Shown here: positions 1-64,000 of the stretch, one piece after another
How positions within the stretch are numbered: the first letter of the stretch is position 1
Layout: the number at the start of each line of letters is the position of its first letter
Notes under the pieces: model-generated
What the model saw: only the letters and a program-made list of their open reading frames with translations
The model's database searches: none
Told to the model about the DNA's origin: nothing
Made by a program: the position numbers and the translations under genes
NCBI GenBank assembly: GCA_016212965.1
Contig: JACRDA010000276.1
Location: 1-64,000, forward strand
Length of the DNA: 64,000 nucleotides
Origin: Myxococcales bacterium
Lineage (GTDB): Bacteria > Myxococcota_A > Polyangia > Polyangiales > Polyangiaceae
Direction of reading: 5' to 3'

Positions 1-265
1 AGCGGCGGGAGCGGCGCGGGCTGTGCCGCGGCGTGACCCGCGAAGAGCCCGCACGCGGCAGTGACGATGGCCGTTACCTTGCGCCTCATGATGACGTGTA
101 TGATCCGGCTCGGGCCGGCGGGGCGGAGGGCGAGCTCCGGACCAGGCGGCGCGAGCCACGCTCGCACCCGCGCCCGAAAGGGTCAAGAGGGCTCGCCGCG
201 CAAACCGCGGCGCGGGACCGGCAGCACGGCAAGGACGAGAGCAGGCAAGATGGCAAGCAGGCAAG

Positions 266-1357
<1,092 letters not shown>

Positions 1358-1362
1358 AGCGC

Positions 1363-3333
1363 ATGACGGCCGAGATCGCCCTCGAGACACCGACCCTGGT
1401 CGCCGACCCCATGGCGGGCATCGCGGCGGCGCTCTCGGCCGACCCGCGCCTCGACGGCGAGCAGATCACCCAACCGCACCCGCTGCTCGTCGTGGTGCGC
1501 GACAGCGGGCGCCTCGTCATCCTCGCGCCGGCGGCGGTGTGGGAGCGCGGCCGCCAGATCCTGCGCCCCTTCGCGCGCCACTTCGGCCTCGCGCAGGCCG
1601 CGCTCGTGCTCGTCGGCGAGCCCAGCCGGCGCAGCCTCGACGAGGCCCTGCACCGCGGGCTCACGGCGACGGTGTCGGCGCGGCCCAGCGTGGACGAGCT
1701 CTACGTGGCGATTCACAACGCCTTCGAGCTCATCTCGGCGCGCCAGCGCTCCGAGAGCCGCGGCCGCTGGCTCAACCGCTACCGCTACGAGCTCGGCGAG
1801 CTCATCGAGATCGCGCAGGCCATCACGACCGAGCGCGAGATCGACAAGCTGCTCGCGCTCATCCTCGCCAAGAGCCGCTTCATCACCGACGCCGACGCCG
1901 GCAGCATCTACGTGGTCGAGGGCGACGACCCGGACGTGGCGCGCCGCACGCTGCGCTTCAAGATGAGCCAGAACGACACGATGCCGTTCGAGCCCGGCGA
2001 GTTCACGATGAAGATCAGCACGCGCTCGGTCGCGGGCTACGTGGCGCTGCACAAGAAGACGCTCAACATCGCCGACGCCTACATCCTGCCGCCCGAGTCG
2101 CCCTACACCATCGACCGGAGCTTCGACGAGGCGACCGGCTACCGGACCAAGAGCATCCTCTGCACGCCGCTCTTGTCGCGCAAGGGCGACATCCTCGGCG
2201 TCATCCAGCTCATCAACCGGAAGCGCGAGCAGGGCGCGAAGCTCGTGTCGCTCGAGGCCATGCCCGACCAGGTCATCGCCTTCGACCAGCGCAGCGAGGA
2301 GCTGCTCTCGACGCTCTCGAGCCAGGCGGGCATCGCGCTCGAGAACGCCATCCTCTACGCCGAGAACCAGCGCATGCTCGAGGGCTTCGTGCGCGCCAGC
2401 GTCGAGGCCATCGAGCAGCGCGACCCGACGACGAGCGGTCACAGCCGGCGCGTGGCCGCGATGACCGTCGGCCTCGCGCAGGCGGTCGACCGCAGCGAGA
2501 CCGGCGTCTACCGCGAGGTGCGCTTCACCGCCGACGAGCTGCGCGAGCTCGAGTACGCCTCGTTGCTCCACGACTTCGGCAAGATCGGCGTGCGCGAGCA
2601 GGTGCTCGTCAAGGCCAAGAAGCTCTACCCGCACTCGCTCGAGGCGCTCGAGCTGCGCTTCGGCCTCGCGCACCGCGCCGTCGAGGTCGACGTGCTCGGC
2701 CGCAAGCTCGCGGCCTGCGCGCGCGGCGACCACGAGGCGGTGGCGGCGCTCGACCTCGAGCTCGAGCGGCGGCAGCGCGAGCTCGCCGAGGCCCTGGCCG
2801 TCATCGCCGAGGCGAACGAGCCCAAGGTGCTCTCGGGCGGCGACTACGCGCGCATCGAGCAGCTCGCGCGCGAGGTGTTCGTGGACCCGAAGGGCACCGT
2901 GCGGCCGCTGCTCACCGAGCAGGACGTGACCTCGCTCATGGTGTCGCGCGGCTCGCTCACGGCGACCGAGTTCGACGAGATCCGGAGCCACGTGGTCCAC
3001 ACCTTCCAGTTCCTGTCGCAAATCCCCTGGGGCCGGAAGTTCCGGCGCGTGGCGCACATCGCGGGCGCGCACCACGAGCGGCTCGACGGCACGGGCTACC
3101 CGCACCGCCTGCGCGCGAGCGAGATCCCCGTGCAGTCGAAGATCATGACCGTGAGCGACATCTTCGATGCGCTCACGGCCGCCGACCGGCCCTACAAGCG
3201 CGCCGTGCCGGTGGCGCGCGCCATCGACATCCTCCACATGGAGGTGCAGCAGGGGCACGTCGACGGGGAGCTCGTGCGGGTGTTCGTCGAGAGCCGGCCG
3301 TGGACCGCACTCGCGGACCCGCCGGTGGACTAG
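1363..3333 (+). CDS. GAF domain + HD-GYP phosphodiesterase-type protein
   Basis: GAF-like region ([25 protein letters not shown]), [27 protein letters not shown]; starts 5 bp after phoH stop. Confidence 0.92.
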
Positions 3334-3483
3334 CGCGCGCGGGCGGGAGAGAGCGCGCGGGTGTGGGTGCGGGAGCGCGCCGCGGCCAGAAGGACGTCAT
3401 GCTCCGCATCTACACGGGTTGCCCGACGTCGTGCTGCACAGCGTGAGTTGACCTGGCGAACCCACCGGCGATACGTTGGGCTC

Positions 3484-4527
3484 ATGAGCGCGCCATCCTC
3501 GTGGGGTCGGGATCGAGTCGGAAACGCTCTTCTCGGTGGACTCTTCGTGTGGATGTTGGCGACGCCGGCCTGCAGCGGCGGCGGCGAGGTGCCGCCGGTG
3601 TCCGTCCCGGCAGTGCCGTGCGCTGGTGACCCGTGGTCCGACGACGTTTGCATCCAGGGCGGTGAGTTCACGATGGGGCACGAGGCGCTGCCGTACGAGC
3701 CACCTGTGTGCGCCCCAGGCGAGGTCTGCGGCCCCGGGAACCCGCCACCGAAGGACTTCGTGCCGCCACACAAGGTGAAGCTCAAGCCGTTCTTCATCGA
3801 CCGCTATCCCGTCACGAACGGGCAGTACAAGAAGTGCTTCGACGCTGGAATGTGCCCAGGTGATTGCGAACCTGGCGGATGCCAGGGCGGCTTCTTCGAC
3901 GTGTACCACATGACGGACCCGCTGCTCGCCGCCTACCCCGTGGCGACCGTGACCTTCGCGGGGGCCGACGCGTACTGCCGCTGGGCGGGTAAGCGCTTGC
4001 CGACCGAGGCGGAGTGGGAGCGCGCGGCTCGTGGTCCCGAGTCGTTCGATTATCCGTGGGGCAACGACGCACCCGACTGCACGAAGTACACGTGCGACCC
4101 GGGTCCGGCTCCGTTCGGCTGGTCGTTCTATTGGTTCCTACCCGTTGGGACAAGCCCCGGCGACGTGTCGCCAGAGGGCGTGCACGAGATGGTGACCAGC
4201 GCCGTAGAGGTCGTGCACGACCTGTACGACCCGTTCTACTACGAGTCGTCGCCGTACGAGGACCCTCAAGGCCCGTCGAACGTGTGGACAGTCAGCCACG
4301 CGGCTCGAGGCGATCTCTTTCTGCGGGGCTGGGTCGCGGGGAACATCGTGTTCAACGGGGTCCGGTCACCGCTTCCCGCCTGGGTGCGCGATGGGTCGTG
4401 GTCCGCGTCCGGTGTCCGATGCGCCCGCAGCGACGACGGTGCACCGGCGTCGCGGGAGAATTTCCATCGGCTCAGGCAGAGAGTGCTTCTCGGCGGCCGC
4501 CTGTCCCCGCGCACGGGTGCGCCATGA
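3484..4527 (+). CDS. FGE/SUMF1-type (formylglycine-generating-enzyme-like) domain lipoprotein
   Basis: Signal peptide with lipobox-like LATPACSG; F.IDRYPVTNGQYKKC and AYCRWAGKRLPTEAEWERAARG motifs; ATG at 3484 inside supplied ORF 3361-4527. Confidence 0.85.
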   Translation: MSAPSSWGRDRVGNALLGGLFVWMLATPACSGGGEVPPVSVPAVPCAGDPWSDDVCIQGGEFTMGHEALPYEPPVCAPGEVCGPGNPPPKDFVPPHKVKLKPFFIDRYPVTNGQYKKCFDAGMCPGDCEPGGCQGGFFDVYHMTDPLLAAYPVATVTFAGADAYCRWAGKRLPTEAEWERAARGPESFDYPWGNDAPDCTKYTCDPGPAPFGWSFYWFLPVGTSPGDVSPEGVHEMVTSAVEVVHDLYDPFYYESSPYEDPQGPSNVWTVSHAARGDLFLRGWVAGNIVFNGVRSPLPAWVRDGSWSASGVRCARSDDGAPASRENFHRLRQRVLLGGRLSPRTGAP

Positions 4528-5843
4528 CGGCCTCGGTGAGCTTCCACGCGGCGCGCCGACTGCTTGGCGGCGCCCTCTTGCTCACCCTCGCGGCTGGCGC
4601 GGTATGCCGCCAGCAAAACGACGGCCCTGGAGACGTGCCGCCTGGTGGCGACTGTGCGGTACCCGCCGATATGGTTGCGACGATCGCTCCGGTTGCTGCG
4701 GAGTACTGCACGTACAGCCTCTCTCAGCCGGATACCTGTGCGTGCGGCGACGCGCAAGGGCCGCTGCCGCCTGATGTGATCCTGCCCTACGGCGACAGCT
4801 CAATCCTGCTCGGCTGCCACCAGGACGTCGGCGACCTCGGGATCAGGTACGTCCATGAGTCTTGCGCCCTCATCGCCGAGGTCTCGGGACCCGTGGTGTG
4901 GGACTACAACCCCCCGGGAGACGACGACGATCGCGTCTACGCGGTATGCCCAGAGCCAGGCTCCATGCGGGTGGACCCGTGGACCGGTCCACCCACTGAG
5001 CTCCGCACCCAGGGAAGCTTCATGGCGCCCGCGACACTGCTCGGGTCCATGCACATCGAGATCCAGGATTGTCGCTGGTACGATGGCGTGTACGCCTTCG
5101 AACGGCACGTGCTCGACGACACCGACAGTACTTACTCGTTCGGGTCACGGCCGACTTTTGGTGACCAGTTGGCTGTTGCGGGCGACTGGGTGGCGGACTT
5201 CAACCACAACGGAACCGAGAGGGAAGAGGCACACGCCGAGATCCACGAAGCGCGGATGCTTGCGAAGGTGCAGCGCGTGAACGCCATCGACGACATGCAT
5301 TACGTTGCACTCACAAATGGGTTTTTCGCCAGCGACAGCCCACAACAGGAAAGGCTGCATCTCGACATACCCATCCCGCGATCTCAGGACCCGCTATTCA
5401 ACAAGCTCACCTGCGAACTGATATCCGTTGGATACGGCGTGGCGCCCTCATGTGGCACCAAGTCGGGTGTTCTCGTCAAGCCGGTAAGCGCCAACAGCGC
5501 GCTGGGAACTTGCACGGTGGAGCTCACGCGCAACGATGCGGTGGCCCCCAACGATTACAACTGCACCGACACGTGCAGCGATTTGCTCTACCCGGACGAT
5601 CCTGCGTTCTGTGACAGCGTGCACTTCATGTCGCCCGTCCGTGCCGAGTGGAAGGATCCTGCCGACTTGTGGATGTGCAACTCGTGCGCATGTGACGATC
5701 CCTCGGCGCCTGGAGCGCACATCACGGCTCCGGTACAAGGCTGTGCCCAGGCAGGGCTGGATCCGAACAATCCCGACCACCAGGCGATCGCGTGCGCCCA
5801 GGTGTGCGGGGTACGTTCTGCGGCGGGTCGCCAGCGTGCGTGA
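4524..5843 (+). CDS. Secreted Cys-containing protein, N-terminal part; probably continuous with 5792-7123 through a -1 frameshift
   Basis: ATG 4524, signal peptide; ...CAQVCG joins in another frame to GTFCGGSPACVIGQC. Confidence 0.7.
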   Translation: MTASVSFHAARRLLGGALLLTLAAGAVCRQQNDGPGDVPPGGDCAVPADMVATIAPVAAEYCTYSLSQPDTCACGDAQGPLPPDVILPYGDSSILLGCHQDVGDLGIRYVHESCALIAEVSGPVVWDYNPPGDDDDRVYAVCPEPGSMRVDPWTGPPTELRTQGSFMAPATLLGSMHIEIQDCRWYDGVYAFERHVLDDTDSTYSFGSRPTFGDQLAVAGDWVADFNHNGTEREEAHAEIHEARMLAKVQRVNAIDDMHYVALTNGFFASDSPQQERLHLDIPIPRSQDPLFNKLTCELISVGYGVAPSCGTKSGVLVKPVSANSALGTCTVELTRNDAVAPNDYNCTDTCSDLLYPDDPAFCDSVHFMSPVRAEWKDPADLWMCNSCACDDPSAPGAHITAPVQGCAQAGLDPNNPDHQAIACAQVCGVRSAAGRQRA

Positions 5844-7123
5844 TCGGTCAGTGTCACCCGCCCACATCGGGCGGGACTGCCACCCTGATCGCGCCCTCGG
5901 CATGCGATCCGTTCGCACCGCCCCCGATGGTTCGCGTAGCGGCATCCGGTGACTACCACCTCACGATTCGAGGCGCCGACGATGGTAGCGGCGGTCCAGT
6001 TTCCTCTGTCATCTACACGCTCGGCGAGGAGGCGGCTGTCGGCGCGGTTGCCGGCGATATGCGCGTCAACGTGGGCACCGCGGAGGCCACAGCCGCAATT
6101 GATATCGCGGAGACACGCATCTTTCCGGCCGACGTCGCAATCGGCGACCTTGCCATGACCAGCGCCGTTGTGAGTACTGCCGAGCGCCCGTTCGGGCACT
6201 TCACGACCGACACGGTGTTTTCCGTGCCCGCAGGCGTCGGCGTGCTCGTAGCTCGCGCCAACCTGAACGGTGAGCTGATTGGCGTCAACGTCGTCAACCC
6301 CGCCCCGTATATCGGAACGTTCGACCTGGCCGCCCGGACCTTCTCGTTCAGCATACAAGCGAGCAGCGGCGGCGATAGCACGGATCCAGACAGCCAGACC
6401 TCCATCGTGGCGTCTCTCTACGGCGTGATCGACAACGTGCCACCAGTGGCGGACGCTGGCGGCCCAGCGCGCACAGTGGAGTGCGCCTCGCACACCACGA
6501 CGCCCGTCGTGCTCGCCGGCCAGGGGTCCTACGATCCGGACGCTGGCGACTCGATCACGCACTACCAGTGGTTCACCTCTCTGGGCGGCCCCGTAGGCAA
6601 CCATCCGGAGGAGGCTGTTGCGTTGCCCTTCGGCAAGTCGCTCTTCGTGCTTCATGTGTATGACCTCGACCTCAGTGCGGCTCAGACGCCTCTCGAGGTG
6701 AACGTGGTGGACACGACCCCGCCCACCCTCGACGTCGAGCCCACGTCGTTCTGTCTGTGGCCGCCGGACCATCGGCGGGTGCGGTTCCATCTTGGGAGCG
6801 ACGTCAGCGCCGTCGCTGGCGACATCTGCGACCCGGCGCCCACGGTGCGAATTACTTCGGTGTCCAGTGATGAGGCGGACAATGGGATCGGCGACGGGGA
6901 CGCCACCGGTGACATCGCGTTTGGCCCCATCGACTTCTGCGTTCGTCGGGAACGGGCGGGTACCGGGGACGGTCGCGTCTACACGGTCACGATCGAGGCG
7001 CGGGACTTCTCTGGCAACACCACGGTGAGGGAGGTCCGAGTGGCGGTGCCACACGACCACGAGCCGGGCTGTGCGGGGAAGACTGCCGGAACGGTCATCG
7101 GTGACGCCGACCCCTGCCATTAG
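5811..7123 (+). CDS. PKD-like domain C-terminal part of the same secreted protein (frameshifted)
   Basis: VADAGGPARTVEC...SYDPDAGDSITHYQW PKD-like module; no signal peptide of its own; ORF 5792-7123. Confidence 0.7.
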
Positions 7124-7207
7124 GACGGGCGGGAAGCGCCAAGTCGGGCAAGGCCGCCGCGAATCGTCCATTCCAGGACTCAACAGCGCGTCGGGGCGGG
7201 CGCCTGC

Positions 7208-7546
7208 GCCCTGCTCATCTACCTGCACCTCTTCACCGATCTGCTCGGCAGCGGGCGCAAGATCTACATCCAGTTCCTCTTGCTCGCGGGCGCGATCTCG
7301 CTCGGCGGCGTGGTGCTCGTCACGCAGTCGTTCGCGCGCGCCTGCGTGGCCTGCAAGAGGCCGCTCGAGTCGACGAGCCTGTGCGTGCTGGCGGAGTGGG
7401 AGGGCTGGCACTGCGAGCTCGCGCAGAGCGGTCACGGGCCTGCGCTCGGGGGGGCTCGCGCAGGCGCCCGTGCCGCCGCCCGGATGCTTCGCATCTACCC
7501 GGTCCTCTTGCAGCTCGCTCGCGACCTTCAGCCGTCCTTGCGGTAG
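7208..7546 (+). pseudogene. Truncated copy of the 29717-30259 membrane-protein gene, fused to the N-terminal scrap of a four-helix-bundle (S23/IVP-like) gene
   Basis: YLHLFT(D/E)LLGSGRKIYI..LLLAGAISLGGVVLVTQSFARACVACKRPLESTSLCV shared with 29.8 kb; extra G in the G-run at 7448-7454; then MLRIYPVLLQLARDLQPSLR*. Confidence 0.85.
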
Positions 7547-7599
7547 CTGGCGAGCGGCTCCGACGTGGCGATGGCCCCGCGCGCGGTATAGGGTGCGGC

Positions 7600-8547
7600 G
7601 TGGCCCTTCGAGGAGCGGCAGCATGGGCGCGGGCGATCGCGGTCGTTGCGCTCTCGGCGACTGCGTGCCGCCAAGGGCCGCAGGGGCGGGGGGACGCGCT
7701 CGCGCCGCGACCGATCGCGACGTCGGCGCCGGCGCCGACGGCAGGGCCGAGCGCAGCGCCGAGTGTAGCGTCGAGTGCAGCGCCGAGCGTCCTTCCACCG
7801 GAACCGCTTCGCGAGCCCAGACCCGCCGGTGCGGTGCACGTGTGGTGGGCCGACGGCGCTCGTGGCGAGGACCGTGCGCCCTTTCGCTTCTTCGCCTTCG
7901 CGCTCACCGCGGAGGCAGCCATCGACCCAGGTCGCACGCGCGTGCTGCTCGCCACGAGCGACGTGGCGCACGGACTCGGCGACCTGCCGAATCTCGCGTT
8001 CGTCGAGCGCGACCTCGCGACCGGCAAGACGATTGCCGAGACGCCCGTCCTGACGGCACGCGAGGTGGGGGACACGGGTGCCGACAACGTGAGCGACGTC
8101 GGCCCCGCAGGGGACGAGCTCGCGCGCAAGGTGAGCGAGCGGCTCGTGGCGCTCGACGGCAAGCTCGCCGCGGAGGGCTGGCAAGTGCTGCCGCGCTGCC
8201 AGGCGCCCCCGAAGCTCGCCTCGTACGAGCTCGTGGGCCACAGCGAGGCCGAGGCGATCGCCGCGCTCACGGTGCCGCACACGTGCCCCGAGGGCTCGGT
8301 GTCGCTCGTCGGAGAGTGGCTGACCGTGCGCGGGTCCGCCGGCGCCGTGCTCCTCCGCCAGCGCGTTCCGGTCGCTCCCCCCGCGCCGGAGGATCCCGCG
8401 ACGTACATCCGCTCGATCGCCAGCGCCTGGCTCGACCCCGCGCGTCAGGCGCTGGTCGTGCGCGTCGTCTTCACCCGTTGCTGTGCCGGCGGCGACGCGG
8501 AGGGTCCCGCGGACGAGTGGTGGGTGCGCAAGCTGCGCGCGCCATGA
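7600..8547 (+). CDS. Putative lipoprotein of unknown function
   Basis: GTG 7600, signal MALRGAAAWARAIAVVALSATAC, Ala/Pro linker, long ORF to 8547. Confidence 0.75.
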   Translation: MALRGAAAWARAIAVVALSATACRQGPQGRGDALAPRPIATSAPAPTAGPSAAPSVASSAAPSVLPPEPLREPRPAGAVHVWWADGARGEDRAPFRFFAFALTAEAAIDPGRTRVLLATSDVAHGLGDLPNLAFVERDLATGKTIAETPVLTAREVGDTGADNVSDVGPAGDELARKVSERLVALDGKLAAEGWQVLPRCQAPPKLASYELVGHSEAEAIAALTVPHTCPEGSVSLVGEWLTVRGSAGAVLLRQRVPVAPPAPEDPATYIRSIASAWLDPARQALVVRVVFTRCCAGGDAEGPADEWWVRKLRAP

Positions 8548-8550
8548 GTC

Positions 8551-8660
8551 GAGGCCGGCCCGCGGTTCCCCCTTGGGGAACTTCGAGCGTGGATGGTTGG
8601 CCGGCCCGGAGCCATCCCCCTCGGCAGTTCCCGAAAGGGGAACTGCAGCGGGAGATGCAG
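8551..8660. repeat. Two nested-palindrome elements (types I and II)
   Basis: gcggttcccccttggggaacttcg and catccccctcggcagttcccgaaaggggaactgcagcgggagatg. Confidence 0.75.
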
Positions 8661-8666
8661 CGCTCT

Positions 8667-8760
8667 CGTGCGGGAGCGTGAGCGCGTGCGGGAGCGTGAG
8701 CGCGTGCGGGTGGGGGTGGGGGAGCGCGTGCGGGGGCGTGAGCGGGAGGGTGCGGGGGCG
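8667..8760. repeat. GC-rich low-complexity array (18-bp tandem gtgcgggagcgtgagcgc x2 plus degenerate units)
   Basis: Direct reading of the sequence. Confidence 0.85.
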
Positions 8761-8863
8761 AAGGGAGGTCTCCACCGCTCGGGCCAGGCCAGCCGGGGTT
8801 GGAAGGGCCCCGTGAGCCCCGTGAGGGCACGCCACGCCACCGCGTCGACCGCGATGGATTCGA

Positions 8864-9403
8864 TCAACCCTGGCATATGGGGTGACTCGAACAATCGGTG
8901 CAGCCGCAACCCTCGTTGACCGGGTCGCACAGGCCGTCGTTGCTGCAATGGGACGTGCACCACGCGTCCGTGTCGCAGCTCGGGCACACGCAGTCCGAGA
9001 CGGCGTTGTTGCCGCTGTCCGTGCACTGCACGTGGCAGCCGAGGCAGCCGCACTCCGCCGCCAGCGTCGGGTCGCAGAGTGTGTCGCTGATGGCAACGGT
9101 GTCGCACGCCAGGGTGCTGGTGCTGGTGGTGCTCGTGGTGGTGCTGGTGGTGGAGCTGGTCGACGTCGTCGTCGTGGAGCCGGTGGTACCGCCCCCCGAG
9201 GCGCCCGACCCTCCGCAGTCGCAGGTGCTCCAGCCGCTGGCGTCGGCTCTGCACGTCTGCGCGCCGTCACACTGGCCTGGACCGAGGCACGCCCTCGTGT
9301 CCCCTTTGATGCACAGGCCGCCTGCCTCGTCCTGGCCACAAGCCGCGCCGATCGCGAGGTACGCGGTGGCGGTGATCCATAGCAAGTGCAGTCTCGTCGA
9401 CAT
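8864..9403 (-). CDS. Cys-rich lipoprotein with Ser/Thr linker
   Basis: Signal AYLAIGAACGQ, GTTGSTTTTSTSSTTSTTTSTTSTSTLAC linker, Cys-rich C-terminus. Confidence 0.85.
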   Translation of the reverse strand: MSTRLHLLWITATAYLAIGAACGQDEAGGLCIKGDTRACLGPGQCDGAQTCRADASGWSTCDCGGSGASGGGTTGSTTTTSTSSTTSTTTSTTSTSTLACDTVAISDTLCDPTLAAECGCLGCHVQCTDSGNNAVSDCVCPSCDTDAWCTSHCSNDGLCDPVNEGCGCTDCSSHPICQG

Positions 9404-9819
9404 GACGTTCCTCCGGTATCGGTCGATCTTGGTAAGAAGCTCGCGGGCGACCGCTGGCAGCTACTGACAGGCGCTCACCGAGCTCTGCGCCGCCACTCAA
9501 GGTGTGCTCGCAGCGTACGGGCCGACGACCCCGAGCACCATTACAGCCCATTACAGCAGCCCCTCACAGACATGCCGTTAGGGAAGCTCGGGGCTGCAGG
9601 GCGGCGTGTTCCTTGAGGAATCCGTGCGACGGTCGGCCGCAGGACCGCGGTCGCTGGGCCGGTGCACGGGGCCTGAAACGTTGGGATGGCGCACGGCCCG
9701 GCGGACACGCGATCGCGACCGCGAGCCGCGGCGTCGCGCTCGCTCTCGGCGGGTCTGGACGATCGCGGCGTCGATCCGGCGCTGGCGCTCGCGAGTGTCG
9801 CGGCCCTGCTGGAGCGGTG

Positions 9820-11046
9820 TCACGCGCCCGGATCGCGGCCGAGGACGAAGAACGTCGTCTCGCCCGGGGCGGTCACGGCACCCAGCCACAGGCGCCCCGT
9901 CGCGTCCGCCATGAGCGACACGGCCGTGCCCGGTGTGGCGAGCGTGATCGCGGTGTGAGCCGGGCCCACGGCTCCGACGAGCGCGTCGGAGGTGATGTAC
10001 CGCAACCCGACGACGTCGAGCGCCTCGAAGCTCGTCGGATCGAAGGGCTGGAAGAACACGAGCCCGGGTGCAGCGCCCGCTCCACCCATGGCCGCGAGCT
10101 CGCTGCCGAAGCCCGGCAGCGTGAAGAGCTCGACGCCGTCGGTCGCGGGAGCGCCGGGAGCGACCGTGCTCGCGGCGAACCCGCGCAGCGCGAGGTCGCC
10201 CGTCGAGAACGACGTCTCGACGACGAAGACGTTGCCGTCCGCGTCGAGCGCGATCGGGCCGTTCGCCTCGCCCCAGCTCGCCACGGGCCCGGAGGCGCAT
10301 AGATCGAGGCCGGCGCAGAAGTCGGCCGAGTAGGCGGCCGGCAGCGGGGGCGCCGAGGCGCCCTCGGCGAGCGGCGTGAGCCCGGTGTAGAGCAGGCGCC
10401 CGCCCGCCGGCGCGCCGATGCCGACGCCGTCGAAGAAGCCCGACACCGCGAAGCGAGCGGCCACAGCGGCGCCGGTCACGAGCAGGACTTCCCCCTCGCT
10501 CGTGCCGAAGTCGCCGGTCCAGGAGAGCAAGGTGAAGGCGCCGAAGGGTAGATCGATCGCCGTGGCCCCGAGGTACACGCTGCCGCTCGCGACGATGCCG
10601 AGCGGCACGCTGGTGGTCGCGCCTGCGAGCACGCCGGTCGCAGTCGCGGGCACCGCGAAACGCGTGACGTCGGCCGTACCCGCCGTGCCGCCGGCACCGA
10701 CGACGAGCGGCCCTCCATGCCGTCCCCAGGTGGGGGAGAGCGCGTAACCCACCTCGAAGGGCGCCGTGTACTTGCCGACGAGGCAAAGGCCCGGCTCGTC
10801 GAGGGCGAGGACACCGGCATGCTCGGCCGGATCGAGGCACGGCGCCACGCCGCCAGCACCGCCGCCGCCAGCGCCGCCGCCGCCAGCGCCGCCCGTGTCG
10901 CTGCCTCCCAAGTTGGCCCCGGCCGCCCCGGCCGCGCCACCCGTCTCTCCCGAGCCCGTCCCCGCCGCAGTGCCATCCATGTTCACGGGGCACGCACCAA
11001 GCAGCACGCACACCCATGCCAAAAGCGAAATCTCGACCCGCTTCAT
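9820..11046 (-). CDS. Surface lipoprotein with Gly-rich linker, possible beta-propeller; under a cobalamin riboswitch
   Basis: MKRVEISLLAWVCVLLGACPV lipobox; GGAGAAGANLGGSDTGGAGGGGAGGGGAGG linker; ggaggtcggtATG RBS. Confidence 0.85.
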   Translation of the reverse strand: MKRVEISLLAWVCVLLGACPVNMDGTAAGTGSGETGGAAGAAGANLGGSDTGGAGGGGAGGGGAGGVAPCLDPAEHAGVLALDEPGLCLVGKYTAPFEVGYALSPTWGRHGGPLVVGAGGTAGTADVTRFAVPATATGVLAGATTSVPLGIVASGSVYLGATAIDLPFGAFTLLSWTGDFGTSEGEVLLVTGAAVAARFAVSGFFDGVGIGAPAGGRLLYTGLTPLAEGASAPPLPAAYSADFCAGLDLCASGPVASWGEANGPIALDADGNVFVVETSFSTGDLALRGFAASTVAPGAPATDGVELFTLPGFGSELAAMGGAGAAPGLVFFQPFDPTSFEALDVVGLRYITSDALVGAVGPAHTAITLATPGTAVSLMADATGRLWLGAVTAPGETTFFVLGRDPGA

Positions 11047-11179
11047 ACCGACCTCCGTGGGCGCAGTCCCGCACCCTGGGTTGGGTCCCCACCACGCAGG
11101 GCATCGAACGAGCTCGGGTGCCCTCGCGACGAGGTTGCGTGGGAGCGAGCAGGCGCATGCCTGCCCGGTCCAACGCGCA

Positions 11180-11393
11180 GTCGCGCGCAGCAGGTCTCCT
11201 GGCTTCCGGATCGTCCTCCGGCGACGCCTTCCCGAAGCTCGTCGTCCGTGCGCTCCTTGCGAAGCGCGCGGGCGTCCGACGCCCAGTGGCGAGTGTCGCC
11301 TTCGTACCCGGTTACAGTGGCGGGAGCCGCGCCGGAATCGGTCGAGGACGGCCTCGAGCCTCACCGGCTTCCCTCTTGCCCGGTGCACCCACG
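11180..11393 (-). promoter_or_regulatory. Cobalamin riboswitch
   Basis: Reverse complement contains GGGAAGCCGGTGAGG...GGCTCCCGCCACTGTAACCGGG...CTCGCCACTGGGCGT...GGGAAGGCG...CCGGAAGCCAGGAGACCTGC in the expected order. Confidence 0.92.
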
Positions 11394-11510
11394 GAATGCG
11401 GCCGAGACCGCGTGGCCGTGAAGGCACCGACTGCGTGCCGTGTTGTCAACGACGGGCGGCTAAACGAACCACCCGCGGCTGAGAGGCCTAACCGCATCGG
11501 CGCGAGCGCG

Positions 11511-11592
11511 CAAGCGGGCGCGGGTGCGGGTGCGGGTGCGGGGGCGGGTGCGGGGGCGGGTGCGTGAGAGGGTGCGGGGGCGGGGGCTGGGC
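11511..11592. repeat. GC-rich low-complexity array (gcgggtgcgggtgcggg...)
   Basis: Direct reading. Confidence 0.85.
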
Positions 11593-11861
11593 TCGGCGGT
11601 CGGGGCGGCGTGTCGGCTGCGCGTGCGCTTGCGCCAGCGACGCCCTTCCGGAAGTACGGTCCGCCGTCGGCGATCCGCGCGCGTTCGCACCGCGCTCGGA
11701 GCACCGCGCGGCCGTCGGCCCGTGCGCACTCGCCACGTGCTTGCGGGCATCTGCCGAGAATCCGTTGCTGCGGTTGCGCTCGTGGGCGCCGTCGCGTTCG
11801 CGGTGGCGGTCCACATCCTGCTCCCCTTGCGCTCCTTTCGGCATGGCGGCATCTTTGTCCC

Positions 11862-12716
11862 ATGGCGCGTTCGGCTCTGCTCGCAGCTTGGCTCCTCATG
11901 AGCGCCTGTGGCGGCCGGAGCTCGCTGCCCGCCCGTGGCCATGGCCCGGCGACTGGTACCGGTGGCCAGGGTGGCAGCGGTGCGGCCGGCGGCGGCGCAG
12001 GCGGAGCAGGGGGCGCTGGCGGCGTCGTGTACCCGCCCGGCTGCGTTCCGGGTCTCCCAGGTCCACCCATCATCGAGGTGCCCGACCTCCAAGGCGGCAG
12101 CTACTGCATCGACTCGACCGAGGTCACGAACGCCGACTACGCCACCTTCCTCGCCGCCAACCCGAGCACGGCCGGGCAGACGGCCGATTGCACGTGGAAC
12201 ACGAGCTTCGTTCCGGCGGAGGGTTGGCCGCCCGCGCCTGACCGCGACGCCTACCCCGTCGCGTGGGTCGACTGGTGCGACGCGGCCGGCTACTGCGCGT
12301 GGGCGGGCAAGCGCCTCTGCGGCCGCGTTGGCGGCGGGGCGCTCGGCGTCGACGACTTCGACCCGGTCGAGAACGAGTGGACGAACGCCTGCACGACCGG
12401 CGGCACGTTCGAGTACCCCTACGGGCCGACGAACGATCCGAGCGCATGCAACCAGGGCCATGCTCCGGACCAAGACGCGCTACTCCCCGTGGCGAGCCTA
12501 CCCACTTGCGAGGGCGGGTCGGGCCTCTTCGACATGGCCGGTAACATCAACGAGTGGACGAACGCGTGCTCCGGCCCCGGCGAGTTCGACTGGTGTCGCA
12601 CCATGGGCGGCGACTTCTACTTCATCAACAGTGAGGGTTGCTACCACGAGCTCGGCTTCGCTCGCTCCGGCCCATGGATCGTGACCGGCATTCGCTGCTG
12701 CCGCGACGCCCAATGA
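11862..12716 (+). CDS. FGE/SUMF1-type domain lipoprotein with Gly-rich linker
   Basis: Lipobox LLMSACGG; YCIDSTEVTNADYATFLAA; YCAWAGKRLCGR; GLFDMAGNINEWTNAC; GIRCCRD. Confidence 0.88.
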   Translation: MARSALLAAWLLMSACGGRSSLPARGHGPATGTGGQGGSGAAGGGAGGAGGAGGVVYPPGCVPGLPGPPIIEVPDLQGGSYCIDSTEVTNADYATFLAANPSTAGQTADCTWNTSFVPAEGWPPAPDRDAYPVAWVDWCDAAGYCAWAGKRLCGRVGGGALGVDDFDPVENEWTNACTTGGTFEYPYGPTNDPSACNQGHAPDQDALLPVASLPTCEGGSGLFDMAGNINEWTNACSGPGEFDWCRTMGGDFYFINSEGCYHELGFARSGPWIVTGIRCCRDAQ

Positions 12717-12725
12717 GACGACGCA

Positions 12726-13085
12726 CTACTGCCAAAGTGGGCAGGGCACGCCGGCATCACTCGAGTTGAGGTTGCAGCAGTAGCCGCCGGGCGTGAGCAG
12801 GGACAGGTTACAGTATCCTGCGACGAAGCCGTTGGCCCTACAGTCCTCGAACAGGGTGCAGGGGCGCGAACAGAAGTCGACGGGGTACTGCTCACTCTCG
12901 TAGCTCACGGTGCCACGATGGCAGACCATGCCCTCGGGACACTGCTCGTCACACTCGCAGATCTGGCTCGCACCGACAGCAGCGTCGGGGCAGTTGTCGC
13001 ATCCACCGACCGAGGCCGCAGCGACCAGCGCCGAGCAGGCCGCGCCGGCGAGAACCACGAGCGCGCAGCGCGCAGCGCCGATCAT
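12726..13085 (-). CDS. Small Cys-rich secreted protein
   Basis: Signal peptide from M at 13085; ATGA overlap with upstream gene. Confidence 0.7.
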   Translation of the reverse strand: MIGAARCALVVLAGAACSALVAAASVGGCDNCPDAAVGASQICECDEQCPEGMVCHRGTVSYESEQYPVDFCSRPCTLFEDCRANGFVAGYCNLSLLTPGGYCCNLNSSDAGVPCPLWQ

Positions 13086-15088
13086 GGGCAGCCAGGCCCC
13101 CCGTACGAGACGTCCTGCTCCACGAACCCGTGCTGCCACACGGGCACCGTGCCGTCGGCTCGGCTCGCGGGACCGTGGCAAAAGTCGACCGCTGAGCCGT
13201 CACCGCCGAAGTAATCGATGACCGTAGGCAGCAGCGAGTAGAGCAGATACGTGTCCCACGAGCAACGAGTGAGTGGCTCGGGTGCGACGACGAACTCGAG
13301 CACGTCGGGAAGCACGTTGATCGCCTCGAAAATCGGATGGAATCCGCAAACGGTGTTCTCACTCGTGGGGTCGACCGGAACGCAGTTGAAGTTCCTCTTC
13401 TCAACCGCTGCCGTCATCCGCGTCGCCAGCACCTCTGCCTCGTCCTCGCCATAGGTCCCGACGAGTGCAGGCCTGAAGAAGTCGTGCAGCAAACCTGATG
13501 CAACAACCTCCTGATAGCAGCCGTCCTGTGCGCCGGGCCCTGGCGTGCACGGCGTGTGGATGGGCGGCAGAAAAGTCGCCTCGTCCTCGATGTTCTTCGC
13601 AACCGTCGCCGGCAGCGTCGTGCTCAGCGCTGCCTGCAGTGCGGACGTATTGGCGATGCTGATGACACCTTGACGGACGTTTTCGAGCTCGACGAGGCCG
13701 TCGCCGGGCCGGACGTGGAACACGTAGGCCGGATTCATGTAGATGCCGATGTCCACGCCCCCGAACACGCCGCCGATGCCGGTCACGGTGTAGTGCGCCT
13801 CGAAGGAGAAACCATGGCGGATGTCGAGCCCGTGGCCGATGAAGCTCGGCGCGAAGCGGTCCCAGTCGCGCCATGCAGCAGTCGCCTCGCAAACGGAGTC
13901 GTCGACACCGGTCGCGAACTCCGCGAACAGCGTCGACGAGATCGGGTCGAAGACCTCCGACCAGGGTGTCCGAACCGCGCACTGCCCGTGCCAGTAGCGC
14001 ACGATGTGGGCCGTCTTGTACGGCGCGGGGAAGGTGTACTGCTCGGTGGATCCCATCGGGACCGACGCGAAGTCGTTTTCGACCGGGACGTAGTAGACGT
14101 TGTCGAGATTCGGATCGGGGTTCACGACGGGCGCCGCCCAGTCGAGGTCGAACGCGATGGCTTCCTGGCGCGGGTCCTGGGCCGGGAAGCCCGGTGTGAA
14201 CGACAGCGTCTGCTCCGCGCCGTCGTAGGGGACGCAGCCGAGATCACCAAGCCCCCACGCGTACGTCCAGTTGCCGCCGATCACGTGCGGCGAGATGCCG
14301 CACGCGCTGCTCAGGTTCACGGCGGCGACGGGGTAGATCGCCCTCGGGTCCTCGCAGCCGGGATTGCACGACGCGCACTCCCCTGCGCAGCAGGTGTCGG
14401 CCAATGCGCAGCGGTTGCCGCAAGCGCCGCAGTTATCCGGGTCGTTGTCGACCGCGATACACCCGCCGTCGCAGCACATCGTGCCCGCAAGGCATGCGCG
14501 CCCGCAGGCTCCACAGTTTGCCTCGTCCGTCTGCAAGTCGGCACAGTACGCGGCGGCGAATCCGCCAAGTCCCTTGGTGCAAACGCTGCCGTGACACTGG
14601 CACGTGCCGTTGTCGCAATCCGGAGCGGTCGCGGGGCACCTCCGGCCGCAAGAGCCACAGTGGCGTGGGTTCTCGAACGTATTGACGCAACCGAACGCGG
14701 CTTTGCCCGGTGTGCCCACGTTGCAGCATTGCGCAGCTCCCGGACAGCCCACGTGGACTGGGGAAGGATTGCAGCCACCGCCGGGAGGCCCACCTGCCGC
14801 TTGGGCATCGAGAGTAGGTTCGACCGCCAAGTCATCGACGGGCGCGGGACACGCACCCAGAGTGTCGCCGTGGGCGAGGTGGGCGGGCACCGCGGCTTCG
14901 GCGACCGTGAGGGTCGCTGCCAGGGACGGATCTCCCGGCGGGTTGTGACAGATGACGGTGCCGTGATCGCCATGGCCGAGCGGCACGAGCGCGGCGCCGC
15001 CGACGCCACCCGCATCCGGAGGCGCCTCGCCGACACAGCCCAGCAGCATGATCCCCACGAAGCTTGCGAAGAACGCCTTCTGCACCAT
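13082..15088 (-). CDS. Large Cys-rich lipoprotein
   Basis: MVQKAFFASFVGIMLLGCVGE lipobox; repeated C.NVGT..., HCGSCGRRC, NCGACGRAC, NCGACGNRC motifs. Confidence 0.88.
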   Translation of the reverse strand: MVQKAFFASFVGIMLLGCVGEAPPDAGGVGGAALVPLGHGDHGTVICHNPPGDPSLAATLTVAEAAVPAHLAHGDTLGACPAPVDDLAVEPTLDAQAAGGPPGGGCNPSPVHVGCPGAAQCCNVGTPGKAAFGCVNTFENPRHCGSCGRRCPATAPDCDNGTCQCHGSVCTKGLGGFAAAYCADLQTDEANCGACGRACLAGTMCCDGGCIAVDNDPDNCGACGNRCALADTCCAGECASCNPGCEDPRAIYPVAAVNLSSACGISPHVIGGNWTYAWGLGDLGCVPYDGAEQTLSFTPGFPAQDPRQEAIAFDLDWAAPVVNPDPNLDNVYYVPVENDFASVPMGSTEQYTFPAPYKTAHIVRYWHGQCAVRTPWSEVFDPISSTLFAEFATGVDDSVCEATAAWRDWDRFAPSFIGHGLDIRHGFSFEAHYTVTGIGGVFGGVDIGIYMNPAYVFHVRPGDGLVELENVRQGVISIANTSALQAALSTTLPATVAKNIEDEATFLPPIHTPCTPGPGAQDGCYQEVVASGLLHDFFRPALVGTYGEDEAEVLATRMTAAVEKRNFNCVPVDPTSENTVCGFHPIFEAINVLPDVLEFVVAPEPLTRCSWDTYLLYSLLPTVIDYFGGDGSAVDFCHGPASRADGTVPVWQHGFVEQDVSYGGPGCP

Positions 15089-15434
15089 CGGTACCTCCCC
15101 GTCGTAGCTCCGTGGCCACATGCCGTCCTGCACTCCGGGCGTCGACTTCGATCGGTCTGAGGATCCAACCAGGAACCATACGTAGTGTCAACGGTCGATG
15201 CCCGCTCTCGACGCACGGGCGCGCACGGCCCGCCCCGACACCCTCACGCTGGACCTGCCGTAGGGTAACCTGACGCAGCGCGGCGCGACGGCGCAAGCTG
15301 AACCTTCACCCAACGGCAGACATTACGCGGCATTACACCGAGCGAATTTCTCTTGCGGGCGACCTCCGCGCCCGGCGATATTCGCTCCGCAACGGGGGCG
15401 GGGCACCGCTCCCTTGGCGGAAGGAAGGTGGTGC

Positions 15435-16172
15435 ATGCCGGTCGTGAGTGTTCCAAGCCGACAGACCCTCGACGAGGTTCCGGCTCGGGTGTTCAAGTTC
15501 ATCATGGGGTACGCGGAGAGCCTGGCAGCTCGGGTGGCGCTCGCGCAGAAGGGGTTCGACGAGGCCGAGCACGCCTACGCGTGGTCGCGCCTCCAGAAGC
15601 TCGGGCAGATGCCGCGGGGGCAGGTTCTGCTCGACAAGACGGTGCGCGAGGCCGTGCTCGAGCTCGACACCTGGGACAACCCCAACTTCGAGTCCATCCT
15701 GCGGTGTCTCGAGCGGGGCTTTCCCGCGCAGGCCGCGTTCCTCTTCGAGAACCTCGAGGCCACCGAGGGCGCCGGAGCGGTGCTCGCGGTCGAGACGCTC
15801 CTCGACCGGCTCGACGTGCTCGAGAGCGGCGTCGGCCGCACCGACACGCACGAGGCCGATGTCGCGGCGCTCGCCCTGCTCGCGAAGCGGGGCTACCCGA
15901 AGGCGGAGCTGACGCGCCTGCGCGCGCTCGTGAAGGCGACGAAGGCGACCGACGCGCCGCCTCCCGTCGTGAGCGACGAGGAGCGCGTGCAGATCCTCCT
16001 CGAGCTCTACAAGTGGCTCGGCGACTGGGGCTCGCAAGCGCGGAGCGCGAAGCTCGGACGCGCGACGCTCATCCGGCTCGGGCTCGCCAAGCGGCGCGGC
16101 AAGGACGAGACCGACGTCGTGACGGATCCGGCGGTGACGCCGGTGACGCCGGGCCCCGGCGCACCCACGTGA
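15435..16172 (+). CDS. Hypothetical cytoplasmic protein
   Basis: ATG 15435 with aaggaaggtgg upstream; long codon-biased ORF. Confidence 0.75.
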   Translation: MPVVSVPSRQTLDEVPARVFKFIMGYAESLAARVALAQKGFDEAEHAYAWSRLQKLGQMPRGQVLLDKTVREAVLELDTWDNPNFESILRCLERGFPAQAAFLFENLEATEGAGAVLAVETLLDRLDVLESGVGRTDTHEADVAALALLAKRGYPKAELTRLRALVKATKATDAPPPVVSDEERVQILLELYKWLGDWGSQARSAKLGRATLIRLGLAKRRGKDETDVVTDPAVTPVTPGPGAPT

Positions 16173-16464
16173 GACAGGTGCCCGGCAGGCAGGCGGCGGC
16201 GTTCGCGGTAAGTACGCGAGACCGCGTCGGCGCCGCCTCGCTTGCTGGGCGGGTCGCAACTTTCGCGGACCGGGGTGGAAGCTTCGTCGGCCGGTCGGAA
16301 AGTCCCCGGAACCGCGGCGAGCTTCCGGTGCGCGGGGACGGAATCTCGGGGCGCCGCGCAGGTCCCCGTTTCCACCGGGGAAACGGCCGACGCACCGCAT
16401 CGGAGGGTTCGGGGAGCGAGAGCGAGCGGCGCGGCGCCCGGAGCGCCGCCGGGAGGCGCCGCAC

Positions 16465-16495
16465 CGAGGGTTTTCGCCTCCGGCGAAAACTCTCG
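16465..16495. repeat. 14-bp-stem hairpin (one G-U) with 3-nt loop
   Basis: cgagggttttcgcc tcc ggcgaaaactctcg. Confidence 0.8.
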
Positions 16496-16565
16496 TGGAA
16501 TCCAAGGATTGGCAAGGCTCGGCGCCGTCCGCGAAGTGTCGGGGCGGTCCGGCAAGCGTCAGGGC

Positions 16566-16691
16566 GGCTTACCGGACTGTCGGGCCGGCTTACCGGACTG
16601 TCGGGCCGGCTTACCGGGCTGTCGGGGCGGCTTACCGGACTGTCGGGCCGGCTTACCGGACTGTCGGGCCGGCTTACCGGACTTTCGGGGC
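16566..16691. repeat. 21-bp minisatellite, six units of ggcttaccggactgtcgggcc
   Basis: Units begin at 16566, 16587, 16608, 16629, 16650, 16671; third and last units diverged. Confidence 0.95.
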
Positions 16692-16809
16692 GGAGGCGCG
16701 CGGTCTCTCGGCGGGTGCCCGGCGTGTTACCCTCGCCGACGCAAGCGCGGTCGTGGCTCCGGACGCTCCCAGGCTCGCGGCGCCCGCCCGCCGGCTGGCT
16801 CGAGGGCTG

Positions 16810-17010
16810 ATGGCGAAGGCGCGCTTCAAGAAGGCGGACACGGGCGCGAACCTCGGCTTCGAGGCGAAGCTCTGGGCAGCGGCGGATGCGCTGCGGAACA
16901 ACATGGATGCGGCTCGAGTACGAGCACGTCGCACCCACCGCGAGCTCAGCGACGACGAGATCGCCAAGATCGCCGGCACCTACCACCCCTGGCGCGGCGA
17001 CAAGGGATGA
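16810..17010 (+). pseudogene. Internally deleted type I restriction-modification methyltransferase (HsdM) relic
   Basis: N-terminal ANLGFEAKLWAAADALRNNMDA(A)EYEHV fused to C-terminal RTHRELSDDEIAKIAGTYHPWRGDKG; catalytic core absent. Confidence 0.82.
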
Positions 17011-17069
17011 TGCGGCGCGCGGCGACCTTGCGCGCGCAGCAGAAGGAGCGGGCGCCGCGGGCGCCCACA

Positions 17070-17187
17070 TGGAGGTGCAGCAGGGGCACGTCGACGGGGA
17101 GCTCGTGCGGGTGTTCGTCGAGAGCCGGCCGTGGACCGCGCTCGCGGATCCGCCGGTGGACTAGCGCGCGGGCAAGAGAGAGCGCGT
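17070..17187 (+). pseudogene. Duplicated 3' end of the HD-GYP gene plus downstream sequence
   Basis: [31 protein letters not shown] identical to the last 31 aa of 1363-3333; similarity continues past the stop. Confidence 0.95.
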
Positions 17188-17412
17188 CATCCCTCTCGGC
17201 AGCTCCCGAAATGGGAACTGGCACCGCGGATGACTCTCGCGCGTGGGCGTCATCCCCCGCGGTAGTTCCCGAAATGGGAACCGGCACCGGGGATGACGCG
17301 CTCATCCTGGCCCGCAGTTCCCCTTGAGGGAACTTCGACCGGCGATGACTCTCGCGCGTGGGCGTCATCCCCCTCGGCGGTTCCCGAAATGGGAACCGGC
17401 ACCGGGGATGAA
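17186..17412. repeat. Array of four nested-palindrome elements (II, II, I, II)
   Basis: gtcatcccccgcggtagttcccgaaatgggaaccggcaccggggatgac and variants at about 17186, 17249, 17302, 17364. Confidence 0.9.
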
Positions 17413-17420
17413 ATGCTCTC

Positions 17421-18947
17421 GTGCCGGCGGGGGAGCGGGCGCGGGTGCGTGCGGGGGGCGTGAGCGTGAGCGTGCGGGGAGCCCCCCTCCCCGCCAACGC
17501 TGGTACGCTTGCCCCGCCTCGGCTCCCCCAGGGCGCTCCGTCCGCCGCCGCGCTCGTCGTCTGCGCGGCGGCGTTCGGCGCGGCGTGCGGGCCGGGCAAG
17601 CCGGGCGGCGCTGCCGGGCCGGAGGGTCTGGACGGCGTGCGCGGCGGCGACGGCGTCTTCGCGCCGGTCGCGCCCCCTCGGTCGGGACGAGCGCCCGGGC
17701 CGGCACCTGCGCCGTCCGGCTGCCGGCCGGTGAGCTTTCGCGCCATTCCCGCGGCGCCCAGTCCGCCCGTCGGGACCGCGCAGGGTGAAGACACGCGCGC
17801 GCTCCCCGCGGCGCGCGGCTTCGTCGTGGTGCGGAGCGGCGTCGGCCCGGCGCGCGCGGTCGCGTGGGACGCGGGCACGAACCGCTGGCTCGACGCGGGC
17901 CCGGGGCCGGAGACCTACCGGCGCGGCGACACGGGCCCGATGTCCGACGGGCGCTTCATGCCGGTCGGGCCCGATCACGTGCTCCTCCTGTGGCGCAACG
18001 ACAGCCAGCGCACCGGCCTGCAGGCTGCGCTCGCCGACGTCGCGGCGGGCTCCTTCGCGCCGATCTCGCTCGCGCGCGGTCCGGGCCACGTGGGGGTGGA
18101 GGGCTTCGACACGCACGGCCGGCTCGTCGTCTTCGACAGCCGCAGCCTCGGGGGCGGCTGGCGCTTCGATCCGCGGGCGCGCGTGTGGGCGGCGGTGACC
18201 GCGGACGGCCGACCGGCCGCCACGGGCGCGCCGACCTTGCTCGCGCTCGGCGATCGCGTGCTCGCCTTCGGCGCGGGCGCGAGCGGCGCAGGGGCCGTCG
18301 GCGCGCTCTACGATCCCGAGGCCGACGCCTGGACCGCGATCGCAGCGGGGCCGACCCCCGACGCGGCCTTCGTGACCGCCACGGACGACGCGGCCTTCTG
18401 GTGGAGCCAGGACGCGCCCTTCCATGGCGCCGTCTACGAGCGCAGCACCGATCGCTGGCGCGACGTCGCCTCCGCCGGGGCGCCGCTCGCCCGGCCCGCG
18501 AGCGGTCTCCGGCTCTTCGCGTTCACCGGCTCGCACGTCGTGCAGGCCGAGCAGCACCCGGACAATCACGGAACGCCCCACGATCCGGCCGCCGTGTACG
18601 CGCTCGACGCGGGCAGCTGGCAGCGCGTCGCGATCCCGCCGACCTACGGCGACCCCTTCGCGCTCCCCGACGGGCGCGTCGTGCTCTTCGGGCGCGGCTC
18701 GCCGCAGCCCATCGTGGTCGATCCGCGCTCGGGCCTCGTGTGCACGCCCGACGTGAGCGCCGTCCCGACGCTCGGCAAGACGGCCGCACTGCTCTACGCC
18801 TTCGCCGACGTCGTCGGCGACGAGCTCGTGCTGTGGGGCCGTGCCGACGGCGGAGATGCGGGCCCGGCCTGCCCGCCCGGCGCGCCGTGCCTGCCCGCGA
18901 CGGGCTGGTCGTCCAGCCGCGACGACGGGGTCGCGGTGCGGTTCTAG
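17421..18947 (+). CDS. Secreted or lipoprotein kelch/beta-propeller-like protein (start uncertain)
   Basis: Repeated VYERSTDRWRDV / LYDPEADAWTAI / AWDAGTNRWLDAG blades; CAAAFGAACGPG lipobox-like. Confidence 0.82.
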   Translation: MPAGERARVRAGGVSVSVRGAPLPANAGTLAPPRLPQGAPSAAALVVCAAAFGAACGPGKPGGAAGPEGLDGVRGGDGVFAPVAPPRSGRAPGPAPAPSGCRPVSFRAIPAAPSPPVGTAQGEDTRALPAARGFVVVRSGVGPARAVAWDAGTNRWLDAGPGPETYRRGDTGPMSDGRFMPVGPDHVLLLWRNDSQRTGLQAALADVAAGSFAPISLARGPGHVGVEGFDTHGRLVVFDSRSLGGGWRFDPRARVWAAVTADGRPAATGAPTLLALGDRVLAFGAGASGAGAVGALYDPEADAWTAIAAGPTPDAAFVTATDDAAFWWSQDAPFHGAVYERSTDRWRDVASAGAPLARPASGLRLFAFTGSHVVQAEQHPDNHGTPHDPAAVYALDAGSWQRVAIPPTYGDPFALPDGRVVLFGRGSPQPIVVDPRSGLVCTPDVSAVPTLGKTAALLYAFADVVGDELVLWGRADGGDAGPACPPGAPCLPATGWSSSRDDGVAVRF

Positions 18948-19069
18948 CGGCCACGAGCGCCGCCGCCTCGGGGCGCCTCGGGGCGCTTCTCGACATGTGA
19001 CCGCGCCTCCGCGCGCTCGTCACAGGAACGCCACGTGCGGCGGCTAGCCTCGTGTGCGGAGGTGAGGCG

Positions 19070-19279
19070 ATGGGAAGTTCCTGGGAGGCCGCGTTGCTGC
19101 AATCCGGAGTCGCAGTCCTCGATCCGACGCCGCCCCCGGGCTACGCGCGCGGCTCGACCGGTGTGCGGGGTGCCGTCGAGGCGCCGACACCGCCGCCGAA
19201 CGACGACGCGCCGGAGCAGTCCACAGCCGGGGGATTGCCTGGGGACACCGTCACGCCGCCGTCACCGGGTGCACGTTGA
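19070..19279 (+). CDS. Possible small protein
   Basis: ggaggtgaggcgATG RBS; 3' end overlaps the convergent EAL gene. Confidence 0.35.
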   Translation: MGSSWEAALLQSGVAVLDPTPPPGYARGSTGVRGAVEAPTPPPNDDAPEQSTAGGLPGDTVTPPSPGAR

Positions 19280-20033
19280 GCGGGCTCGCGCTCGAGCGCG
19301 TCCGGCGCCAGCGCTTCGCGTACGTCCCGAGCGGTCGCGGCACGCCGAGCAGATAGCCTTGACCGAGACCGACCCGCGCCGCGCGCAGCGCCGCGAGGTC
19401 GGCCTGCGTCTCGATGCCCTCCGCCACGACCCTCATGCCGACGGTGCGCGCGAACCCGGCGAGCGCGCTGCACAGCTGGAAGCGCAAGGCGCTCTCCGCG
19501 ATGCCGCGCACGAGGGACTTGTCGAGCTTGATGATCTCCGGTCCGATCTGCACGAGCGCGCCGAAGGACGCATAGCCGGCACCGAAATCGTCGAGCGCCA
19601 GGCGGAAGCCCTGCGCGCCGCAATGCCGCATCAGCGCCGCGAGCCGTGCGCTCGGCAGCTCGGGGTCGCGCTCGCACAGCTCGAGGACGATGCGCGCCGG
19701 CGGGATTCCAAGGTCGGCGAGCAAGGCCCGGGTGTAACCGGGAACGAGCGCCGGATCGTCGAAGATGCGCGTGTCGACGTTCAGAAAGAACGTCACCCCC
19801 TCCGGAGGCTCGTGGCGCGCGATCTCGCCGAGCGCGAGCGCGCGCAGTCGCCGATCCACCTCGAGCAGGCGCCCGCGCCGGAGCGCCAGGTCGAGGAGCT
19901 CCACGGGGCCGCAGTCGGCCAGCCGCCGATCCACCCGCCCGAGCGCCTCGAAGCCGTACGCGCGCCCATTCTCGAGGTCCACGATGGGCTGGAACACGAC
20001 CGAGAGTCCTGCACTCATCACCTTGTCCAACAT
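19251..20033 (-). CDS. Stand-alone EAL-domain protein (c-di-GMP phosphodiesterase-like)
   Basis: FQPIVDLENGRAYGFEAL, LALDDFGAGYASF, IIKLDKSLVRGI, VVAEGIET, QGYLLGVP. Confidence 0.92.
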   Translation of the reverse strand: MLDKVMSAGLSVVFQPIVDLENGRAYGFEALGRVDRRLADCGPVELLDLALRRGRLLEVDRRLRALALGEIARHEPPEGVTFFLNVDTRIFDDPALVPGYTRALLADLGIPPARIVLELCERDPELPSARLAALMRHCGAQGFRLALDDFGAGYASFGALVQIGPEIIKLDKSLVRGIAESALRFQLCSALAGFARTVGMRVVAEGIETQADLAALRAARVGLGQGYLLGVPRPLGTYAKRWRRTRSSASPLNVHPVTAA

Positions 20034-20220
20034 GCTGGTGCAGCGTAGTCGTGGGTTGCCGCGGGTGTGTCGCGTGCGGGTGACAAGTTCGCGCGCCCCG
20101 CGGCGCCGGCGAGCGAGCCCGCGCGATCCCACGTGCCACGGGTCTGGTGACGGCCATGACACCCAATGTTCGACGAACCGCCACGCGCGCGTCACCGAGT
20201 TGCGCAAAGCTCGGGCCTGA

Positions 20221-21522
20221 ATGAAACGTTCACGCGTGCGCGTACGGTGGCTGGCACTCGGCGCCCTTGGCTGCGTCCTCGGCCGGGCGGCGCCGGCCCG
20301 CGCCGAGATACGCGTGGCCGAGGAGGCTGCCGACGAAGGCCCCGAGCCCGAGCGCTACCTCGACATCGGGGCCTGGGCACAACCGGGCATCATCTGGCGG
20401 CAGAACGACGAGAACGCGACGCTCGACGACGACGGCTTCTGGTTACAGCGCGCGCGCCTCGGGACGAGCTTCAAGGCCCAGCACTTCTTCTTCGGCAAGC
20501 TCGAGCTCGACCTCACCCCGACGCCCGGACTCGGGGACGCCTACATCGATGGGCGCTTTCACCCGGCCATCTACCTGCGGCTCGGGCAATTCCAGGTTCC
20601 GTTCCTCAAGACCTTCCAGTTCAACGAGCTCAACCTCGCGTTCATCGATCGCACCATCTACACGCCGCTCGGGCAGGACCGCCCCTATCTGCGCTACCTG
20701 TCGCCCCGCGACATCGGCGTCATGGCCGGGGGGCGCGTGGGCGGAAGCGACGATCCCGACGAGCCGATGCCCGCATTCGACTACCGGGCCGGCGCCTTTC
20801 TCGGTCGCGGACCGAACCAGACACGAAACGACGACGACGCCTTCCTCTACACCGCGCGTGTGCAGCTTCACGCGCTCGGCGTGCCGGACGGCGAGCTCGC
20901 CGAGAACGACATCGCGCGCAACGTCCTGCCGCGGGTGGCGGTGGGCGGCGGCGTCTACACGAACTGCGACGACCGCGGGCAGTGGAATCGCGGATTCACC
21001 GTCGACGGCGAGGTGCGCTACCAGGGCCTCTACGCGAGCACGAGCTTCGTGTGGTTCAAGAACGGCGCGTCGAGCGGTCTCGGCAACACGCTCGGCTACG
21101 GGGACGCGTGCAAGGGCGTCGCGGGCGCGCCGGATCACATCGCGAGCGGGTTCGGCGTGCAGCTCCAGTACGTGTTGCCGCGGGAGTGGACCGACAGTCA
21201 TGCGATCGAGGTCCTGACTCGCTACGACTCGGTGGAGCCCAACGGCGTCTGCGACCTCGGCACCGGACAATGCGCCCCGTTCGGCGGAGACGCGAGCACG
21301 CCAGGCTACGCGGCGCCCCCGAACTACGGCGATTCGGACAACGCGCCGAGCCGCTACCGCCTCACGTTCGGGGTGAACTACCTGCCCACCTCGGAGCCGA
21401 CGCTGCGCTTGTCCGTGAACTACCAGCTGAAGCGCGAGCGCGAGAACGTCGTCACGGCCGCCGGCACGGTCCAGGGCCTGAAGGACGACGTGTTCTGGAT
21501 GCAGCTCACGGCAGGCATTTGA
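20221..21522 (+). CDS. Phosphate-selective porin O/P-like outer-membrane protein
   Basis: Signal peptide; FFFGKLELDLTPTPGLGDAYIDGRFHPAIYLRLGQFQVPFLK, beta-barrel-like C-terminus. Confidence 0.82.
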   Translation: MKRSRVRVRWLALGALGCVLGRAAPARAEIRVAEEAADEGPEPERYLDIGAWAQPGIIWRQNDENATLDDDGFWLQRARLGTSFKAQHFFFGKLELDLTPTPGLGDAYIDGRFHPAIYLRLGQFQVPFLKTFQFNELNLAFIDRTIYTPLGQDRPYLRYLSPRDIGVMAGGRVGGSDDPDEPMPAFDYRAGAFLGRGPNQTRNDDDAFLYTARVQLHALGVPDGELAENDIARNVLPRVAVGGGVYTNCDDRGQWNRGFTVDGEVRYQGLYASTSFVWFKNGASSGLGNTLGYGDACKGVAGAPDHIASGFGVQLQYVLPREWTDSHAIEVLTRYDSVEPNGVCDLGTGQCAPFGGDASTPGYAAPPNYGDSDNAPSRYRLTFGVNYLPTSEPTLRLSVNYQLKRERENVVTAAGTVQGLKDDVFWMQLTAGI

Positions 21523-21538
21523 CCTTGGCGAGGATGGG

Positions 21539-22984
21539 ATGAACCGAATCATGACGTTGGTGGGCGTGGCGGGGCTCGGCCTCGTGGCGGTGGCGGTGGG
21601 GTGCGAGACCACCGGGCTCGTCGGTGGCGGTGCCGGCGGCGCGCTGGCCGCCAGCGAGGGCGCCGGCTGTCTCGACGCCCCACCTGCCGGCCTGCCCTAC
21701 CAGCCGGGCTGCTGCGATCACACGGTGTACGTACCCGACGGCGTCGAGGCCGGGTTCTCGAGCGCCGTGCTCGGCGCCAACCCCATACCCGACCACGTTC
21801 ATGCGAGCTGGGCCGGCCCGACGCCGAGCAGCTTCGCGGTCAACTGGCGCACGGACAACGGTACGCTCGCCACCGAGCTCCTGTACGGCACGAGCGAGGC
21901 CGACGTGCAGGCGGCGAGCGCACCGGGCGGCACGGTCAAGCGCGTCACCGGGCACCACATGCTGTACGGCTCGCTTCTCGACGGCGCACAGCGCACGCGC
22001 GTTCACGAGGTCCACGTGTGTGGCCTCGATGCCTCGAAGGTCTACTACTACAAGGTGGGCGGTCCGGGCGCGTGGAGCCCGGTGTACGACTTCGCGACCG
22101 GGCCCGCGATCGGCGCCACCGAGTCGTTCAAGTTCGCGGTCACGGGCGACTCGCGCGACGACCCCACCACGTGGGCGGAGGTGCAGCAGGCCGTGGCAGC
22201 ACAGGCGATCGACTTCCAGCTCTTCAGCGGCGACGCCGTCGTCATTGGGCAGAACCAGGCCGAGTGGAACGGGTTCTTCGCCGCCTCGAGCGGCGGGTTC
22301 AGCACGGAGGGGCTCTTCGCGACGAGCGCCTTCATGGTGGTCAACGGCAACCACGACGCCCTGTCCGTCAACTACGTGGCGCAGTTCGCCATGCCGCAGG
22401 ACGTATCGCCCGGCGAGCTCGCGCAGGGCGAGGAGTGGTACTCCTTCGACTACGGCAACGCGCACTTCGTGGCTCTCAACGACACGCCGGCAGCCACCGC
22501 CACCGGCCAGCCGCAGGTAGACTGGCTGCGCGCGGATCTGGCGGCGGTCGACCGCCAGAAGACTCCCTGGATCTTCGCGATGCACCACCGGCCCACGTAC
22601 TCGTGCGGCGGCTCGCACGGCTCGGACGTGGCCTTGCGCAGCGTGTACCAGCCGATCTTCGACCAGTACCGGGTGGACGTCGTGTTCTCCGGGCACGACC
22701 ATTTCTACGAGCGCTCCGTGCCCATTCGCGGCATGCAGGGTACCGAGGGACAGATCGCCGCCTCGGGCCCCAACGCGGTCCCGGTGTCCGAGAGCGGTAC
22801 GCTCTACGTGGTCGCCGCGGGCGCCGGCGCGCCGCTCTACGGTGTCGACACGAGCTGCTACTTCGTGCACACGGGCGAGAGCGAGCGCAACTTCGTCATC
22901 GTGACCGTCCAGGACCGCACGCTGCAGTACCGGGCGCTTCGCCTCAATGGCACGCTGCTTGACCAGTTCGATTACACGAAGTAA
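21539..22984 (+). CDS. Purple-acid-phosphatase-like metallophosphoesterase, secreted
   Basis: VTGDSRDD, LFSGDAVV, VVNGNHD, FAMHHRPTYS, FSGHDHFYER; FN3-like N-terminal part. Confidence 0.9.
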   Translation: MNRIMTLVGVAGLGLVAVAVGCETTGLVGGGAGGALAASEGAGCLDAPPAGLPYQPGCCDHTVYVPDGVEAGFSSAVLGANPIPDHVHASWAGPTPSSFAVNWRTDNGTLATELLYGTSEADVQAASAPGGTVKRVTGHHMLYGSLLDGAQRTRVHEVHVCGLDASKVYYYKVGGPGAWSPVYDFATGPAIGATESFKFAVTGDSRDDPTTWAEVQQAVAAQAIDFQLFSGDAVVIGQNQAEWNGFFAASSGGFSTEGLFATSAFMVVNGNHDALSVNYVAQFAMPQDVSPGELAQGEEWYSFDYGNAHFVALNDTPAATATGQPQVDWLRADLAAVDRQKTPWIFAMHHRPTYSCGGSHGSDVALRSVYQPIFDQYRVDVVFSGHDHFYERSVPIRGMQGTEGQIAASGPNAVPVSESGTLYVVAAGAGAPLYGVDTSCYFVHTGESERNFVIVTVQDRTLQYRALRLNGTLLDQFDYTK

Positions 22985-24047
22985 CCGGGGGCCCTGGCGC
23001 CAGCGTTCTCGTGGTCGTCGAGCGGTCCGGCGCGGGGTGGTGCTCGTGGTGCTCGCGCTCGCGACCCTGGCGAGCGGCCCCGGCGCAGGCACGAGCGCCG
23101 CGGGCGATCGTGCCGAGGAGCAGCAGGTGCTGCTGTCGCGCGCGGCGGAGGCCGAGCTCGGCCACGGCTGGGTTGCGGCAGGCGCGCTTTATCGGCAGGC
23201 CGAGGCGGTGCTGCCCGAGAGCCGGCTCGCGCGCCGCGCGCGGGCACGGCTCGAATGGCTCGCCGCCCACGCGGAGGGCGATTTCGCGCCGTTGACGGCG
23301 CTTGCCAGCGCGATGGCCGCCGAGCCGACGCACGCCGTGCTCGCCGACCTGGAGCGTGCGGTCGAGGGCTTCCCCGACGGGCGCGTCCGCCGCGAGGCGC
23401 TCGCGTTTCTCGGCGACACGTACCTCCGGCGGCTCTCGGACCCGGTGCGGGCGCTCGCGGCCTACCGGCGGCTGGCGGAGCTCTCCGACGTGACCGAAGG
23501 CGAACGACAGCTCGCCGTGTCGGGTGCGGCGCTCGCCGCGCTCGCGCTCGGCGAGCCCGCTCGGTCGGTGGCGCTGCTCGACGAAGCGGGGCTGACGCGT
23601 CGACCCGAACACGCCCTGGCGCTGGCCGAGCGCTGGGCGGAGGTTGGCGCGCCCTTTTGCTACGCGCTGCTCGGGCTGTTCTGCGCGACGACCTTCGTCT
23701 TCGCGGGGCGGTATGCGCTCGGAAGGGCGGCGCTCCGGCGTGCGTTCGCGCCGGGACGGCTCGCCGTCGCGGCCTACGCGCTCGCTGCGCCGGTGGCGTT
23801 GCTGCTGCTCTACGACGACGACTCCGGCTACGAGTGGCGGCTTGCGCTCGTGCTCGGGGCGGCGGGGCTCGTGGTCGCCACGAGCGCGCTCGGCGCCGAG
23901 GGCGCCCTGCGTCGTGGCTGGAGCGCTCGGCGTCGGGCGGTGCTCGGCGCGGCATCGTCCCTGGCCGTGTGCGCCGCAGCCTTGCTCGCGGTTCATCACA
24001 CCGGCTGGCTGTTCAGGCTGATCAAGGCCGCGGGAGAGCGGCCGTGA
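22947..24047 (+). CDS. Membrane protein with TPR-like N-terminal part (start may be GTG 23037)
   Basis: Helical repeat region and several hydrophobic helices; GTGA-coupled to next gene. Confidence 0.75.
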   Translation: MARCLTSSITRSNRGPWRQRSRGRRAVRRGVVLVVLALATLASGPGAGTSAAGDRAEEQQVLLSRAAEAELGHGWVAAGALYRQAEAVLPESRLARRARARLEWLAAHAEGDFAPLTALASAMAAEPTHAVLADLERAVEGFPDGRVRREALAFLGDTYLRRLSDPVRALAAYRRLAELSDVTEGERQLAVSGAALAALALGEPARSVALLDEAGLTRRPEHALALAERWAEVGAPFCYALLGLFCATTFVFAGRYALGRAALRRAFAPGRLAVAAYALAAPVALLLLYDDDSGYEWRLALVLGAAGLVVATSALGAEGALRRGWSARRRAVLGAASSLAVCAAALLAVHHTGWLFRLIKAAGERP

Positions 24048-24523
24048 TCCACTTCTTGCTCGCGTTCGGCGTGCTCGCCGCCATGGGGCTCGCCGCCCTC
24101 GCTTGGCTGCCTGCCACCCCGCGCCGCGAGGCGCGCGAGGCACGCGACGCGCACGACCCTGCCCCGACGAAGACCGCCTCCGCGGGCGAGGCGGGCTGGC
24201 GTCGCTCCTCGGCTGCGGGCGCGCTCGCCTTCGGTCTCGGCGCGTCCGCGAGCTACATGCTGCTGCGCGCGCTCGAGCGGGTGCGGGACGGCGCCCTGTC
24301 CCCCGGGCTCGTGCTGCGGGCGAGTCACGTGGGCTTCGTGTGGCGGACGGCGGTCGCCCTGTGGCTCGGAGGGCTCGTGGCGCTCGTGGTGCAGGCGCTC
24401 GCGGCACGATCGCCCGCTCCACTCGGGGCGCCGAGCGCCGGAGCAACGGGCGAGCGCCGCTGGCACCTCGCCACCGCCCTCGGTGTGCTCGTCCTCGGTG
24501 TCGCCGCGTGGTGGCTGGCATGA
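24044..24523 (+). CDS. Integral membrane protein
   Basis: GTG 24044 overlapping previous stop; four hydrophobic segments. Confidence 0.72.
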   Translation: MIHFLLAFGVLAAMGLAALAWLPATPRREAREARDAHDPAPTKTASAGEAGWRRSSAAGALAFGLGASASYMLLRALERVRDGALSPGLVLRASHVGFVWRTAVALWLGGLVALVVQALAARSPAPLGAPSAGATGERRWHLATALGVLVLGVAAWWLA

Positions 24524-24545
24524 GCAGGGCGGGAGGACCCGGAGC

Positions 24546-24989
24546 GTGAGCGCTCTCGCGCTCCTCGAGGGCGTGCATGGCCACTTCGGCGTCCTCGCGG
24601 CCGCGGTGCTTGCGCATCCCGCGATCCGCCTCCGCCGCGGCGCGCCGCTCTCGAACGGGGCGCGCTGGGCGAGCTCGGGTGCGGGCCTCCTCGTTGCGGC
24701 GGCGTTCGCGACGGGCCTGTGGATCTACCCGCGCTACGTCGCGCTCGTGCGGCCGCGCCTGTTCGGCGTGAGCGAGCGCGCCGCGCTGCTCTTCGAGACC
24801 AAGGAGCACCTCGCGCTCATGACCGTCGCGACCGCGCTCGGCGCCGTGGCCTGCGTGTGGCTGGCGCGGCGCGAGGACCGCGACCTGCGCCGCGGCGCGG
24901 CGCTGCTCTTCGCGCTGAGCTCGGCGCTCTGTCTCACGGTCGTGGCGCTCGGCACGTACATCGCCTCGGTGCAGACGTTTGCTCGGTAA
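24546..24989 (+). CDS. Integral membrane protein
   Basis: GTG 24546; four hydrophobic segments; same-strand cluster. Confidence 0.7.
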   Translation: MSALALLEGVHGHFGVLAAAVLAHPAIRLRRGAPLSNGARWASSGAGLLVAAAFATGLWIYPRYVALVRPRLFGVSERAALLFETKEHLALMTVATALGAVACVWLARREDRDLRRGAALLFALSSALCLTVVALGTYIASVQTFAR

Positions 24990-25066
24990 CGCCGGCGGAG
25001 TGTTCGGTACGGCGTGCGTGGGTCGCGAGCACCGGGCTCCAATGCGGAACGGGCGCGTGTAGCCCA

Positions 25067-25897
25067 TCACGCCGCGGCGATCCCGAGCTCGACGACGGGC
25101 ACGAGGCCGTCCACCGTCACGTCGTAGACGCGAAACGCGTCGCCCCGGTCGACCACGGCGGGTGCGCCGAGCACGCGCGCGCACCCACCGCGCGGCTCGC
25201 GGTCGACGCTGCGGTGGAGGTGGCCGTGCAGGAACTGCACTTGGTCGAGCGGCTGCGCGAGGGCCGCAAGCTCCTCGCAGCCGATGAGGCCGTCCAGGCG
25301 GTGCAGGATCGGTGCGAGCGCGAACGGTGGGTGGTGCAGCACGACCGCCACGGGCAGCCGCGTCAGGCCCGGGTCGTGGAGCAGCCGGCGGAGCCCTTCC
25401 ACGATGGCGTCGGTCACGAAGCCGGCCGAGCGCATCACCGACTGGGGTCGGGTGACGTCGATCGGTACCAGGCGAACCGACCCGAGGTCGACGCATGCCC
25501 CGACGCCCGTCGGCATGGGTCGCATCCACGGTGCGAGCGGCCCGGCGAGCGCGGTCGCCCATTCCTCGGGCCCCGCGTAGCGGTCGTGGTTGCCCGGCAC
25601 CAGCGTCACGGCCTCGGGCCCGAAGCCGGAGCTCGCGAGCACGTCCGCCAGCACCTGGAGCTCGGATGCGAGCCCAAGCTCGGAGAGATCGCCGCTCAGG
25701 ACGAGGTGCTCCGCGCCGAGGGCGCGCGCGTCGCGCATCGCGGCGAGCGCCTTCGCGGCCCGGGCCTCGGGATCGAGCGGCCGGCCGAGGCTCACGAAAC
25801 CGCGGCGCACCGTGTTGCCGGCGCTCACGCCGCGGTTGGCGAACGACAGCAGGTGGAGGTCGGACAGGTGTGCAATGCGTCGGACACAGCTCGTCAT
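25067..25897 (-). CDS. Calcineurin-like metallophosphoesterase
   Basis: IAHLSDLHLL, LVLSGDLSE, LVPGNHDRY, VLHHPPF, FLHGHLHR. Confidence 0.93.
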   Translation of the reverse strand: MTSCVRRIAHLSDLHLLSFANRGVSAGNTVRRGFVSLGRPLDPEARAAKALAAMRDARALGAEHLVLSGDLSELGLASELQVLADVLASSGFGPEAVTLVPGNHDRYAGPEEWATALAGPLAPWMRPMPTGVGACVDLGSVRLVPIDVTRPQSVMRSAGFVTDAIVEGLRRLLHDPGLTRLPVAVVLHHPPFALAPILHRLDGLIGCEELAALAQPLDQVQFLHGHLHRSVDREPRGGCARVLGAPAVVDRGDAFRVYDVTVDGLVPVVELGIAAA

Positions 25898-26005
25898 GCT
25901 CGGAATAGAGCGCAGCCATGCCAACAACCCGCGGCGGCAAGGCGAACAATGCGTGACATCGCGCCAGCGGCGGTAGCGCGTCTCCGGCGCGCCGTGCGCT
26001 CCTGA

Positions 26006-27184
26006 TCAGGTCGTCGACGCGTAGGTCCCAGGTGCGCTGGCGCGAGCCGGCTGGATGGCCGTGTGGGCGCCGATGACGAACGGACGGTTGCGCCAGATGA
26101 CCCGCCGGCTCAGGCAGGCGCGCAGCCAGCAGAAGGCCAGGAGGTACGTGCGGACCACCTCGAGCGGCAGCCAGCGCAGGCAAAGGCCGCGACCGCGCAG
26201 CGCGCGGAGCGCCGCCGTGGCGAACGCCGTCTGGACCCCCATCGCGACGAAGAGCGCAGCGAGCGCGGGCAGCGACGGCGCGAGCGCGAAGCCGACCGTG
26301 GCGACGAGCACCGGCGCGAACAGCGGCTCGCACGCGAAGGCCGCGGGGTCGAGGGCGCGACGCAGCTTCGCCCAGCGAGCGTGTCGCTCCAGCGTCCGCG
26401 CGAAGGTGCACGCGACGTTGCGGTTCTCCACGACGTGGAGCGCGAGGGCGACGCGGTACCCCGCGGCCTCGACACGGCGCCCGAGGACGAAGTCCTCCGC
26501 CAGGACGTGCCCTACGGCCTCGAAGCCGCCGCAGGCATCGAGGGCGTCCCGCGTCATCGCCATCGACTTGCCGAGCGCGTACGGGCGCCGTGACACGGCG
26601 CCGAGGGCCGCGAGGCCCGGCATGACCACCGCGCAGAGCTGCAGGTTCTCGAGGGCTGCCCCGAGCGTGCGCTCACCGGTTCCGGCCACGAGGGTCGTGA
26701 CCAGCCCGGTTCCATCGACCTGCAGGGCCGCCGTGACCGCGCGGAGGTAGTCCGGTCCCACGCGCACGTTGGAGTCCGACACCACGAGGACTTCGCCGCG
26801 CGCGCGCGCGGCCATGGCGACGAGCTGCGCGACCTTCGGGTTCGCGGCGGCCTCGGGGTCCGTCAGCACGATGCGCACGCAGAGCTCCGGATGGCGCTCG
26901 AGGAAGGCGCGCGCCACGAGCAGGGCCGCGTCGGCCGGATCGGCGACGCCGAAGATGATCTCGAATGCGGGGTAGTCGAGGCGCGCGAACGACTCGAGGT
27001 TCTCGGCGAGCTCGTCGTCGAGGCCGGCCAGCGGTTTGAGGATGGTCACGAACGGGCTTGCGCCGCCGGGCCGCAGGCTCGCGCGTCGGTGCCACACGAA
27101 GAGGAACACGAGGTGCTGAGCGACGTACAAGAGGAGCGCGACGGCGCTCAGTACGAGACCGACGAGCCCCACGAGCGATGCCAT
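26006..27184 (-). CDS. Ceramide glucosyltransferase-like (HpnI-like) family 2 glycosyltransferase
   Basis: VTILKPLAGLDDELAENLESF, VSDSNVRVGPDYL, ENRNVACTFARTLERHARWAKLRR. Confidence 0.85.
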   Translation of the reverse strand: MASLVGLVGLVLSAVALLLYVAQHLVFLFVWHRRASLRPGGASPFVTILKPLAGLDDELAENLESFARLDYPAFEIIFGVADPADAALLVARAFLERHPELCVRIVLTDPEAAANPKVAQLVAMAARARGEVLVVSDSNVRVGPDYLRAVTAALQVDGTGLVTTLVAGTGERTLGAALENLQLCAVVMPGLAALGAVSRRPYALGKSMAMTRDALDACGGFEAVGHVLAEDFVLGRRVEAAGYRVALALHVVENRNVACTFARTLERHARWAKLRRALDPAAFACEPLFAPVLVATVGFALAPSLPALAALFVAMGVQTAFATAALRALRGRGLCLRWLPLEVVRTYLLAFCWLRACLSRRVIWRNRPFVIGAHTAIQPARASAPGTYASTT

Positions 27185-27349
27185 GGTGGCAGCATCCTCG
27201 GCTCCGGCATCGAGGGGGCGTCGGGCGGGCGAAGAGTCTGCAACATCGAGCGCCCCGCGCCGCTGCCGGCGGGTCGGGCACGGGCGGCGACGAGCCGTCA
27301 CGGCCTCGTTGCACACCCGTCACGTACGTGGGCTACGAATGAGGAGGAT

Positions 27350-28042
27350 ATGGCCAGCATTCTCATCGTCGAAGACGAGGGCGACCTCGTGCGCGTGCTC
27401 GAGTTCAACCTGCGACTCGGCGGGCACGAGGTGGTGGCCTGCGGCCGGGGACGCGAGGCCATCGACCGCGCGCGCGTCGAGCGGCCGGGCCTCGTGCTGC
27501 TCGATCTCATGCTGCCGGACGTGCCGGGCACCGAGGTGTGCCGCGCCCTGCGCGCCGACCCGCGCACCGCAGGCATCGGCATCGTGATGCTGACCGCCAA
27601 GGGGGAGGAGATTGACCGCGTGGTCGGGTTCGAGGTCGGCGCCGACGACTACGTGGTCAAGCCCTTCAGCGTGCGCGAGCTCGCGCTGCGGGTCGATGCG
27701 GTGCTGCGCCGCAAGGGTGGGGCGGCTCCCGTCATCGAGAGCCCGCAGGTGTTTGGGCGACTGCGCATCGACCGCGCAGCCCACCGCGCGTGGGTCGACG
27801 CGAGCCAGGTCGAGCTCACCGCGCTCGAGTTCAAGCTCCTGGTGGGGCTCTACGAGCGCAAGAACCGGGTGCAGAGCCGCGCGGCCTTGCTCGCGGACGT
27901 GTGGGGCATCGAGGCCGACGTGACGACGCGCACGGTCGACACCCACGTCAAGCGCCTGCGCGAGAAGCTCGGCGCCGCGGCCGACTACATCGAGACGGTG
28001 CGTGGCGTCGGCTACCGCTTCGCAGCCGAGCCGCCCGCATGA
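27350..28042 (+). CDS. PhoB-type response regulator, OmpR family
   Basis: ILIVEDEGDLVRVLEFNL, LLDLMLPDVPG, GADDYVVKPFS, winged-helix TRTVDTHVKRLREKLG. Confidence 0.94.
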   Translation: MASILIVEDEGDLVRVLEFNLRLGGHEVVACGRGREAIDRARVERPGLVLLDLMLPDVPGTEVCRALRADPRTAGIGIVMLTAKGEEIDRVVGFEVGADDYVVKPFSVRELALRVDAVLRRKGGAAPVIESPQVFGRLRIDRAAHRAWVDASQVELTALEFKLLVGLYERKNRVQSRAALLADVWGIEADVTTRTVDTHVKRLREKLGAAADYIETVRGVGYRFAAEPPA

Positions 28043-29649
28043 CCCGCGCCCCGTGCTCGGCCATGGAACGCGCGTCCACGCCCCCGCCCGCCCTCGAAGC
28101 GGCCGCCGTCGACCTCGGCTCGCACAGCTTCCACCTCGTCGTGGCGCGCCTCAGCGACGGGCGTCTCGAGGTACGCGACCGCATGCGCGAGCGCGTGAGC
28201 CTCGCGGCCGGGCTCGATCGGGAGCAGCGCTTGAGCGAGCCGGCGGTGGAGCGCGCTCTTGCGTGCCTGGCGCGCTTCGGCGAGCGCCTGCGCGGGATGC
28301 GGGCGGACCGGGTGCGGGCCGTGGGCACCAACACGCTCCGCCAGGCCAGGAACAGTGCGTCGTTCGCCGAGCGCGCGCAGCGCGCGCTCGGCTACCCGAT
28401 CGAGACCATCAGCGGTCAGGAAGAGGCGCGCCTCGTGTATCTCGGCGTCGGCCAGACGGTCCCGTCGAGCGACGGCGCCGCCGAGCGGCGGCTGGTCATC
28501 GACATCGGCGGCGGGTCGACCGAGTGCATCATTGGCGAGGGGACGCGCATCCTCGAGGCCGACAGCCTGTTCATGGGCTGCGTCGGCCTCACGCAGCGCT
28601 GCTTTCCCGATGGCGAGCTCACGAAGGAGCGCTTCCGCAAGGCGCGCCTCGCGGCGCTCATCGAGCTGGCGCCGCTCGTGCGCCCCTACCTGCGCGCCGA
28701 CTGGCAGGCCGCGCTCGGGTCGTCGGGCACGGTGCACGCCGTGGCAGCTGCGGCACGCGCGAACGGCTGGGCGAGCGAGGGCATCGGCCCCGCAGCGCTG
28801 AAGAGCCTGCGCAAGGCCCTGTGCGCCGCGGGCCACGTGACGCGCGTCGAGGTGCGCGGGCTCGACGCCGAGCGGGCGACCGTGATCCCCGGCGGTCTGG
28901 CCATCCTCGAGGCGCTCTGCGACGCGTTCGCGCTCGAGCGCCTGCTGCCCGCGCCCGGCGGCCTGCGCGAGGGCGTGCTCCACGATCTGGTGGGCCGCAT
29001 CCGCCACGAGGACGTGCGCGAGCGCACCATTCGTGGGCTGGTCGAACGCTACCGCGTCGATCGAGCTCAGGCGGCGCGCCTCGGCCGGTGCGTGCTGGCG
29101 CTGCTCGACGAGGTGGCGGAGCCGTGGCACGTCGAGCGCGCGCGTGCCGCGCAGCTGCTCGGCTGGGCGGCCCAGCTGTGCGAGATCGGTCTGGCCGTCG
29201 CCCACACCGGCTACCACAGGCATTCGGCGTACATCGTCGAGAACGCGCACTTGCCCGGCTTCGCGCGCGAGGATCAGACCGAGCTCGCCGCCATCGTCCT
29301 GGGCCACCGGCGCAAGCTGCGACGCGGCAACTTCGCCCGGCTGGCCCCGGAGCGGGTCGAGGAGGTCATGCTTCTGACGCTGCTGTTCCGCGTGGCGGCC
29401 GCGCTCTGCCGGAGCCGCGACGAGGAGCCGCTGCCGCGCGTGGTGGTGCGCGGCGAGCCGCACGCGCTCGAGCTCGGCTTCCCCGATGGTTGGCTCGACG
29501 AGCATCCTCTGACGGCGGCGGTGCTGGCGGACAGCGCCCGCGAGCTCGGGCGCGCCGGCGTGCAGCTCGCGTTCGGCAGGCGGGCGAGCGCGCCTCCGTC
29601 CTCGGACGGCCGGGCTCGGCGCGCCAAGGTCTGGAGCGAGGCCACGTAG
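28039..29649 (+). CDS. Ppx/GppA family phosphatase
   Basis: VDLGSHSFHLVV, AVGTNTLRQARN, ISGQEEARLVYLG, VIDIGGGSTECI; HD-like C-terminus; ATGA overlap. Confidence 0.94.
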   Translation: MTRAPCSAMERASTPPPALEAAAVDLGSHSFHLVVARLSDGRLEVRDRMRERVSLAAGLDREQRLSEPAVERALACLARFGERLRGMRADRVRAVGTNTLRQARNSASFAERAQRALGYPIETISGQEEARLVYLGVGQTVPSSDGAAERRLVIDIGGGSTECIIGEGTRILEADSLFMGCVGLTQRCFPDGELTKERFRKARLAALIELAPLVRPYLRADWQAALGSSGTVHAVAAAARANGWASEGIGPAALKSLRKALCAAGHVTRVEVRGLDAERATVIPGGLAILEALCDAFALERLLPAPGGLREGVLHDLVGRIRHEDVRERTIRGLVERYRVDRAQAARLGRCVLALLDEVAEPWHVERARAAQLLGWAAQLCEIGLAVAHTGYHRHSAYIVENAHLPGFAREDQTELAAIVLGHRRKLRRGNFARLAPERVEEVMLLTLLFRVAAALCRSRDEEPLPRVVVRGEPHALELGFPDGWLDEHPLTAAVLADSARELGRAGVQLAFGRRASAPPSSDGRARRAKVWSEAT

Positions 29650-29716
29650 AGGCTTGCGCCCGCTTGCGCCTCCCGCGCCTGTCCACCCGCGCCTCCCGGT
29701 GGTACCACCGCCCGCG

Positions 29717-30259
29717 ATGCACGCCCCGCTCGTCGCCCGCCGCTTCGTGCCGTGGCGCATGTTCGTCGGGGTCGGGCTCATCCCGCTCGGTGGGCTGCTC
29801 GTCTACCTGCACCTCTTCACCGAGCTACTCGGCAGCGGGCGCAAGATCTACATCATGTTCCTCCTGCTCGCGGGCGCCATCTCGCTCGGCGGCGTGGTGC
29901 TCGTGACGCAGTCGTTCGCGCGCGCCTGCGTGGCCTGCAAGAGGCCGCTCGAGTCGACGAGCCTGTGCGTGCCGGCCGAGTGGGAGGGCTGGCTCTGCGA
30001 GCTCGCCCAGAGCGGTCACGGGCCCGCGCTCGGGGGGCTCGCGCAGGCGCCCGTGCCACCGCCCGCGTACCGCTCGAGTGCGCTCGCGGTCGAGTACTGC
30101 CCGACCTGCCGCCGCGTCGCCGAGATCCACGCCGCGCGCCGCGTGCCCGACGGCAAGGGCTCGTTCACGGACACGAAGCTCACCGAGCCCACGGTGTTCG
30201 CGGGGCCCGAGGTCGGCTGGGTCGTCGACCTCGCGAAGGCCCGCGCGCCGCAGGCGTGA
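29717..30259 (+). CDS. Membrane protein with CxxC motif (parent of the 7.2 kb fragment)
   Basis: Two hydrophobic helices, CVACKRPL and CPTCRRV; ATG 29717. Confidence 0.75.
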   Translation: MHAPLVARRFVPWRMFVGVGLIPLGGLLVYLHLFTELLGSGRKIYIMFLLLAGAISLGGVVLVTQSFARACVACKRPLESTSLCVPAEWEGWLCELAQSGHGPALGGLAQAPVPPPAYRSSALAVEYCPTCRRVAEIHAARRVPDGKGSFTDTKLTEPTVFAGPEVGWVVDLAKARAPQA

Positions 30260-30364
30260 CGCGGGCGACGGAGCGGAGCGGGGCGGGGCGGGGCGGGCGG
30301 AGCGAGGCGGAGCGAGGGCTGGGCGGCCTTTCCTTCGCCGCGCGATCCTGGGATCCTCGGGCGC

Positions 30365-32092
30365 ATGTCGACCGTCGTCCTCGGCGTCAACTGCGCCTAC
30401 CACGAGTCCTCGGCGTGCCTCATCAAGGACGGCGCGATCGTCGCCGCCGTCGAGGAGGAGCGCTTCAACCGCGTGAAGCACGCCAAGCACGCGCGCGTCG
30501 ACAACGCCGACGAGCTGCCGCAGGAGTCGATCGCCTACGTGCTCGCGGCGGGCGGCGTCCAGCCGGGCGATGTCGACCACGTCGCGCTCTCGCTCGATCC
30601 GGAGCGCCGGCTCGCGGCGAACCGCGATCTCCGCGAGCCGGGTGTGCCGCCGGGGGACTTCGGCACGCCCGAGGGCGAGGAAACCTTCGCGCGCCACGTG
30701 CGCCGCTCGGGGGAGCTCTTGCGGGCCCGCTTTACGCGCGCCGAGGTGCACTTTCTGCCGCACCACCTGTGCCACGCGGCGAGCGCCTTCTACCCGTCGC
30801 GCCACGAGCGGGCCGCCGTGCTCGCGATCGACGGCATCGGTGAGTCCGCCTCGACCTGGCTCGGCGTCGGCGAGGGCAACGAGCTCCGCACGCTCGTGGA
30901 GGTGGGCTACCCGAGCTCGCTCGGCCTCTTGTGGGAGAAGATGAGCGAGCACCTCGGTTTCGATCGCTACGCCGGGCCCGGCAAGGTGATGGGCTACGCG
31001 TGCATCACCGATCCGCTGGGCGAGGACAGCGCGGTCGACTACGCCGAGCGCTTCCGGCGCTTCGTCCGGCTCACCGACGACGGGTTCTCGGTCGACAACA
31101 CGGTGACGCGCTTTCGCGCGCCGGACTTCGCGGGGCTCGAGCCCTTGTTCGGTCCGCGCCGCACGAGCGTCGTCGATCGCTTCGAGGAGGCGAGCATCGC
31201 TTCCGGTCTGCAGGTCGTGACCGATGAGGTCATCGTCCACCTGGCGCGCGTGCTCCACGACAAGACCGGCGCCGCGGCGCTCTGCATGGCCGGCGGGGTG
31301 GCGCTCAACTGCGTCGCCAACGCGGCCATCCTGCGCCGGACGCCCTTCACCGCCCTGCACATCCAGCCGGCGGCCAACGACGCCGGCACCGCGCTCGGCG
31401 CCGCCTGCCTCGTGTGGTGCCAGCTGCTCGGCCACCGCCGGCCGCGCCTCGACCACGCGTACCTCGGGCCGGAGTACGACGAGGCCGAGATCGCCGCCGC
31501 GCTCGCCGCAGCCGGGCTCACGGCCGACAAGCCCGACGATCTCGCGGCGACGACGGCGCGCCTCGTGCTCGACGGCAACATCGTCGCGTGGTTCCAGGGC
31601 CGGCTCGAGCTCGGCCCGCGCGCGCTCGGCAACCGCAGCATCCTCGCCGATCCGAGCCGCTTCGACGTGCGCACGCGGCTCAACGCCCGGACGAAGGAGC
31701 GCGAGTCGTTCCGGCCCTTCGCCCCGTCCGTGCTCGCCGAGGACGTCGGCCGCCTGCTCGAGGCGCCCGCCGACCTCGACGCCGCGGGCTACATGCTCCT
31801 CGCCCTGCCCTTGCGCGACCGCCGCGCGGCGCAGCGCATCCCCGCCGTCGTGCAGGAGAACGGCTCGACGGGCGTCGCGACGTCGCGCGTCCACGTCGTC
31901 AACGAGGCCGCCAATCCCCTCTACGCGCGCCTCCTGCGCGAGGTGAAGGCGCGCTCCGGCATCGGCATGGTGCTCAACACGTCGTTCAACGTGAGCGAGC
32001 CCATCGTGTGCTCGCCGGCGCACGCGGCGCGCACCTACGCGCGCTCGCGCATGGATGCCCTCGCCATCGGCCCCTTCCTGGTGCGCCGGTGA
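30365..32092 (+). CDS. NodU/CmcH-type carbamoyltransferase
   Basis: LGVNCAYHESSACLIKDG, HHLCHAASAFY, GGVALNCVAN, ELGPRALGNRSILADP, LNTSFNVSEPIV. Confidence 0.95.
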   Translation: MSTVVLGVNCAYHESSACLIKDGAIVAAVEEERFNRVKHAKHARVDNADELPQESIAYVLAAGGVQPGDVDHVALSLDPERRLAANRDLREPGVPPGDFGTPEGEETFARHVRRSGELLRARFTRAEVHFLPHHLCHAASAFYPSRHERAAVLAIDGIGESASTWLGVGEGNELRTLVEVGYPSSLGLLWEKMSEHLGFDRYAGPGKVMGYACITDPLGEDSAVDYAERFRRFVRLTDDGFSVDNTVTRFRAPDFAGLEPLFGPRRTSVVDRFEEASIASGLQVVTDEVIVHLARVLHDKTGAAALCMAGGVALNCVANAAILRRTPFTALHIQPAANDAGTALGAACLVWCQLLGHRRPRLDHAYLGPEYDEAEIAAALAAAGLTADKPDDLAATTARLVLDGNIVAWFQGRLELGPRALGNRSILADPSRFDVRTRLNARTKERESFRPFAPSVLAEDVGRLLEAPADLDAAGYMLLALPLRDRRAAQRIPAVVQENGSTGVATSRVHVVNEAANPLYARLLREVKARSGIGMVLNTSFNVSEPIVCSPAHAARTYARSRMDALAIGPFLVRR

Positions 32093-33066
32093 GCGAGCTC
32101 GACCTCCGGCTGCCGGCCTGGGTCGAGCGCGTGCCCGCGTGGCTCGACGGCCAGCCGACCACGCGCCTCATCTTCATCTTCCGCGCCATCGGCTGCGCCT
32201 ACGCGCGCCGGCTCGACGGCGGCTGCACCATGTGTGGCTTCGCCGAGATGTCGACCAAGGGCGAGCGCGTGCCGCCCGAGGATCTCGTGGCGCAGCTCGA
32301 CTCGGTGCTCGACGCGCCCGGGGCGCTCGACGGGGTCGGCGAGGTGGATCTCTACAACTCGGGCTCCTTCTTCGCCGACCAGGAGATCCCGCCCGAGGTG
32401 CGCGCCCACGTCCTCGGCCGGCTCGGGCGCTCGACGGTGCGGCGCGTGCTCGTCGAGGCGCGCCCGGAGCACGTCAAGGCCCACGACCTCGCCGCGGCGC
32501 GGGCGGCGCTCGGGGACCGCGAGCTCGAGGTCGGCATCGGCCTCGAGAGCGCCGACGATCACGTGCGCGAGGTGCTCATCCACAAGGGCTTCGGACGCGC
32601 CGATTTCGAGCGCGCCGCCCGGGTGCTGGGCGAGGCGGGCGCGCGCCTGCTCGCCTACCTCATCATCAAGCCGCCGGGTCTCTCCGAGGCCGAGGCCGTC
32701 GAGGACGCGGTCGCCTCGGCGCGCTACGTCTTCGAGGTCGCGGCCCGCACGCGCGTGCGCGCGCGGGCGGCGTACCAGCCGACCTTCGTCGCGCGCGGCG
32801 CCCTCGTCGAGCGCGAGTTCCAGGCGGGGCGCTACCAGCCCCCGAGCCTCTGGTCCGTCGTCGCGATCGTGCGGCGGGCCCACGCCTCGGGCGAGCTCAC
32901 GGTCGGCCTGAGCGACGAGGGGCTCGAGCCGCACCGCCTGCCGTCGGGCTGTGCGGCCTGCACGCCGCGCCTGCGGGCCGCGCTCGCGGAGTACAACCGG
33001 ACGCGGGAGCTCGGGGCGCTCGAGGGGCTCGCGTGCGCGTGTGCGGGGGCGGGGGCGTGTGAGTGA
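32089..33066 (+). CDS. Radical SAM protein, RaSEA-like (archaeosine-biosynthesis-type) family
   Basis: RAIGCAYARRLDGGCTMCGF cysteine motif, LYNSGSFF, GIGLESADDHVREVLIHKGF, YLIIKPPGLSE; GTGA overlap with carbamoyltransferase. Confidence 0.85.
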   Translation: MSELDLRLPAWVERVPAWLDGQPTTRLIFIFRAIGCAYARRLDGGCTMCGFAEMSTKGERVPPEDLVAQLDSVLDAPGALDGVGEVDLYNSGSFFADQEIPPEVRAHVLGRLGRSTVRRVLVEARPEHVKAHDLAAARAALGDRELEVGIGLESADDHVREVLIHKGFGRADFERAARVLGEAGARLLAYLIIKPPGLSEAEAVEDAVASARYVFEVAARTRVRARAAYQPTFVARGALVEREFQAGRYQPPSLWSVVAIVRRAHASGELTVGLSDEGLEPHRLPSGCAACTPRLRAALAEYNRTRELGALEGLACACAGAGACE

Positions 33067-33128
33067 GCGGGGGCGGGAGCGTGGGCGGGGGCGTGAGAGT
33101 GGGCGGGGGCGGGTGAGTGGGTGGGAGC
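33037..33128. repeat. GC-rich low-complexity array (gcgggggcgggagcgtgggcgggggcg...)
   Basis: Direct reading; starts inside the 3' end of the radical SAM ORF. Confidence 0.85.
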
Positions 33129-33373
33129 GTCGAGCTCGAGATCGCCACGCTGTTCGGGGACGATCCGACGGTCTGACGCGTCCGCCTGGACGCCCTTGCG
33201 ATCCGGCGGGCGCCGAGGACGCTCGACCCGGTGCTCGGCTGCGCCAACCCGTCCGCTACCCCGGCGCCGCACGTCGTGGCGAGCGACCTCGCCACGGGCC
33301 ACGTGGCGGAGCAGGGGCGCAGCGAGCTCCGGTAGACCCGAGTACCGTCGTGGGGCAAAGTGCCCTCGGACCC

Positions 33374-34273
33374 ATGCGAGCACATCAGGACCCGAGCGAA
33401 CGACGACGCCCTGTGCGCCTGTGCGCGGCAGTCGGGGCGGCACTCTGCGTCGCAGCGGCCACCGCCTGCGGCTCGACGGGCAAGCCCGCCCTGCCGGACG
33501 TCACCGTCGAGGCCGCACGGCCGTCGTCGGCGCCGTCCGCGCGCCCGGCGGCCGCAGCGGGGATCGAGCGACCGAAGACGGAAGAGGCGTGGCGCACGGC
33601 CAAGCGCATCCACGTGTCGGGCGAGGGCGTGCTCGGGTGCCACGGCGAGCGGCTGCCCGCGTGGGCGCGTGTCGTGTGCGACGACGCCGTCAACGTCTTC
33701 GACGCCTGGCCGATCGGTGCGGCCGTTGCGCCGGAGGCCCGAGACGCCGGCACGGCCGCCGTGGAGGTCGAGGTCGGCAAGCGGGCCGCCGTCGTCTTTC
33801 GCTGGGAGCCCGGCGCCCGCGTCACGGCCACCTTCGCGTGGTCCGGTCGGACGCCGGTCGTGTTCGAGGCGAGCTGGCCGAGCGGCGCCGAGCCTCCGAC
33901 GCTCGGCGCGCTCCGTGGCGCGCCCGACATCTCGGCCGAGGACCTCCACAACTTCGTGTGCGCGTGCCCCGTGCAGGGTCTCGCCGCGGCGCATGCCTGC
34001 GACCTCGGAGGCGGCTTGCCGCTCGAGTGTCTGCGGACCACCTACCTCGCGGCGCCGACGCCGGAGGCGTGTCAGCTCGTGCGCGAGTGTTTCTGGGCGG
34101 AGCCCTCTTCGTTCGCGGCGTGCCTCGACGGGGAGGAGCACGACGGCGTCTGCCCAACCTGCCGTTGCCAGATCGCCTGCGGCTCGAAGCGCAGCCCCTG
34201 CCCGCCGGGCACGGCGTGCGTGCAGGGCGTGCGGGAATCGATCTGCGAGTGGCCCGAGGACGGCGCGCGATGA
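33374..34273 (+). CDS. Putative lipoprotein with Cys-rich C-terminus
   Basis: ATG 33374; AATACGST lipobox. Confidence 0.78.
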   Translation: MRAHQDPSERRRPVRLCAAVGAALCVAAATACGSTGKPALPDVTVEAARPSSAPSARPAAAAGIERPKTEEAWRTAKRIHVSGEGVLGCHGERLPAWARVVCDDAVNVFDAWPIGAAVAPEARDAGTAAVEVEVGKRAAVVFRWEPGARVTATFAWSGRTPVVFEASWPSGAEPPTLGALRGAPDISAEDLHNFVCACPVQGLAAAHACDLGGGLPLECLRTTYLAAPTPEACQLVRECFWAEPSSFAACLDGEEHDGVCPTCRCQIACGSKRSPCPPGTACVQGVRESICEWPEDGAR

Positions 34274-34431
34274 GCGAGGCCACGGTGCCGAAGGTGTGTG
34301 TCATCGTGCGCCTCCCCGAGGGGGGCGCGGACGCTCACCCCGCCGCCGTGCGCTCGGCGGTCGGCACGCGCGTGTCGTCGTAGATCTCGGCGAGCGAGAC
34401 GGTCAGCTCGACCGACTCGAGGGACGGCTCT

Positions 34432-34968
34432 TCAGTGCATCACGCGCAGGATCACGTACAGCACGACGAGCGCGATGCTCACGAGGAACCCGACCGCGCC
34501 GCCGACGATGTACCACATCTTCGTGGTCGCGCTCATGCGCACCGCGGGCGGCACGTAGTCGTGGGGCACCGGCGCCTCGTAGTGGCCCTGCGGCTGCATC
34601 ATCACCTGGGGGCGCGCGGCCGCGGCGCGCGCCACGGCCTCGGCCACGCGCTCGACCTCGCCCCGATCGAACCAGGTCCCGTGGCCGCGGCAGGCGTCGA
34701 GCTCGACCCCGGCCTCGTGGTCGCGGTAGCGCGCGAGCGGCGCGCCGCACCACGGGCAGCCGCCCGCGAAGCCCGACGTGTCCGCCTGCACGCGTGCGTA
34801 CGCGCCCGCCCGGGCCGAGAAGGCGATGAGCTCCGGGCCCAGGTTGTCGCGCAGGCGCGTCGCGGCGGTGTCGTCGAGCCAGACGCCGGCGCACGCGCTG
34901 CAGGCGGCGGCGCGCTCGGTCGGCGCCTGTCCTCGCACCAGCTCTCCTCGGCAGCGGGGGCACTGCAT
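34432..34968 (-). CDS. TFIIB-type zinc-ribbon membrane protein
   Basis: MQCPRCRGELV...ACSACAGVWLD, GCPWCGAPL, C-terminal transmembrane helix. Confidence 0.88.
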   Translation of the reverse strand: MQCPRCRGELVRGQAPTERAAACSACAGVWLDDTAATRLRDNLGPELIAFSARAGAYARVQADTSGFAGGCPWCGAPLARYRDHEAGVELDACRGHGTWFDRGEVERVAEAVARAAAARPQVMMQPQGHYEAPVPHDYVPPAVRMSATTKMWYIVGGAVGFLVSIALVVLYVILRVMH

Positions 34969-35006
34969 GGCTCGGGATTCTAGCAAGCGTCCCGGCCGCG
35001 CGCCCG

Positions 35007-36743
35007 TCAGTCGGGGATCTGCGAGACCTCGAAGTAGTCCCACGCCGGGGTGTGGTTGCCCTCGGTGGGGTTCTGCGCGGTCACGTAGAGCGCGGGGTAC
35101 TCGGCGACCACGGTCTCGACGCCGCCCGTGACCTCGGTGACCACTGCCGAGACGTAGAGCTGCGGCAAGAGGACGCCCCCCGCGTTGCTCGCGGGCCGGC
35201 GCTTCGACGAGAACACGAGCCAGTAGAACTTGCGATTGCCCACCGTCTCGGACTGCGGCGCCCAGCGCGCCCACGAGTTCGTCAGGCCGGGGCTCGTGAG
35301 GCCCGTGCAGGCCGGCGGGTCGTTGGCGGCCAGGCGTAGCGCCGTGCCACCGGCGCTCGGCACCACGAGCACCTCGGCCGAGGGCTGGTTGTAGGAGTTG
35401 ACCGGCTGGTCGGTGCGGTTGAAGGCGAGCAGCGCGTCGTCCGGCGCGTACACCGGGTAGAACTCGCGGTAGCCGGGGTCGCTCGCACCGGGGAGAGGCG
35501 TCGCGTCGCCGCCCTGCCGCGCGTTGTAGGGCACGGTGTAGATGTCCATCGTCGGGTCGCCCGCCGTCGTGTCCGCGACGACGCCCTCGCCGCCGCCCGG
35601 GGACGAGACGTACGCGAGCGCCGTGCCGTCGCGGCGCCACGAGGGGGACGAGACGTTGCGCGCGTCGCCGTTGCGCGCGAGCACGCCCCAGCCGCTCGCG
35701 TCCGCGGCGTGCAGGTCGGTCCAGATGAGCTCGTAGCGCCCGCCGTTGAGGCCGGGGTCGGACAAGACCGACACGACGACGGCGTCGGCGGCCGAGTAAT
35801 GCGCGGCCGAGAGCACGGGCGCGGTCTGCTTGTGGCGGCCGAGCAGGGCGAGCGCGCTCGGCGAAACGTCGCTCGCAGCCGGCGGGTTGGCTCCGACCAC
35901 GGTGCGCACGTCGATGGCGCGCGTGCCCGTGTCGGTGTCGCGGCTGTAGACGACGAGCTTGCCGTCCGGCGACGAGGCGTGACACGAGATGCAGTTCGTG
36001 GTGCCGCCGCTCGACGCCGCGCCGGCGAGTGCCGGGGTGAGGACGGTCTTCGGCACCGTGTCGCCGATGGTGAAGCCCTGGAACGAGGTGCCGCCGGTGG
36101 CCGCCCAGTAGACGACCGAGCCCGGCGCCGCGACGGGCGCCACGTGTACGACGCCGCTCGCGCCGACGCGCGGGCCGATGGTGAGCACGCCGCCCTCGAG
36201 CCGCGCACCGCGCAGGGTCACGGCGATGTCGTGGCCGGCGCTGTGATTGCCGAGGTTCGCCCAGATGCCCGTCGCCACCGTGTAGGAGGGCGCCGTCGTG
36301 TAGACGACGAGCGGGTGGAGCTGGTTGTCGATCTCGAGCCGCAGCTCGAAGACGTTGAGCTCGGCGGGCGGCAGCCACTCGAACAAGAGTGGCGCCCAGT
36401 TCGTCGGCATCATCGCGCCGAGGGCCGGCTCGGCGAGGCACGGGCCCACCTGCCCATCGCCCGGTGTCGTCTCGAACAGGCTCGCGATGTCCGGGGGCAG
36501 GCCGCCCTCGACGACCGGCGCCTCGGGGAAGTCGGCGTGCGGGCTCGAGCCGCCCATCAGGATGAAGCCCCCCGCGCCGCCGGCCGAGCTCCCGCCCGCC
36601 GCGGCGCTCGCGCCGCTGCCGCCCGTGCCGCCGAGGTGGGAGCTCTCCTCGCCGCTGCACGCGGTCGCCGCGAGCGCGACCGCGGCGAGCGTGGAGAGGA
36701 CGAAAGCGACGGCGAGCCTCGGAAGGGAAGAGCGGCTGGACAT
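35007..36743 (-). CDS. TolB/WD40-like beta-propeller lipoprotein with one CxxCH motif
   Basis: Lipobox ALAATACSG, Gly/Ala linker, NCISCHASSPDGKLVVYSRD. Confidence 0.87.
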   Translation of the reverse strand: MSSRSSLPRLAVAFVLSTLAAVALAATACSGEESSHLGGTGGSGASAAAGGSSAGGAGGFILMGGSSPHADFPEAPVVEGGLPPDIASLFETTPGDGQVGPCLAEPALGAMMPTNWAPLLFEWLPPAELNVFELRLEIDNQLHPLVVYTTAPSYTVATGIWANLGNHSAGHDIAVTLRGARLEGGVLTIGPRVGASGVVHVAPVAAPGSVVYWAATGGTSFQGFTIGDTVPKTVLTPALAGAASSGGTTNCISCHASSPDGKLVVYSRDTDTGTRAIDVRTVVGANPPAASDVSPSALALLGRHKQTAPVLSAAHYSAADAVVVSVLSDPGLNGGRYELIWTDLHAADASGWGVLARNGDARNVSSPSWRRDGTALAYVSSPGGGEGVVADTTAGDPTMDIYTVPYNARQGGDATPLPGASDPGYREFYPVYAPDDALLAFNRTDQPVNSYNQPSAEVLVVPSAGGTALRLAANDPPACTGLTSPGLTNSWARWAPQSETVGNRKFYWLVFSSKRRPASNAGGVLLPQLYVSAVVTEVTGGVETVVAEYPALYVTAQNPTEGNHTPAWDYFEVSQIPD

Positions 36744-36838
36744 GGTGGCCTCCGGTAACTCCCTCAGTAGAGACCCTCCGGGTCGAAGTGGAAAGTCGAA
36801 GGTCGAAGGATGCGGGTGTCGACGCTCGACCTCGTCCT

Positions 36839-38194
36839 TCAGCGCTCCGCGTCGAGGGCGGCGCGCAGCCACGCGAGCGCCTGCGTGCTCCGGCGCTGGG
36901 GCGCTGCGAGCTCGCTGAAGGCGACGTCGATGTGGTGGCCGTCCGGGACGACCTCGTAGCGGAGCTCCACGCCCCCGGCCTCGAGCTCCGTCACGAGCTC
37001 CCGCGTCGCCCACTCCGGCACGATGCGGTCGAGCGCGCCCTGGTAGACGAGCAGGGGCGCCGACTGCCGGTACGGGCGGAGCCGGTTGGCGGCGAAGTAG
37101 CCGGCGAACGGGGCGTAGAGGCCCCAGTGGCCGCTCCGGTAGGCCGCGAGGAGCTCGGGCGCGAAGATGTCGGCCATCTTGCTGCCGAGCAACGTGGCGA
37201 GCGCGGGACGCCCCCCGAAGGGCACGACGCAACTGTGCCGCATCGCCTCGTCGATGAGCGGCGCGGCGTGCGGGGACCAGAGCGGCGGCCCGCGGTAGCC
37301 GTAGTGGTCGGCCCAGGCGTAGAACAGCATGGCGTGAACGGCCGCGAACGGGCCGTCCTGCTGCGCGCCGGCGCGCCAGTGCTCCTCCCAGGCCGAGGCG
37401 GGCCCCGAGACCGCGAAGGCGCGCAGATCGAGCTCCGGCGCGTAGGCGAGGTGCTGTGCGGCCGCCGCCAGGGTCGCGTGGCCGCCCTGGGAGAGGCCGA
37501 CCATCGCGTAGCGCCCGCTGAGCGGAATGTGGCCGAGGCGCGCGGCCGTGCGCGCGGCCCGCAGGGCGTCGAGCGCCGCGCGCCCCTCGACCTCCGAGAC
37601 GAGGTAGGGGTGGACGCCCGGCGTGCCGAGGCCGGGGTAGTCGGTCGCGACGCCGATGAGCCCGTGGGCCCCGAACGCTCCCGCGAGGCCGGCGCCGGGC
37701 AGCGTGCCCGCGACGGCGCACGGGTCGTCGAGCCCGCTCGTGCCGTGGTTGTTGGCGACGACGTGCCAGCCGCCCGGCGGCGCCGGCACGCCGAACGGCA
37801 CGGCGATGGTGGCCCGCGCGAGCGCGCCATTCGTCACGAGCTCGATCCCGTAGAGGGAGTAGCCGTTGTCGAGCGTGACGCCGGGCGGCACGAAGGCAGC
37901 GAGCACCTCGCGCGGGTAGTCGCCGAGGGGCAGGGCCCAGCGGAGGCAGCCGTTCGTGGTGCACGTCGGACCGACCTCCGGTGTCGTGGCGTCGCTAGGC
38001 GATGGCTGCGCACCCGCCGCGCTCGGGAGCGCGGATGCGGCGCTTGGCGTCGTGCTCCCCACGGCCGGCGCGCTCGCGGAGGGCTCGGCGCGGTCGCTCG
38101 GGCTCGCGCCGCAGCCGAGCGCCGCGGCGACGCACACGCCGAGCAGGCTGCGAGGGGCGAGGCGCGAGCGGCGGGGCGCGAGGGGGCGGGTCAA
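36839..38194 (-). CDS. Secreted alpha/beta hydrolase (lipase-like), TTG start inferred
   Basis: WHVVANNHGTSG, GVATDYPGLG, VGLSQGGHATL, APLLVYQGALDRIVP; lipobox AALGCGAS. Confidence 0.85.
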   Translation of the reverse strand: MTRPLAPRRSRLAPRSLLGVCVAAALGCGASPSDRAEPSASAPAVGSTTPSAASALPSAAGAQPSPSDATTPEVGPTCTTNGCLRWALPLGDYPREVLAAFVPPGVTLDNGYSLYGIELVTNGALARATIAVPFGVPAPPGGWHVVANNHGTSGLDDPCAVAGTLPGAGLAGAFGAHGLIGVATDYPGLGTPGVHPYLVSEVEGRAALDALRAARTAARLGHIPLSGRYAMVGLSQGGHATLAAAAQHLAYAPELDLRAFAVSGPASAWEEHWRAGAQQDGPFAAVHAMLFYAWADHYGYRGPPLWSPHAAPLIDEAMRHSCVVPFGGRPALATLLGSKMADIFAPELLAAYRSGHWGLYAPFAGYFAANRLRPYRQSAPLLVYQGALDRIVPEWATRELVTELEAGGVELRYEVVPDGHHIDVAFSELAAPQRRSTQALAWLRAALDAER

Positions 38195-38353
38195 GCGGCT
38201 CAGCCTACATGACCCGGGTGCGCCGCGGCGGCCAGTCCGTCGCCCGTCAGGAGCGCCGGCACGGGCTTGGTCGCGCCGAGGTCGGAGAAGGCCCACGCCC
38301 GGGGTCCGCGCGATGGTACTCGACGCCCGACGTGCGCGGCGTAGCTTGAAGCG

Positions 38354-39790
38354 GTGGGCTCGGTCGGTGTCGTCTGCACCCCCGCCGTGTGCGCGAGCGC
38401 CTTGCCGTGGCGCGCCGGGGAGCGCCTGCGGGTCACGGTGGTCGTGAAGGCCACCTTCGCCCTGGTGCCTGGTGGCGAGATGAGGGCCCTGCCGCCCGAG
38501 CCCATCGCGGGCGCCGACCGACCGCGGCCCCTCCGAGCGCGTCACGAGGTCCCCGGTGATCTCGCCCCCGATCGCCCGCGCTGCGACGTCACGCTCGCGG
38601 CCACCCGGCCCGTGCGCGGCGCTCCGTCCTTCGGCGGCGGCGCGGCGCGGATCTGCCTGCGGCGTGGCGCCGAGGTCCTGTTCGACCGCACGCTCGGTGC
38701 CGCGGGCACGGCCGAGCCCACGCTCGTCGACGAGGTCGACCTCCTCTGTGGCGGCGAGTGGCTCGTCCTCGAGGGGATCCACCCGAGCGAACGTCGGCTG
38801 TGCACGCGCGTCCCCGAAGGCCGCGCGCTCGCGCGCGTGCGCGCTCCCGGCGAGGCGGTGGCGCCGGTCGCGCTCGTGGTCGACACGCTTGCCATCGACG
38901 CCGATCGCGGGGTCTGCTCCGTGCTCTGGCGCGGCCAGCACGAGGTCGCGGGTGACGACGGTGCGCTCGGGGCGCTCGCGTTCGAGGCCACGTTCGCCGA
39001 GCCCGGCGCGGCGGTCGCATGGCCCGAGAGCAGCGAGGACAAACGCCAGCGCTGGGAGCAGACGATCCTGATGCGCTTCGCGTCGTTGCCCGTCGTGGGC
39101 GAGAAGACGCTCGAGCTCCCGCCCGAGCCGCCCGGCCGCGCGGACGCCGCGCCCGCGTCTCCAGCGCGCGCCCGCGCGTTCGATGCCGTGCGATCTCTGC
39201 CTCCGCGGCCGTCGCCATGGGTCCCCCCGGCGTCGCACGCGCCGGTCCCCGTCCCGGACGAGGCGACGGTGGCGCTCGACGGGGGCACGCCCGGCTGCGC
39301 GTCGACCCAGGAGCTCCCGGCAGCCGTGGCGCTCGCGGCCGCTCTTCGCCCCGTCGCGCCGTTTCCCCTCGGTCCGGCGGAGCCGGCCGCCCAGCCGAGC
39401 GCTACGCGAGCCGGCACGCCCTGGGACCGCCTGCCGCTGCCCGCGACCGCCGTGCCGCCTAGCGGCGAGCCTGAGCGCTTCGCGCGCCCGGCAGTCGTCG
39501 CGCGCCCTGCGTTCGTCGCGCGCCCCGCGAGCGTCGGCGACGAGGTGCCGCCGAGCGACCCCAGCGCCGCCGAGGCGCCGCGCGACGACGCACCCGCGTC
39601 CGAAGCTCCCGACGTCGGGGCCGCGAGCCCCGCGCCCTCTCCCGTGCGACCCCCACCGGCCGCACCCGCGCGCCGCCTCACGGCCGAGGCCATCGCCGGC
39701 CGCCTGGCGAAGCTGCGCGTGGGCGAGGCGTCCATGAACCTGCTCCTGCAAGCCCTGAAGTCGCCTGCCGACGACGACGACGCGGACTGA
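38354..39790 (+). CDS. DUF2169-like protein (type VI secretion-associated family)
   Basis: RVTVVVKATFALVPGG, PRCDVTLAATRPVRG arrangement. Confidence 0.7.
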   Translation: MGSVGVVCTPAVCASALPWRAGERLRVTVVVKATFALVPGGEMRALPPEPIAGADRPRPLRARHEVPGDLAPDRPRCDVTLAATRPVRGAPSFGGGAARICLRRGAEVLFDRTLGAAGTAEPTLVDEVDLLCGGEWLVLEGIHPSERRLCTRVPEGRALARVRAPGEAVAPVALVVDTLAIDADRGVCSVLWRGQHEVAGDDGALGALAFEATFAEPGAAVAWPESSEDKRQRWEQTILMRFASLPVVGEKTLELPPEPPGRADAAPASPARARAFDAVRSLPPRPSPWVPPASHAPVPVPDEATVALDGGTPGCASTQELPAAVALAAALRPVAPFPLGPAEPAAQPSATRAGTPWDRLPLPATAVPPSGEPERFARPAVVARPAFVARPASVGDEVPPSDPSAAEAPRDDAPASEAPDVGAASPAPSPVRPPPAAPARRLTAEAIAGRLAKLRVGEASMNLLLQALKSPADDDDAD

Positions 39791-39811
39791 CACCTGCACC
39801 CGCGCGCCGCG

Positions 39812-41218
39812 TCACCTCATGGCACGCACCGGCGGTCGCACGTAGGGGCCCACTTCGATGTGCTCGAGCATTGGCTCGTGCGTGTGCGCCATCACGTAGA
39901 TCCCGAAGGGCGCATTCCGGCGCGCCTTGTGCGTCCAGTGCTCTGCCGCCCCTCGGAGGCGGGTCGCTCGATCGCCGAGGGCCCACGCGACGGTGCCGTC
40001 GGCATGACGGAGGCGGGGCTCCATGAAGACCCCAGCGGTCACGAAGTGGCCGTTGGGCGCCCCGTCGCGGTTCGACGGGTCGGTGCGGTGGCCGTGCTCC
40101 GCGAAGATCCCCGGCTCCCGGTCGAGCACCCTCTTGCGGCGCGGCAGCAGGCGATTGTCCGAAGGCAAGCCGAGCCCGAAGTAGCAGTCGTGGTTGCCAT
40201 AGAGCCACGTCTGGTCGCCGGGGAGCGCCACGAGCGCCTCCACCGCCCGGCGCAGGGCGCGCGTGCGCGCCGGACCGGCGGCGTCGAGCGCGCAGTCGGT
40301 CCACGCCTTCACGAACCTCCACGTGGTCAAGGCAGCCGCGGTCGCCGGATCCAGGATGGTCGGGAACAGCCCACGGGCGTCACTCGGCACGAACATCCGG
40401 CGGAGCCCCACCCAGAGGTCGATCATGTCCCCGAGCTGCACGAGGTGCAGCCTGCGGGCGCCCGGGCGGCCGGCATAGGCGTGCAGGCGGCGGGCGAAGC
40501 GGTGAAGATCCTCGTGCGCGGTCTGGAAGATGTCGGCGGCTCGGTACTTCCGGTACCACGCTTCGAGGGTGACCTGCACGGGCGCGAGGTCGGGGACGAT
40601 GGCCGGAGCGAGGCCCGGCGCGATGGCGGTGGCGAGGGCGGGTAGGAGGTACGGATGGTCGTCCTCGGGCGACGGGTAGGTCTGGATGCGCCCGAGCGCC
40701 TCGCCGGTCGCGACGGGGCCGGTCGCGTAGCCCGTCTTGGCGGTCACGACCGGCATGTGGAGGTCGGGCAGGAACACGTAGATCTTGTCCCGGTTGGGCT
40801 CCTGCGCCGCCGGCAGCACCGTGTGGCAGTACGCGCGCGCGATGACGCGCGCGCGGTGCGGGCCGTCGCGGAGCGTTTCGAGCAGCTCCGAGAGCGCACG
40901 CATCCCCTCCGCGTGCCGGTCACGGCGGAAGTAGTCGTCGAAGTGGCCGCGGTCCGGGTCGTCGGGCCGCTCCGTCTCGGGCACGCCGGGGCCGAGGTAC
41001 TCGCAGAGCAGCACCCAGCGGCCGTGGACCAGGCCGAAGTTGCGCTGCGGGACGTACAGGGGCCCGCCGTTGTCGGTGTCCCCCGAGCCCGCCCAGAGGC
41101 CGCAGTCGAGATAGACGAAGTTGTGGAGCGGGGGCTCGAGGCGGCCGCTGCCGCTCGTGGCCGCCGGGGCGTTCGCGGGCGGCAGGGTCGCCGGGTCGAC
41201 AGAAACGAATCGCGTCAT
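39812..41218 (-). CDS. Metallophosphoesterase family protein
   Basis: VFLPDLHMP, VQLGDMIDLWVG, LYGNHDCYFG, YVMAHTHEPML. Confidence 0.85.
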   Translation of the reverse strand: MTRFVSVDPATLPPANAPAATSGSGRLEPPLHNFVYLDCGLWAGSGDTDNGGPLYVPQRNFGLVHGRWVLLCEYLGPGVPETERPDDPDRGHFDDYFRRDRHAEGMRALSELLETLRDGPHRARVIARAYCHTVLPAAQEPNRDKIYVFLPDLHMPVVTAKTGYATGPVATGEALGRIQTYPSPEDDHPYLLPALATAIAPGLAPAIVPDLAPVQVTLEAWYRKYRAADIFQTAHEDLHRFARRLHAYAGRPGARRLHLVQLGDMIDLWVGLRRMFVPSDARGLFPTILDPATAAALTTWRFVKAWTDCALDAAGPARTRALRRAVEALVALPGDQTWLYGNHDCYFGLGLPSDNRLLPRRKRVLDREPGIFAEHGHRTDPSNRDGAPNGHFVTAGVFMEPRLRHADGTVAWALGDRATRLRGAAEHWTHKARRNAPFGIYVMAHTHEPMLEHIEVGPYVRPPVRAMR

Positions 41219-41255
41219 GGCGGCCTTGCCTCGTGTCGAGCCAAAGGGCGGGCGC

Positions 41256-42213
41256 TCATGCGCCGTGGACCTCGGCGACCTTGTCGCCCGTGGCGTCGTC
41301 GAGCTCGCCCGTGACCGGCAGCTCGTGGTCGTGCTGGAAGCGGCCGACGGCCTCCCGCGTCGCGGTGTCCGGCTCGTCGCCCACGACGCCCGGGTGGTAG
41401 CCCATGTTGCGGAGCCGCTGCATCGCTCCGGCGAAGGTCGCAGCGGGCGGCAGCTCCCGGAGCTCGAGGGTCCAGCGCTCGGCGGCGCCGGCCGGCGGTT
41501 GGCCGAGCCACACGGTGACGCTCGCCTGGGTGGCGTCGGCGGGGATGCGCTCCGAGATGCGTCCGTCCGCGCTCGTCGTGCCGCGATACTCGCGCCCCAT
41601 CACCGCGAGCTCGTAGCGCTTCTCCCGGTAGGGCTCGCTCGCGCCGTCGGCGACCACGAGCTCGAGCGGTCGCGTTGCGTCCGCGGGCCCGCCGAGCTCG
41701 CCGTGCGCGCGTTCGCCGGCGCCGCTCGCGAGCTTCACGTGCGCGCCGCGTACACTGCACCGTGTAGTTGCGCAGCGGCGGCGCGCCGAGCAGCCGGAAC
41801 CTCGCCCGCACGCCGGACTCGGCGAGCACGGCGGCGACGATCTCGCGCCAGGTGCGGTCCTGGAAGATGCGGCTGTGGCGGTTCTTGCCGAGGAGCCAGA
41901 GGCGCGGCACGAGCCGCACGCGCACACGGGGCTCGTCCGCGGGGGCGCCCGACGTCCCCTCGACCTCGACGCGCCGCACGATCCCGTGGACCGTCCGGGC
42001 GCCGGACTCGTCCGAGCCGAAGGCGAGGTGCGCGGGCAGTCCCAGCACCTCCCGCTCGAGCGCCGACGCGTCGACGCGCCGCCCCGCGAGGACGACCGCG
42101 TACGCGTACGGGCGCGACACCTGCTCGGTGCCACGGAAGGACACCACGCCGAGCTCGTCGCGCGGGTAGCGGTCGGTCCAGAACGCGAACACGCCGGCTG
42201 CCGAGGCCTGCAT
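41256..42213 (-). pseudogene. Truncated, frameshifted VgrG: N-terminal VgrG domain joined out of frame to a peptidoglycan-binding-like C-terminus
   Basis: VHGIVRRVEVEGTSG...VRLVPRLWLLGKNRHSRIFQDRTWREIVAAVLAESGV in one frame; AMQRLRNMGYHPGVVGDEPDTATREAVGRFQHDHELPVTGELDDAT in another; junction about 41750. Confidence 0.8.
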
Positions 42214-42395
42214 CTCGATTCCCCCGTGGCAGGGGACAGCATAGCCCAGGTCAAGGCTCGGCGAGACGGATGTGCGGCAGTTCCTGCTCGAGCCGTGCGA
42301 GCCTCCCTCTCCGTCTCCCGCCCGGCGGGTGGGCGCCCCCCTCGTCGCCACCGGTGAGCCGGAGGCCTCGCTGTACTTGGCGCGAAGACAGTCCG

Positions 42396-43874
42396 TCAGC
42401 CCTTCTTGATCTGCTCCTCGAGCCGGTCGCAGATGGTCTCCAGGATCTTGATCCGCGCGAAGCGCTTGTCGACGGCGGGCACGAGCGTCCAGGGCGCGAT
42501 CTCGGTCGAGGTGCGCTCGAACATGTTGCAGGCCGCCACCTCGTAGTCCTTCCACTTCTTCCGGTTGCGCCAGTCCTCGGCCGTGATCTTGAAGCGCTTG
42601 AAGCCCGTCGCCTCGCGCTCCTTGAAGCGCCGGAGCTGCTCGTCCGCATCGATGTGCAGCCAGAACTTGACGACGACGAGCCCGTGGCCGGAGAGCTGCT
42701 CCTCGAAGTCGTTGATCTCGCTGTACGCGCGGTTCCAGTCGTACTGCTCGCAGAAGCCCTCGACGCGCTCGACGAGCACCCGGCCGTACCAGCTGCGGTC
42801 GAAGATCACGAACTGTCCGTAGGCCGGCACGCTGCGCCAGAAGCGCCACAGATAGGGCTGGGCGCGCTCCTCCTCGGTCGGCGCTGCGACGGGCACGATG
42901 CGGTACTGCCGCGCGTCGAGGGCGCCCGTGATGCGGCGGATGGCGCCGCCCTTGCCGGCCGCGTCGGCCCCCTCGAACACGGCGACGACCCCGGTCTTCC
43001 GCCACTTCGGGTGGCGCGTGAGCAGGTTGAGTCGGCCCTGCAGGGCCTCGAGCTCCTTGTCGTAGCGCTTGTCGCTGACCTTCTGCGACAGATCGAGCGC
43101 CCGCAGGAGGTTCGGCTCGTCCGGCTTGGCCGGCGGCGGCGCGAAGGGGCGCGGCTGGCGCGTCTGCGACAGGCGCGTGCGCATCGACTCGAGCACGATC
43201 CGGCCCGCCGTGAGCGAGCGGTAGCGCGCGTCCGCGCCCTCGATGATGCGCCACGGGGCGTCCGCGGTGCTCGTCTGCCGGAGCGCGCGCTCCGAGACGC
43301 GCCGGAAGGTGTCGTAGATCTCGAAGTGCTTCCAGTCGCTCTCGGTCACGCGCCAGCGGGTGCGCTTGTCGGCCGACAGGGCGAGGAGGCGCTTCTTCTG
43401 CTGCTTCTTCGACAGGTGGAACCAGAGCTTCAGGACGAGCACGCGCTCGTCCGCGAGCATGCGCTCCAGGCGCACGATCTCCTCCATCGCCTGGTCGAGG
43501 CTCGCGTCCTTGATCTCGCCGTAGGCGCGCCGGACGATCGGGTAGGTGTACCAGGAGCCGAAGAAGACGCCGATCTTGCCGCGCGGTGGGAGCGCGCGCC
43601 AGAAGCGCCAGTTGCGCGGGTGCTGCTGCTCCTCGTCGCTGGCCACCGACATGGCGTGGGTGTGGATGTGGCGCGGGTCCATCCACTCGTTCAGGAGGTT
43701 GACGGTCTCGCCCTTGCCGGCGCCGTCCACGCCGCTGATGAGGATGAGCGTCGAGAAGCTCTTCTTCTCGAGCAGATCGTACTGCGCGTCGAGCAGCGCC
43801 TCGCGCAGCTTCGGGACCTGGCGCGCGTAGCTCGCCTTCGTGACGGTGTGTCCGAGCTCGGCCGATTCGAACAT
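42396..43874 (-). CDS. Polyphosphate:AMP phosphotransferase, two-domain PPK2
   Basis: GVDGAGKGETVNLLNEWMDPR and FEGADAAGKGGAIRRITGALDAR; FDRSWYGRVLVERVEGF. Confidence 0.93.
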   Translation of the reverse strand: MFESAELGHTVTKASYARQVPKLREALLDAQYDLLEKKSFSTLILISGVDGAGKGETVNLLNEWMDPRHIHTHAMSVASDEEQQHPRNWRFWRALPPRGKIGVFFGSWYTYPIVRRAYGEIKDASLDQAMEEIVRLERMLADERVLVLKLWFHLSKKQQKKRLLALSADKRTRWRVTESDWKHFEIYDTFRRVSERALRQTSTADAPWRIIEGADARYRSLTAGRIVLESMRTRLSQTRQPRPFAPPPAKPDEPNLLRALDLSQKVSDKRYDKELEALQGRLNLLTRHPKWRKTGVVAVFEGADAAGKGGAIRRITGALDARQYRIVPVAAPTEEERAQPYLWRFWRSVPAYGQFVIFDRSWYGRVLVERVEGFCEQYDWNRAYSEINDFEEQLSGHGLVVVKFWLHIDADEQLRRFKEREATGFKRFKITAEDWRNRKKWKDYEVAACNMFERTSTEIAPWTLVPAVDKRFARIKILETICDRLEEQIKKG

Positions 43875-43880
43875 GGTGGT

Positions 43881-46800
43881 TCACCCCTTGTGGGCGGTCG
43901 CTGCCGCCGAAAGTGACGCGTCGTGGCCCGGTGCGGGTGTGGGTGCCGGCGCGATCCGCTCCGTCACCGTGGCGGCGCGGCGGTGCTCGGCGTGTTTCCG
44001 CGCATCGACGCCGCGCGCCTCGTTCGTCTCGCGCAGCCGCTGGCTCAGCATGCGGATGACCCCTTCGGCGATCTCGGCGTGCTCATGCAGGACTTCGTAG
44101 AACGCTTCGCTGCCGATGCGAAGGACCTCGACCTCCTCGGCGGCGCGGGCAGTGGCGCTGCGCGGGGCCTCGTCGAGCACCGCCATCTCGCCGAAGGCCT
44201 CGCCGGGCCCGAGCGTGGCGAGCTCCTCGCCGCCGTGCGAGATCGCGATCCGGCCGCGCACCAGCACGAAGAGGGCATCGCCCATCTCGCCCTCCACGAA
44301 CACGGGCTCGCCCGCCTGGTAGCGCTCGACCTCGGCGATGCGCGCGAGCGGCGCCAGGTCTTCGCTGCGCAGCTTCGCGAACACCGGGGCGGTGCGTAGG
44401 AGCAGGAGCTTCTCGACGGTGGAGTACATGACGACCTCCGTGATCTCGACGGGCGGTGCCGTCACCGAGGCGGGCCGCACCGGGCCGGCTCGCAGGCGCT
44501 TGCGGAGCGCGACCGCGAGGCGCGCGACGCCCGGGTCCGGGTCGCGACACGCCTGCTCCAGCAACGCGGGCGCGTCCACGGCGGGCAGGGCGCACAGGGC
44601 CCGCAGCCCGGCCTCGCGCACCATGGGGTCCGGGTGCGCGAGGGCGCGGCGCCCCTCCTCGGCACAGAGCGGGTGGCGCTTCTGCGCCAGGGCCTCGAGG
44701 GCGACGAGCGCGACGTAGGGGTTCGGGTGCCGGCACTGCGCGCGCAGGAACTCGGCGGGCTCGGGCGGCTCGGGTAGGCCGAAGTGCCGGGCCTTGTCCG
44801 CGATCGGCAGATCGTCGAAGAAGGGCAGGACGAGACCGCGGAGCGCGGGCTCGAGCGCGGTGTCGAGCACCTCGAGCGCGTTCGGGCGGTGCTCGGGGTC
44901 CTCGATGCGCTCGCGCACGAGGCGCAAGGCCTCCCGATCGCAGCGCAGCTCGAGGATGCGCAGCACGCGCCGTCCGCCGCGCACCCGGCGAAAGTCGACC
45001 GCCTCGTCGAGCAGCTGCGTGCCGAACTCGGGGCGGGCGCGCTCCCAGGCGTGCAGGTTGTGGCAGGTCTCGACGATCTCGCGCTCGAGCCACGTGCGCA
45101 CCGTCGCGAGCGCCTCGACCGGCCGGCGCAGGGTCTCGCGCAAGCGCGACAGGGCGGCGAAGGCGCGCAGGCGCAGGTGCGAATCGGGGCTCGTCGTGGC
45201 GGCCCGGACCGCGGCGTAGCTCGCCTCGCAGGCAATGCCGCGCAGCACGCGCGGCAGCTCGAGCCGGATCCGCCGCGGCGTGTCCTCGCGCACGAGCAGG
45301 CCCGCGAGGGCCGGCACCGCGGCCGGCCCCACGGCGGCGAGCGCCGCGGCCGCCGCCGCCGCGGTGTGGCGCTCCGCGAGGGCCCGCAGGAGCGCGGGCA
45401 CGAGCACCCGATCGGCCACGCTCGACGCGGCGCGCACCGCCTCGAGCCGCACACCCGGGTCGGGGTCCGCGAGCAAGGCCTCGAGCCGGCGCCGCCCCTG
45501 GCGCCCGAGCGCGGCGAGCACGCTCGCGGCGTCCATGCGGTCCGCGCGATCCTCGGAGCGGAACAGCGCGGCGAGCAGCTCTCCGCCCACCATCGCGCCC
45601 TCGAAGCCCCCGTGCGCCAGCACGCCCGAGAGCGCGGCGGCCCGCACGGAGCGCACCGGGTCGGAGAGCAGCGGCACGAGCGCCTCGATGGCCTCGTCGC
45701 CGGTGAGCACCGCGTGGGCCGTCGCCGCGGCCGCGCGCACCTCCGGCACGGCGTCGGCGAGCGCGCGCCGCACGGCCGTCGGCGCCGGTGCCTGCTCCGG
45801 GGCGTCCGCCGGGCCCGGCGCGGCCGGCCCGAGCACGGCGAGCCGTTCGAGGGCGGCCACGCGCACGGCCGGGCTCTGGTGGGCGAGCAGCCGCTCGAGC
45901 GTCGCCCGCGCCGTCGCCGGCGGGATCGAGTCGATCTCGTCGAGCGCCGCGAGCACCAGCCGCGGATCGGGCGCCGAGAGCGCGGCCACGAGGATCTTGT
46001 GGCCGGCGGCGTCCATCACCGCCTCGGCCCCGAGGGCGGCCAGGCCGGCGGCGCTCAGCGTCGCCTCGAGGTTGCCGAGGTAGCGGCGCCGCACGATCGG
46101 GATGATCGCGAACCAGCCGCCCACGAGCGCGAGCGACACGAGGGCGAGCCAGCGCGGGCCGAGCGGCTCGGCGAGCACGAGCAGGAGCGCGCCCCCGACG
46201 CCGTAGGCGAGCGGCTTGACGACCGCGTCGAGGAAGGCCCGGGTGCGCGCCTTCACCGCCCTTGCGAAGGGTACGTACAGCGACTGCAGCGTGGTCTCGT
46301 GGATGGTGTACTGAAAGCCGTTGTCGGCGAACTTCATCGCCGTCGCCACCGGCAGCACCGTGAGCGGCAGGAGCACCAGGCTGGCGACGCCGAACACCGC
46401 CGGCATCACGCTCATCCCCGCGCCGACGCCGAAGTGCCCGAGCCCGCGCGGTGTGACCAGGAGCTGGAACAGGAAGGCGACGACGCCGGTCGCCGCATAG
46501 AAGAAGCCGAAGAAGCGCGCGAGGTCGTCCTCGCGGAAGGTCTCGCGCGCGATGGCCTTGAACTGGTAGTCGCCCACGGTGAGCGCCGCGAAGGCGAGCA
46601 GCAGCATCGCCGAGAGCACCACCACGTAGCGGTCGCGCCAGAGCGGCGCCGTGCGCGGGTGCGCCCGCGGAACCGGCGCAACGCCCCCGAGGCCCACCCG
46701 CGGCTCGCGCCCGAGCCGGCGCGCGACGAGGGCCATGCCGACGAGCAGCGCCGCGAGGACGAGCAGGAGCTGTGCCGTCCCGACCAGGCCCACGATGCCG

Positions 46801-47318
46801 CTCGTGCCGAGGCCCACGACGACCACGCCGAGGACGCGGGCAGCGCCGATGGGACCGTAGAGGCGCCGCTGGCTGCGCGCGTCGTAGAGCTCGTTGGCGA
46901 GGGTCCAGAACTGCGAAATCGCGAGGTTGGCGAACACCTCGCTCCACACGTAGAACGCGGGGTAGATCCAGGCGCTCGCGGCGCGCACCGCGACCCAGGT
47001 CGCGAGGTAGCTCGCGACGCCGACGCCGCACCACACGACGATCGCGCGGTCGCGCGCCAGCCGGTCGGCGAAGCGTGCGTAGAGGACGACCGTGACGGCG
47101 GAGGCCACGCCGTAGAGCACGAACATCCACGGCAGCGCCCCGAGCGCGTACCGGCTCAGGAACAGGGTGTCGCGCACCGTGCGCCCCAGCACGAAGACCG
47201 CCGAGGCGAGGAACAGGTGCAGAAAGCAGAGCGCGCTCTGCCGGCCCTCCCCGGGTCGCACCATGAGCGCCTGGCCGAGCGCCGCCACGGCGCGCGCGGT
47301 CGGGGCGCGCCAGCGCAT
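43881..47318 (-). CDS. NTT-type (ATP/ADP translocase-like) transporter fused to HEAT repeats and a C-terminal cyclic-nucleotide-binding domain
   Basis: FVLGRTVRDTLFLSRY..., ISQFWTLANELYDARSQRRLYGPIGAARVLG; HEAT-like repeats; GEPVFVEGEMGDALFVLVRGRIAISHGGEELATLGPGEAFGEMAVLDEAPRSATARA. Confidence 0.9.
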   Translation of the reverse strand: MRWRAPTARAVAALGQALMVRPGEGRQSALCFLHLFLASAVFVLGRTVRDTLFLSRYALGALPWMFVLYGVASAVTVVLYARFADRLARDRAIVVWCGVGVASYLATWVAVRAASAWIYPAFYVWSEVFANLAISQFWTLANELYDARSQRRLYGPIGAARVLGVVVVGLGTSGIVGLVGTAQLLLVLAALLVGMALVARRLGREPRVGLGGVAPVPRAHPRTAPLWRDRYVVVLSAMLLLAFAALTVGDYQFKAIARETFREDDLARFFGFFYAATGVVAFLFQLLVTPRGLGHFGVGAGMSVMPAVFGVASLVLLPLTVLPVATAMKFADNGFQYTIHETTLQSLYVPFARAVKARTRAFLDAVVKPLAYGVGGALLLVLAEPLGPRWLALVSLALVGGWFAIIPIVRRRYLGNLEATLSAAGLAALGAEAVMDAAGHKILVAALSAPDPRLVLAALDEIDSIPPATARATLERLLAHQSPAVRVAALERLAVLGPAAPGPADAPEQAPAPTAVRRALADAVPEVRAAAATAHAVLTGDEAIEALVPLLSDPVRSVRAAALSGVLAHGGFEGAMVGGELLAALFRSEDRADRMDAASVLAALGRQGRRRLEALLADPDPGVRLEAVRAASSVADRVLVPALLRALAERHTAAAAAAALAAVGPAAVPALAGLLVREDTPRRIRLELPRVLRGIACEASYAAVRAATTSPDSHLRLRAFAALSRLRETLRRPVEALATVRTWLEREIVETCHNLHAWERARPEFGTQLLDEAVDFRRVRGGRRVLRILELRCDREALRLVRERIEDPEHRPNALEVLDTALEPALRGLVLPFFDDLPIADKARHFGLPEPPEPAEFLRAQCRHPNPYVALVALEALAQKRHPLCAEEGRRALAHPDPMVREAGLRALCALPAVDAPALLEQACRDPDPGVARLAVALRKRLRAGPVRPASVTAPPVEITEVVMYSTVEKLLLLRTAPVFAKLRSEDLAPLARIAEVERYQAGEPVFVEGEMGDALFVLVRGRIAISHGGEELATLGPGEAFGEMAVLDEAPRSATARAAEEVEVLRIGSEAFYEVLHEHAEIAEGVIRMLSQRLRETNEARGVDARKHAEHRRAATVTERIAPAPTPAPGHDASLSAAATAHKG

Positions 47319-47436
47319 TCGCCAGGGACCCTCGTTCACGATGCCGGAGCATACGCTCCGCGAAGGTGGGCCGGAACGTCCGCTCGGTGCCGCCACCAAC
47401 TTGGCCCCGCGGCGACGGGCGGGATAGCGCGCCCTC

Positions 47437-48792
47437 ATGCGCAAATGGATCGCGATCTTCGGAGCGGCCGGCATCGTGGCCGCGACGCTTCCCTTCCTGC
47501 GCCACCACGACGGCACCGTGGCCGACCTCCTGGCCAAGGCGAAGCTCCTGTCCCGGGACGACGCCGAGGGCGGCAAGCGCGGCGGCAACGTGGACCCGCC
47601 GGCACTGACCGACGTCGACCTCGCGAGCATCGACGATCGCCGCGACGTCGCCGTGGCGCCCGCGCACGGGCGGCGCAACGCCGAGCTCACCCTCGTGGCC
47701 GACTACCAGCGCGCGGCGGTGAGCTACCTCCGCAACAACGGCCTCTACGAGGGCTCGATCGTCATGAGCGACGTGAAGACCGGGCGCATCATGGCGTGGG
47801 CCAACTACAACCAGGGCCGGCCCCGCGACGTCGCGAGCGAGGCGACCGCGCCGAGCGCCAGCGTGTTCAAGATCATCACCGGCACGGCGCTCGTCGAGGC
47901 CGGCGTGCCGCTCAACGAGAAGTTCTGCTACGCCGGCGGCGAGCACCGCGTGACGCTGCGCGACCTCGAGCCGGACGAGAAGCGCGACAAGTACTGCGCC
48001 ACCCTGCCGATGGCGCTCGGCCGCAGCCTGAACACGATCTTCGCGCGCCAGGCGCGCGCCCACCTCGACGGCGAGAAGCTCCTCGGGGCGGCGCAGCGCT
48101 ACGGCTACAACCTCGACATCCCCTTCGACGTGCCGGTCAAGAAGAGCACCCTCGAGATCCCCGAGGAGGAGCTCGAGTTCGCGCGCACGGCGGCGGGCTT
48201 CTGGCACTCGACCCTCTCGCCCTTCCAGGGCAACAACATCGTGCTGACGCTCGCCAACGGGGGCGAGATGATCCGCTCGACCATCGTAGCGCGCGTGCTC
48301 GACGAGGACGGCGAAGAGATCTACGCCGCGCCCGAGGGGCGGCAGGTGTTCAAGCGCGTGCTCGACCCGCGCACGGCGGCGGCCGTCACGCGCATGATGG
48401 AGCAGACGGTGCGCAACGGCTCGGGCTTCAAGGCCTTCCACGATCGCGCCGGGCGGCCCTATCTGCCGGACATCGAGGTGGCGGGCAAGACGGGCACCCT
48501 CGCCAAGGCCGACCCCTCGTCGCTCTACACCTGGTTCGTGGCCTTCGCGCCGAGCCGCGCCCCCGAGGTCGCGCTCTCGGTCCTCGTCGTGAACCGCGGC
48601 AAGTGGCAGGTGAAGGCCGCCGAGCTCGCGAGCCGCATGCTGCGCATCTACTTCGCCAACAAGGGCGCGCCCGGCGTCACCTACCCTCCCGGCTACCAGG
48701 GCACCCGGCGCCCGACGACGCCGGCCCCGGCGGCGGTCGCGGCGCAGGCGGCTCCGACCGCGCAGCCGCCCGACTCGGACGACGGCGGGTAG
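47437..48792 (+). CDS. Penicillin-binding transpeptidase-domain protein
   Basis: SVFK (SxxK), SLN (SxN), KTGT (KTG) motifs; N-terminal TM helix. Confidence 0.9.
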   Translation: MRKWIAIFGAAGIVAATLPFLRHHDGTVADLLAKAKLLSRDDAEGGKRGGNVDPPALTDVDLASIDDRRDVAVAPAHGRRNAELTLVADYQRAAVSYLRNNGLYEGSIVMSDVKTGRIMAWANYNQGRPRDVASEATAPSASVFKIITGTALVEAGVPLNEKFCYAGGEHRVTLRDLEPDEKRDKYCATLPMALGRSLNTIFARQARAHLDGEKLLGAAQRYGYNLDIPFDVPVKKSTLEIPEEELEFARTAAGFWHSTLSPFQGNNIVLTLANGGEMIRSTIVARVLDEDGEEIYAAPEGRQVFKRVLDPRTAAAVTRMMEQTVRNGSGFKAFHDRAGRPYLPDIEVAGKTGTLAKADPSSLYTWFVAFAPSRAPEVALSVLVVNRGKWQVKAAELASRMLRIYFANKGAPGVTYPPGYQGTRRPTTPAPAAVAAQAAPTAQPPDSDDGG

Positions 48793-48799
48793 CTCTAGG

Positions 48800-50188
48800 T
48801 CACCCCTCGTCGTCGTCGGGCTTGCTCGCGCCGCGCAGGCCGAGCGCGCGCGCCTTCTTGTAGAGGTGGCTGCGCTCGAGGTCGAGTGCGCGGGCCGTCG
48901 CCGTCATCTGACCCTCGTGGTGGCGCAGGGCCTCGTCGAGGATGCGCCGCTCGCACTCCTCGACGAGCACGCGGAACGGCACGCCCGGGCGGTACAAGGA
49001 GCCGCTCGGCCCCGCGGCGCCGAGCCCACCGAGGCACGCGGCGACGTCCTGCCGGTCGATGCGCTCGTCGGGGGTCAAGATGACGAGCCGCTCGATGAGG
49101 TTGCGCAGCTCGCGCACGTTGCCGGGAAAGCTGTAGGCGGTGAGGGCCTCGACGGCCTCGTCCGCGAGGGTCATGCCGCGCCGGTCGTTGGCGCTGACGG
49201 CCAGGGCCAGAAAATGCCGCGCCAGGAGCGGGATGTCCTCGCGCCGTGCCCGGAGCGGCGGCAAAAAGAGCGGCAGCACGTTGAGCCGGTCGTAGAGGTC
49301 GGCCCGGAACTCGCCCTTGCGGCACGCCTCCTCGAGGTCCCGATTGGTCGCTGCCACCACGCGCACGTCGACCGGCAGGGTCTCCGTCCCGCCGACGCGC
49401 TCGATCTCGCGCTCCTGCAGCACGCGCAGGAGCTTCGCCTGCATCGCGAGCGGCATGTCGCCGACCTCGTCGAGGAACAGCGTCCCGCCGCTGGCGCGCT
49501 CGAACTTCCCGCGGCGCTGCTTGGTGGCGCCGGTGAACGCCCCGGCCTCGTGGCCGAAGAGCTCGCTCTCGATGAGCTCGCCGGGCACGGCCGCGCAGTT
49601 CACCTTCTCGAGCGGGCCTGCGGCGCGCGAGGAGGCCTCGTGGACGGCGCGCGCCACGAGCTCCTTGCCGGTGCCGCGCTCGCCGCGCAGGATGACCGTC
49701 GCCTGGCTGCGCGCGGCGCGGGCGATCTGCTGCTGCAGGGCGAGCATGACCGGGCTTCGGCCCACGAGCTCGCCGATGATGCCCGCGCGCGAGCGCAGCT
49801 CCTTGGCCTCGGCCTCGGCGCGCACGAGGCGCAGCGTGTTCTCGATGACGAGCAGCAGCCGATCGGTGGACACCGGCTTCTCGAGAAAATCGATGGCCCC
49901 GAGGCGCGTGGCGCGGACGGCGAGGTCGATCGTCGCCTCGCCGCTCATCATCACGACGGGCAGCTCGTTGCCCGCGGCCCGCAGCCGCTCGAGCAGGGCG
50001 ACCCCGTTGCCGTCCGGCAGCGCCACGTCGAAGAGCGCGAGGTCGTAGGCGCCGACCGCGAGCTTCTTCTGGGCGACGGCGAAGCCCCCCGCGACGTCCA
50101 CGCCGTAGCCCTCGAGCGTCAGCGCCTTGCGGAGCGTGGAGAGGATCGCCGTCTCGTCGTCGACGATGAGGAGGTGGCCGCGCGACAT
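48800..50188 (-). CDS. NtrC-family sigma-54-dependent response regulator
   Basis: Receiver LLIVDDETAIL; GERGTGKELVARAVHE; FGHEAGAFTGATKQRRGKFERA; Fis-type HTH. Confidence 0.95.
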   Translation of the reverse strand: MSRGHLLIVDDETAILSTLRKALTLEGYGVDVAGGFAVAQKKLAVGAYDLALFDVALPDGNGVALLERLRAAGNELPVVMMSGEATIDLAVRATRLGAIDFLEKPVSTDRLLLVIENTLRLVRAEAEAKELRSRAGIIGELVGRSPVMLALQQQIARAARSQATVILRGERGTGKELVARAVHEASSRAAGPLEKVNCAAVPGELIESELFGHEAGAFTGATKQRRGKFERASGGTLFLDEVGDMPLAMQAKLLRVLQEREIERVGGTETLPVDVRVVAATNRDLEEACRKGEFRADLYDRLNVLPLFLPPLRARREDIPLLARHFLALAVSANDRRGMTLADEAVEALTAYSFPGNVRELRNLIERLVILTPDERIDRQDVAACLGGLGAAGPSGSLYRPGVPFRVLVEECERRILDEALRHHEGQMTATARALDLERSHLYKKARALGLRGASKPDDDEG

Positions 50189-50344
50189 GTGGGCCCCAAC
50201 GCTAGCACCTCGCGACGCGACCGGCGCCACGCTGCCGGAAGTGCCGGAAGCGCGGGAAGCGCCGGACGTGTAAGCAGAAGCGCGTGCGGCACCGATGCCA
50301 CGTTCGTGGTTCCCGCGCCGACCGGCCTGACGTAGAGTGAGCCC

Positions 50345-52582
50345 ATGTGTCCTCTACAGCCGCCGACGGAGCCGGGGCTGTTTCGTGAGGAGCCGTTCGC
50401 CCACTTCCTGGTGCGCGCCCTCGACGCCCGCGTCGGAGGTGCGCTCGTGGTCGAGCCGCCCGGCGGACCGAGCTGCGTCGTGCAGCTGAAACGCGGCATC
50501 CCGCGCCGCGTGCGCTCCTCGGACAACTTCGCGCTGTTCGGCGAAGTCCTCGTGAACGCAGGGGTCGTGACCTCCACCGAGATCGAGCGCGCCCTGTGCG
50601 ATCCGGGGCTCGTCGGCGAGGCGCTCGTCGCGCTCGGCCACATCGACGAGCGCACGCTCGAGTGGGCGCTCGCGCGTCAGCTCATCCTGCGCATGGCGCG
50701 GATCTTCGGCTTCCCGCCTGCGACCACCTTCGTCTTCCGGGAGGGCGTCGACGCCTTCGCCGACACGCCCGGCCGGGCGCCGCGCGTCGACCCGCTGCAG
50801 ATCCTCTGGGTCGGGCTGCGCACCCACGCCGAGGCCTCCACGCGCATGCACGGGACGCTCGCGCGCATCGGCCGTGCACCGTTCACCATCCGCGGCGACG
50901 CGGACGTGCGGCGCTTCGGGTTCTCGGGCGATGCGCTGCAGCTCGTGGAGGTGATCCAGCGCGGGCGCGTGACCCTGCAGGAGCTCGTGGCGGCGCGGCT
51001 CACACCCGAGCCGCTCTGTCGGGCGCTCGTGTACGCGCTGTCCCTCAGTCGCTACCTCGACGTGGCGCCCGTCGCCGAGATCCTCGACGAGGAATCGACG
51101 GACGACACCCTCGATCCCGGCCACCCCGCCCCGCCGCCCGAGGCGGCCGCTCGCGAGGCGCGTCCCGTGCGGACCCGGAGCGCCACGCCGCTCGACCTGG
51201 CGCCGCAGTCGCCGGCGGCGCGGGGCGAGCGCGCCGTCTACCCGACCGAGTCGCCCTGGCAGGCGGAGCGGCGCGGGCCCCCGAACGACCCCCCGGCCCG
51301 TCGCCCGCCCGAGAGGCCTTCGCAGTCCGGCGAGCCGCACGCTCGCACTTCGGAGCGGTACTCACAGACGGGTGAGCGGGCCGTGCGGCCCTCGGAGCGG
51401 CCCTCGGGGCAGGCAGCGCCGGACGAGCGCCCGGCGCGCTCGTCGGAGCGCCCCGGCCCGACGGGCGAGCGCTCCGTGCGCCCGTCCGAGCGCCCGTCCC
51501 AGGCCGGAGAGGTGCCGTCGGGCCCGCACGAGCGGCCCTCCCAGTCGGGTGACGTCCCGCGCGACACGCGCCCGAGCGAGGAGCGCATCGTCCGGCCTTC
51601 GGACCGCGCCTCGCAGTCGGATGCCCCGGCGCCACCGTCCTCGGACCGCGCGGCGCGGCTCGTCGGCGAGGGCGCCGGCGAGCCGTCGACCGACGGAGCG
51701 GCCCCGACGCCGAAGCGGCAGGTCGCCAAGATCAAGCTGCGCCGCATGGCGGTGCGGCGCGTGCCGCCGGCGCCCTCGGCGGGTGGCGGCCCGGGCGCTC
51801 GTCCGGTCCTTCCGCCCCCGGACTTCGATGAGGTGACGACGCGCATCGCGCAGCTCGAGGACGAGGGCCCCTTCGATCTGCTCGATCTCGACGCGGACGC
51901 GCTCGCGGGTTGCAGCGAGACCGAGGTGGCCGATCTCCTGCTCGCCGCCTACGAGGAGTGCTCGCGGCGCTGGGATCCGCGGCACTACCCCGAGGACCTC
52001 GCCGAGATGCGCGTGGCGGTGTCGCGCGTGCACCGCGCGATGCGCGACGCCTTCCTCGAGCTGAGCGACCCGACGCGCCGCGCCGAGGCGATGGCGCGCC
52101 TGGCGCCGCCTTCTTCCGGCGGCGAGGCCGAGGACGAAGTGTCGAGCTCCCGGCCGCGTCCGATCCTGGGCGACGGGGACGGCGGGGAGCACCCGAGCGC
52201 GCCGCCGGCCCTGTACGCGCGCGCGCTCGCGGTGTTCCAGTCGGGCCGCTTCGCCGACGCCCTGCGCCTGTGCGAGCAGGCCTGCACGGGCGACCCCGAG
52301 AACCCCGACTACGCCGCCATGGCCGCGTGGCTCCGCGCCCACCAGCCCGACGCCGACCTGGCGGTGGTGGCCCTCGACCTCGACGACGTGCTCCACGCCT
52401 ACGAAGATCACGTGCCGGCGCGCTACTACCGCGCCCTCGTCCGCGACCGCCTCGGCGAGCGCGGCGAGGCGCGGCACGACCTCGAGCGCATCCTGCTGCT
52501 CGAGCCGAACCACGCCGACGCCAAGCGCAAGCTCGCCGAGTGGCGCGACCTCGGCTCGACCAACCCGTCGCGGCGGCGCTAG
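50345..52582 (+). CDS. DUF4388-like N-terminal domain, disordered RPSERPSQxGE repeat linker, DnaJ-like and TPR-like C-terminus
   Basis: FLVRALDARVGGALVVEPP...RGIPRRVRSSDNFALFGEVLVNAG; tandem RPSERPSQ motifs; TPR-like C-terminus. Confidence 0.82.
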   Translation: MCPLQPPTEPGLFREEPFAHFLVRALDARVGGALVVEPPGGPSCVVQLKRGIPRRVRSSDNFALFGEVLVNAGVVTSTEIERALCDPGLVGEALVALGHIDERTLEWALARQLILRMARIFGFPPATTFVFREGVDAFADTPGRAPRVDPLQILWVGLRTHAEASTRMHGTLARIGRAPFTIRGDADVRRFGFSGDALQLVEVIQRGRVTLQELVAARLTPEPLCRALVYALSLSRYLDVAPVAEILDEESTDDTLDPGHPAPPPEAAAREARPVRTRSATPLDLAPQSPAARGERAVYPTESPWQAERRGPPNDPPARRPPERPSQSGEPHARTSERYSQTGERAVRPSERPSGQAAPDERPARSSERPGPTGERSVRPSERPSQAGEVPSGPHERPSQSGDVPRDTRPSEERIVRPSDRASQSDAPAPPSSDRAARLVGEGAGEPSTDGAAPTPKRQVAKIKLRRMAVRRVPPAPSAGGGPGARPVLPPPDFDEVTTRIAQLEDEGPFDLLDLDADALAGCSETEVADLLLAAYEECSRRWDPRHYPEDLAEMRVAVSRVHRAMRDAFLELSDPTRRAEAMARLAPPSSGGEAEDEVSSSRPRPILGDGDGGEHPSAPPALYARALAVFQSGRFADALRLCEQACTGDPENPDYAAMAAWLRAHQPDADLAVVALDLDDVLHAYEDHVPARYYRALVRDRLGERGEARHDLERILLLEPNHADAKRKLAEWRDLGSTNPSRRR

Positions 52583-52659
52583 TACCCGCGCCGACCGCGC
52601 GCCTTTCGTGGCACGGCACTCGTACCCGCGCCGACCGCGCGCCTGGCGTGGCACGGACC
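52582..52659. repeat. 40-bp direct tandem duplication (2 copies)
   Basis: gtacccgcgccgaccgcgcgcct(tt/gg)cgtggcacgg twice, 40 bp apart. Confidence 0.9.
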
Positions 52660-52681
52660 CGCTCGGTATACTCCGCCGCCC

Positions 52682-52969
52682 ATGCCGGACCACCCCACGC
52701 CCGAGCGCGGCGCGCCGCACGCCCTGCGGCGCTGGGGGTACTTCGTGGCGCTCTCGGTCGGCTCGGCGGCGCTCGCTCTCGGGCTCTACGCCGTCGTGCT
52801 CCGCACCGACGCCCTCGACCCGGCGCTCGCGGTCCTCTACCGGTGGCTCCGCGATCACCCGTTCGTGACGGGCCTCATGGCCTTCTCGCCGCTCTTCGCG
52901 GTGATGCTGGTCGGCTGGGGCTACGCACAGCGCGCCCGGCGCCGCCGCAAGCAGCTGGCAGACTCCTGA
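52682..52969 (+). CDS. Small membrane protein
   Basis: Two hydrophobic helices; same-strand gene 17 bp downstream. Confidence 0.7.
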   Translation: MPDHPTPERGAPHALRRWGYFVALSVGSAALALGLYAVVLRTDALDPALAVLYRWLRDHPFVTGLMAFSPLFAVMLVGWGYAQRARRRRKQLADS

Positions 52970-52985
52970 GGCTCGAGCACGCAAG

Positions 52986-54017
52986 ATGTCGCAATTCGCA
53001 CGCTTCTGTCGCCTCGTTCGTCGTCCCTGGGCCCTCGGCGCGCTCGCGCTCGTCGCGAGCGCCGGCGTCGCCTCCGTGGCCCTGGCCGACGGCAAGGCGG
53101 TCGCCAAGGTGGGCTCGCACCTCACGATCACCGTGGCGCAGGTGGAGCAGCTCCTGCGGCAGACGCCGCCCTACCAGCTGCGCTACCTCGGCCGCGACCA
53201 CGACACCATCCGGCGCGCGTTCCTGCAAGAGCTCGTGCGGCGCGAGCTGCTCACCGAGGCCGCGCTCGGCAGCGATCTGCTCGAGCGTGACGACGTGAAG
53301 GCACGCATCCAGCAGATCTTGAAGGACGCCATCCTCGACAAGCTCCGCGCCGAGGCGAAGCCCGACGACGTGAGCGCCGCCGAGGTCGAGGCCTACTACG
53401 CCGAGAACGAGGACCGCTACGCCGCGCAGCAGCGCCTGAAGCTCGCGCGCATCACGCTCCGCACGCGCGAGGAGGCCGAGCAGGTCCTCGCGGAGATCAT
53501 CGCCGCGGCGGGCAAGGACCAGCCGCAGCGCTGGCGCGAGCTCGCGCGCGAGAAGTCGATCGATCAGGCGACCAGCAAGCGGGGCGGCGACCTCGACATG
53601 GTCGACCCCGACGGCTCGACGGCGAACAAGTCGCTCAAGGTGGACGTGGCGCTCTACGCCGCCGCGCTCGGCGTGAAGGACGGCGAGCTCGTGGCCGCTC
53701 CGGTGAAGGACGGCGACGACTGGTCGGTCGTGTGGCGCCGCGGCAGCTACCAGACGCCGCTCCGGGCTCTCGACGCCGAGGCGCCCGTCATCCGTCGCGA
53801 CATCGCGCAGCGGAAGTTCGAGGCCAAGGTCGCCGCGCTCGTGCAGGAGCTGCGCGGCAAGAGCCTCGCCGTGTACAAGCCCGAGCTCGTCGACGCGCTC
53901 GACGTCGACTCGTACGGCACGGTGGCGCCCGCGGGCCGGCCCGACGCCATTCCCCGCCTCAAGCGCCCGGCCGCCGCGAGCCCGGTGCCCGTGGGAGCGC
54001 CGGGCGGCGCGCGCTGA
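52986..54017 (+). CDS. Parvulin/SurA-like peptidyl-prolyl isomerase
   Basis: Signal peptide; SAAEVEAYYAENEDRY; LKLARITLRTREEAEQVLAEI; KRGGDLDMVDPDG. Confidence 0.85.
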   Translation: MSQFARFCRLVRRPWALGALALVASAGVASVALADGKAVAKVGSHLTITVAQVEQLLRQTPPYQLRYLGRDHDTIRRAFLQELVRRELLTEAALGSDLLERDDVKARIQQILKDAILDKLRAEAKPDDVSAAEVEAYYAENEDRYAAQQRLKLARITLRTREEAEQVLAEIIAAAGKDQPQRWRELAREKSIDQATSKRGGDLDMVDPDGSTANKSLKVDVALYAAALGVKDGELVAAPVKDGDDWSVVWRRGSYQTPLRALDAEAPVIRRDIAQRKFEAKVAALVQELRGKSLAVYKPELVDALDVDSYGTVAPAGRPDAIPRLKRPAAASPVPVGAPGGAR

Positions 54018-54043
54018 GAGCGCGCGGCCACGCGTGACTCGGG

Positions 54044-55036
54044 TCAGGGCTTGACGCGCACCCCGATGACGTCGAGCTCCGTCACGCCCTCGCCCGGGCT
54101 GGTCGAGACGGTGAGGCCGTCGGCCGACACGGTGCCCTCGGCGATCTTCGCCCAGCCGCCGTAGGGCGCGAAATCCTGGAACACGGTCGTGCCGTGGAGG
54201 AAGAACTCCACCACCGTGCCGGCCGCCCAGGCCGGGGGGTTGGGCAGGATGAGCCCCGCCGCCGGACAGATGTGCGTGTGGATCGGCGAGAACCCGTAGA
54301 CGAGCTCCAGATCCGCCTGCAGCGCCGGGATCGCCGTCCCGTTCGTCGGGATCTCGACCGCGCGGAACTCGTGCTGCGGCTCGTCGGGGTAGATGAGGTA
54401 GTCGAACTCGACGAGCGCGCCGACGTCGATCGTCAGGCTCGCGCCGTTCGACAGCCAGCTCGCGCCGGCGGTCATCGGCCCGCCGCCGGTGAGCGCCGGC
54501 AGCGCGGCCGTGTTCACGACCCCGAAGTCGTGGGCCGGGAAGGTCGGGATGTGGGCCGCGAGCTTCGGGTAGTCGAGGCCGTCGCCCCAGGTGAAGCGCG
54601 GCTCGATCATCAGCTGGGCGCCGACGTCGATGAGGATGTTCCCGTTCGCCGCCGGGGTGCCGTAAATGCAGATGTTGAGCCCGCACACCGTGCCCGTGAT
54701 GTTCGTGGCCGGCGCCCCACCCGGAAGCTGCACGATCGCCGAGACGGCACCCACCGTCTCCTGCGTCGGCGTCGGGCTCTCGTAGCCGGGGCCGGGACAC
54801 GCATCGACGAGTCCGGTTCCGCCGGTGCCGTTTCCGCCGCCGCCGCCGCTCGCGCCGCTGCCGGTGGTGGACGTCGTCGACGTGGTCGTCGTCGTGTTGT
54901 TTCCGTCGCCGTCGCTCTTGCAGGCGCTCGCCGCGGCGAGCGCGGCAGCGCAGACGGCGAGCGCGCCGAGCGCGCCCATCCCGGGTGAGGTGCGGTTCGA
55001 GCTCAAGTTCCCTCCGAAAGCAGTGGTCGGCGCCAT
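54044..55036 (-). CDS. Lipoprotein with Thr-rich linker
   Basis: Signal AALAAASACKSDGDG, NNTTTTTSTTSTTGSGASGGGGG. Confidence 0.82.
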   Translation of the reverse strand: MAPTTAFGGNLSSNRTSPGMGALGALAVCAAALAAASACKSDGDGNNTTTTTSTTSTTGSGASGGGGGNGTGGTGLVDACPGPGYESPTPTQETVGAVSAIVQLPGGAPATNITGTVCGLNICIYGTPAANGNILIDVGAQLMIEPRFTWGDGLDYPKLAAHIPTFPAHDFGVVNTAALPALTGGGPMTAGASWLSNGASLTIDVGALVEFDYLIYPDEPQHEFRAVEIPTNGTAIPALQADLELVYGFSPIHTHICPAAGLILPNPPAWAAGTVVEFFLHGTTVFQDFAPYGGWAKIAEGTVSADGLTVSTSPGEGVTELDVIGVRVKP

Positions 55037-55108
55037 CGTGCCGTCGCGCGCGTGCCGAGCATCGAGCATACCCGTCCACCGCCGACTCGACCATGGTAGC
55101 TTCGCTGC

Positions 55109-55822
55109 ATGGTGCGCGCTCGGGCCGCTCTCGCCCTCTTGGCCGGGCTCGCGCTCGGGGCCTGCGGCGGCCGCCCCAAGGCGGGCGATGCCTGCGACAC
55201 CGAGAACGAGGGCCGCTGCGTCGATGCCGCCTCGGCGCTCGAGTGCAGCGGCGGCAGGTGGTCGCCCATCGCGTGCACCGGGCCGCGCGGCTGCGTCGAG
55301 GGGGCGACGACGGTCGAGTGCGACCGCTCGCTCGCCGTGGAGGGCGAGGCCTGCGGCGCGGGCCCGAACGTGCGCTTCGCGTGTACCCAGGACAAGAAGG
55401 CGCAGCTGCGCTGCGTGGGCGGCCGGTGGCAGCTGTCGCAGAAGTGCGAGGGACCGGCGGGCTGCGAGCCCGGGCTCGTCATCAAGTGCGACGACTCCGT
55501 CGCGCGTGCCGGCGACACCTGCCAGGGCACGGGCACCGCGCGCTTCGCCTGCACGGCCGACAAGAAGCTGCGCCTGTCCTGCGTCGGCTCGCAGTGGACC
55601 GAGGAGCACAAGTGCCTCGGCAGCCAGGGATGCCGCGCCGGGAGCCTGTTCGTCGACTGCGACGTGTCGATCTCCGACCCCGGCGACCCGTGCGAGGAGA
55701 CCGGTCTCGCGTGCTCCACCGACGGCGTATCGATGCTCGACTGCAAGAACAAGCGCCTCGTGGCGACCCAGAGCTGCAGCCCGAAGCGCTGCGTCGCGAA
55801 GCCCGAGGTGCACTGCGAGTGA
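55109..55822 (+). CDS. Lipoprotein with four Cys-rich repeats
   Basis: GLALGACGGRP lipobox; repeated G(D/E)xC...C.GG.W...C.G..GC modules. Confidence 0.83.
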   Translation: MVRARAALALLAGLALGACGGRPKAGDACDTENEGRCVDAASALECSGGRWSPIACTGPRGCVEGATTVECDRSLAVEGEACGAGPNVRFACTQDKKAQLRCVGGRWQLSQKCEGPAGCEPGLVIKCDDSVARAGDTCQGTGTARFACTADKKLRLSCVGSQWTEEHKCLGSQGCRAGSLFVDCDVSISDPGDPCEETGLACSTDGVSMLDCKNKRLVATQSCSPKRCVAKPEVHCE

Positions 55823-55849
55823 GGGGTGCCGGCGCTCGCGCCGGGCCCG

Positions 55850-56938
55850 TCAGCGCCGCCCGCGCGGTCGGCGCGCCGTGAGCTCGAGGCCGTCGAGCAG
55901 GGCCCCCACGCGGCGGAACGCGTCGGCGCGCCCGTACTGGAAGAGGTGTCCGCCCGGCCAGGTCTCGAGCGGGGCGCCGAAGTGCGCCGCGAGCTTCTGC
56001 GCGTGCTCGAGCGGCGTGATCCGATCGGCCTCGGCGCCGACCACGAGCACCCGCCGCGGCTCGAGCCGCGGGCGGCGCGCGAGCGGGCTCACGATCCGTT
56101 GCGCCGCCTCGAGCGCGGCGTGCTCGCGCACGGCCTCCGCCTCGCTGCGCCCGAGCCGGCCCTGCTCGCGCGCGAAGTCCGCGAGCGAGCCGAGCGGGAT
56201 CACCGGCACCGCGAAGGCGAGCTCGGGCAGGACCGTGGCGGCGAGCGCCGTCGTGTAGCCGCCGAGGCTCATGCCCATCACGCCGACCGCACGGTGCCCG
56301 CGCCCGCGCGCCCAGGCGCCGAGGTCGGAGAGCTCGCCGAGCGCCTGCCGGAAGCCCTCGTTCGTGAAGCGCGGGTCGCTGCCCGGGAAGGGCGGCGGCG
56401 CGCGGCGCCCCGCGATGGCGCGCAGACCGTGGAACGGCAGCACGTACAGCGCCGCGTCGAGTCCGAGCCGGAAGAGCCACGCCACGGGCCACATGCGCTC
56501 CTCGACGTGGTGCTGGCCGGACATGTAGCCGTGCACGAGCAGGATGAGCGGACGGGGCTCGGCGTGCAGGAACAAGCGCGCGGCGGCGGTGCGGTTGTCG
56601 GGCTTGTCGTCCACGTAGCGCCGCTGCATCTCGGGCAGGAACGGCTCGTAGCCGCTCGGCCAGCGCAGATCGACGACGCGGCCACCGTGGGGCAGCGCGC
56701 GCACCGGCGTCGGGGTCGGCGCGATCGGTCGTGCCGCGCGGAAGTAGGCGTCGGGCGCCACCTCCGCGTAGCGCTCGGCGAGCAGGCCGAGCAGGCGCAC
56801 GCGCTCCTCGTGCCCGAGCGACTCGGCGCGGTTTCGCTGGCGGCGCCGGGCCGTTTGCGCGTGCGCCGCGAGGGTCGCCACGCGATCGATCGCCGCGGCC
56901 GCCCTGCCGATCACGAGCCGGGCGGCGCGGCGGAGCAT
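55850..56938 (-). CDS. Alpha/beta hydrolase
   Basis: LILLVHGYMSGQ, VGVMGMSLGGYTTAL, HLFQYGRADAF. Confidence 0.85.
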   Translation of the reverse strand: MLRRAARLVIGRAAAAIDRVATLAAHAQTARRRQRNRAESLGHEERVRLLGLLAERYAEVAPDAYFRAARPIAPTPTPVRALPHGGRVVDLRWPSGYEPFLPEMQRRYVDDKPDNRTAAARLFLHAEPRPLILLVHGYMSGQHHVEERMWPVAWLFRLGLDAALYVLPFHGLRAIAGRRAPPPFPGSDPRFTNEGFRQALGELSDLGAWARGRGHRAVGVMGMSLGGYTTALAATVLPELAFAVPVIPLGSLADFAREQGRLGRSEAEAVREHAALEAAQRIVSPLARRPRLEPRRVLVVGAEADRITPLEHAQKLAAHFGAPLETWPGGHLFQYGRADAFRRVGALLDGLELTARRPRGRR

Positions 56939-56949
56939 CGCGATGGCCG

Positions 56950-57504
56950 TCAGTCGGCGAGCGCCGCCACGATGGCCGCCTCGAGCGTCTTCATCGCGCT
57001 CTCGTCGCCGGCCTGGTAGCTCGAGCGCTTGAGCACGATCGACCCCGCGCGGTCGACGACCACCGTGCACGGCAGGTCGCGCTTCGGGTTGTAGCGCGGC
57101 AAGACGCTCGTCTCCTCGTCGAGCAGCACCGGGAAGGTCATGCCCTTGTCGTGGACGGTCGCCGTGACCTGCGCGAGCGAGTCCGGACCGTCGGCGCTGA
57201 TCGCGAGGATCTCGAAGCCACGGTCCTTGTACTTCTTGTAGAGCTTCACGAGCTCCGGCATCTCCTGCAGGCAGGGGTCGCAGGTCGTGGCCCAGAAGTC
57301 GAGGAGCACGACCTTCTTGCCCGCGTAGTCGCTGAGCCGCACGGTGCTGCCGTCGAGCGCCTTCAGCGAGAAGTCCGGCCCCTTGGGTCCGGCTGCGGCC
57401 TTCGCCGTCGCCGTCGCCGTTGCGGGACCGGTGCCCTTGTTGCCGGAGCAGGCCGTCGCGCCCGCGAGCGCGAGCACGACGGCGCCGAGGATGCGGAGCT
57501 TCAC
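56950..57504 (-). CDS. TlpA-like thioredoxin-fold lipoprotein
   Basis: VVLLDFWATTCDPCLQEMPELVKLY; lipobox AGATACSG; GTG start 57504. Confidence 0.9.
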   Translation of the reverse strand: MKLRILGAVVLALAGATACSGNKGTGPATATATAKAAAGPKGPDFSLKALDGSTVRLSDYAGKKVVLLDFWATTCDPCLQEMPELVKLYKKYKDRGFEILAISADGPDSLAQVTATVHDKGMTFPVLLDEETSVLPRYNPKRDLPCTVVVDRAGSIVLKRSSYQAGDESAMKTLEAAIVAALAD

Positions 57505-58304
57505 GGCGTGAACGTGCCGTCCATGATCGCTTCGTAGTCGTCGAAGAAGCTGCACTCGGACGCCATGACGCACTGGGTGATGCCGAACTGGCCGCACACC
57601 GAGGGCAGGGCCGCGTTCGAGCAGCCGTACTGCGGGCAGCACGGCTGAGGCGGCGGCGCGCCCGCGATGGCCACCTTGATCTGCATCGTGCGCGGGTCGA
57701 CGAGGAAGTTCGCGGGGAAGGCCTGCTCCGCGAACGCCGGCCCGAGCAGGTAGTCGGGGTCGTTCACGAGCGGGTAGTTCGCCTTGTAGGTCTTCGCCCA
57801 GTAGTCGAGGTTCGTGAGCGTCGCGGGCCCGTCACCCTTGCCGTTGTCGAGCAGGGTGCTCAGGATCTGGCCGCCGAGCGGGAAGTAGTAGTCGTGCGCC
57901 GGGGGCAAGATGTACTTGGCCTCGGCCTGGCACGGCCCGCACCACATCGCCGGCCCGGTGATCCAGAGCGCCAGCGGCTTCGGCGTGCCCGCCGGCAAGA
58001 GCTCGCCCTCGCCGTACACGGCCGTGCCGGTCGGGTTGTAGAAGTCGGAGAGCTGGACGGTGTGATAGCCGAGCCCGAGCTCGGTGAGCGAGTTCACGTA
58101 GCCCGTCCACGCCATGTTCGGCAGCACCTCGCCGATCTCGACGCCGTAGGGGCCGTCCGGGTACGCGGGCGCGGCGAGCACGCCCTGGCCACTCTGGTCG
58201 GCGAAGCCCGGCGCGTACTCCGGATCCTCGGTGGTGGTGCAGCCCGCAGCACCGAGCCCCAGCGCCGCGATCGCCACGATCATCGAGCTCGTCCAGTGAC
58301 GCAT
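57501..58304 (-). CDS. Thioredoxin-fold-like lipoprotein with WCGPC
   Basis: GLGAAGCTT lipobox; LWITGPAMWCGPCQAEAKYI; Cys-rich C-terminus. Confidence 0.85.
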   Translation of the reverse strand: MRHWTSSMIVAIAALGLGAAGCTTTEDPEYAPGFADQSGQGVLAAPAYPDGPYGVEIGEVLPNMAWTGYVNSLTELGLGYHTVQLSDFYNPTGTAVYGEGELLPAGTPKPLALWITGPAMWCGPCQAEAKYILPPAHDYYFPLGGQILSTLLDNGKGDGPATLTNLDYWAKTYKANYPLVNDPDYLLGPAFAEQAFPANFLVDPRTMQIKVAIAGAPPPQPCCPQYGCSNAALPSVCGQFGITQCVMASECSFFDDYEAIMDGTFTP

Positions 58305-58602
58305 GATGTTCTCCGTTCCAGAGGCCGTGCGCTCGCGTCCGCCACCCCAGCGCTGGCGGTGCTCGAGCGAGTAGGGAGTGAAAATAGGGAAGTCGCCCGC
58401 CCTCCGGAATTGTCGGGGCGCCGGGTGGGGGTGTCAAGCCGCACGGTGGGCGAGGCGCGTCGGGGCCGCTCGGACCCCCCTCCGACCGCCCGAAACGAGC
58501 GAGCCACCGCCGGCGAAATGTTGTAGGAGGAGCCTTGCGGTGGGAGCGGGTGGCGGGTGGACCGCACGATCATGCGCGCCGCACGCCACGAGAGGAATTG
58601 CC

Positions 58603-60111
58603 ATGACTCGCTTGCTTGCTCGACAGGACGTCGCCTCGACTCGCCGTGCCGCCCGGCCCCTGCGCTGGCTGTGGCGCGCGGTCGCCCTCGGCGGCCTCGC
58701 GGCCCTCTCGACGTTCGCGGCCTGCAGCACCGAGCCGGGCGAGAAGTGCGTGGGCGGCAAGCTCGCCGCCGACGGCTCGTGCGCGCCGCTCTGCGACCCG
58801 TCGAAGTGCCTGCCGGGCAACCTGTGCGTCGACAACCAGTGCCTCGTGCAGTGCGACACCGAGGCCGACTGCTACGGCGTCGTCGAGGACTGCGTGGCCG
58901 GGGTCGACGACACGACGGGCAAGGACGTCAACGTCTGCAAGCTGAACGGCCACGCGGCGGTCGGCGGCGGCTGGGACAAGAGCTGCGCCTTCGGCCAGGT
59001 GGAGTGCGCTGCCTCGTCCTGTCCGAACGGCTTCGAGTGCGACGTCGCCGCCTGCGGCGGCCACCCCGAGCTCTGCCTCGCCGACCCGGTCGCCTGCGCG
59101 GGCAAGACCCCCTGCAACGTCGGCCGCTGCAGCAGCGACGGCACGCCGTGCACCGTCACCCTGTGCGCCGCCGCGGAGTGCCGCCCCTTCACCTGCATCA
59201 CGGACGGCAGCGGCGACGCCTTCTCGTACTGCGCGGCCACCGACTGTCTCGAGGACTCCGAGTGCGCCACGGGCTACTACTGCGGCGAGGTCCCCGTGCC
59301 GCGCGAGCTCTGCGGCAGCAACGTCGGGTCCCACCCGCGCTGCGGCACGTCGCTCGAGCCGTGCATCGACCCGTCGCAGCTGGCGGCGCCCGGCACCCGC
59401 AACGCCGCCGGCGAGACCTACTTCGAGGGCCCCGTGTGCGTCGAGCGGCGCGTGTGCCTCAAGCGCAACCCGTGCGCCGACTGCTCGAACCACCGCGATT
59501 GCGCGGCGCTGCCCGACCAGCTCTGCATCGGGGCCGAGGGCAATGCGCAGTGCCAGACCCTCTGCGCGACCGACGCGCAGTGCCTGCGCGACGAGACCTG
59601 CACGCCGACCGGCTTCAAGACCTGCAAGAACGCCCACACGACGACCTGCGCCGTCGACGCCGACTGCCCGGCCGCGAAGTGCGCGCCGAAGGACCCGGCG
59701 ATCCCCGACGGCCCGATGCAGTGCGCGCCCGGCGGCACGCCGTGCACGGCGGACGCCGACTGCGCCGACACCTGCCTCGACCGCAACGCCTGCGTGCCGA
59801 ACACCGGCTGCCGGCCCGCGGCCTTGCCCGGCGGCTTCTGTCAGCACTGCGTGGCCGACAGCGACTGCGGCGCGGCCGGATCGAACGTCGCGTGCGCCGA
59901 CGTCGGCGGCTCGCTCTCGCAGCCCGAGTACGCCTGCTTCGACTACAGCTTCGAGATCTCGTGCACCTCGGCCTCGCAGTGCCCGACCGCGCCGAGCGGT
60001 GCCCACGGCGCGTGCCTGAACGAGACCCACGGCGTCGACCCGGGCAGCAGCGTCTACCACAAGTGCTACCTGCCCTTCGACGCGCAGGACGGGTTCACCT
60101 GCTGGCCCTGA
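58603..60111 (+). CDS. Large Cys-rich lipoprotein
   Basis: Signal LAALSTFAACSTEPG; dozens of Cys; ATG 58603. Confidence 0.88.
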   Translation: MTRLLARQDVASTRRAARPLRWLWRAVALGGLAALSTFAACSTEPGEKCVGGKLAADGSCAPLCDPSKCLPGNLCVDNQCLVQCDTEADCYGVVEDCVAGVDDTTGKDVNVCKLNGHAAVGGGWDKSCAFGQVECAASSCPNGFECDVAACGGHPELCLADPVACAGKTPCNVGRCSSDGTPCTVTLCAAAECRPFTCITDGSGDAFSYCAATDCLEDSECATGYYCGEVPVPRELCGSNVGSHPRCGTSLEPCIDPSQLAAPGTRNAAGETYFEGPVCVERRVCLKRNPCADCSNHRDCAALPDQLCIGAEGNAQCQTLCATDAQCLRDETCTPTGFKTCKNAHTTTCAVDADCPAAKCAPKDPAIPDGPMQCAPGGTPCTADADCADTCLDRNACVPNTGCRPAALPGGFCQHCVADSDCGAAGSNVACADVGGSLSQPEYACFDYSFEISCTSASQCPTAPSGAHGACLNETHGVDPGSSVYHKCYLPFDAQDGFTCWP

Positions 60112-60228
60112 CGGGCCAAGCCCTCGGCACAGAGGGCGTGACTGATGTCTCGCCATCGGAACCGCAACGCAAGGGCTATCGCCCGCGTGTAGATCCCCGG
60201 CGCCAACCAAGCTGCTGCTGGGAGCGGA

Positions 60229-60735
60229 GTTGACGTTGACCTTGACGTTGACGTGGTCGTTGACGGCGACGTCTACGTGGACTTGGTCGGCCGAACCGTT
60301 GACGGGCGTCCTGCCGACGCAACTGGCGCACGTCGTCCGCCGATCCTCGGGCATGTCGAGTTCTCGGCGTCTCGACGTCGACACAGCGCGCCATCGAGCT
60401 CCTCGCCCTCGTGACCGAGGTGTTGGATGACCTGCCCCGCGGTCACGCGGACCGCGGCGACCAGCTGGCCCGAGCGGTGGAGTCCGTGGCGCGGGCGGGG
60501 AGGCGATGGATGTGGGCTGCCCGCGCGAGCCCGCCGGGGCCGCGTCGCTCGACGTATCGAAGCCCAGAGGCCTTGTTGCGCCCGAGCGGGCTCCAACTGC
60601 TCGAGGGCGTAGTCGCGTTGCTCTCGAAGAGGATCGGAGAGCCGCCCACGCTGGGTCGTCCAAGTCCACGTAGACGTCGCCGTCCAAGTCCACGTCAACG
60701 ACCAAGTCAACGTCTACGTCTACGGTTCCGTCCTC
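60229..60735. repeat. Inverted GTYNAC-like hexamer arrays flanking a decayed four-helix-bundle (S23/IVP-like) gene
   Basis: Left arm 60229-60310, right arm 60655-60735; exact inverted core ggcgacgtctacgtggacttgg; inside: STQRAIELLALVTEVLDDLPRGHADRGDQLARAVESVA. Confidence 0.8.
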
Positions 60736-61020
60736 AGGCGACGGCCTGCCGCGCAGATCCCCCGCCACGCCCGCAACGATCGAGCCTCTCTGCCGAGGTA
60801 CTAGGGCCCTCGGGCTCCAGGCCCCAGGCTTCGGGCTGCGGCCTGGGCAGGTGATCTCCTGGGCCCGCCCGCCGGACCCGTGCCCGGGTGTGCTCCGCGG
60901 GCACGAACCATGAGCCGCGCCGCGACCGTCGTGCTACGGCTCCCGGCGTAAGAATGCTTTGGCCAGCGAGCTCGCCGCGTCGAGCCGCGGTGGTTGGGGT
61001 TGAACAAGGAGATTCCGTCA

Positions 61021-62154
61021 ATGAATTCGACCAAGAGCTTGCGACGTGTCACGGCCCTTCCGGCCCTCCTCGTGCTCGTGGGGGCGCCCGTCCTCCTGGC
61101 GGGCGGCTGCAAGAAGGCCCTCTCGGGTGCGCTCGACTGCGATGCCAGCCTGGAGGTGAAGTTCGAGGCGCTCAGCAATGCGGCGGACGCGCTCGTCAAC
61201 GTGAGCACGTCCCTCAAGGCCTCGGTCGCCACGGCCTGCTTCAACATCGCGACCGACCTCGGCGAGGCCCCGCCCGCCGACCCGGCCAACTACACGGACG
61301 ACGACGTCACCACGGCGTGCAACCTCGCGACCGCCGCCCTCAACGCCGAGTTCAGCGGCGGCGCGAACATCAACCTCGTCATCGAGGGTGGGCACTGCGA
61401 GGTCAACGCCCAGGCGCAGTTCAACTGCGAGGCGAGCTGCGACGTGAGCGGCTCCTGCACGCCGGGCTCGATCGAGGTCCAGTGCGATCCGGGCGAGCTC
61501 AGCGTCGTGTGCGAGGGCAGCTGCGACGTCGGCGCCACCTGCGAGGGCAGCGTCACCGTCGAGGCGAACTGCGAGGGTAGCTGCGAGGGCACCTGCAACG
61601 GCACCTGCAACGGCGCGAACTCGAGCGCCTACTGCGCCGGAACCTGCAGCGGCACCTGCTCGGGCGACTGCGTGCTCGACACGGCGGTCCAGGGCGGTTG
61701 CGGCGGCACCGCCAAGTGCACGGGTGGCTGCACCGGCAACTACACGGCGCCGAGCTGCACGGGCACGCTCAACCCGCCCGCGTGCAACATCGACGCCGAG
61801 TGCGAGGCCGGCTGCCAGGGCCAGGCCTCGCTCGAGGCGTCCTGCACGCCGCCGAGCGTCTCGATCGAGGTCGTCGCCGCCGGCAGCGCCAACCTCCAGA
61901 GCACGCTCGAGGCGAATCTCCCCGCCATCTGGAACGCCTTCGAGCTCCAGGGCAGGGTCGCCATCGAGGCCGCGGGCACCGTTGCGACCACCTTCGGCGG
62001 CGTCGTGACGGCGCTCGGCAGCATCCCGGCGTGCGCGCTGCTCTTCGTCGGCGACATCGCCGGCGCGGTCACCGGCACGGTCAGCGCCTCGGCGTCGCTC
62101 AGCGTGAGCGTCAGCGCGAGCGCGTCGGTCGGCGGCTCGGCGAGCGGCGGCTGA
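61021..62154 (+). CDS. Secreted or lipoprotein with CxGxC-type tandem Cys repeats
   Basis: VLLAGGCKK lipobox; CEGSCEGTCNGTCNG...CAGTCSGTCSGDC. Confidence 0.88.
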   Translation: MNSTKSLRRVTALPALLVLVGAPVLLAGGCKKALSGALDCDASLEVKFEALSNAADALVNVSTSLKASVATACFNIATDLGEAPPADPANYTDDDVTTACNLATAALNAEFSGGANINLVIEGGHCEVNAQAQFNCEASCDVSGSCTPGSIEVQCDPGELSVVCEGSCDVGATCEGSVTVEANCEGSCEGTCNGTCNGANSSAYCAGTCSGTCSGDCVLDTAVQGGCGGTAKCTGGCTGNYTAPSCTGTLNPPACNIDAECEAGCQGQASLEASCTPPSVSIEVVAAGSANLQSTLEANLPAIWNAFELQGRVAIEAAGTVATTFGGVVTALGSIPACALLFVGDIAGAVTGTVSASASLSVSVSASASVGGSASGG

Positions 62155-62178
62155 GGCCGCGGCCCAGCCCGACAAGGA

Positions 62179-62219
62179 GCGCGCCGTGCGGGGCCAGCCG
62201 CACGGCGCGCGCCGTTTTT
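62179..62219 (+). terminator. Intrinsic terminator
   Basis: gcgcgccgtgcgg ggccag ccgcacggcgcgc then gccgttttt. Confidence 0.88.
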
Positions 62220-62295
62220 GTGAGCCCTTTTTCGAGCCCTCCCGCTCCCGTCGCGCCTTGACCCGGCCGAGCATTGGCCCTACCTGTTCGCCGCC

Positions 62296-63402
62296 ATGTC
62301 CATCGACCTCGCTGCCGCCCGCGCGGCCCTCGCCGCCGTCCGCGACTCCGACGGGCGCCCGCTCACCGAGCTCGGCGTCGTGCGCGAGCTCGAGCTCGAG
62401 GGCGACGCCGTGCGCGTGGGCATCGCGCTCACCGAGCCCTCCGCCGCCCTGCAAGAGCGGCTCGGCGCCGCCGTCACCGAGGCCCTGCGCGCGCTCGGCG
62501 CCGCCGCGGTCAAGCTCCGCTGGAGCACGCAGGTCGCCGCGCGCGAGATGGGCGAGGACGATCCCTGCCCCGGCGTGCGCAACATCGTGCTCGTCACGAG
62601 CGGCAAGGGCGGCGTCGGCAAGAGCACCGTCGCCACGAACCTGGCCCTCGCGCTCAGTCGCTCGGGCCACCGCGTCGGCCTGCTCGACGCCGACATGTAC
62701 GGGCCCAGCATCCCGACCATGCTCGGCGTGATGGGGCGCCCGACGGCGGCCCCGGACGGTCGCATCACGCCGCTCGAGCGCTTCGGCGTCAAGCTCATGT
62801 CGATCGGCTTTCTGCTCGAGAACGAGCGCAGCGCCGTCATCTGGCGCGGCCCGATGCTGCAGGGCGCGCTCCTGCAGTTCCTGAAGGACGTCGACTGGGG
62901 CGAGCTCGACTACCTCGTGCTCGATCTGCCGCCCGGCACCGGCGACGTCGCCATCACGCTCGCGCAGCGCGTGCGGACGACGGGCGCCGTCGTGGTCACG
63001 ACGCCGCAGGCGGTGGCCCTCGCCGACGTGTTCAAGTCCGTCGCCATGCTGCGCAAGGTCGGCATCGCCGTCCTCGGCGTCATCGAGAACGAGAGCTACT
63101 TCGTGTGCGACGGCTGCGACAAGCGCCACGAGCTGTTCGGCTCGGGCGGCGGCGCGCAGATCGCCGAGTTCGCCGAGGCACCGCTGCTCGGGCAGATCCC
63201 GCTCGATCCGGCCATCCGCGAGTGGGGCGACGCCGGGACGCCGGTCGTGCAGGCGGCGCCCTCGAGCTCGGTCGCCCGCGCCTTCGCGGCGGTGGCCGAG
63301 CAGCTGGTCGAGCGGGTCGAGCTCGCGAACGGTGCGCGACAGCCGACGTTGACGATCGACCGCAGCGGTGGCAAAAACCGCCACCTACCCATCACGCGTT
63401 GA
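62296..63402 (+). CDS. mrp: Mrp/NBP35-type Fe-S carrier P-loop ATPase
   Basis: VTSGKGGVGKSTVATNLALALSRSGHRVGLLDADMYGPSIPTMLG; DLPPGTGDVAI; CDGCDKRHELFG. Confidence 0.95.
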   Translation: MSIDLAAARAALAAVRDSDGRPLTELGVVRELELEGDAVRVGIALTEPSAALQERLGAAVTEALRALGAAAVKLRWSTQVAAREMGEDDPCPGVRNIVLVTSGKGGVGKSTVATNLALALSRSGHRVGLLDADMYGPSIPTMLGVMGRPTAAPDGRITPLERFGVKLMSIGFLLENERSAVIWRGPMLQGALLQFLKDVDWGELDYLVLDLPPGTGDVAITLAQRVRTTGAVVVTTPQAVALADVFKSVAMLRKVGIAVLGVIENESYFVCDGCDKRHELFGSGGGAQIAEFAEAPLLGQIPLDPAIREWGDAGTPVVQAAPSSSVARAFAAVAEQLVERVELANGARQPTLTIDRSGGKNRHLPITR

Positions 63403-63516
63403 CTTCGGGCGACCGAGGCGGAAGCCGACGCAGTCCAATCCCAGACGAGCCATCTCCGAAGGCACGGGCAACGCAGTGAACGAGGACGGGGGAGCGGTCT
63501 CGGTACCGAGGCGGCA

Positions 63517-64000
63517 ATGACGACCGACGAACGACAAGACAACGCGGGCGCCGAGGGCGCTGGTTCAGCGTCCGAGGGCGCTTCTCAGGTGGCGGTCGCA
63601 GGGCAGCCGAGCGACGCCGCTCCGAGCGCGCCCGTCGAGGCGACGGCGCCCGCGCCCGTCGAGGCGACCGCCTCGCCGCCCGTCGTGGCGACGGCGTCCG
63701 CGCCCGTCGATGCGGCCGGCGCCGAGCCGGCGACCGAGGCCCGGTCGCCCGCCGAGGGCGAGGCGCCCGAGACGCCTGCCGGCGCCGAAGGGGCTGAGGT
63801 CCCGGGGACCGCGGCGCCCGAGGGCGCGGCCGCTGCCGCTCCCGACGCCGCGAAGAAGAAGCGCCGTCGCCGTCGTCGCAAGCGCAAGCCGGCCGAGGGC
63901 GCGACCGCGGGGGGCCCGGCGGGCGAGGCGGGGGCGCAGACCTCCGCCGAGGGCGCCGAGGGCGCCGAGGGCGAAGAGGGCGACGAGGACGAGGAATCCG
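63517..64000 (+). CDS. N-terminal part of a protein with disordered Ala/Glu/Pro region and KKKRRRRRRKRK tract; runs off the window
   Basis: Open frame from ATG 63517 to the window end. Confidence 0.6.
   Translation, partial: MTTDERQDNAGAEGAGSASEGASQVAVAGQPSDAAPSAPVEATAPAPVEATASPPVVATASAPVDAAGAEPATEARSPAEGEAPETPAGAEGAEVPGTAAPEGAAAAAPDAAKKKRRRRRRKRKPAEGATAGGPAGEAGAQTSAEGAEGAEGEEGDEDEES

Follow-up and report, generated by a model that had tools for sequence, protein, structure and literature searches.

A cobalamin riboswitch precedes a probable corrinoid-capture lipoprotein of propeller-like fold in Polyangiales

BtuG, a surface lipoprotein of Bacteroidetes, is a seven-bladed propeller that binds cobalamin (B12) very tightly and caps the receptor BtuB (PMC6143338, PMC10404256); BtuG2 has been deposited as 3DSM (PMC6143338). 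BtuH, BtuK and BtuJ (DUF4465) are accessory B12-binding lipoproteins encoded in riboswitch-regulated loci (PMC8941943, PMC12751083, PMC13398666). The gene described here likewise encodes an accessory-type lipoprotein under a B12 riboswitch, but it stands alone, whereas the genes of BtuH, BtuK and BtuJ sit in loci with transport genes. Unlike BtuJ, a DUF4465 jelly roll, its family has no Pfam match, and the DUF4465 domain was not found in the protein (Pfam, E up to 5). It resembles BtuG in being a riboswitch-controlled lipoprotein of a probable propeller fold class whose host appears to scavenge B12, and differs in having no sequence match to BtuG, in lacking a btuB neighbour and in belonging to Polyangiales rather than Bacteroidetes. 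The controlled gene family is not among the RF00174 targets described in the papers that we found, and no description of it was found in the literature searched, coverage of which was incomplete.

We analyzed a stretch of 64,000 nucleotides (the window), contig C181 of a 9.0-Mb Polyangiales assembly that is 86% complete. An earlier note on this DNA had placed a cobalamin riboswitch core on the minus strand, upstream of a lone lipoprotein gene. The five motifs that it quoted are all present and in order, and RF00174 was the only RNA family matched in the whole window (cmscan; 11427-11172, minus strand, model positions 1-189, complete). The Infernal comparison with RF00174 that the note had proposed gave 73.1 bits (E = 4e-16), far above the gathering cut-off of 31.5. 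The riboswitch is therefore real, but the quoted end at 11393 was too short, as the aptamer reaches 11427. Its spacing from the gene is as had been claimed, with the 3' end of the aptamer about 125 nt before the ATG at 11046. The features are as follows.

9820..11046, minus strand: gene of a 408-aa lipoprotein (P0001), stop included (coding to 9823), from translation
11052..11056, minus strand: Shine-Dalgarno GGAGG, from the sequence, 5 nt before the ATG at 11046
11059..11076, minus strand: P13/L13 hairpin GGGTGC-GGGACT-GCGCCC, predicted expression platform, directly 5' of the Shine-Dalgarno
11172..11427, minus strand: cobalamin riboswitch aptamer (RF00174), from cmscan, found again genome-wide as one of two in this genome (G000)
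11321..11325, minus strand: loop L5 UCCCG, aptamer half of a predicted kissing loop, complementary to CGGGA at 11067-11071

G-rich repeat arrays with a 6-bp periodicity (GCGGGT, GCGGGA, GCGTGG) occur at 11514-11584, 8667-8760 and 33031-33130 of the window, one of them some 90 nt 5' of the riboswitch.

P0001 begins with MKRVEISLLAWVCVLLGAC, which comprises an n-region, a hydrophobic stretch and the lipobox LGAC ending in Cys19. The signal peptide is followed by a Gly-rich linker (approximately residues 20-69), as expected of the Gly-linker lipoprotein that had been described, and by an all-beta, propeller-like domain (approximately residues 70-405). The protein has the features of a signal peptidase II lipoprotein, and the lipobox Cys is invariant in 17 aligned homologues. 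The motif W-G-R-H-G-G-P at 107-113 is also invariant in the family, and the Cys pairs C70/C88 and C244/C250 are conserved in most members. No homologue of known function was detectable: P0001 matched neither Pfam (E up to 5) nor NCBIfam, and the family profile had no convincing sequence match in the PDB.

As had been noted from the sequence, no recognizable B12 gene lies beside the lipoprotein gene. Its downstream neighbour is a 179-aa Cys-rich ORF (8864-9403) without a Pfam match, and upstream lies a divergent gene for an FGE-sulfatase-domain protein (11892-12716, plus strand). The lipoprotein gene is apparently transcribed alone. A search of the minus strand from 9300 to 11700 showed no intrinsic terminator after it. 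The window encodes two FGE-sulfatase-domain (SUMF1-like) proteins, both on the plus strand (3484-4524 and 11892-12716), the second with a lipoprotein-like start. Another of its products, a 667-aa protein (13085-15085, minus strand), contains a STIG1-like Cys-rich domain (Pfam E = 2e-12); the name of this family comes from plants. At 16558-16693, a 21-bp unit, GTCGGGCCGGCTTACCGGACT, is present in 6.5 copies with 93% matches; because 21 is a multiple of 3, this repeat is open in several frames.

The fold of P0001 was predicted with AlphaFold2 from 18 sequences (mean pLDDT 83.4, pTM 0.80). The model consists of over 20 strands with next to no helix; 283 residues score at least 90, the core lies mostly above 90, and residues 1-65 fall below 50. 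Foldseek retrieved 52 PDB matches at E up to 0.001, with modest TM-scores (TMq 0.24-0.44). Those that we could recognize among the matches listed are overwhelmingly propellers, of differing blade number (NHL, WD40, sialidases, plexin/semaphorin and PLL lectins); the top ones include sialidases and PLL/AofleA lectins. An all-beta core resembling beta-propellers is thus well supported by the model as a fold class, which supports the earlier guess, and the modest TM-scores to solved propellers mean that blade number and binding site are not fixed by it.

We identified 49 full-length homologues (>200 bits in a profile search) in 43 of 184 Polyangiales genomes. None was found outside Polyangiales in a 379-genome sample of the phylum, apart from weak hits confined to the Gly-rich N-terminus, which were discarded as low complexity. 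The search beyond the phylum used one protein motif against 84,980 genomes, and the named relatives that it returned are all Polyangiaceae, Myxococcales or 'delta proteobacterium' MAGs. Judging from these sequence searches, the family is found only in Polyangiales. Most of the nameable genomes are MAGs, in which the absence of a gene may be an assembly loss.

The earlier reading had been tied to homologues of the lipoprotein lying downstream of B12 riboswitches, and it clearly survived this check: RF00174 scores above its cut-off immediately before 36 of the 49. The count becomes 37 with a homologue (G167) before which the 3' end of an aptamer is preserved at the contig edge. One homologue (G117) has no upstream sequence. 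The remaining 11 homologues comprise six second copies (G000, G001, G043, G131, G177 and G135), each in a genome that also carries a switch-linked copy, four genes in genus g20, and one in G141. Counting the G167 aptamer, the first copy follows the switch in 37 of the 42 genomes that could be assessed. The chance of linkage is ~5e-5 per gene by a simple, rough estimate, which is not a probability over independent trials because the family members are related. Switch-linked members occur in every deep branch of the family tree, which excludes nine of the 49 homologues (motif filter), and the unlinked ones are scattered. The neighbourhoods of the switch and lipoprotein gene differ between genera, indicating that the two have been kept as a unit.

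The genus of the window has two copies of the lipoprotein, which form sister pairs in the tree. The second copies, without a riboswitch, lie at G000:C233:7840-9078 (locus L114) and on G001:C645 (L115). The C233 copy has the neighbourhood of riboswitch-linked copies in other genera, with ~180 nt to its upstream gene, and the window copy has retained the switch at a different location. The C233 copy apparently lost its switch after duplication.

The statement that no B12 gene adjoins the switch holds for the window and needs correction for the genome, where a second RF00174 element (G000:C487:3607-3842) precedes a BtuB-type operon. The first gene of this operon encodes a 251-aa lipoprotein, the second a TonB-dependent receptor and the third a 417-aa protein. 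Among solved structures, the receptor is closest to E. coli BtuB (E = 1e-15). It shares RF00174 control with the window locus and, unlike it, includes a receptor gene. The 251-aa lipoprotein weakly matches the Leptospira family LIC_13355, below the cut-off (E = 1.5e-10), and its homologues occur at a number of further riboswitch loci in Polyangiales. Profile comparison gave no support for the 417-aa protein as a relative of the window lipoprotein. Receptors matching that of the operon (E up to 1e-20) are present in 29 of the 43 family genomes, at other loci. No BtuB-type receptor was seen in the family loci out to 5 kb, as far as the contigs allow, so that 'lone' describes the lipoprotein gene across its family.

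We used CbiC and CobJ/CbiH as markers of B12 synthesis. The genome of the window encodes MetH, lacks CbiC and has no CobJ/CbiH match above cut-off. Both markers are also missing from a close relative in the genus whose assembly is 96% complete, so the window's genome likely belongs to a B12 auxotroph dependent on uptake. Neither CbiC nor an above-cut-off CobJ/CbiH was found in 38 of the 43 family genomes, which are on this ground likely B12 auxotrophs, and both markers are present in only five. The MetH activation domain is found in 35 of the 43, including that of the window. Both markers are present in all four family-bearing g20 genomes, none of which has a switch on the lipoprotein gene; G101 has the markers and the switch. 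The association between markers and switch absence (Fisher p = 2e-4) ignores relatedness and carries little weight; the switch loss in B12-synthesizing g20 is suggestive but concerns one clade and perhaps one event. Across Polyangiales, RF00174 occurs in 171 of 184 genomes and CbiC in 14 of 184; as a rule, members of the order appear to take up B12 without making it. Because ~92% of the order lacks CbiC anyway, we make no claim that the family is enriched among auxotrophs; about three quarters of Polyangiales genomes lack the family, and most of these also lack CbiC.

In some genera only, genes for a 561-aa and a 993-aa protein follow the family gene, and they also stand behind riboswitch-less copies. 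We therefore rejected a conserved downstream operon and regard the pair as likely positional. In G135 (locus L161, G135:C7, reverse complement), a paralogue without a riboswitch runs to 6029, and the very next gene, at 5984-6775, encodes a homologue of the BtuB operon's 251-aa lipoprotein. The protein might be a B12-regulated surface propeller (a lectin, adhesin or hydrolase) that does not bind corrinoids and is produced during B12 starvation to gain B12 indirectly, for example through attachment to prey cells or their lysis. Polyangiales include known predators, sialidases and PLL/AofleA lectins rank among the top structural matches, and the downstream pair includes a protein with an esterase match in several loci. 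We nevertheless consider this unlikely, because the esterase neighbour occurs in only part of the genera and stands behind copies without a riboswitch as well, and because the G135 paralogue adjoins the B12-operon lipoprotein homologue instead.

The same neighbour bears on the side of the envelope that the protein faces. A lipobox and a long flexible Gly linker would equally fit the inner leaflet of the outer membrane, and in Myxococcota sequence alone does not reveal whether a lipoprotein is sorted to the surface. The lipoprotein could then transfer or store corrinoids inside the envelope, in the manner of BtuF, rather than act at the cell surface. The propeller-like fold and the link to the BtuB-operon lipoprotein suggest the outer-membrane side, and we regard a periplasm-facing protein as quite improbable.

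The leader was compared with described cobalamin riboswitches. The published consensus for the L5 side of the kissing loop is UCCCG (PMC10653944). The window L5 (11325-11321) is identical to it and has a five-base complement in the L13 sequence CGGGA (11071-11067). With its full match to the model, its L5 UCCCG and a complementary L13 on the RBS side, the window aptamer is like other RF00174 members, and an L5-L13 kissing-loop platform is predicted in the leader. We counted hairpins that have a stem of five or more pairs, carry GGG within or beside the loop and end shortly 5' of the start codon. By this definition, 28 of the 36 homologous leaders have a P13-like hairpin abutting the Shine-Dalgarno, versus 5.1 expected from dinucleotide shuffles, and its 3' end mostly lies 10-18 nt from the start codon. 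The stems vary in sequence yet stay paired (GGGTGC/GCGCCC, GGCAC/GTGCC, TCGATGCCG/CGGCATCGA and CCGACCTGG/CCAGGTCGG). The recurrence of a P13/L13 hairpin with an L5-complementary GGG loop against the Shine-Dalgarno suggests translational control by P13 beside the RBS.

When the leader was folded alone, the Shine-Dalgarno paired with the GACCU of the aptamer and P13 was absent, so the sequence does not fix the sense of regulation. Such pairing would fit a riboswitch that activates, the protein being made under plentiful corrinoid for storage or export. Riboswitches at uptake genes repress, to our knowledge, and the fold in question includes only a minor part of the aptamer. There is one known corrinoid riboswitch that activates, that of A. 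halodurans cobT, but P13 abuts the Shine-Dalgarno here as in repressing translational switches (PMC10653944), and activation is in our view very improbable. That the aptamer stands before this gene fortuitously, being a relic or regulating another gene, finds support only in the lack of any B12-related annotation at the locus. It is barely credible given that the two are linked in 37 of the 42 assessable genomes and that a conserved hairpin lies at the Shine-Dalgarno of the lipoprotein gene.

P0001 is most likely an unrecognized B12-scavenging protein, a role to which the conserved riboswitch, the genomes without B12-synthesis markers and the G135 paralogue beside the BtuB-operon lipoprotein homologue all point. 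More specifically, by analogy it is probably a lone riboswitch-controlled corrinoid-capture lipoprotein that works like BtuG, without detectable BtuG ancestry or a btuB neighbour. The BtuG analogy drawn in the earlier note holds for the lipoprotein, the riboswitch and the propeller-like model, and fails for sequence homology and btuB adjacency. Among PDB chains, the family profile retrieved no BtuG (E up to 1), so the protein is not a BtuG by sequence, and membership was rejected on this ground and on context. Because the anchoring, switch and probable fold are shared while homology and neighbour failed, our leading proposal is that the protein works like a BtuG, and we do not claim that it is one.

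Under this proposal, the lipoprotein would be made when cellular corrinoid is scarce, since P13 would not be stabilized and the RBS would be open. It would be anchored in the outer membrane, where one face of the propeller would bind corrinoids, and would pass them on to a TonB-dependent receptor of BtuB type whose gene lies elsewhere in the genome. Plentiful corrinoid would bind the aptamer, and L5 (UCCCG) would kiss L13 (CGGGA); P13 would then form against the Shine-Dalgarno and translation would stop. It is plausible, and we suggest it tentatively, that this is a stand-alone, riboswitch-driven family of corrinoid-binding propellers that evolved in Polyangiales with a non-BtuG sequence and serves receptors whose genes lie elsewhere, so that B12 capture by a propeller would have been invented a second time, outside Bacteroidetes.

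Detailed accounts of lipoprotein-assisted B12 capture come from gut Bacteroidetes. If the family binds corrinoids, the same strategy would operate in an order that is mostly, it appears, unable to make B12, and would have been arrived at there through another protein, whose gene is uncoupled from that of the receptor. The proposal gives a testable function to an unannotated protein family of Polyangiales.
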